Below, piece after piece: positions 1-24,287 of a stretch of DNA of 24,287 nt; the stretch's first letter is position 1, and every line of letters begins with the position of its first letter. This stretch comes from a virus, in the IMG/VR virus record IMGVR_UViG_3300046459_000491, positions 1-24,287 of that record, one strand, 5' to 3'. The notes beneath the pieces were generated by a model that was given only the letters and a program-made list of their open reading frames with translations, had not been told where the DNA came from and made no database searches. A program made the position numbers and the translations under genes.

Positions 1-44
1 CTTAACTCGTCTCATCAAGGCAGTTCCGCACCTCGGGGGAACCA

Positions 45-329
45 TTGAGCCGCAGATACACGCTGAAGAGCGCCCACATCTTCAAGTGGGTCATGAAAAA
101 CCCAGGCCGGGGCGCCCCCTACGGATACGACAGCCTGGCGGAAGCCAGTGGCTGCGGATCCGGCCTCATCGAAAAGCTCGCCACCGGCCGGCAGAGAACC
201 GCAGATATGGAAGACGCCCACTCCCTCGTGGAGTCCCTCGGCGTCGCCCTCCTGGTCCTCTTCGCGCCTCCGGCGTCTCCAGAACTGGACGATCCGTCTC
301 CCCGTATACCCCCCACCTCTAAGGAGTAG
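45..329 (+). CDS. XRE-like helix-turn-helix regulator (phage)
   Basis: A small 94-residue protein that probably binds DNA. The stretch from about residue 27 to 72 has the look of an XRE/Cro-type helix-turn-helix: a YGYDSLAEASG helix, then a recognition-like segment GLIEKLATGRQ, then helices ending in LLVLFAP. The tail is proline-rich and probably disordered. The start is TTG at 45, chosen because a GGGGA ribosome site lies 5 bases upstream. The gene ends just before the excisionase-like gene, and that gene's AAGGAG ribosome site overlaps this stop. This pair is typical of the control end of actinophage early regions. The fold call comes from pattern only; the target DNA is unknown. Confidence 0.6.
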   Translation: MSRRYTLKSAHIFKWVMKNPGRGAPYGYDSLAEASGCGSGLIEKLATGRQRTADMEDAHSLVESLGVALLVLFAPPASPELDDPSPRIPPTSKE

Positions 330-333
330 ACCA

Positions 334-615
334 GTGCACAACAGGAAGGGACCGAAGCAGCGGGCGCCCGAAGGGTGCCTCTGGATCGAAGACGCCGCCC
401 CCTACATCGGAGTCACCCTCGCAACGCTCCGCAAGTGGCGCGTCAAGGGCAAGGGCCCCACGGGCTACAACATCGGCCGCTACGTCGCCTACCGCATTGC
501 GGACCTCGACGCCTACCTCGAAGGCCAGTACCAGGCCGCCATGACCCCGGACCCCACACGCCTCCTGGAGTCCCGCCCCGCCGAACCGCGCAGGCCGGCC
601 CGCGTCGCCGCTTAG
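334..615 (+). CDS. Excisionase/MerR-like helix-turn-helix protein
   Basis: A 93-residue DNA-binding protein. Residues 16-65 read LWIEDAAPYIGVTLATLRKW, then a short wing, then YVAYRIADLDAYLE. This is the MerR/AlpA/excisionase winged-helix pattern, in which a helix-turn-helix is followed by a wing and a short helix. Such proteins direct phage excision or act as small regulators. The start is GTG at 334 behind a perfect AAGGAG at 321-326. The frame stays open upstream to 148, but that part overlaps the previous gene and lacks a ribosome site. The C-terminal 25 residues are Pro/Arg-rich. No integrase is visible in the window, so excisionase activity itself is not shown; a transcriptional role is equally possible. 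Confidence 0.65.
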   Translation: MHNRKGPKQRAPEGCLWIEDAAPYIGVTLATLRKWRVKGKGPTGYNIGRYVAYRIADLDAYLEGQYQAAMTPDPTRLLESRPAEPRRPARVAA

Positions 616-703
616 AGCGGCAAAGAGGCCGCCCCGTAACCGCCAAGCCCGGGACGACCTCGATCGAGATCCACCTCCACCACTGAGAAGGAAGGGGACC
701 CCG

Positions 704-1609
704 TTGTCCTCCATCATCCCATCGGACGGATCATCCCCGTTCGACAGCACCAGGCACCTGGACGATGAAGGCGAGCACTGGTTCGCCCGCGAGCTGATGC
801 CGCAGATGGCTTACCCCCGCTGGCAGCAGTTCGAGCCGGTAATCGAGCGCGCCATGGCTGCCGCTCGCAACACGGGCCTGGACCCGTTGGAGGTTTTCAG
901 GGTCATCCCTAAGAACCCCTCCCGCCAGGGTGGCCGACCCGGCAACGACTACCGGCTGACCCGATACGCCGCGTACCTGACTGCCATGAACGGTGACCCG
1001 CGGAAGCCGGAAGTGGCTGCCGCGCAGACCTACTTCGCGGCGAAGACCCGCGAGGCCGAGGTCGCGCAGGCCCACCAGTTCATGGTCCCGACGACATTCG
1101 CCGGCGCACTGGAGCTCGCCGCCCGCCAGGCCCGCGAGTTGGAAGACATCCGGGCGGAGAACACGGAGCTCGTCGAAACGAACTCCCGCCTCTCCCCGAA
1201 GGCCCGCGTCGCCGACGACTACGAAGCCAACCCGGGCATCACGCCGACCGTGTTCCACAAGACGCACTTCCCCGAGGTGGGGGAGCGGGACTTCTTCGAG
1301 CACCTCTACCGCAAGGACTACCTGATCGACCAGCGGAACACCCGCTGGGACGAGCGGAAGAACGAGTGGAAGGACGGCCCGGAGCACGCGCATCCGACGG
1401 CGAAGGGCAAGCGCTACTTCTACCTGGCGCCCAAGTTGGACCGGAACCGGGTGCGCCGCCAGCAGACCCTCGTAATCCCTGGCGAGGCCGAACTGGATCT
1501 CGTGGCCGCGCTGGAACGCGATGGTCTGCCGTCGCGGAACCGGCCAGCGATTCCGGGTGCGCAGGTTGTCCGCCTGCCGCAGCAGCGCCACAACGGCGGT
1601 GCGGCATGA
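704..1609 (+). CDS. Phage antirepressor (DinD/BRO-like N-domain, KilAC-like C-domain)
   Basis: A 301-residue two-domain antirepressor. Residues 24-118 match the DinD/BRO-like pattern: HWFARELMPQMAYPRWQQFE, then an RLTRYAAYLTAMNGDPRKPE block and AAQTYFAAKTRE. Residues 135-165 form a short coiled coil, and residues 165-290 resemble the KilAC antirepressor C-domain, with GERDFFEHLYRKDYL as the clearest part. Proteins of this class relieve repression by the phage repressor, often after DNA damage. The start is TTG at 704, with a GAAGGAAGGGGA ribosome site at 688-698. Its TGA overlaps the ATG of the next gene by 4 nt, so the two are probably coupled. The target repressor is not in the window. Confidence 0.75.
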   Translation: MSSIIPSDGSSPFDSTRHLDDEGEHWFARELMPQMAYPRWQQFEPVIERAMAAARNTGLDPLEVFRVIPKNPSRQGGRPGNDYRLTRYAAYLTAMNGDPRKPEVAAAQTYFAAKTREAEVAQAHQFMVPTTFAGALELAARQARELEDIRAENTELVETNSRLSPKARVADDYEANPGITPTVFHKTHFPEVGERDFFEHLYRKDYLIDQRNTRWDERKNEWKDGPEHAHPTAKGKRYFYLAPKLDRNRVRRQQTLVIPGEAELDLVAALERDGLPSRNRPAIPGAQVVRLPQQRHNGGAA

Positions 1610-2337
1610 GCGACTACGCCTCCTCTCTGGCCCGCTTCAAGGCCGAGACCCGCAACCACGAGCTGACCGTCCTGAAGGACGAGGGCATGTACCGACACCT
1701 GGTCTTCACGGACCCGAAGGGCAGCTTCTACCGCTTCGACCTGGTGACCTGGCCGAACAACCTCTTCGTCCGTGGTGACGGGATCAGCTTCGGCTTCTCC
1801 ATCCACCCGACGGTCGACCTGTTCCGCCTGTTCCGTGAGTCCAACCACGGCGACATCAACCCCGGTTACTGGCAGGAGAAGGTCACTGCCGGCCGAGGCG
1901 ACGTCAAGGACTGGTCGGAGGAGAAGTTCCGCACCTGGGTGATGGAGGAAGCAGTCGGGGCCGAGGCTTGCTACCCGGGCGCCGTTGCGGCGGTCGGCCA
2001 GCAGATCCTCCACTCCGAAGACCACAGCCTTGAGTACCGCGGGACCGCCGAGTACGCGGTCGCCTCGTTCAGCCACGGCGACTTCCGGCTCAGGATCCCC
2101 GACACGTGGGAGCAGTCCTTCGACGACTTCTCCTGGGAGTACCTCTTCGCCTGCCGCGCAATCGTCTGGGGCATCCGCCAGTACGACGCGACGGTCTGCG
2201 GCTCGCACTGCCCGGAGCACCTCGACCACTACTGCCGCCGCTCGCCCGTTCACCAGCCCGGGATCTGCCGCGACGTGAAGCAGAAGGGGCAGGAGTCCTG
2301 CACCTGGGACCCGGCCAAGAAGGCGGTGCTCCGGTGA
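1606..2337 (+). CDS. Hypothetical phage protein with Cys-rich C-terminus
   Basis: A 243-residue protein I do not recognise. The first 180 residues are acidic and aromatic, with WPNNLFVRGDGISFGFS near residue 49 and many Trp residues, suggesting a compact globular domain. The last 50 residues hold five cysteines (198, 202, 210, 221, 232) mixed with histidines, which could bind zinc. There is no signal peptide or membrane segment. The ATG at 1606 overlaps the stop of the antirepressor gene by 4 nt, and the stop overlaps the GTG of the next gene in the same way. It therefore belongs to one translationally coupled operon. The function is unknown. Confidence 0.75.
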   Translation: MSDYASSLARFKAETRNHELTVLKDEGMYRHLVFTDPKGSFYRFDLVTWPNNLFVRGDGISFGFSIHPTVDLFRLFRESNHGDINPGYWQEKVTAGRGDVKDWSEEKFRTWVMEEAVGAEACYPGAVAAVGQQILHSEDHSLEYRGTAEYAVASFSHGDFRLRIPDTWEQSFDDFSWEYLFACRAIVWGIRQYDATVCGSHCPEHLDHYCRRSPVHQPGICRDVKQKGQESCTWDPAKKAVLR

Positions 2338-2720
2338 CCAGCACGATGGAGTGGATCCGCCGCCAGTACGACGTCCCCGCCCGTCACGGCATGCGCATCG
2401 AGTACGACGGCAAGCCCGCCACGATCATCGGCGCGGGCGGCGGCTACCTCCGCTTCCGCATCGACGGCGAGAAGCGCCGCACCATCGGCCACCCCTGCTA
2501 CCGGATCGTCTACCCCGCCGTCCCCGAGCCGGTCCGCCCGCGCGGTTGGTGCAAGCACTGCTGCAAGGACCGGGCCATGACCCGCGAGGGCGTCATGGGC
2601 AACCACCGCTGGAACGGCAAGAACTGGTCCGAGCCGTGCCCCGGATCCGGGAAGCCGCCGTGGAAGCCCGTCCGCAACCAGACGCACCCCGGCGAGCAGC
2701 GGACGGAGGTGGCCTCATGA
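2334..2720 (+). CDS. Hypothetical small basic phage protein
   Basis: A 128-residue protein of unknown function. The core, residues 15-60, alternates hydrophobic and charged residues (MRIEYDGKPATIIGAGGGYL and onwards) and suggests a small beta-barrel or SH3-like fold. The middle carries a WCKHCC motif near residue 72 and more cysteines later, so a metal site is possible. The GTG start at 2334 overlaps the previous stop by 4 nt. An in-frame ATG at 2346 is a weaker alternative because it would lose the coupling. The gene sits between two other hypothetical genes of the same operon. Confidence 0.65.
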   Translation: MTSTMEWIRRQYDVPARHGMRIEYDGKPATIIGAGGGYLRFRIDGEKRRTIGHPCYRIVYPAVPEPVRPRGWCKHCCKDRAMTREGVMGNHRWNGKNWSEPCPGSGKPPWKPVRNQTHPGEQRTEVAS

Positions 2721-2863
2721 CCGCCTGCGGATGGAACCCCGTCGATGCCACGACGGACTGCGACTGGGACGCCAGCTGCCCGGTGCACGGAGCGGAGCCG
2801 GACCTGGACGCGACGGTCGCCGCCGCTGGCGCCCTGCCGATGCCGATTGGGGGCGCGTCATGA
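2717..2863 (+). CDS. Very small Cys/His hypothetical protein
   Basis: A 48-residue acidic peptide. It has cysteines at residues 4, 15 and 21 with a histidine next to the third (CPVHG), which could form a small metal knuckle. The ATG at 2717 overlaps the preceding stop by 4 nt, and its TGA at 2861-2863 overlaps the following ATG. This arrangement is the main evidence that so short a frame is translated. The frame is open further upstream, but that part shadows the previous gene. The function is unknown. Confidence 0.55.
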   Translation: MTACGWNPVDATTDCDWDASCPVHGAEPDLDATVAAAGALPMPIGGAS

Positions 2864-3171
2864 CCTTCACCCCGAAGCGCTTCCAGACCGTGGCCCCACG
2901 TCCGGCCGACGTTGACGTGCCGCTGTCCCGGCTGGCCGCCGACATCCGTGCCACGGTCGCCCGGCAGCAGGCCTGCCAGCTCCTCGCCGACGCGGCCGAG
3001 CACACCCACTCCCCGTCGGACCAGATCGCCTACCACCTCGACGAGTGGCTGGTCACCCACCCCAAGGCCGCAGTCACCCAGCTCGCTGACTACCCGGCCT
3101 GGGCTGCCGAGATGGCCGCCCGCGAGACCGCCAACCGTGCCGCCCGTGAAGCCCTCAAGGAGATGTCGTGA
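2860..3171 (+). CDS. Hypothetical phage protein, helical
   Basis: A 103-residue protein rich in Ala and charged residues and probably mostly helical. It contains LSRLAADIRATVARQQACQL around residues 22-42 and a YHLDEWLVTHP segment near residue 59. No catalytic or metal motif is visible. The ATG at 2860 overlaps the previous stop by 4 nt, and the stop overlaps the GTG of the next gene. Actinophages often carry genes of this kind between the control region and the recombination genes, but no function is established. Confidence 0.65.
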   Translation: MTFTPKRFQTVAPRPADVDVPLSRLAADIRATVARQQACQLLADAAEHTHSPSDQIAYHLDEWLVTHPKAAVTQLADYPAWAAEMAARETANRAAREALKEMS

Positions 3172-3389
3172 GCCAGCCCCGCCTGTCCCAGGCCTCGATG
3201 AGCCTCGGCGACCAGCCGGACCTCATCACCTTCGAGGTCTACAACGGCCACTCCATCATCGGCCTCGGTACGGCTCTCGCCCTCAACCTGGACGGCGCCG
3301 ACGAGGCCACCCTCGCCAAGCTCGTCGAGGTCGCCCAGCAGGCGCTGTCCATCGCGCGGCTGGAGAGCAGTCTGGCGGCCGTCTCATGA
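3168..3389 (+). CDS. Hypothetical phage protein
   Basis: A 73-residue protein of unknown function. It has a beta-like first half (LITFEVYNGHSIIGLGTALALNL is its core) and a helical end (LAKLVEVAQQALSIARLES). The GTG start at 3168 overlaps the previous stop by 4 nt, and the stop overlaps the next ATG. No signal peptide, membrane segment or metal motif is seen. It probably belongs to the same transcript as its neighbours. Confidence 0.65.
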   Translation: MSQPRLSQASMSLGDQPDLITFEVYNGHSIIGLGTALALNLDGADEATLAKLVEVAQQALSIARLESSLAAVS

Positions 3390-3646
3390 CCGTCCTCCTC
3401 GACGGTACGGAGATCGACCTCGACCGCGTGCAGGTCGCGTTGGACGGTTCGCGCTGGCTGTGGACGTGCGAGCACACCGAGTCCGGCGACCCGCTGATGC
3501 TCCGCACCGACAAGGCCGGCGCCGGGATCCTGCCGCTGCCCGACGTGTACGCCGCGCACGGGCCGCTCGTACCGGAGCCGAAGCCGACCACGGCGGCCAT
3601 GTACCGGCAAGTCCTGGACGTGCAGCTACCGGAGGCCACCCCGTGA
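3386..3646 (+). CDS. Small phage protein, possibly phiSA1p31-related
   Basis: An 86-residue protein. It has the layout LDG, a Trp-rich strand (WLWTCEHTESGDPLMLRT), then LPLPDVYAAHGPLVP. From memory, this recalls a family annotated in Streptomyces as phiSA1p31-related, whose members have a similar W-W-T core and a DVY-HGPL motif. I could not check this. The role of that family is unknown. The ATG at 3386 overlaps the previous stop by 4 nt, and the stop overlaps the GTG of the next gene, so coupling continues. Confidence 0.6.
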   Translation: MTVLLDGTEIDLDRVQVALDGSRWLWTCEHTESGDPLMLRTDKAGAGILPLPDVYAAHGPLVPEPKPTTAAMYRQVLDVQLPEATP

Positions 3647-3804
3647 CCGCCCCGCTCCCGGCCTCACCGTCGCCGGCCGACGAGTTCGCGACCGCCCTCT
3701 ACCTCCTGTACATCCGCCTCGCCGCCGCCGTCATCGCCGAACGGCAGGCCGAGCTCGCCGCCCTCATGGACCAGCAGCAGCACCTGAAAGGAGACCGGCC
3801 GTGA
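3643..3804 (+). CDS. Very small helical hypothetical protein
   Basis: A 53-residue peptide with one long helix, residues 12-45 (DEFATALYLLYIRLAAAVIA and onwards). The helix is amphipathic, with a hydrophobic face that could pack on a membrane or another protein. It is probably not a full membrane span, because Arg and Glu interrupt it. The GTG at 3643 overlaps the previous stop, and the stop overlaps the next GTG. A GAAAGGAG ribosome site for the next gene lies inside its end. The function is unknown. Confidence 0.5.
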   Translation: MTAPLPASPSPADEFATALYLLYIRLAAAVIAERQAELAALMDQQQHLKGDRP

Positions 3805-4313
3805 GCACTGTCGACACCGTCCGCAGCGTCATCTCCCACCGCGGCTTGTCCTGCCTCGAACTGCACCGCCTGCTCGGTGAACTGCAGCGCGAGGTGCACG
3901 GCTTGATGCCTCGCGCCGAGCAGGCCGCCGCGTTGGAGGCCCGGTTCGACGGGCAGGCCCGCACGATCCGCAGCCTCCGCGAGCAGCTCGACGAGGCGCG
4001 GCAGATCCGGGCCGACGTGTACGCGAAGGCCGGACGGTACGACGAGGCCGAGCAGCAGGCAGGGGAGGCACGGCGCCAGCTCGCCAGCCAGACCGACGAA
4101 CTCCGAGCACTGCGCGCCTTCAAGGCGAACGTCAACTCGGTCAAGCCGCTGCCCCACCACCAGGCGCCCGCCACACCGCCGGCCGACCGGTTCGAGACCG
4201 GCACGCCGGTCCGGCTCGGCGCCTCACCGCTGGCCGTCACCAACCCCGGCCACGGCTCCAACGCCGACACCCAGCCGATCCCGCTGCTCGTCGCCGAGCC
4301 CGCCACCCCCTGA
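3801..4313 (+). CDS. Coiled-coil hypothetical phage protein
   Basis: A 170-residue protein. Residues 18-112 are strongly helical and charged, with heptad-like Leu, Ala and Arg spacing (EARFDGQARTIRSLREQLDE is the clearest part). This suggests a coiled coil that makes dimers. The last 55 residues are Pro-rich and likely disordered. The GTG at 3801 overlaps the previous stop and has a good AAAGGAG upstream. It is the last gene of the coupled run; two hairpins follow it at once, which suggests transcription ends or drops here. The function is unknown. Confidence 0.7.
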   Translation: MSTVDTVRSVISHRGLSCLELHRLLGELQREVHGLMPRAEQAAALEARFDGQARTIRSLREQLDEARQIRADVYAKAGRYDEAEQQAGEARRQLASQTDELRALRAFKANVNSVKPLPHHQAPATPPADRFETGTPVRLGASPLAVTNPGHGSNADTQPIPLLVAEPATP

Positions 4314-4317
4314 TCGT

Positions 4318-4350
4318 CCGGCCGGGCGGTGTCCCGTCCCGCCCGGCCGG
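4318..4350 (+). terminator. Strong hairpin after the first operon
   Basis: A perfect 12-bp stem (4318-4329 with 4339-4350, CCGGCCGGGCGG and its complement) around a 9-base loop. It starts 5 bases after the stop of the coiled-coil gene. There is no clear T-run, as is common for actinomycete terminators. Confidence 0.65.
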
Positions 4351-4365
4351 CGCCCAACGCAAAAC

Positions 4366-4392
4366 CCCCCGAGCGTCGGAACCGCCCGGGGG
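4366..4392 (+). terminator. Second tandem hairpin before the clamp-like gene
   Basis: A 10-bp stem with one mismatch (4366-4375 with 4383-4392) around a 7-base loop. It lies 15 bases after the first hairpin and 20 bases before the ribosome site of the next gene. It could be a second terminator or an attenuator in the leader of the recombination genes. Confidence 0.5.
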
Positions 4393-4422
4393 ATCGACAC
4401 CACGATCCCACAGGAGATGACC

Positions 4423-5595
4423 TTGTCCGCGACCATCAACGCCCACCAGCTGAAGCTCCTCATCGACAAGACCGTCGAGCACATCGGCTACGAGGACCTG
4501 GAGCCGCTGCACGGCATCCGCCTCGACGTCGACAGTCAGTACCTGTACGCCGTCGCCACCGACCGGTTCACGGTCGCCGCTGCCCGCTACCGGTTGGACG
4601 ACGGCGACCAGAACCAGGAGCCGTGGGCGCGCCTCATTCCCGCCGGCCAACTTCGCACCCTCCGCGAGTGGATCGACACGATGAAGGGCGCCGAACACAT
4701 CACCGTCAGCACCGCCAAGAACCGCCTCGTCTTCGACGGCCCGCTCGCCGACCTCACCATCACCGTCGACCCGAGCCTGGAGTTCCCGGACTGGCGGGGA
4801 CTGCTCCGCGGGATCGCCGCCCAGACCGTCGACGGTGAACCGTTCCCCGCTCTCAACTCTGCTTTCCTGAAGCGTTGGTCGGCGGCTGGCCAGAGTCTTC
4901 GCACCCGGGTCACTGCCGATCGGAAGGCGGTCCTGTTCTTCGGCGAAGACTTCATCGGCGCGCAGATGCCGTCCAACGGCGGCAGCATCGGCCCGGTCAA
5001 GGAGCAGACGTTCGAGTCCGCTCACAGCCTGTGGCTGTGGACCCTCGCCGCGGGCGGCACCGACGTCGACATGGCCAGCCTGCCGAAGCCCGAGGGCTCT
5101 CGCTTCGAAGCACCGAAGAGCGTTGAGGACACCGGCGAGACACTCCTGCGGGAAGTCCTCCGGTCCACACGCGACGTCACCGACTACGACACCGACCGCG
5201 AACTGTGGCACGCCCACATTCGCATCGCCGTCGCGAACTGGATGGCCTTCCGCTACCTCGACGCCCTCCACAACGTCGACCCGCGTGAAGCGCAGGACGT
5301 CGTCGCAGACGTTGCTGAGCAGCTCGACTCCGGCGAGATCGGCGAGTGGGCGTGGTGCGCTGCCGAGGAGGCCGGTCACAAGCCGCAGCAGTGGCAGGAC
5401 GACTACGAGAAGGCGGTCGTGGAGCAGAACGCGAAGACGGCGCCTGCTTGGGCGGAGCGTCTCGCCCTCTCCCTGAACGCCGCACGCCTGGCCGACATCA
5501 CCTTCACGGTCGCCTCGAACTCGCACGTCGCCTTCGACGAGGCGACCGGCCAATGGGCGGCGGTCAAGCCGCAGCCGGCCGACTCCGCCGCCTGA
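4423..5595 (+). CDS. DNA sliding-clamp (DnaN)-like phage protein
   Basis: A 390-residue protein whose first half resembles a bacterial DNA polymerase III beta clamp. Residues 1-60 follow the clamp pattern: INAHQLKLLIDKTV, GIRLDVDSQYLYAVATDRFT, then AAARY. Residues 145-185 resemble a later clamp strand set ending GEDFIGAQMP. Residues 200-390 are helical, with many Trp and charged residues, and match no clamp domain I know. A clamp would tether a polymerase or nuclease to DNA, which fits the recombination genes downstream. The start is taken as TTG 4423, because AGGAG at 4412-4416 sits 6 bases before it. ATG 4417 is in frame but touches AGGAG directly. The clamp assignment is moderate. Confidence 0.6.
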   Translation: MSATINAHQLKLLIDKTVEHIGYEDLEPLHGIRLDVDSQYLYAVATDRFTVAAARYRLDDGDQNQEPWARLIPAGQLRTLREWIDTMKGAEHITVSTAKNRLVFDGPLADLTITVDPSLEFPDWRGLLRGIAAQTVDGEPFPALNSAFLKRWSAAGQSLRTRVTADRKAVLFFGEDFIGAQMPSNGGSIGPVKEQTFESAHSLWLWTLAAGGTDVDMASLPKPEGSRFEAPKSVEDTGETLLREVLRSTRDVTDYDTDRELWHAHIRIAVANWMAFRYLDALHNVDPREAQDVVADVAEQLDSGEIGEWAWCAAEEAGHKPQQWQDDYEKAVVEQNAKTAPAWAERLALSLNAARLADITFTVASNSHVAFDEATGQWAAVKPQPADSAA

Positions 5596-5649
5596 TCCAC
5601 CACCGCACAGACCGGTCGCGTCGAGTCCCCCCACCTCCGCGACCACCCA

Positions 5650-5695
5650 GGGCGTCTCGCCCCGCACCACACCCCCCGGTCGAGGCGAGACGCCC
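5650..5695 (+). terminator. Hairpin between clamp-like gene and recombination genes
   Basis: A perfect 12-bp inverted repeat (GGGCGTCTCGCC at 5650-5661 with its complement at 5684-5695) separated by 22 bases. It lies in the 129-base gap between the clamp-like gene and the next gene. It could terminate or attenuate transcription. Confidence 0.5.
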
Positions 5696-5724
5696 ACCCA
5701 TCCGCACACCCGAAAGCAGACCTC

Positions 5725-5976
5725 ATGGATGCCAGCAGCCTCACCGTCACCGCCGAAGCCGCACGTCACGCCCTATGGCGCTACGACCGGACCGGTGGCG
5801 CCCAGCCCGGCACTTTCACCCAGCACCTCATGGCCGCCATCGAGAGCGCCGACATGCGCAACCGAGCCATCCTCCGCGAGACCTACCCCGAACTCTCCGA
5901 AGCCCTCCGCCTCGCCCGCTACGACGAGGACGGGCTCGCCAAATTGCAGGCCATCGCGAGCGGGGTGGCAGCGTGA
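5725..5976 (+). CDS. Small conserved-looking phage protein upstream of the exonuclease
   Basis: An 83-residue protein, mostly helical, with ALWRYDRTGG near residue 16, GTFTQHLMAAIESAD in the middle and a YPELSEALRLARYDEDG segment near residue 54. I believe similar small proteins sit just before YqaJ nucleases in Streptomyces prophages, but this is from memory. The ATG at 5725 follows a weak AAAGCAG site. The stop overlaps the GTG of the nuclease gene by 4 nt, so the two are made together. It might be an accessory factor of the nuclease or a nucleoid-type protein; no function is shown. Confidence 0.65.
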   Translation: MDASSLTVTAEAARHALWRYDRTGGAQPGTFTQHLMAAIESADMRNRAILRETYPELSEALRLARYDEDGLAKLQAIASGVAA

Positions 5977-6953
5977 CCACCGCCCTCACGTATCCGTCCG
6001 GCGCTGTCCTCGCCCTCAGCCCCGACGCGCCCCGCGACGAGTGGCACGCCGTCCGCAAGACCGGCATTGGCGGCTCCGACATCGCTGCGATCTGCGGCCT
6101 CAACAAGTGGACGTCCCCGCTCGAGATCTGGCTGAAGAAGACCGGCCAGCACGTGCCCCGACGCGATAACCCCACGTTGGACGAGGCCGCCGAGATGGGC
6201 CACGAGCTCGAGCCCGTCACAGCCCGCCGCTTCACCAAGAAGACCGGCCTGCCGATCTACGACAACCCCGGCACCCTGCGCCTGCCCGATATCCCGTGGG
6301 CGATCGTCAACCTCGACCGCACCACCGAGGAAGCAGGCCTGCCCGGCGTCGTCGAGCTGAAGTCCCGCTCGAGCTACGCGCTGGCCGACTGGGAAGACGA
6401 CACGCCCGTCGACGTGCAGGTGCAGACCCAGTGGCAACTCCTACTCACCGGCTGGTCCTTCGGCTACAGCGCCGCCCTGATCGGCGGACAACGCACCATC
6501 GTCCACCGCATCGAACGCGACGAGCAGCTCATCAACGACCTCCTCGCCATCGCCGCCGAATTCTGGGGCTGGGTCGAGACCGGCACGCAGCCGCCTCTCG
6601 ACGGATCCCGCGCCACCGGCGACGTCCTCGACCGGATCCACGCCAACCCGAAGCGCATCGACGCAGTCGCCGACCCGGCCGAGGTCGAGAAGTGGCTGAC
6701 CGCGCGACGCCTGGCCAAAGCCCAGCTCGAGGCCGCTGAAAGCGCGCTCACCGAGGCCGACAACCACCTCAAGCAGATCGCCGGCGACGCCACCGATGTC
6801 TACATCCGCGGCGAACTCGCCTACACGTGGCGCCCCCGGCGCGGCCAGATCAGCTGGAAGGCCGCCGCCCTCGAGGCCAACCCCGACCTCGACCCCGAGC
6901 CCTACCGGGGCGAAGACACCCGCACCCTCAACGTCGTCATGGAGCAGCAGTGA
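5973..6953 (+). CDS. YqaJ-type viral exonuclease (lambda-exonuclease fold)
   Basis: A 326-residue nuclease expected to resect double-stranded DNA ends and leave single strands for RecT. The YqaJ core is plain: GIGGSDIAAICGLNKWTSPL at residues 31-50, GHELEP at 76-81, the metal-binding set D115 (VNLDRT), E128 and K130 (VVELKSRS), and QTQWQLLLTGW with YSAALIGG at 151-172. Residues 250-290 are a helical, coiled-coil-like arm. The GTG at 5973 overlaps the previous stop by 4 nt, and its own stop overlaps the GTG of recT. The open frame reaches back to 5346 but only as a shadow of earlier genes. All catalytic residues are present, so it is probably active. Confidence 0.88.
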   Translation: MTTALTYPSGAVLALSPDAPRDEWHAVRKTGIGGSDIAAICGLNKWTSPLEIWLKKTGQHVPRRDNPTLDEAAEMGHELEPVTARRFTKKTGLPIYDNPGTLRLPDIPWAIVNLDRTTEEAGLPGVVELKSRSSYALADWEDDTPVDVQVQTQWQLLLTGWSFGYSAALIGGQRTIVHRIERDEQLINDLLAIAAEFWGWVETGTQPPLDGSRATGDVLDRIHANPKRIDAVADPAEVEKWLTARRLAKAQLEAAESALTEADNHLKQIAGDATDVYIRGELAYTWRPRRGQISWKAAALEANPDLDPEPYRGEDTRTLNVVMEQQ

Positions 6954-7753
6954 CCAACGATGCCCGCAACGCCGTCGCCCGCCGCGCCGAGAACGTCGGC
7001 CAGCTCGAGCAGAACGGCGAGCAGAAGAAGCCGACCATGGCGCAGCAGATCGAGCGAATGAAGCCGGAGCTTGCGCGCGCCCTGCCCAAGCACATGGACG
7101 CGGACCGCATGGCCCGCATCGCCTTGACGCTGCTCCGCAAGAACCCCGACCTGGCCGATTGCACCACCGAGTCGTTCCTCGGCGCGCTGATGACCTGCAG
7201 CCAACTCGGCTTCGAGCCGGGCTCCCCGACCGGGGAGGCGTACATCATTCCCCGCAAGGGAGAGGCCGAGTTCCAGCTCGGCTACCAGGGCATGGTGACG
7301 CTCTTCTACCAGCACCCGATGGCGTCATCGGTGAAGGTCGAGACCGTCCGGGAGAACGACTACTTCGAGCACGAGGAAGGCCTCGAGGAGACGCTCGTTC
7401 ACCGCCCCTGCAAGACGGGCCCGCGCGGCAAGGCGGTCGCCTACTACTCCGTGGCCCGCCTGATCAACGGCGGCCGGACCTTCAAGGTCATGTATCCGGC
7501 GGAGATCGAAGAACGCCGCCAGAAGATGCAGTCCGGCAACAGCCCGGCCTGGCGGAACCACTACGACGAGCAGGCCAAGAAGACGGTGCTGCGCAACCAC
7601 TTCAAGGCCCTGCCGAAGTCCGCGTCACTGGCCCGCGCCATGGCCCACGACGGCACCGTCCGCACCGACCTCGCGGCCGACGCCATCGACGTCCCGCCCG
7701 AGTACCTCAGCGAGCCGCAGCGCCCCGAACTCGGCGCCGGCGCCACCGACTAG
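6950..7753 (+). CDS. recT: RecT-family single-strand annealing protein
   Basis: A 267-residue recombinase that would coat single-stranded DNA and anneal complementary strands during phage recombination and replication. The RecT signature runs through residues 40-180: ARIALTLLRKNPDLADCTTE, SFLGALMTCSQLGFEPGSPT, GEAYIIPRKGEAEFQLGYQG, and later KAVAYYSVARLINGG. KKTVLRNHFKALPKS lies at 210-224. The C-terminus is short and acidic, as is usual, and probably contacts partner proteins. It starts at GTG 6950, overlapping the nuclease stop by 4 nt, so both partners of the annealing system are coupled. A hairpin follows the gene. Confidence 0.93.
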   Translation: MTNDARNAVARRAENVGQLEQNGEQKKPTMAQQIERMKPELARALPKHMDADRMARIALTLLRKNPDLADCTTESFLGALMTCSQLGFEPGSPTGEAYIIPRKGEAEFQLGYQGMVTLFYQHPMASSVKVETVRENDYFEHEEGLEETLVHRPCKTGPRGKAVAYYSVARLINGGRTFKVMYPAEIEERRQKMQSGNSPAWRNHYDEQAKKTVLRNHFKALPKSASLARAMAHDGTVRTDLAADAIDVPPEYLSEPQRPELGAGATD

Positions 7754-7766
7754 CCCGCACATCGGA

Positions 7767-7793
7767 GGCCGGCCGCGGGCAATGCGGCCGGCC
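7767..7793 (+). terminator. Hairpin after recT
   Basis: A perfect 10-bp stem (GGCCGGCCGC at 7767-7776 with 7784-7793) around a 7-base loop, 13 bases after the recT stop. It probably ends or weakens the recombination transcript. No T-run follows. Confidence 0.6.
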
Positions 7794-7813
7794 CCTCGAC
7801 CCAAGGACATCAC

Positions 7814-8188
7814 ATGACCCGTCGTCTGTCTGTTGCCGAGCGGCTCGCGTCCACGGAGAAGGACGCCCTCCTCGACGACATCGCCAAGCACTCCGAGTGG
7901 GACCGGTTCCTCGTCGAGCAGGCCGTCCTCCACTTCGGGGCCGTCGTCACCGAGTTCTCCTGCAACGACCTCCGGGACGTGCTCCCGGACCTGGGGCCAG
8001 GCTTCCTCGGCGCCGCCATCAACTCGCTGCGGTCTGCCGGGATCATCATGCGCACCGGGCAGGACGTGCCCTCCACCTCAGGCCCCACCAAGGGGCACGG
8101 GCTGAAGGTCTGGACCCTGACCGCCAAGGGCCGGGCCATCGCCGCCAAGCGCCGTGCCGCCCGCCAGCAGCAGGCGGAGGCAGCGTGA
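7814..8188 (+). CDS. Winged-helix-like phage DNA-binding protein
   Basis: A 124-residue protein that looks like a winged helix. Residues 44-80 give helix, turn, helix (VTEFSCNDLRDVLPDL, then FLGAAINSLRSAGIIMRTG). They are followed by a Gly-rich wing and the strand LKVWTLTAKGRAI, which recalls MarR-like or phage replication wing domains. The tail is basic. The ATG at 7814 has AAGGA at 7802-7806. The stop and the next ATG overlap as TGATG. It opens a block of regulator-like genes. A role in early transcription or replication is plausible, but the target is unknown. Confidence 0.6.
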   Translation: MTRRLSVAERLASTEKDALLDDIAKHSEWDRFLVEQAVLHFGAVVTEFSCNDLRDVLPDLGPGFLGAAINSLRSAGIIMRTGQDVPSTSGPTKGHGLKVWTLTAKGRAIAAKRRAARQQQAEAA

Positions 8189-8313
8189 TGGCCCGCCTGG
8201 AGCACCAGCCCCTCACCCGCCTGTACCTGGCCCTGATCGCCGCTGGTGCCGTCGTCGGCGCCATGACCGCAGCCGTGACCTGCCTCGTCGAGGCGCGCGG
8301 GAGGCGGACGTGA
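8188..8313 (+). CDS. Tiny single-span membrane protein
   Basis: A 41-residue protein with one hydrophobic helix, residues 12-33 (LYLALIAAGAVVGAMTAAVT and on), flanked by Arg residues at both ends. The short basic tail ARGRRT suggests the C-terminus stays in the cytoplasm. The ATG at 8188 overlaps the previous stop as TGATG, and its TGA overlaps the GTG of the next gene. That dense coupling and the clean membrane span support it as a real gene. The function is unknown. The gene is too short for normal ORF thresholds. Confidence 0.55.
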   Translation: MARLEHQPLTRLYLALIAAGAVVGAMTAAVTCLVEARGRRT

Positions 8314-8525
8314 GCCCCATCGCCGACTGGGTGATCAACCTGATCGCCGACCACCCGGTCCCCGTCGTACTCGCCCCAGCGACCTTCGTCGCCGTCTGGT
8401 GCGGACTCAACGCCATCAGCCAGCAGGTGGAACGGCGGCGGGAGCGGCGCGCGGAAGCCCGCGCCATCCACCAGATCGAACTCTTCGCCAACGACCCCGA
8501 CAACCACCGGAAGGAGAAGCCATGA
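8310..8525 (+). CDS. Small single-span membrane protein with charged tail
   Basis: A 71-residue protein with a hydrophobic segment at about residues 8-34 (containing VVLAPATFVAVWCGLNAIS). It is followed by a very basic cytoplasmic helix (QQVERRRERRAEARAI) and an acidic end. It could anchor a phage complex at the membrane. The GTG at 8310 overlaps the previous stop, and its stop overlaps the ATG of the next gene. AAGGAG for that gene sits inside its last codons. Together with the preceding 41-residue gene it forms a pair of small membrane proteins. The function is unknown. Confidence 0.6.
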   Translation: MSPIADWVINLIADHPVPVVLAPATFVAVWCGLNAISQQVERRRERRAEARAIHQIELFANDPDNHRKEKP

Positions 8526-9496
8526 ACACCAAGTCTCTTCCGGAGCACGGCACCTACGCCCGCGGTAACGGCGCCCCTGGCTACCGCGAACCCTGCTACT
8601 GCGGCCCCTGCCGAAAAGCCGTGCGCCGCGGACGCAAGAAGTACAACGTCAACCGGCAACTCGGCCAGCCCGCACTCGTCGATGCGACTCCAGCCCGCGA
8701 GCGACTCCAGCTCCTCCAACTGACCATGACCGGGGCGCAGATCTGTGCGGCCACCGGATGCCAGGCAGACAACCTTCGCTATATCGCCGACGGGCGCCGC
8801 AAGCAGATCCGCCGCAGCACCCTCAACCAGATCCTCGCCGTGCAGGTCGAGCAATCCGCACCCGGCAAATACGTCGACGTCACCGGCACGCGCCGTCGCA
8901 TCCAGGCTCTTCGCGCCATCGGCTGGTCCGCAAGGGTCATCGCCGAAAAGGCCGGCAGTGCTGAGGCCCGCATCCAGCTCATCGCATCGGGAGCGCAGCC
9001 CACCGTCCGCCACTTCCTGGCCGTGAAAATCGTCCGGACCTTCGCCGAGCTCCACCAGACACCGGCACCCCCCGGATGCAGCGCCACCATCACCAAGAGG
9101 CACGCCCTCGCCAACGGCTGGGCGCCGCCCGGAGCCTGGGACGACATCGACGACCCGGCCGCCATGCCCGACTGGACCGGCTGCTGCGGCACCGACCGCG
9201 GTTGGTGGCTCCACAGCGTCAACAACATCCCCGTCTGCCTGGCCTGCAACGCCGCCCACCAGCAGTGGAAGAACGACCGCGCCCACCTCAGCCACAAGGA
9301 CCGGTGGGCGGAATTCGGCAAAGCCAAGGCCGCCGCCTCGAACCGCGGCGCCGCCATCGCCCACGACGCCCGCGAACTCATGCACGTCAGCGGACTCGAC
9401 TACGAACAGGCAGCCGAACGACTCGGCATCACCCGCCAGCACCTCCAGCAGGAACTGATCCGCCACCCCGAGACGACCGAGGCGGTGGCGGCATGA
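8522..9496 (+). CDS. HTH protein with N-terminal zinc-knuckle-like cassette
   Basis: A 324-residue regulator-like protein. Residues 9-41 have HGTYARGNGAPGYREPCYCG with C25, C27 and C30 and a basic helix. This resembles a short Cys cassette seen in other proteins of this window. Residues 55-100 hold an HTH-like block (TGAQICAATGCQADNLRYIA), residues 125-160 another helical block, and residues 225-252 a second Cys cluster (WTGCCGTDRGWW, CLACNAAHQQW). Residues 294-318 end with a clear HTH (LDYEQAAERLGITRQHLQQE). This suggests a multi-domain DNA-binding protein. The ATG at 8522 has AAGGAG upstream and overlaps the previous stop. The target is unknown. Confidence 0.65.
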   Translation: MNTKSLPEHGTYARGNGAPGYREPCYCGPCRKAVRRGRKKYNVNRQLGQPALVDATPARERLQLLQLTMTGAQICAATGCQADNLRYIADGRRKQIRRSTLNQILAVQVEQSAPGKYVDVTGTRRRIQALRAIGWSARVIAEKAGSAEARIQLIASGAQPTVRHFLAVKIVRTFAELHQTPAPPGCSATITKRHALANGWAPPGAWDDIDDPAAMPDWTGCCGTDRGWWLHSVNNIPVCLACNAAHQQWKNDRAHLSHKDRWAEFGKAKAAASNRGAAIAHDARELMHVSGLDYEQAAERLGITRQHLQQELIRHPETTEAVAA

Positions 9497-9933
9497 ACGG
9501 GCATCGCGTCGGCGCCGGCACCCGCGAGCGCCTCTACGTCTCCACCACCAGCACCTACGACCCGCACAACGACCTCGACTTGATCGCCATCGAGTGTGCG
9601 CTCAACGGCGAACCCGTGCAGCTCACCCTCGCCGAAAAGATCTACGCCGCGCGCATCCTCGACAGTCGCGGCGTCGCGCTCAAGGCCATCAGCCAGCAGG
9701 TCGGATCCGACCACTCCACCGTCCAGGGCTGGAAAGACAACGGCTGGAAGCCCGGCGGAGGTCACCCCCGAAGCCGCACCCGCACACCCCGGCCCGAACC
9801 GGTCTGCGGCGAACCCCGCATGTACCGCCGCCACCTCAAGGCCGGCGAGCGCTGCGAAGTCTGCAGAGCCGCCAACGCCGCAGCAGACCGCCGCTACCGG
9901 CTCACCGGCAGCCGCAACGAGGTGGTCGCGTGA
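9493..9933 (+). CDS. HTH protein with C-terminal zinc-knuckle-like cassette
   Basis: A 146-residue protein. Residues 30-82 form a helix-turn-helix of the Sigma70-like or transposase-like kind: IAIECALNGEPVQLTLAEKI, then LDSRGVALKAISQQVGSDHS and TVQGW. Residues 103-136 hold a Cys cassette (VCGEPRMYRRHLKAGERCEV, with C105, H114, C121, C124) followed by a basic helix; zinc binding is likely. The HTH block is closely parallel to one in the next gene, so the two are paralogues. The ATG at 9493 overlaps the previous stop by 4 nt, and the stop overlaps the next GTG. It is a likely DNA-binding regulator with unknown target. Confidence 0.7.
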   Translation: MNGHRVGAGTRERLYVSTTSTYDPHNDLDLIAIECALNGEPVQLTLAEKIYAARILDSRGVALKAISQQVGSDHSTVQGWKDNGWKPGGGHPRSRTRTPRPEPVCGEPRMYRRHLKAGERCEVCRAANAAADRRYRLTGSRNEVVA

Positions 9934-10277
9934 CCCCCGCCGAGCGGCACGCCGCCATCGCCAAATACGACCGGCAGGGGCTCTCCGCCCAAGCCATCGC
10001 CGCGATCCTCGACTGCACCCCGCGCACCGTCCACCGCGCCCGCGCCAAACGACGGGCTAACGGAGACAACTGGACCTGGGCACTACCCGAGCCCGACGAA
10101 GTCGCCATCGAACGGGCCGCGTCAGGAGACCAGCCCGCCAGTCTCACGTGGATCGAACGACGCGCCGCCTACGCGCTGTGTGACCAGCGGGGCGTACCGG
10201 CCCGGATCACCGCCTCCCGGCTCGGCGTCACCAGGCAGTCCGTCTACTACGCCCGCAGCCGCCGCCAAGCCGCCTAG
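9930..10277 (+). CDS. Double helix-turn-helix protein
   Basis: A 115-residue protein with two HTH motifs. The first, residues 15-42 (RQGLSAQAIAAILDCTPRTV and on), matches the resolvase or Sigma70-4-like pattern. The second, residues 77-110 (RRAAYALCDQRGVPARITAS, RLGVTRQSVYYA), aligns with the HTH of the previous gene, including the shared lead-in D-x-x-AIE-x-A-x-x-G. It has no Cys cassette. The GTG at 9930 overlaps the previous stop by 4 nt. It is the last gene before a terminator hairpin, facing the reverse-strand antitoxin gene. It is a likely DNA-binding regulator. Confidence 0.7.
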   Translation: MTPAERHAAIAKYDRQGLSAQAIAAILDCTPRTVHRARAKRRANGDNWTWALPEPDEVAIERAASGDQPASLTWIERRAAYALCDQRGVPARITASRLGVTRQSVYYARSRRQAA

Positions 10278-10292
10278 CCCGGACATGACGAA

Positions 10293-10310
10293 GCCCCGCC
10301 GAGGCGGGGC
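10293..10310. terminator. Hairpin between convergent genes
   Basis: A GCCCCGCC stem (10293-10300) pairs with GGCGGGGC (10303-10310). Because the HTH gene and the antitoxin gene both run toward it, it can serve transcripts of both strands. Two A bases precede it, and a purine-rich stretch (GGAGGAGGAGGGG) follows it on the top strand. Confidence 0.65.
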
Positions 10311-10332
10311 CGGAGGAGGAGGGGACGTGACG

Positions 10333-10548
10333 TCAGTCGGAGTCTGCGGCGTCGGCGAGGACGCGTTCCTCGCCGAGGGCCTCAAGCGCGCGCTCGTAGA
10401 AGTCCATGCCGACGATGACGGCCACGCGCTTGCTGCGGCTGGTCAGGACGGTCGTCTCGTCGTAGTAGCGGGCCCGCTCGATCGCCTCGGCGAGGGAGTT
10501 GCGGACCTCGGCGATGGGCTTCTGGTGCTCCGTCTTCTCCGCGCTCAT
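10333..10548 (-). CDS. Phd/YefM-family antitoxin, no toxin partner seen
   Basis: A 71-residue antitoxin-like protein, the only convincing gene on the reverse strand here. It has the Phd/YefM order: PIAEVRNSLAEAIERARYYD at residues 10-29, the strand-turn TTVLTSRSKRVAVIVGMDFY at 32-51, and a helical end YERALEALGEERVL. Family members bind operator DNA with the N-domain and wrap a toxin (YoeB, Doc or similar) with the C-end. The start is the ATG at 10546-10548, chosen over a longer reading frame because a TACACT -10 box lies exactly 6 bases upstream and TGTACA palindromes precede it. No toxin frame lies downstream, where the gene meets a terminator and a convergent gene. It may act alone. Confidence 0.85.
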   Translation of the reverse strand: MSAEKTEHQKPIAEVRNSLAEAIERARYYDETTVLTSRSKRVAVIVGMDFYERALEALGEERVLADAADSD

Positions 10549-10554
10549 GTCGGG

Positions 10555-10560
10555 AGTGTA
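10555..10560 (-). promoter_or_regulatory. Likely -10 box giving a leaderless antitoxin transcript
   Basis: On the reverse strand TACACT is followed by six bases and then the ATG of the antitoxin. This spacing would place the transcript start on the A of ATG, as in many leaderless actinomycete mRNAs. No good -35 hexamer is visible; the nearest TGTACA palindrome covers that place. Confidence 0.5.
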
Positions 10561-10570
10561 CCTCACGACC

Positions 10571-10610
10571 ATGATGTACATGAGCGCGGTGAACGCTATG
10601 ATGTACATGA
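10571..10610. promoter_or_regulatory. Paired ATGTACAT operators upstream of the antitoxin gene
   Basis: The 13-base unit ATGATGTACATGA occurs at 10571-10583 and again at 10598-10610, 27 bases apart. Each holds the perfect palindrome ATGTACAT (10574-10581 and 10601-10608). TGTACA cores are the known binding sites in the YefM-YoeB operator of E. coli. The first lies 27 to 32 bases upstream of the antitoxin ATG, where RNA polymerase would bind, which suggests autorepression. Confidence 0.7.
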
Positions 10611-10698
10611 AGCTGTGAACCTCCGGACGAATTGCTCCGGAAATGCCAGCCCGAATTGCCATGCGCAATCGACATTGCTCTTCCAGATCGAGGGACAA

Positions 10699-11997
10699 AT
10701 GGCCGTCTCCAAACGACTCCGGTACGAGATCCTCCGCCGGGACAACCACACGTGCCGCTACTGCGGCGCCACTGCCCCCGACGTCCCGTTGCGCGTCGAT
10801 CACGTCACCCCGGTCGCGCTCGGCGGCACCGATACGCCCGGCAACCTCGTCACCAGCTGCGAGCCCTGCAACAGCGGAAAGAGCTCAAGCAGCCCCGACG
10901 CTACCCACGTAGCCGACGTCTCGAACGACGCCCTCCGGTGGGCCGCAGCCATGACGCGAGCCGCGGAAGTCCTGCTCGAACAAGAGAAGCCGAAGGACGC
11001 CTACAGGGAAGCCTTCCTCGCGGAATGGAACCGCTGGGGTGTCGGCGAGGGCAAGAAGCGGAAGACGGTCGGACTCCCGGGCGACTGGAAGCCCAGCATC
11101 GAGCGCTTCCGTGTCGCTGGCCTTCCGTCGTGGGTGTGGGGCGAGATCGTCGACACCGCCATGGGGTACGACAAAGTCCTCCAGGCCAACAAGTTCAAGT
11201 ACTGCTGCGGCATCGCCTGGAACAAGGTCACCGAACTGCAGGTCGAAGCGCGCCGCCTCGTCGGTGGCCGCAACTCCACAGAGAGCACCGCCCCGATCCC
11301 GGCAGCCCTTGCCGACCTCGTGGTCGAGGTGTGGCGCCGCGAGGCAGATCAGGGACTCACTGCCGAGCAGGAAGCCGAACTGCGAGCGCACGTAATCGAA
11401 GTCGCTGAGACCGAACTCGACGAGGAGGAGGTCCTCAAGGGCATCAAGTACGCAGCCTGGTTTGGCGAGTTCAGTATCGACGGCGGACTCGCTCGCGCCA
11501 TGGCTGACGAAGACCACGTTGAGGTCATGCGGTGGGAGTTCGCCTGGAGCGCAGCTTCCGGGAAGCACCCGACGGAAGCGCAGTCGGCCACCTACGAGGC
11601 TCATCGACAGGCTCTGCGGAAGGCTGGGGCAAGCAACCTCGTCCTGGCCACAGCATCGGCCGTGGCCGGCTTCGCCCTCTCTTGCGTACCCCACTTCGGA
11701 ATCTCCGACGACCACCTGAAGCTCGCAGGCATCAACGCCAAGCGGCAAACCGCTGAGGACTTCTGGGCGTTGGCCTTCGTCGCCACGGCGGCTCGATGGC
11801 CAACCGAAGAGGAACGACACAAGTTCAGGGCACAGCTTGACCGGCTGACAGATGAGGGCGGCTACCTCATCTTCGATGCCAACGCGGCTGCGGTTGGGGC
11901 CGGCGCCGCACAGGAAGCCGACCTCTACTGGAACGTGCCACGGCAGTTCTCGGCCCTCCTCGCCGCAGCCAAGCCGCTTGCTGGCGGTGAGAACTGA
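10699..11997 (+). CDS. HNH endonuclease-domain protein with long C-terminal region
   Basis: A 432-residue protein. Residues 5-62 form a complete HNH nuclease: C19 and C22 (CRYC), DH at 34-35, N49, and C54 and C57 (CEPC) followed by NSGKS. The zinc ligands and the catalytic His35 are present. The remaining 370 residues are mostly helical and Trp-rich, for example WNRWGVGEGKKR near 113 and LKGIKYAAWFGEFSIDGGLA near 249. I do not recognise that part. The ATG at 10699 has AGGGA 4 bases upstream. The stop and the initiator ATG overlap as TGATG, so it belongs to the replication operon. It might nick or process replicating DNA, or be a homing-type nuclease. Confidence 0.8.
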   Translation: MAVSKRLRYEILRRDNHTCRYCGATAPDVPLRVDHVTPVALGGTDTPGNLVTSCEPCNSGKSSSSPDATHVADVSNDALRWAAAMTRAAEVLLEQEKPKDAYREAFLAEWNRWGVGEGKKRKTVGLPGDWKPSIERFRVAGLPSWVWGEIVDTAMGYDKVLQANKFKYCCGIAWNKVTELQVEARRLVGGRNSTESTAPIPAALADLVVEVWRREADQGLTAEQEAELRAHVIEVAETELDEEEVLKGIKYAAWFGEFSIDGGLARAMADEDHVEVMRWEFAWSAASGKHPTEAQSATYEAHRQALRKAGASNLVLATASAVAGFALSCVPHFGISDDHLKLAGINAKRQTAEDFWALAFVATAARWPTEEERHKFRAQLDRLTDEGGYLIFDANAAAVGAGAAQEADLYWNVPRQFSALLAAAKPLAGGEN

Positions 11998-13067
11998 TGG
12001 CCCGCATCCGCTCCATCAAGCCCGAACTCCGCACCTCCATCACCGTGTCCCTGTGGCCGCGCGAGGTCCGCTACTTCTTCATCCTGATCTGGGGCTACCT
12101 CGACGACTACGGGCGCGGAGTCGACGACGAACTCCTCATCGCCTCCGACTGCTTTCCCCGCGACCGCGACGTCACCCCCGAGGTCGTCGACGGCTGGCTG
12201 GAGACCATCGCCGAGGCCGGCCCGCTGTGCCGCTACGAGGTCGACGGCCGCCGCTTCCTGCACGCCCCGAACTGGCGTGAGCACCAGAAGCCGTCGCACC
12301 CCACCAGGTCGAAGATCCCGCCCTGCCCGGAGGACGAGCCGGAGGACTTCAAGAGGTGGCGCGAGGCCAATCCTCAGCGCCTCCGGAATCGCTCGCGAAA
12401 GTCTCGCGAGTCCTTCGCGAAGATCCCCGAGCCCTCCGCAGGACCCTCCGGAAGCCTCTCCGGAGGCCCTTCCGAGGCCCCCGGCGGCGGGCATGGACAT
12501 GCCGAACCGGCACCTGCCTCGGATGACACGGTCGAGCCCGACGAGGGTGAAGAAACCCCAGCTCACGCCTGGTACGACGACGCTCCCGAATCTCTCCCGA
12601 ACTCCTCCGGAAACGCTCCGGAGCATTTCGTCCCTGAGCAAGGGAGCAAGGGAGCAAGGGAGCAAGGGAGCAAGGGAGAGGGGGGTGTGGGGGGTAGCGG
12701 TCGATTCGACCAGCAGCGGCAGGAGTCGCAACCCGCCTCCCGGCCTGACAGCCGGACCTCCCTCCACGAGATCCCCGACGACTTCGCAATCACCGACGTG
12801 GAACGTCGCTGGGCCCACGCCACCTACCCCGCCCTCGACCCCGACTTCGAGACCCAGCAGTTCATTCGCTACTGGCGCAGCGAGGGCCGCCGCAAGCGCA
12901 ACTGGCACGACGCCTGGCAGAAGTGGATCGCCGACTCCGCCAAGCGGGCATCCGAACGCGCCACCCGCCCCCAGTTGCGCTCTGTCGGAGGCACCGGCTC
13001 CCGCGTCGACTCCCACACCGCAGACGACTACACCAACTCGAAAGTCGAGGACCTGTTCGCATCATGA
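11997..13067 (+). CDS. Phage replication initiator (wHTH, linker, loader-binding end)
   Basis: A 356-residue replication protein. Residues 1-108 form a winged-helix-like N-domain of the phage initiator type: RSIKPELRTSITVSLWPREV, YFFILIWGYLDDYGRGVDD, then a wing ending FLHAPNWREHQKPSHPT. Residues 110-260 are a low-complexity Pro/Ser/Gly linker. Residues 260-315 are an aromatic helical end (QQFIRYWRSEGRRKRNWHDA, WQKWI) like the helicase-recruiting tails of DnaT or DnaD-type proteins. The gene leads directly into a DnaC-like loader and DnaB. The linker-coding DNA carries phased repeats that may be the origin, as in lambda gene O. The ATG at 11997 overlaps the previous stop, and the stop overlaps the next ATG. 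Confidence 0.75.
   Translation: MARIRSIKPELRTSITVSLWPREVRYFFILIWGYLDDYGRGVDDELLIASDCFPRDRDVTPEVVDGWLETIAEAGPLCRYEVDGRRFLHAPNWREHQKPSHPTRSKIPPCPEDEPEDFKRWREANPQRLRNRSRKSRESFAKIPEPSAGPSGSLSGGPSEAPGGGHGHAEPAPASDDTVEPDEGEETPAHAWYDDAPESLPNSSGNAPEHFVPEQGSKGAREQGSKGEGGVGGSGRFDQQRQESQPASRPDSRTSLHEIPDDFAITDVERRWAHATYPALDPDFETQQFIRYWRSEGRRKRNWHDAWQKWIADSAKRASERATRPQLRSVGGTGSRVDSHTADDYTNSKVEDLFAS
12371..12425. repeat. Iteron-like cluster A, five units of 11 bp
   Basis: Units begin at 12371 (TCCTCA), 12382 (TCCGGA), 12393, 12404 and 12415 (TCGCGA each), exactly 11 bases apart. Most start with a six-base palindrome. An 11-base step is not a whole number of codons, so protein repetition cannot explain it. 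It lies inside the initiator gene. The unit tails are variable, so this is a degenerate array. Confidence 0.55.
12435..12482. repeat. Iteron-like cluster B, four units of 12 bp
   Basis: Units begin at 12435 (TCCGCA), 12447 (TCCGGA), 12459 (TCCGGA) and 12471 (TCCGAG), 12 bases apart. They encode a Pro-Ser-Gly four-residue repeat, so protein-level repetition is an alternative reason for this cluster. Confidence 0.5.
12584..12627. repeat. Iteron-like cluster C, four units of 11 bp
   Basis: Units begin at 12584 (TCCCGA), 12595 (TCCCGA), 12606 (TCCGGA) and 12617 (TCCGGA), exactly 11 bases apart, as in cluster A. The array sits just upstream of the 8-bp tandem repeat. Confidence 0.55.
12636..12675 (+). 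repeat. Five perfect GAGCAAGG tandem repeats
   Basis: GAGCAAGG occurs five times without a break or mismatch, followed by a partial copy and a G-rich run at 12676-12695. It encodes an EQGSKGAR-type peptide in the initiator linker. Because the unit is 8 bp, gain or loss of one copy would shift the reading frame. Confidence 0.9.
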
Positions 13068-13645
13068 CCACCACCGACCACGACGCCTGGCGAGCCGAGG
13101 CCCAAGCCGAAGCCGTCGCCAACCGCCTCCAAGCCTTCCTCGACCGCCGCCCCGCCGCCTTCGAAGAACCCGGTCAGCTCCGGGCCGACGTCCGCACCTG
13201 GATGGACGGCTACCTGGCCGGCCGCCACGGATCACTCATCCTCACCGGCGAGATCGGCACCACCAAGACGTGGCACCTGTGGAAGCTCAACGAAACCCTC
13301 CTCCGCCGCGGCTGGCAGGGCCTGTTCCGCATCGCCACCACCTACGACGTCAAGGTCGCCACCGACCGGCCCGTCGACCACGAGGCGCTCACCCGATGGC
13401 GCGAGGCGGACCTGTACGCCATCGACGACCTCGGGGCCCGCGCCGTCAACGACTGGACAGCCGACGCCATCAGCGAACTCATCGACAGCCGCTGGCAGAA
13501 CCGCCGGCCGACCGTCATCGCAACGAACCTGACGACCGGCGAACTCCGCAACGTCCTCGGCGACCGCGCCGCCTCACGCATCGGCGACGGCGCCACCGTC
13601 GCCCGCTTCACCGGCGCCGACCGCAGGAAGGGCAACACCCAGTGA
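13064..13645 (+). CDS. DnaC-like helicase loader ATPase
   Basis: A 193-residue AAA+ ATPase expected to load the DnaB helicase at the phage origin. The Walker A motif is GEIGTTKT at 62-69, with Thr where Gly is common before Lys. Walker B is LYAIDD at 117-122, a sensor I is ATNLT at 153-157, and DRAASRI near 168 offers an arginine finger. The length is shorter than E. coli DnaC, and the N-terminal helical part (residues 1-50) would contact the helicase. The ATG at 13064 overlaps the initiator stop by 4 nt, and the stop overlaps the GTG of dnaB. This order fits initiation, loading and unwinding. Similarity to IstB-type ATPases is expected, but the place in the operon favours a loader. Confidence 0.82.
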   Translation: MTTTDHDAWRAEAQAEAVANRLQAFLDRRPAAFEEPGQLRADVRTWMDGYLAGRHGSLILTGEIGTTKTWHLWKLNETLLRRGWQGLFRIATTYDVKVATDRPVDHEALTRWREADLYAIDDLGARAVNDWTADAISELIDSRWQNRRPTVIATNLTTGELRNVLGDRAASRIGDGATVARFTGADRRKGNTQ

Positions 13646-15003
13646 CCCACGAAGACTTCGAGCCCGAGCCGCACCGCGAATCCCGGACCCCTCACGACCT
13701 GGCCGCCGAGATGGCCACCCTCGCCTCGATGCTCCTGTCACGCGACGCGATCGCCGACGTCACCGAGATCATCAAGAACCCGGCCGACTTCTACCGGCCC
13801 GCCCACCAGACGATCTTCAGCGCGATCGTGGTCCGCTACCTCGACGGTGCACCCGTCGACCCGATCGTCCTGGCCGACGACCTGACCAAGACCGGCGACC
13901 TCAGCCGAGTAGGAGGCGCCTCCTACCTGCACCACCTCGTCCAGCAGGTGCCGAGCGCCACGAGCGGCGAGTACTACGCCGAGATCGTCCGCGAGAAGGC
14001 CGTCCTGCGGAACCTGCAGTCCGCCTGCAACCGCACCCTGCACGTCATCGCCGACGGCACCGCCGAGACTGGTGAACTCCTCGACGACCTGCGAGCCGAG
14101 GTCGACGGCATCGCCGACGACACCAGCCGCGGAGACGAAGACACCCTCATCGGCGCCGACGGCGAAGACTTCCTGGAGCAGCTGGAAGAGCTGCAGAAGA
14201 ACGGGCCGGCCCGCGGAGTGAAGACCGGATTCACGGACTTCGACTCGCTGACCAACGGCCTCCAGCCCGGCCAGTTGATCGTCATCGCCGCGCGTCCCGC
14301 CATCGGCAAGTCCACGCTCGGCACCGACATCGTCCGCCACGCGACGATCGTCGAAGGACTGCCGGCCGTGTTCTTCAGCCTGGAGATGTCCCGCACCGAG
14401 CTGAAGATGAAGATCGCCTCCGCTCAGGCGCGTGTCGCCCTGCACCACCTGCAGAGCCAGAACGGCATGACGGACGACGACTGGACGCGCCTCGCCAAAG
14501 CCTGGCCGATGATCAACGCCGCGCCGCTCGACATCGTCGACGACGCCGGACTGACGCTGACGAAAATCCGATCGCACTGCCGGCGCATCAAACGCAAGCG
14601 GGACCTGCGGCTCGTCGTCATCGACTACCTCCAGCTCATGGAGGGCGAGATGTCCGGACGCAGCGAAAACCGGCAGCAGGAAGTCGCGAAGATCAGCCGA
14701 AGTCTGAAGAAGCTCGCCGCAGAGCTCCAGGTCCCCGTGATCGCCATGTCGCAGCTGAACCGCGGCGCCGAACAGCGCACCGACAAGAAGCCCCTGCTGT
14801 CCGACCTTCGGGAATCCGGGGCCATCGAGCAGGACGCCAACATGGTGATCCTTCTCCACCGCGAAGACGCCTACGACCGCGAGAGCCCCCGGGCCGGCGA
14901 AGCCGACTTCATCGTCGCCAAGAACCGCGGCGGCCCCACCGCGACCATCACGACCGCGTTCCAAGGCCACTACAGCCGCTTCGTCGACATGGCGCAGACA
15001 TGA
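13642..15003 (+). CDS. dnaB: Replicative DNA helicase, DnaB family
   Basis: A 453-residue hexameric helicase, normal length for the family. Residues 15-125 are the DnaB N-domain (AAEMATLASMLLSRDAIADV, YRPAHQTIFSAIV). Residues 190-453 are the RecA-like motor: Walker A ARPAIGKST at 217-225, FFSLEMS at 244-250, Walker B VVIDYLQLM with D328, SQLNR at 370-374, and the LRESGAIEQDAN motif at 389-400. All catalytic motifs look intact. The GTG at 13642 overlaps the loader stop by 4 nt. The frame is open upstream to 12277 only as a shadow of other genes. It gives the phage its own helicase. Confidence 0.95.
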   Translation: MTHEDFEPEPHRESRTPHDLAAEMATLASMLLSRDAIADVTEIIKNPADFYRPAHQTIFSAIVVRYLDGAPVDPIVLADDLTKTGDLSRVGGASYLHHLVQQVPSATSGEYYAEIVREKAVLRNLQSACNRTLHVIADGTAETGELLDDLRAEVDGIADDTSRGDEDTLIGADGEDFLEQLEELQKNGPARGVKTGFTDFDSLTNGLQPGQLIVIAARPAIGKSTLGTDIVRHATIVEGLPAVFFSLEMSRTELKMKIASAQARVALHHLQSQNGMTDDDWTRLAKAWPMINAAPLDIVDDAGLTLTKIRSHCRRIKRKRDLRLVVIDYLQLMEGEMSGRSENRQQEVAKISRSLKKLAAELQVPVIAMSQLNRGAEQRTDKKPLLSDLRESGAIEQDANMVILLHREDAYDRESPRAGEADFIVAKNRGGPTATITTAFQGHYSRFVDMAQT

Positions 15004-15188
15004 CCGACTCCTGCCCCAACTGCTGCGAGCGCGGCATAACCCCGGCCGCCGAACGACGTCGCGGCGACTCGATCGTCCACGGCTACCAGTGCCCCGCCTG
15101 CGGACACCAGTGGGCCACCAGCCGGCTCCTGTCGGCGTACTCCGAAGTCCACCGCGCCGCTGACCGCCGACGACGTCCCGCCGCTTGA
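15000..15188 (+). CDS. Small zinc-ribbon protein
   Basis: A 62-residue protein with a likely zinc ribbon: CPNCC at residues 5-9 and CPACGH at 31-36, joined by a basic loop. The C-terminus is Arg-rich. It would bind nucleic acid or a protein partner. The ATG at 15000 overlaps the dnaB stop by 4 nt, so it belongs to the replication operon. I do not know a specific function. Confidence 0.7.
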   Translation: MTDSCPNCCERGITPAAERRRGDSIVHGYQCPACGHQWATSRLLSAYSEVHRAADRRRRPAA

Positions 15189-15299
15189 CCTCGCCCGTTG
15201 ACCCGCGCCCACCCCTCCGCCGCCTGACCTGCCAACACGCCACCCCAACAACAGGTCCGCACCAACACCACACCGCCACTCACACCGGGAGAACACCCC

Positions 15300-15632
15300 A
15301 TGACCAGCACCCGAACCCCGTACTGCACCAAGATCCGCTACGGCATCACCGGCGCCCCGATCCTCACCGGCGACGAGATGGACGGCACCTTCGCCCCAGG
15401 CGTCGGCATCGTCCCGAACCTGATCGAACTCGTCTACAGCCCGGCCCGCGACGGCAAGCCCGCATCCGTCACCGCTTCCGTGACCGGCGCATGGACGCGC
15501 TTCGGCGAGCGCAACCCGGACGGGTTCGGCGGACAGATGACGACGCACTTCACCAAGAGCCTCGACTCCTGGCCCGCCTGGCTCGCCACCGAGGCCCGCC
15601 TCCACGACCCCGCTGTCGTTTCCGCCCGTTGA
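15300..15632 (+). CDS. Hypothetical phage protein
   Basis: A 110-residue protein. It looks beta-rich, with a GVGIVPNLIELVYSPARDGK strand pair in the middle and Trp-rich segments later (TGAWTRFGERNPDGFGGQM). There is no metal motif or membrane span. The ATG at 15300 has GGGAG at 15287-15291. A Pro/Thr-coding, low-feature gap of 111 bases precedes it, in which I see no gene. The function is unknown. Confidence 0.65.
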   Translation: MTSTRTPYCTKIRYGITGAPILTGDEMDGTFAPGVGIVPNLIELVYSPARDGKPASVTASVTGAWTRFGERNPDGFGGQMTTHFTKSLDSWPAWLATEARLHDPAVVSAR

Positions 15633-15678
15633 CCCCCACCCCCGCACCACCACACCCCTGAAAGGCCAGGCCAAGACC

Positions 15679-15879
15679 ATGACCATCGACGAGGAAGAGC
15701 GCGAGGCACGCGCTACCGCGATCGCTCAACTTCTGAGCTCCGCCGAGACCGCGACCGAGATGAACGCGCTCACCCGCGTCGGAATCCGCTCCGGATTCCT
15801 CTGGCGCTGCCCGCGCTGCAAGGAACCCCAGTACGCCAACCGGGACGCCTGCTGCGGCCAACCGCGGCCCGCTGTCTGA
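15679..15879 (+). CDS. Small Cys-containing hypothetical protein
   Basis: A 66-residue protein. The first half is an acidic helix (EEEREARATAIAQLLSSAET), and the second half has CPRCKEP at residues 44-50 and CCGQ near 58. The four cysteines could hold one zinc. The ATG at 15679 has only a weak GAAAGG upstream. The function is unknown. Confidence 0.55.
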   Translation: MTIDEEEREARATAIAQLLSSAETATEMNALTRVGIRSGFLWRCPRCKEPQYANRDACCGQPRPAV

Positions 15880-15961
15880 CCGTCTGCCGCGGCTACCCGG
15901 ACACGGGACACCCGACAGACCCCACCCACACCCAGACCCGCTGACCAACACGGAGACGACC

Positions 15962-16468
15962 ATGACCCAGCCCCTCACCGAGCAGCAGCTCGACGACATC
16001 GAAGCCCGCACCAACGCCGCCACCCCCGGACCGTGGGGCGTCTACACGTTCGGCGGCGACAGCCTCATCGAGATCGCCGCCGACCTGGAAGACACCGGCT
16101 GCGGCTACCGCGCCCGACGCACCATCGCCCGCTTCGAGGACGAGCCCCTCGACAACGACCCGGCGCACAGCGAGTGGACGGCGGAGGAGGACTGGGTGCA
16201 GGTCCGGGCGGATGCCGCGTTCGTCGCCCACGCCCCCGAGGACGTGCGTGCGCTGCTCGCCGAGATCCGCCGGCTGAATGCCGCGCTCACGCAGATCCGG
16301 CACCTGCACAAGGACTCCCCGATGGGCCCCTGCCCCGTCTGCATCGACGCTGACGCGGCCGCGGCGGGCGGTGACGGCCTCGTGCCCTACCCGTGCCCGA
16401 CGGGCCGTCTCGCGGGCGCCCAGGACTGCGACCCGCCGCACGTGCGCGCTGCCGCCCCGTCCGCATGA
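15962..16468 (+). CDS. Hypothetical phage protein, LTEQQLDDIEARTNAATPGPW type
   Basis: A 168-residue protein. The start (TEQQLDDIEARTNAATPGPW) and the middle (VAHAPEDVRALLAEIRRLNA) match a pattern I recall from many actinophage early genes. Residues 120-135 have CPVCIDAD, and other cysteines follow. It lacks membrane segments. The ATG at 15962 has a CGGAG ribosome site. The role is unknown, but this type is usually an early, non-essential phage protein. Confidence 0.7.
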   Translation: MTQPLTEQQLDDIEARTNAATPGPWGVYTFGGDSLIEIAADLEDTGCGYRARRTIARFEDEPLDNDPAHSEWTAEEDWVQVRADAAFVAHAPEDVRALLAEIRRLNAALTQIRHLHKDSPMGPCPVCIDADAAAAGGDGLVPYPCPTGRLAGAQDCDPPHVRAAAPSA

Positions 16469-16506
16469 CCACGCAGCACGGGCCCACACCGATCAAGGAG
16501 ACGACC

Positions 16507-16872
16507 ATGACCGACGACACCCACGTCCAGCACACCTGGCAACTCGCCCGCGGCAGCGACGAGATCACCATCGACCTGTGGACCGACGGCTACAGCGTCC
16601 GCGTTGACGGCGGCGACCACGACGACTCCGAGGGCGGACGCACCGACGTCGACCGGCTCCTCGCCAAGTACCAGGCCGTCGGCTACCGGACCGTGAGGGA
16701 CTACCCGGTCAACGACCCCGAGGACACGTCCGCCGACGAGCCGGCCGACAAGCCGGACGGATGCCCCGAGTGCGGCAGCCCCGTCGAGCACGCCTCCAAC
16801 CACATCGCTGACCACCGTCAGGGCGACGCGTGGCTGTGCACCGGCTGCCGGTGGGGCGAGTGGATCGCCTGA
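16507..16872 (+). CDS. Hypothetical phage protein with zinc-ribbon end
   Basis: A 121-residue protein. The first 55 residues are beta-like and acidic, followed by a linker rich in Asp, Glu and Pro. The end is a zinc ribbon: CPECGSP near residue 86 and CTGCRWGEW near 112. The ATG at 16507 has a clean AAGGAG 6 bases away (16495-16500). A terminator-like hairpin follows the stop by 16 bases. The function is unknown. Confidence 0.68.
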   Translation: MTDDTHVQHTWQLARGSDEITIDLWTDGYSVRVDGGDHDDSEGGRTDVDRLLAKYQAVGYRTVRDYPVNDPEDTSADEPADKPDGCPECGSPVEHASNHIADHRQGDAWLCTGCRWGEWIA

Positions 16873-16888
16873 CCGCCTCACGCAGCAC

Positions 16889-16915
16889 GGCGGCCCCGCT
16901 CGAACCGGGGCCGCC
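16889..16915 (+). terminator. Hairpin after the zinc-ribbon gene
   Basis: A perfect 10-bp stem (GGCGGCCCCG at 16889-16898 with 16906-16915) and a 7-base loop, in the gap before the next gene. It lacks a T-run but resembles the other hairpins at gene-block borders here. Confidence 0.6.
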
Positions 16916-16953
16916 GCCCGCCCATCATCCGACACCCCGACTTGGAGCCCCGC

Positions 16954-17526
16954 ATGACCGACACCACCAACCCACAAGCCGACGAGCTTTCCGTCGCCCG
17001 CGCCACGAACCAGCGCCTCAACGCCCGAGCGCAGCGGCTGGAAGCCGAACTCGCCGCCTACCGCCGGGCCGTGGCGCAATGGGAGATCAGCGACCAGATG
17101 ACCTACGTGCCGCTGCGCTCCCTCGCCGCGATTGCCACGGCTGCTGGACTGGCCGTGCCCGAGCAGTGGGAGCTGCACTACCAGCGGCTCCAGCGCGCCG
17201 AGGCCGCCGCCGTCCCGGTCCCGGCGTCCGCACCCACCGACCGGGCCGCCCTGCTCGCTGAGGCCATCCGACGCGTCGAGGACCCGAAGGAGCGAGCGAG
17301 CACCGTGGGCTCCGGACTGGGGTGGGAGTCCGCGCGGGACGTGCTGCGCCGCATGGCCGACGCCGTGCCCGTGTCCGGCCCGGGTGGTGCAGCCGACGAG
17401 ACACGGGCGCCGTGCGGGCGGTCCTCCGCGATGCCGACCCCGTGCTCGGCCGGCGACCACTGCTGTACCGGACCCAGTAAGGCACAGCAGCCCGCCGCCG
17501 TAGCCCAGCCCGACGGGGAGGCCTGA
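16954..17526 (+). CDS. Hypothetical phage protein, helical N-terminal part
   Basis: A 190-residue protein. Residues 10-40 are a coiled-coil-like helix (RATNQRLNARAQRLEAELAA). The end has scattered Cys (CGRSS, CSAGDHCC) in a low-complexity context. I take ATG 16954 because TTGGAG at 16942-16947 is a good ribosome site; the longer TTG start at 16942 is that same site. Its stop precedes the next ATG by 3 bases. The function is unknown. Confidence 0.6.
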   Translation: MTDTTNPQADELSVARATNQRLNARAQRLEAELAAYRRAVAQWEISDQMTYVPLRSLAAIATAAGLAVPEQWELHYQRLQRAEAAAVPVPASAPTDRAALLAEAIRRVEDPKERASTVGSGLGWESARDVLRRMADAVPVSGPGGAADETRAPCGRSSAMPTPCSAGDHCCTGPSKAQQPAAVAQPDGEA

Positions 17527-17529
17527 CCC

Positions 17530-17937
17530 ATGGCCGAGCCCTACGTCCGACCCACCCGCTACGCCGTGAACCTGCTGCCCGAAACCAGCATGTACGCCCC
17601 CGTCTTCGAGATCACCGTCGAATACGAGGGCCGCGGCCAGTGGGCGATCCGCCACCTCGGCTGGTGCCTCGGCCATGAAGGCGCCTGGGACTACGAACGA
17701 CGCCCGTCCGCACGCGAGGACGACTGGATCGCCATCCACCGCTTCGACCTCGACACCGCGCTGCGCCTGGCGAAGCAGCAGGCGCCGCTGGTGACGGTGA
17801 ACGGGGCCACGGCTGTCGACGTCCTGGCCCAACTCGGCGAGGCGCCCACCTCGTGCAACCACCGGCCGGCCCACTGCTGGGGCTGCCCCGGCGGCTGCAC
17901 CTCATGCCGATGCCACACCGACCAGGAGCAGCCGTGA
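17530..17937 (+). CDS. Hypothetical phage protein with Cys-rich end
   Basis: A 135-residue protein. The body is beta-like with many aromatic residues (VFEITVEYEGRGQWAIRHLG). Residues 108-129 contain CNHRPAHCWGCPGGCTSCRC, dense with Cys and His, so zinc binding is likely. The ATG at 17530 follows a GGGGAGG site at 17514-17520. The stop overlaps the GTG of the next regulator by 4 nt. The function is unknown. Confidence 0.65.
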   Translation: MAEPYVRPTRYAVNLLPETSMYAPVFEITVEYEGRGQWAIRHLGWCLGHEGAWDYERRPSAREDDWIAIHRFDLDTALRLAKQQAPLVTVNGATAVDVLAQLGEAPTSCNHRPAHCWGCPGGCTSCRCHTDQEQP

Positions 17938-18161
17938 CAGCCGAAGACACTCTCCGAGAGCAGACCCGGGCCACCCTCAAGGCGGCCGGCATCAGCCAGG
18001 CCGAGGCATGCCGCCGCCTCGGGATCAGCACCAAGTACATGAGCCAGATGCTGACTGGCCGGGCTCCGCTCACGCTGCCGTGGGCGGAGCGGATCGTCGC
18101 GCTGTGCGGGCGGCGGGTCGTGACTGCCGTCAAGCGCCAGCCCAAGAAGCCGACCCCGTGA
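17934..18161 (+). CDS. Cro-like XRE regulator
   Basis: A 75-residue protein with a typical Cro/C1-type helix-turn-helix at residues 18-44: AGISQAEACRRLGISTKYMS, then QMLTGRAPL. A basic tail follows (KRQPKKP). Such small proteins repress or modulate phage promoters. The GTG at 17934 overlaps the previous stop by 4 nt, and the stop overlaps the next GTG. It sits in the accessory block far from the antirepressor gene, so it may control a local operon. Confidence 0.75.
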   Translation: MTAEDTLREQTRATLKAAGISQAEACRRLGISTKYMSQMLTGRAPLTLPWAERIVALCGRRVVTAVKRQPKKPTP

Positions 18162-18436
18162 CCGGCCCCCTGTTCGGTGAGGCGGTGACCGTCCTGTTCG
18201 TCACCTGCCGCGCCCTCGCCGCGTGGGTGATCGCCGCCGCGTTCGTCGTGACGGTCTGCCTGTACACGGTGGTCCTCACCGGAGCGTGGGCCACCCGGAA
18301 GGCGTGGCGTGCCGCCAGACGGGACAGAACGGTGCCTCTCGCGGCCTCGCAGCCCGAATGCGACCCGCACGCCACCAACACCCCCACGACGCCCACAGTG
18401 CCCGCGTGGGCCCGCGCAGACAAGGAAGCCGCATGA
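18158..18436 (+). CDS. Small membrane protein
   Basis: A 92-residue protein with a long hydrophobic stretch at residues 7-46 (AVTVLFVTCRALAAWVIAAA, FVVTVCLYTVVLTGAW). It could be one long or two short membrane helices. A basic cluster (RKAWRAARRDR) follows and then a Pro/Thr-rich tail, so the tail is probably cytoplasmic. The GTG at 18158 overlaps the previous stop. The function is unknown. Confidence 0.6.
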   Translation: MTGPLFGEAVTVLFVTCRALAAWVIAAAFVVTVCLYTVVLTGAWATRKAWRAARRDRTVPLAASQPECDPHATNTPTTPTVPAWARADKEAA

Positions 18437-18753
18437 CCAACCGCTACGACACCGACCCCGCCGCCCTCGCCTGGGCACGCGCCAAAGTCCAAGCCGAGAT
18501 CGACCGCTGCAACGACTTCACCACCAGCGCACTCGCCGCCGGGAAGCCCGAGCAGGCCGACATGTGGCGCCGCCTCGCCAACCGCATGCAGCGCACCCTC
18601 GTCGGCAACGAGGACTGCGTGATCGCCGCGTTCGACGAACGCCTGCCCGCCATGGCGAAGGCCGTCGACCACAGCATCCCGCCCGCCATCGACCGCGCCA
18701 TCCGACGCGACCACAGCCTGTGCGGCAAGTACCCCTGCTCGGACTGCCGATGA
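18433..18753 (+). CDS. Hypothetical helical phage protein
   Basis: A 106-residue protein, mainly helical (ALAWARAKVQAEIDRCNDFT, MWRRLANRMQRTLVG). It ends with a Cys pair (CGKYPCSDC) like the short Cys endings of neighbours. The ATG at 18433 has AAGGAAG upstream and overlaps the previous stop by 4 nt. No catalytic motif is seen. Confidence 0.65.
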   Translation: MTNRYDTDPAALAWARAKVQAEIDRCNDFTTSALAAGKPEQADMWRRLANRMQRTLVGNEDCVIAAFDERLPAMAKAVDHSIPPAIDRAIRRDHSLCGKYPCSDCR

Positions 18754-18878
18754 CCCGCGTCGACTGGGGCTGGGTCGCCACCGTCACCGTCATCGTCGCC
18801 CCGTTCGCCTACTGCGCCCTCACCACCATCCGACACACCTGGCACGCACTCACACACCGCAACCGGAGAACCCGATGA
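18750..18878 (+). CDS. Tiny single-span membrane protein
   Basis: A 42-residue protein with one hydrophobic helix, residues 6-26 (WGWVATVTVIVAPFAYCALT), and a basic tail (HRNRRTR). The ATG at 18750 overlaps the previous stop by 4 nt, and its stop overlaps the ATG of the next gene. This supports translation despite its size. The function is unknown. Confidence 0.5.
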   Translation: MTRVDWGWVATVTVIVAPFAYCALTTIRHTWHALTHRNRRTR

Positions 18879-19165
18879 CCAGCCACCCCACCCCCGACAA
18901 CCACCACCACTGGTGGTTGGTCACCGGCCGCTGGGACCGCCTCCACGCCATCCCCGGCACCGCCATCACCCCCGAGCAGATGCGGACCGCGATCGACGAC
19001 ATGCAGCCACTCCCCGCCCGCGCCGCCTGCCACCTCCGCCGCGAATGGCAGATGCCCGGCATCGCCTCCCGCCTCGTCCGCACCCGCTGCACCGCCTGCT
19101 GCCACGCCCTCGGCATTCCGACCGGACACGGCACACCCGCAAACAACACCAGGGACAACGCATGA
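18875..19165 (+). CDS. Hypothetical phage protein
   Basis: A 96-residue basic protein with a His/Trp-rich start (DNHHHWWLVTGRW) and a CTACCH motif near residue 72. It could bind a metal. The ATG at 18875 overlaps the previous stop, and the stop overlaps the next ATG by 4 nt. I do not recognise the family. Confidence 0.6.
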   Translation: MTSHPTPDNHHHWWLVTGRWDRLHAIPGTAITPEQMRTAIDDMQPLPARAACHLRREWQMPGIASRLVRTRCTACCHALGIPTGHGTPANNTRDNA

Positions 19166-19524
19166 CCGCCCCAGGCGGGGAGGCGGGCGTGACCGGGCGG
19201 GATCTCAGCGAGCGGGAGGCCGAGGTTCTCCGCCGGGCCGCGAACGGCGAGACGTACCGGCAGATGGCCAGCGACTGGGGCGTCGAGGAGATCACGGTCC
19301 GCACGACCGGGGCCCGCGTCTTGCGGAAGCTCGACGCCAACACCATCGCCCACGCCGTCCACCTCGCCCACAACGCTGGCCTGCTCCGCCGAGAACGCCA
19401 CGGCGACCACGCCGGCTACGCAGCCCACCTCTACCGAGGCGAAGAAGCCTGCGACCTGTGCAAGGCCGGGGAACGGGCCTACCGCAACGAGCGACGCAAC
19501 CAGCAACGAGAGAAGGCCGCATGA
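19162..19524 (+). CDS. LuxR-type HTH protein with C-terminal zinc-knuckle-like cassette
   Basis: A 120-residue regulator. Residues 14-75 match the LuxR/GerE helix-turn-helix (DLSEREAEVLRRAANGETYR, then VEEITVRTTGARVLRKLDAN). Residues 79-112 form a Cys cassette: RHGDHAGYAAHLYRGEEACD with C97 and C100 and a basic helix. The same cassette type occurs in the genes at 8522 and 9493. There is no receiver domain. The ATG at 19162 overlaps the previous stop, and the stop overlaps the next ATG. It probably binds DNA. Confidence 0.75.
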   Translation: MTAPGGEAGVTGRDLSEREAEVLRRAANGETYRQMASDWGVEEITVRTTGARVLRKLDANTIAHAVHLAHNAGLLRRERHGDHAGYAAHLYRGEEACDLCKAGERAYRNERRNQQREKAA

Positions 19525-19700
19525 CCACCCAGCCCCCGCCATGCCCCAACTGCAGTCGCCACGAGGCCGCCTTTGACCGCCTCCTGTCGCTGGTCACCGA
19601 GGACGGCTACCCCGCCATCTACGTCTCCCGGGAACGGATCCTCGCCGCCATCGACGGCGGACCGACCGCAGCCGAAGCAGCCAGCGACGACCGCACCTGA
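19521..19700 (+). CDS. Very small Cys-motif protein
   Basis: A 59-residue protein beginning with PCPNCSRHE, a Cys pair plus His, followed by helices (FDRLLSLVTEDGYPAIYVSR). The ATG at 19521 overlaps the previous stop by 4 nt. It ends 31 bases before the next gene. The function is unknown. Confidence 0.55.
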   Translation: MTTQPPPCPNCSRHEAAFDRLLSLVTEDGYPAIYVSRERILAAIDGGPTAAEAASDDRT

Positions 19701-19731
19701 CCCACCCGCACCGCCGCAAGGAGCCCCGCCG

Positions 19732-20130
19732 ATGTTCCTCGACGACACCCCACAGACCGAGCCCTGCGCCATCTGCGACAAGCCGTCCCGCACCCGCGTC
19801 CACCCCGGCTGCCGCGACCGCATCGCCGCCAACCTCCGTGCTCTGCCCGGCCTCTACCGGAGACTCGCCGACGCACTCCAGCCCGGACGGCGCGGCGGCG
19901 ACGGACGCTCCGCCACCCGCAACCCGCCCCTGCCGTGCAGCCTCGACAGCCTCGACCTCCGAGCCCGCGGCGGCATCGAAGGCGTCGTCGGCAGCTGGGC
20001 ACGCGATTTGTGCGAACGCGAGCAGTGGGACGTGCCCGACTACACCAGCGTTCAAGCCATCGTCGACTGGGTGTCTGTAAGCACTTCTTTGGGCTCCACT
20101 GCACCGACTGAAAGTGGCTCCACGGTGTAA
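19732..20130 (+). pseudogene. Phage Cys-motif protein truncated by the IS21-like insertion
   Basis: The first 114 residues read as an ordinary phage protein: CAICDKPSRTRVHPGC at 12-27, a LRALPGLYRRLADALQPGRR helix near 36, GIEGVVGSWARDLCEREQWD at 81-100 and AIVDW at 109-113. From memory, proteins of this kind in Streptomyces continue well past this point. Here the frame runs into the IS end after Val114, gains 18 Ser/Thr-rich residues and stops at 20130. The ATG at 19732 has AAGGAG at 19720-19725. The truncated protein may be made but is probably not functional. The downstream half is not in the window. Confidence 0.65.
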
Positions 20131-20150
20131 GAAGTTGATCTGGCTCCACT
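20072..20150 (+). repeat. Left-end repeats of the IS21-like element
   Basis: GGCTCCACT at 20092-20100, GTGGCTCCAC at 20114-20123 and GATCTGGCTCCACT at 20137-20150 are spaced about 25 bases apart. This fits the repeated transposase sites of IS21 ends. The stop of the broken phage gene lies inside this stretch. Confidence 0.65.
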
Positions 20151-20237
20151 CGGTGGGCGATGGGCGGAAGCCGGGTATAGGCCTCAGGGTGAGAGGGGGT
20201 CCTGACGCGATCGGCCGAGCCGTGAAAGGCTCGACGG

Positions 20238-21152
20238 ATGGACGTCATCGCGCAGGCAATGTCCGCCGTGATCCCCGGTGGGGTGAAGCGCGGTGAGCTG
20301 GTCCGCAGGGGGCGCGTGTTGCGCTGGGTCGAGGCGGGTACCGGCGGCCCGACAGTGGTCCTGGACGCGGCCAGTGGCACACCCGCGCTGACCTGGATGC
20401 CGGTTCTATCCGCGCTTGCCGAGCACACCCGTGTCATCGCTTATGACCGAGCCGGGCTCGGCGCGAGTGATCCCGCGATGCCGGTCACGATCGACTCTGA
20501 GATCGACGACCTGAGCGCGCTCTTATCCCATACGGGAAACGGGGCATGCGTCCTGGTCGGCCACAGCTGGGGCGGCATGCTGGCCCAACTCGTCGCCTGG
20601 GCCCACCCGAAGCTGATAGCAGGGCTGGTCCTCGTGGACCCTGCACACGAGGACTTCCAGCCCTGGACCATCCGCGCAGCTGAAGCAGTACTTACCTGGC
20701 CGTCCGTCCTAAGGAGGGCCCTGGGGTCAGCTGATCGCTCTCTTCGCGAGCAGGCCGCGCAGGAAGCGGGCAAGAGGAGCGGCGATCCGCGCGTCCAGGA
20801 CCTGCTCGTCGAGGCGGAACTGGCCTGCAACGCGCACGAGTACCAAACGCGCACCAGCACTGCGGAGAGCCGGCTGCTCCGCACCCATATCCCGGCTGTC
20901 CGGCGGCTACGTGCCTGCTCGCAGCTGCCCGACGTGCCGGTGGTCGTCCTGAGTGCGACCCGGGGTTTACCGAAGGGCCTGCGGACTCGGTGGACCTCGT
21001 TGCAGGCCCAGATCGCCGCCACGGCCGTTCGAGGCGAGCACGTCGTGGTGCCCGACGCAGCCCATTACATACACGACAGCCGGCCTGAAGCCGTCACGAC
21101 ATCGGTGCTCACCGTTGTCGATCTGGCACGGGACGGGCAAGCCTCGCAATGA
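20238..21152 (+). CDS. Alpha/beta hydrolase fold protein
   Basis: A 304-residue hydrolase. The nucleophile elbow is GHSWGG with Ser110. The oxyanion region is LDAASGT at 42-48, the AYDRAGLGASDP loop is at 68-79, LVDPAHED follows strand 6 at 132-139, and the catalytic His is H276 in DAAHYIH. The acid is probably Asp134 or a residue near 240, which I cannot fix. There is no signal peptide, so it acts in the cytoplasm. The substrate is unknown: esterase, lipase, haloalkane or lactone types all share this pattern. The ATG at 20238 has GAAAGG upstream. It lies between IS21-like ends and istA, so it may be cargo. Confidence 0.82.
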   Translation: MDVIAQAMSAVIPGGVKRGELVRRGRVLRWVEAGTGGPTVVLDAASGTPALTWMPVLSALAEHTRVIAYDRAGLGASDPAMPVTIDSEIDDLSALLSHTGNGACVLVGHSWGGMLAQLVAWAHPKLIAGLVLVDPAHEDFQPWTIRAAEAVLTWPSVLRRALGSADRSLREQAAQEAGKRSGDPRVQDLLVEAELACNAHEYQTRTSTAESRLLRTHIPAVRRLRACSQLPDVPVVVLSATRGLPKGLRTRWTSLQAQIAATAVRGEHVVVPDAAHYIHDSRPEAVTTSVLTVVDLARDGQASQ

Positions 21153-21373
21153 GGAGCAACCCCGCAGATGACGCTCGTCCCGAAGGAGAAGTCACGCTAA
21201 CTGGATACGGGTCGGACCAGGAACGCATGACGGAACGGCTGGCACGGACCCCGGCAATCACAAAAGCGCGAAGGCTTTCGATGATCGGGCAAGGCGTGCC
21301 AGTACGCCACCACCGCCCGAGCCAGCACCTACTGGCGGACGCCATTAGCACGGCGGACCGCGCCGCAACATAG
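21149..21373 (+). CDS. Doubtful small ORF after the hydrolase gene
   Basis: A 74-residue basic frame whose ATG overlaps the hydrolase stop by 4 nt. It has no recognisable motif and a lower share of G/C third positions than its neighbours. It may be a remnant of an older gene rather than a real protein. Confidence 0.25.
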   Translation: MRSNPADDARPEGEVTLTGYGSDQERMTERLARTPAITKARRLSMIGQGVPVRHHRPSQHLLADAISTADRAAT

Positions 21374-21532
21374 GCCGGAGAAGCTCGCGCCTACGCCGAC
21401 AGGCAGGTCCGCGACGTGCCCTCTTTGGAGTGAATGCACTGCTCCGTCCGCCCGGCGACGGCAGGGTGTGTGCGTCGATCACGGTCATGTCGGGGCCGTG
21501 TGTGTTGATCACGGTCATGTCGGGAGGCCGGG
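21374..21532. other. Gap before istA with two imperfect direct repeats
   Basis: No gene is seen. GATCACGGTCATGTCGGG occurs at 21477-21494 and 21507-21524, 30 bases apart, each with a GTGTGTG run just upstream. The second copy runs into GGGAGG, the ribosome site of istA. The repeats could be an istA operator or an inner IS end. Confidence 0.5.
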
Positions 21533-23167
21533 GTGGGTTTGTCGCGCGCTGAATTGTTCGCCGCGATCCGGAGAGACAGACGTCTCGATCCGGAGCTGTC
21601 GCAGCGGGCTCTTGGAGAGAAGTACGGAGTGCACCGCAGGACGGTGCGTCAGGCCCTGAACTCCGCGGTCCCGCCGCCGAGGAAGAAGGCGGTGCCGCGG
21701 GCGACGGTCCTGGACCCGGCCAAGGTCTGGATCGACGCGATGCTGCGGGAGGACCTCACCGCACCGCGCAAGCAGAAACACACGGCCCGGCGGATCCATC
21801 AGCGCCTCGCCCAGGACCACGGCTTTGACCAGGCGTCGTACTCGACGGTCTGTGACTACGTCCTGATCCGGCGCCCGCAGATCGAGGCCGAGGCCCGGGA
21901 AGGGCACCGGCATATGGACGGGATGGTTCCTCAGGTGCATCTTCCCGGCGAGGAAGCGGAAGTCGACTTCGCTGACGTGTGGGTCCGGCTGGCGGGCGAG
22001 GTGGTCAAGTGCCACCTGTTCACGCTGCGAATGTCGTACTCGGGCAAGGCCGTCCACCGGGTTTATGCCTCACAGGCACAGGAGTCCTTCATAGAAGGGC
22101 ATGTCGAGGCGTTCAACGTCCTGGGCGGGGTCCCGGCCCGCCACATCCGTTACGACAATCTGAAGCCGGCGGTCAACCGGATCTGCACCGGCCGCAGCCG
22201 CGTGGAGTCGGAACGATGGCTGACATTCCGCGCCCACTACGGCTTCGACGCCTTCTACTGCATCCCCGGCCAGGAAGGCGCACACGAGAAGGGCGGAGTC
22301 GAACACGAGGGCGGACGCTTCCGCCGCACGCACCTCGTCCCGGTCCCCGATGTCGCCTCGCTGGCCGAACTGAACGAGAAGATCGCGGCGATCGACGCGG
22401 CCGAGGACACGCGGATCCTGTCGGGCAGGCTGACCACCATCGGCTTCAATTTCACCAGCGAGAAGGACGAGTTGCTGCCGCTGCCGTTCGAGGAGTTCGA
22501 GTGCGGCATCACGCTGACGCCGAAGGTCGACCGCAGCAGCCGGATCACGGTCCGCCAGTGCCACTACTCGGTGCCCGCCCGTTTCATCGGGCAGAACGTG
22601 CGCGTCCTGCTGCGGGGCAACGAACTACTGGTGTTCGAACGGCGGACGATCGCCGCCCGTCACCCCCGGCTGACCCGGCGGGGCGAGTTTCGCGACGAAC
22701 TCGACCACTACCTGGAGATCCTGCTGACCAAGCCGGGCGCCATGGCCGGTTCCACCGCCCTGGCAACCGCCCGCCAGAACGGATCGTTCACCGAGGTCCA
22801 TGAGGCGTTCTGGGCCGCGGCCCGCACCGCGCACGGAGACGCGGCGGGGACCAGGGCCCTGATCGAGGTCCTCCTGCTGCACCGGCGGATGCCGGCCGAG
22901 GCGGTCCAGCTGGGCATGGCGGCCGCGATCCGGGCCGGCGCTGCCACCGCGGACGTCGTGGCCGTCGAGGCCCGCAAAGCAGCCGCGCAAACACCAGAGC
23001 CCGCCGAGAAGGGAGACGACGGAGACGACCCGCCGCCGTGGGCCGAGCCCAGCGGGGTGGTCTCCCTGACGGCCCGCAGAGCCCAGCTGCCCGAGGACAA
23101 TCGCCCGCTGCCGACCGTGAGCCACTACGACCAGCTCCTGACCCGCCAACCGAAAGGCACTGCATGA
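21533..23167 (+). CDS. istA: IS21-family transposase IstA
   Basis: A 544-residue DDE transposase. Residues 1-48 form an HTH (LSQRALGEKYGVHRRTVRQA). Residues 82-112 form a second DNA-binding part. The catalytic core has D145 (EVDFADV), D208 (IRYDNLKP) and E252 (AHEKGG), so the triad looks complete. The C-part, residues 300-450, has the usual Mu-C-like beta segment (VRQCHYSVPARFIGQNVRVL). The length is normal for IS21 IstA. The start GTG at 21533 has GGGAGG at 21521-21526. The stop overlaps the istB ATG by 4 nt, as is usual. It is probably active. Confidence 0.93.
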   Translation: MGLSRAELFAAIRRDRRLDPELSQRALGEKYGVHRRTVRQALNSAVPPPRKKAVPRATVLDPAKVWIDAMLREDLTAPRKQKHTARRIHQRLAQDHGFDQASYSTVCDYVLIRRPQIEAEAREGHRHMDGMVPQVHLPGEEAEVDFADVWVRLAGEVVKCHLFTLRMSYSGKAVHRVYASQAQESFIEGHVEAFNVLGGVPARHIRYDNLKPAVNRICTGRSRVESERWLTFRAHYGFDAFYCIPGQEGAHEKGGVEHEGGRFRRTHLVPVPDVASLAELNEKIAAIDAAEDTRILSGRLTTIGFNFTSEKDELLPLPFEEFECGITLTPKVDRSSRITVRQCHYSVPARFIGQNVRVLLRGNELLVFERRTIAARHPRLTRRGEFRDELDHYLEILLTKPGAMAGSTALATARQNGSFTEVHEAFWAAARTAHGDAAGTRALIEVLLLHRRMPAEAVQLGMAAAIRAGAATADVVAVEARKAAAQTPEPAEKGDDGDDPPPWAEPSGVVSLTARRAQLPEDNRPLPTVSHYDQLLTRQPKGTA

Positions 23168-23979
23168 GCACGACCGCCGCACCCACCCGCCAGCACGTTC
23201 CTCCGCCCCGCCGGGACGTCGGACCGGAGGAGGCCGTGGACACGGCCATCGACGAGGCATGCCGCAGCCTGCACCTGCCCACCATCCGCAGCCGGGTCTC
23301 GGAGATGGCCGAGGAGGCGATGCGTCAGCGGTCCAGCTACAAGGACTTCCTCGCCGACCTGCTGGAAGCCGAGTGCGCCGAACGCGAGGAACGGCGCAAA
23401 CAGCGGCTGGTCAGAGACGCCAACTTCCCCCGGCCCAAGCGTCTGGAAGACTTCGACTTCACCGAAAACCCAAACGTCACCCCGGAACTGGTCGGCACCC
23501 TGTCGGATCCCTCCTGGGTCAAGGCCGGGCAGCCGCTCTGCCTGATCGGCGACTCCGGCACCGGCAAGTCCCACCTGCTCATCGGGATCGGCACCGCCAT
23601 GGCCGAGGCTGGCCTCAAGGTCCGCTACACAACCACGGTCAACCTGGTCAACGAGCTCGCCGAGGCCGCCGACGAGAAGAAGCTGGTCCGCACCATCGCC
23701 CGCTACGGCCGCGTCGACCTGCTCTGCCTGGACGAGTTTGGATACCTCGATCTCGACAAGGCCGGAGCGAAACTACTGTTCCAGATCTTCACCGAGCGCG
23801 AAGAACGCAGGGCCATCGCCATCGCGTCGAACGCCCCGTTCTCCGAGTGGAAGCAGACTTTCACCGACCCCCGGCTCTGCACCGCGATCGTCGACCGCGT
23901 CACCTTCAACGCACACATCGTCGAGACCGGCACCGACTCCTACCGCTTCGCCCAGAGTCAAAAGAAGCGACGCCGCTGA
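23164..23979 (+). CDS. istB: IS21-family helper ATPase IstB
   Basis: A 271-residue AAA+ ATPase that helps IstA select and bind target DNA. Walker A is GDSGTGKSH at 129-137, Walker B is LLCLDEFGY at 186-194, a sensor ASNAPFSEW follows near 221, and IVDRVTFNAHIVETG lies near the end. The N-terminal IstB helix block is at residues 22-70 (ACRSLHLPTIRSRVSEMAEE). The length and motifs are complete. The ATG at 23164 overlaps the istA stop. A strong terminator follows 15 bases after its stop. Confidence 0.94.
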   Translation: MSTTAAPTRQHVPPPRRDVGPEEAVDTAIDEACRSLHLPTIRSRVSEMAEEAMRQRSSYKDFLADLLEAECAEREERRKQRLVRDANFPRPKRLEDFDFTENPNVTPELVGTLSDPSWVKAGQPLCLIGDSGTGKSHLLIGIGTAMAEAGLKVRYTTTVNLVNELAEAADEKKLVRTIARYGRVDLLCLDEFGYLDLDKAGAKLLFQIFTEREERRAIAIASNAPFSEWKQTFTDPRLCTAIVDRVTFNAHIVETGTDSYRFAQSQKKRRR

Positions 23980-23994
23980 CCTCGAACGACAACC

Positions 23995-24026
23995 GCGGCC
24001 GGCCTCCCTCACGGGAGGCCGGCCGC
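23995..24026 (+). terminator. Strong hairpin after istB
   Basis: A perfect 14-bp stem (23995-24008 with 24013-24026) and a TCAC loop, 15 bases after the istB stop. It is the best terminator in the window. Confidence 0.8.
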
Positions 24027-24287
24027 AGCCGTTTCGGGCCCGGCCGCCAAGTCCCAGTGCCGACCGGACCATCGCCCGTTCTCGTCCACCCGCCACGGGC
24101 ACTGGGCGGCCCGCAACCTGCGTCGAGTCGGGTCGGCAGCCCTCCACGCACCTGTCGGGGGCACGCTTTCGGAGGTCTGACCGAGACTCCAAAACTACCG
24201 CGCCGACCCCCTGTCCCGGCCAGCAGAACCACTCGTTCGAAGTGGGGCCAAATCACCTTGCTGCAGGAGCGTGAATCACACCAATAC
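24027..24287. other. Non-coding right end of the element
   Basis: No gene is supported. The stretch holds a 9-bp inverted repeat (CCCAGTGCC at 24053-24061 with its complement at 24098-24106) and the IS21-like end repeat at 24241-24257. The last 7 bases after 24280 are probably flanking DNA. Confidence 0.55.

Follow-up and report, generated by a model that had tools for sequence, protein, structure and literature searches.

A solo Phd/YefM-type protein as a probable repressor of its own gene and of a divergent replication operon in Streptomyces temperate phages

The window analysed here is an entire IMG/VR record of 24,287 bases and is probably a fragment of a larger genome. Its minus strand carries an open reading frame of 71 codons, with an ATG at 10548 and a stop ending at 10333, whose product matches the Phd/YefM family in both Pfam (PF02604, 37.1 bits against a curated cut-off of 29.8) and NCBIfam (TIGR01552, 27.0 against 20.8). 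When the ORF list was read by eye, this was the only leftward gene, all other credible genes lying on the plus strand. An original prediction had placed a YefM/Phd-type antitoxin at this position, on the strand opposite to every other gene and followed only by a terminator and a convergent gene, and our analysis bears out each of these points: the stop codon is followed by a hairpin, which is likely the terminator of the regulator gene, and then by a helix–turn–helix (HTH) gene (Table 1). A similar GCCCCGC...GCGGGGC stem lies 3' of the regulator gene in nearly all relatives. No homologues were found among named phages when a phage collection was searched with this protein and with one of its more distant relatives (group B, see below), and no solved structure matched the regulator in sequence. 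The predicted structure, a helix-strand-strand-helix arrangement with an unstructured tail, is consistent with the Phd/YefM family, although the model is of low confidence (pLDDT 57).

Table 1. Features of the regulator locus and the divergent replication operon (coordinates in the window)
Feature	Coordinates	Strand	Basis
Convergent HTH DNA-binding gene, last of the preceding plus-strand unit	9930..10277	+	PF13384 6e-11; phrog_664 1e-11
Hairpin, 8 G+C-rich pairs, 21 nt past the regulator stop	10292..10311	-	folding, z -1.8
Solo Phd/YefM-type regulator, 71 aa	10333..10548	-	PF02604 37.1 bits, TIGR01552; alignment, N-/C-part identities
Conserved non-coding operator/promoter block, -62..-1 of the regulator gene	10549..10610	.	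column information; non-coding substitution pattern
Putative regulator -10 box TACACT, 7 nt from the ATG	10555..10560	-	TANNNT conservation
Third, partial site GGTACA, -14..-9, overlapping the regulator -10 box	10557..10562	.	conservation
TGTACA palindrome 2, -32..-27, doubling as -35-like hexamer of the divergent promoter	10575..10580	.	
Putative divergent promoter TGTACA-16-TATGAT, facing the replication operon	10575..10602	+	sigma70-like search
TGTACA palindrome 1, -59..-54, abutting the divergent -10 box	10602..10607	.	ATGTACATCAT repeat; shuffles; conservation
HNH-nuclease protein, 432 aa, first gene of the divergent operon	10699..11997	+	PF14279/PF01844; phrog_14314 1.8e-70
Replication initiation protein	11997..13067	+	phrog_1408 5e-39
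DnaC-like helicase loader	13064..13645	+	phrog_50 2e-23
DnaB-like replicative helicase	13642..15003	+	translation read by eye, Walker A motif visible; no profile search

Three other regions of the window, all on the plus strand, deserve mention. Near the left end, 704-1609 encodes an antirepressor-like protein (Bro-N/KilAC, phrog_63/130 Ant), so that the phage would have a further regulatory layer. In the early region, a gene for a sliding-clamp-like protein (4417-5595; DNA_pol3_beta_2, 23.9 bits, under the cut-off) precedes YqaJ and RecT recombination genes. At the right end, an alpha/beta hydrolase gene is found together with an IS21-like transposase pair (IstA/IstB) in 20238-23979, a stretch that likely marks the phage boundary with host or inserted DNA.

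To gather relatives of the regulator, we scanned viral contigs, Streptomyces genomes and plasmids at the protein level and with profiles, which yielded about 25 distinct loci in Streptomyces phages or prophages and one plasmid. Among the 393 Streptomyces genomes sampled, the close form (group A) occurred in five, two of them already known, and group B in four. At every locus examined the regulator gene is divergent from a replication operon. The first gene of that operon varies: it encodes the same HNH protein as in the window, another HNH protein, an initiator of phrog_270 or phrog_2447, endonuclease VII, a DNA methyltransferase or a protein of no known family. At four loci (L027, L028, L029 and L031) the methyltransferase or unknown gene comes first and is followed by an HNH or initiator gene. 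Plasmid pSITFR-21c carries a 61%-identical gene that stands alone, opposite to its neighbours and divergent from a GIY-YIG nuclease gene. In Streptomyces acidicola (NZ_VMNX01000001.1), the regulator and its flanks are present twice on one contig, about 90 kb apart (L012 and L013), with the regulator and the compared flanking genes identical; these copies may be two related prophages, a duplication or an assembly effect. A related HNH operon in Gordonia phage Ohgeesy (L090, 2126-2893) starts beside leftward genes of unknown family that occupy a comparable divergent place, and these gave no Phd/YefM family match.

The original prediction had also stated that no toxin is linked to the antitoxin gene. 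Toxin families were not matched by any of the ~40 window ORFs in Pfam searches, and a six-frame search of the record with YoeB and ParE models was likewise negative. Considering that the record is probably a fragment, toxin absence from the window alone is weak evidence. We therefore checked 12 related phage records, eight of them 64–91 kb long. Each contains exactly one PF02604 protein and none contains a ParE, Fic/Doc or YoeB toxin, indicating that the 'lone' state is a family trait rather than an accident of fragmentation; the remaining relatives are toxin-less as well. A toxin elsewhere in the same prophage, which the prediction had named as evidence against itself, was thus sought with ParE, Fic and YoeB models and Pfam scans, and the candidate of a hidden toxin was rejected. 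The type II hallmark of a toxin gene beside the antitoxin gene is accordingly lacking in the window and, for ParE/Fic/YoeB, in the 12 related records.

The two halves of the protein have evolved very differently. Among 21 solo proteins, the N-domain (to residue 64) has a mean identity of 85%, whereas the tail beyond about residue 64 is disordered or variable, ranges from 5 to 31 residues and is only 14% identical. In 19 toxin-paired Streptomyces cousins, by contrast, the tail is 31–34 residues long and 58% identical while the N-domain is less conserved (66%); of the ORFs downstream of these cousins, three were tested and all encode ParE toxins. In the Phd/YefM family the C-terminal part binds the toxin, as established for YefM–YoeB, and a conserved toxin-binding region of this kind is what the solo proteins lack. 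Solo and toxin-paired proteins split in an N-domain tree with a support of 0.999. Two arginines, R16 and R38, are present in 26 of 26 aligned solo relatives and are putative DNA-contact residues by alignment; we take them to be the equivalents of E. coli YefM R10 and R31. Both YefM residues are needed for DNA binding (Bailey and Hayes 2009, as cited in PMC4803016), and the N-domain thus has the arginine pair expected of the family. The solo proteins also have about nine additional, partly basic N-terminal residues. Despite the differing tail lengths, most of them end in Ser-Asp or Glu-Ser, often ...DSD (10333-10341 and the 3' ends of relatives), which might reflect a brief signal at the C-terminus or a constraint acting on the DNA.

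That the gene is a decaying toxin–antitoxin remnant without present function would agree with the missing toxin and the eroded tail. Heterozygosity in the N-domain, however, is 0.225 at third codon positions versus 0.07–0.08 at positions 1 and 2, an excess indicating that the domain is under purifying selection, and the operator (see below) and the locus layout are conserved across the ~25 loci. We regard decay as extremely unlikely. Alternatively, the protein could neutralise an infection-aborting host toxin of the ParE/RelE/YoeB type while autoregulating from its TGTACA sites, which is the counter-defence role that the original prediction had proposed. Phage antitoxins with such a role exist, T4 Dmd and phiTE pseudo-ToxI both acting against abortive toxins, and membership in the Phd/YefM family, phage records without a toxin and related antitoxin–ParE pairs on Streptomyces chromosomes would all fit. 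The region that should contact the toxin is nevertheless short and variable here, yet conserved in the toxin-paired cousins, and the constant link to a divergent replication promoter is left unexplained, since a protein that neutralises a toxin might be expected to do without a constant position in front of a replication operon. Counter-defence is therefore unlikely in our view, and this part of the prediction was not supported, although the protein may retain some antitoxin activity. Its other part, that the protein acts as a repressor, is well supported by the conserved DNA-binding domain and the constant divergent position, and by the operator and promoters described in the following.

Alignment of 20 group A sequences on the ATG revealed a conserved block, not noted in the original prediction, immediately upstream of the regulator gene, with a mean information of 1.5–1.8 bits per column from -60 to the ATG versus 0.2–0.5 beyond about -70. 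These 62 bp are kept between sequences that are unrelated just upstream; the block has stayed with the regulator gene while the neighbourhood was exchanged. Since the frame across the block is open (FMYIIA...), an N-terminal coding extension was considered and rejected. Variation at codon positions 1/2/3 is 0.172/0.164/0.122 in the block versus 0.082/0.070/0.225 in the gene, and the non-synonymous to synonymous codon differences are 1308:155 and 1465:2048, respectively. The lowest variation at third positions and the 1308:155 ratio indicate that the block is regulatory DNA and not protein-coding.

Within the block, two TGTACA palindromes lie 27 bp apart, each within an 11-mer, ATGTACATCAT, that has no mismatch in either copy. 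When the 150-bp spacer was shuffled 20,000 times, two copies of this 11-mer never arose, and two TGTACA copies arose in 0.01% of dinucleotide shuffles. The third, partial site follows at a spacing of 18 bp, and all 20 group A sequences share its GTACA (from -13) without change. As is typical of the Phd/YefM family, TGTACA palindromes therefore overlap the regulator's own promoter, with a spacing unlike that in E. coli. A scan of IMG/VR DNA with the operator motif returned 14 contigs, 12 of which were known carriers of the regulator, and the two new ones likewise carry it beside the motif. In one relative (L051), TGGACA replaces TGTACA at the -35 position, so that the promoter hexamer is kept but the palindrome is lost. 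Group B (L052, L053, L054 and L057) has TAGCTA-type motifs in place of TGTACA, raising the possibility of a shift in DNA specificity; in these four, TAGCTATCATAGCTA-type repeats surround the same divergent TATGAT box, and the gene is also divergent from phage replication initiators.

Both putative promoters are visible in the block. On the regulator strand, TANNNT occurs exactly at -12..-7 in 26 of 26 relatives, including group B and the plasmid, and from this position a leaderless regulator mRNA starting at the ATG is predicted. On the opposite strand, TGTACA-16-TATGAT is the only sigma70-like site in the 1.2 kb from 9800 to 11000 (mean in shuffles, 0.0), and TATNAT is found in 24 of 26 relatives; we consider this the putative promoter that drives the replication operon. 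Variable columns coincide with the tolerant positions of the -10 hexamers. At the sequence level, the operator sites thus lie between two divergent promoters, the regulator's own and that of the replication operon, as expected of a Cro-like switch.

The sign of the regulation is not readable from sequence. With sites in the -35 and start regions of its promoter, the replication operon might instead be activated by the protein, or regulated in both modes. Palindromes placed over -10 and -35 boxes, however, usually block RNA polymerase, and the sites overlap core elements of both promoters, which makes repression the most likely outcome. The characterised YefM and Axe proteins, moreover, repress (PMC7730913). 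We judge activation to be improbable.

Taken together, these data suggest that a former type II antitoxin, cut down to its DNA-binding half, has probably become a dedicated regulator of Streptomyces temperate phages that represses the replication operon opposite it as well as its own gene. A dimer of the regulator would occupy the TGTACA sites of the 62-bp spacer, shutting its own leaderless promoter (-10 TACACT) as well as the TGTACA-16-TATGAT promoter, and so turning off the HNH protein, the initiator, the helicase loader and the helicase. The outcome would be a self-limiting control of phage DNA replication, with a layout like that of lambda Cro on its three-site divergent operator. Binding to the sites without a toxin, the repressive sign of the effect and its moment in the phage cycle are our inferences. 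The chief caution is that S. lividans YefM purified alone did not shift its promoter, whereas the YefM–YoeB complex did (PMC3303803). A YefM-type repressor that lacks a toxin therefore needs stronger binding of its own, and the extra basic N-terminal residues, together with two to three sites rather than one, might offset the missing partner. The unusual spacing of the sites, the low confidence of the structure model and the TAGCTA-type motifs of group B also speak against the proposed repressor. The same observation of poor binding by YefM alone (PMC3303803), and the corepressor function of toxins in relatives, would favour a two-part regulator in which the levels of a host ParE or YoeB tune binding and couple phage replication to host stress. 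This reading is very unlikely, as the presumed toxin-binding tail has been lost.

Whether the repressor forms part of something more general is evenly balanced in our estimation. Divergent promoters, three-site operator, leaderless regulator gene and terminator could together make up an exchangeable cassette. Once toxin and toxin-binding tail were lost, this cassette would have been set before different replication operons in temperate phages of Streptomyces, and the Phd/YefM fold would then underlie a novel class of phage switch. No description of a solo Phd/YefM regulator of phage replication was found in the literature searched, in which subscription journals were thinly covered, and a phage replication module under such control appears to be undescribed. 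Solo antitoxins are common and are usually taken as leftovers or counter-defence genes. The comparative sequence evidence points to another, specific fate: the protein retains the part that binds DNA and gives up the part that binds the toxin, while its operator has grown and become linked to phage replication. This provides a testable case of an antitoxin turning into a phage regulator, as well as a sequence rule, tail decay plus a conserved divergent operator, by which regulators of this kind can be told from true antitoxins. Streptomyces genetics may also gain a small repressor/operator part.

Compared with E. coli YefM–YoeB and E. faecium Axe–Txe (PMC7730913, PMC4803016), the phage regulator is alike in family, in the two DNA-binding arginines and in promoter-overlapping palindromes with the TGTACA core of the E. 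coli YefM and Axe operators (PMC7730913), and autorepression is expected. It differs in lacking a toxin gene and a toxin-binding tail, in the spacing of its sites (27 and 18 bp versus 12 bp in E. coli YefM operators) and in its predicted control of a divergent phage replication operon. YefM–YoeB of Streptomyces lividans/coelicolor shares the host group, the family and a bidirectional spacer upstream of the antitoxin gene, but there the toxin is present, DNA binding is not detectable without it, and host glnE is the divergent gene (PMC3303803). Chromosomal Streptomyces Phd/YefM–ParE pairs (e.g. L056, L066 and L069) resemble the phage locus in N-domain, TGTACA and a predicted mRNA start near the ATG; they differ in having a ParE gene 3–5 nt downstream, a single TGTACA and a conserved tail of 31–34 aa.

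PfiT/PfiA of the Pseudomonas prophage Pf4 (PMC7264888, as described in PMC7549136) also includes a Phd/YefM-family prophage antitoxin that affects phage production, but according to that description it is a complete toxin–antitoxin pair with the toxin as corepressor. Makarova et al. 2009 (PMC2701414) described solo antitoxins as abundant and suggested that they regulate other operons; in its passages on solo antitoxins this is a general prediction, made without reference to a phage replication module, an operator or tail loss.

Lambda Cro is a small DNA-binding protein that acts on a three-site operator between PRM and PR, combining negative autoregulation with control of replication genes. 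The likeness is functional only: Cro has an HTH fold, whereas the phage regulator belongs to the Phd/YefM family and is an antitoxin by descent.
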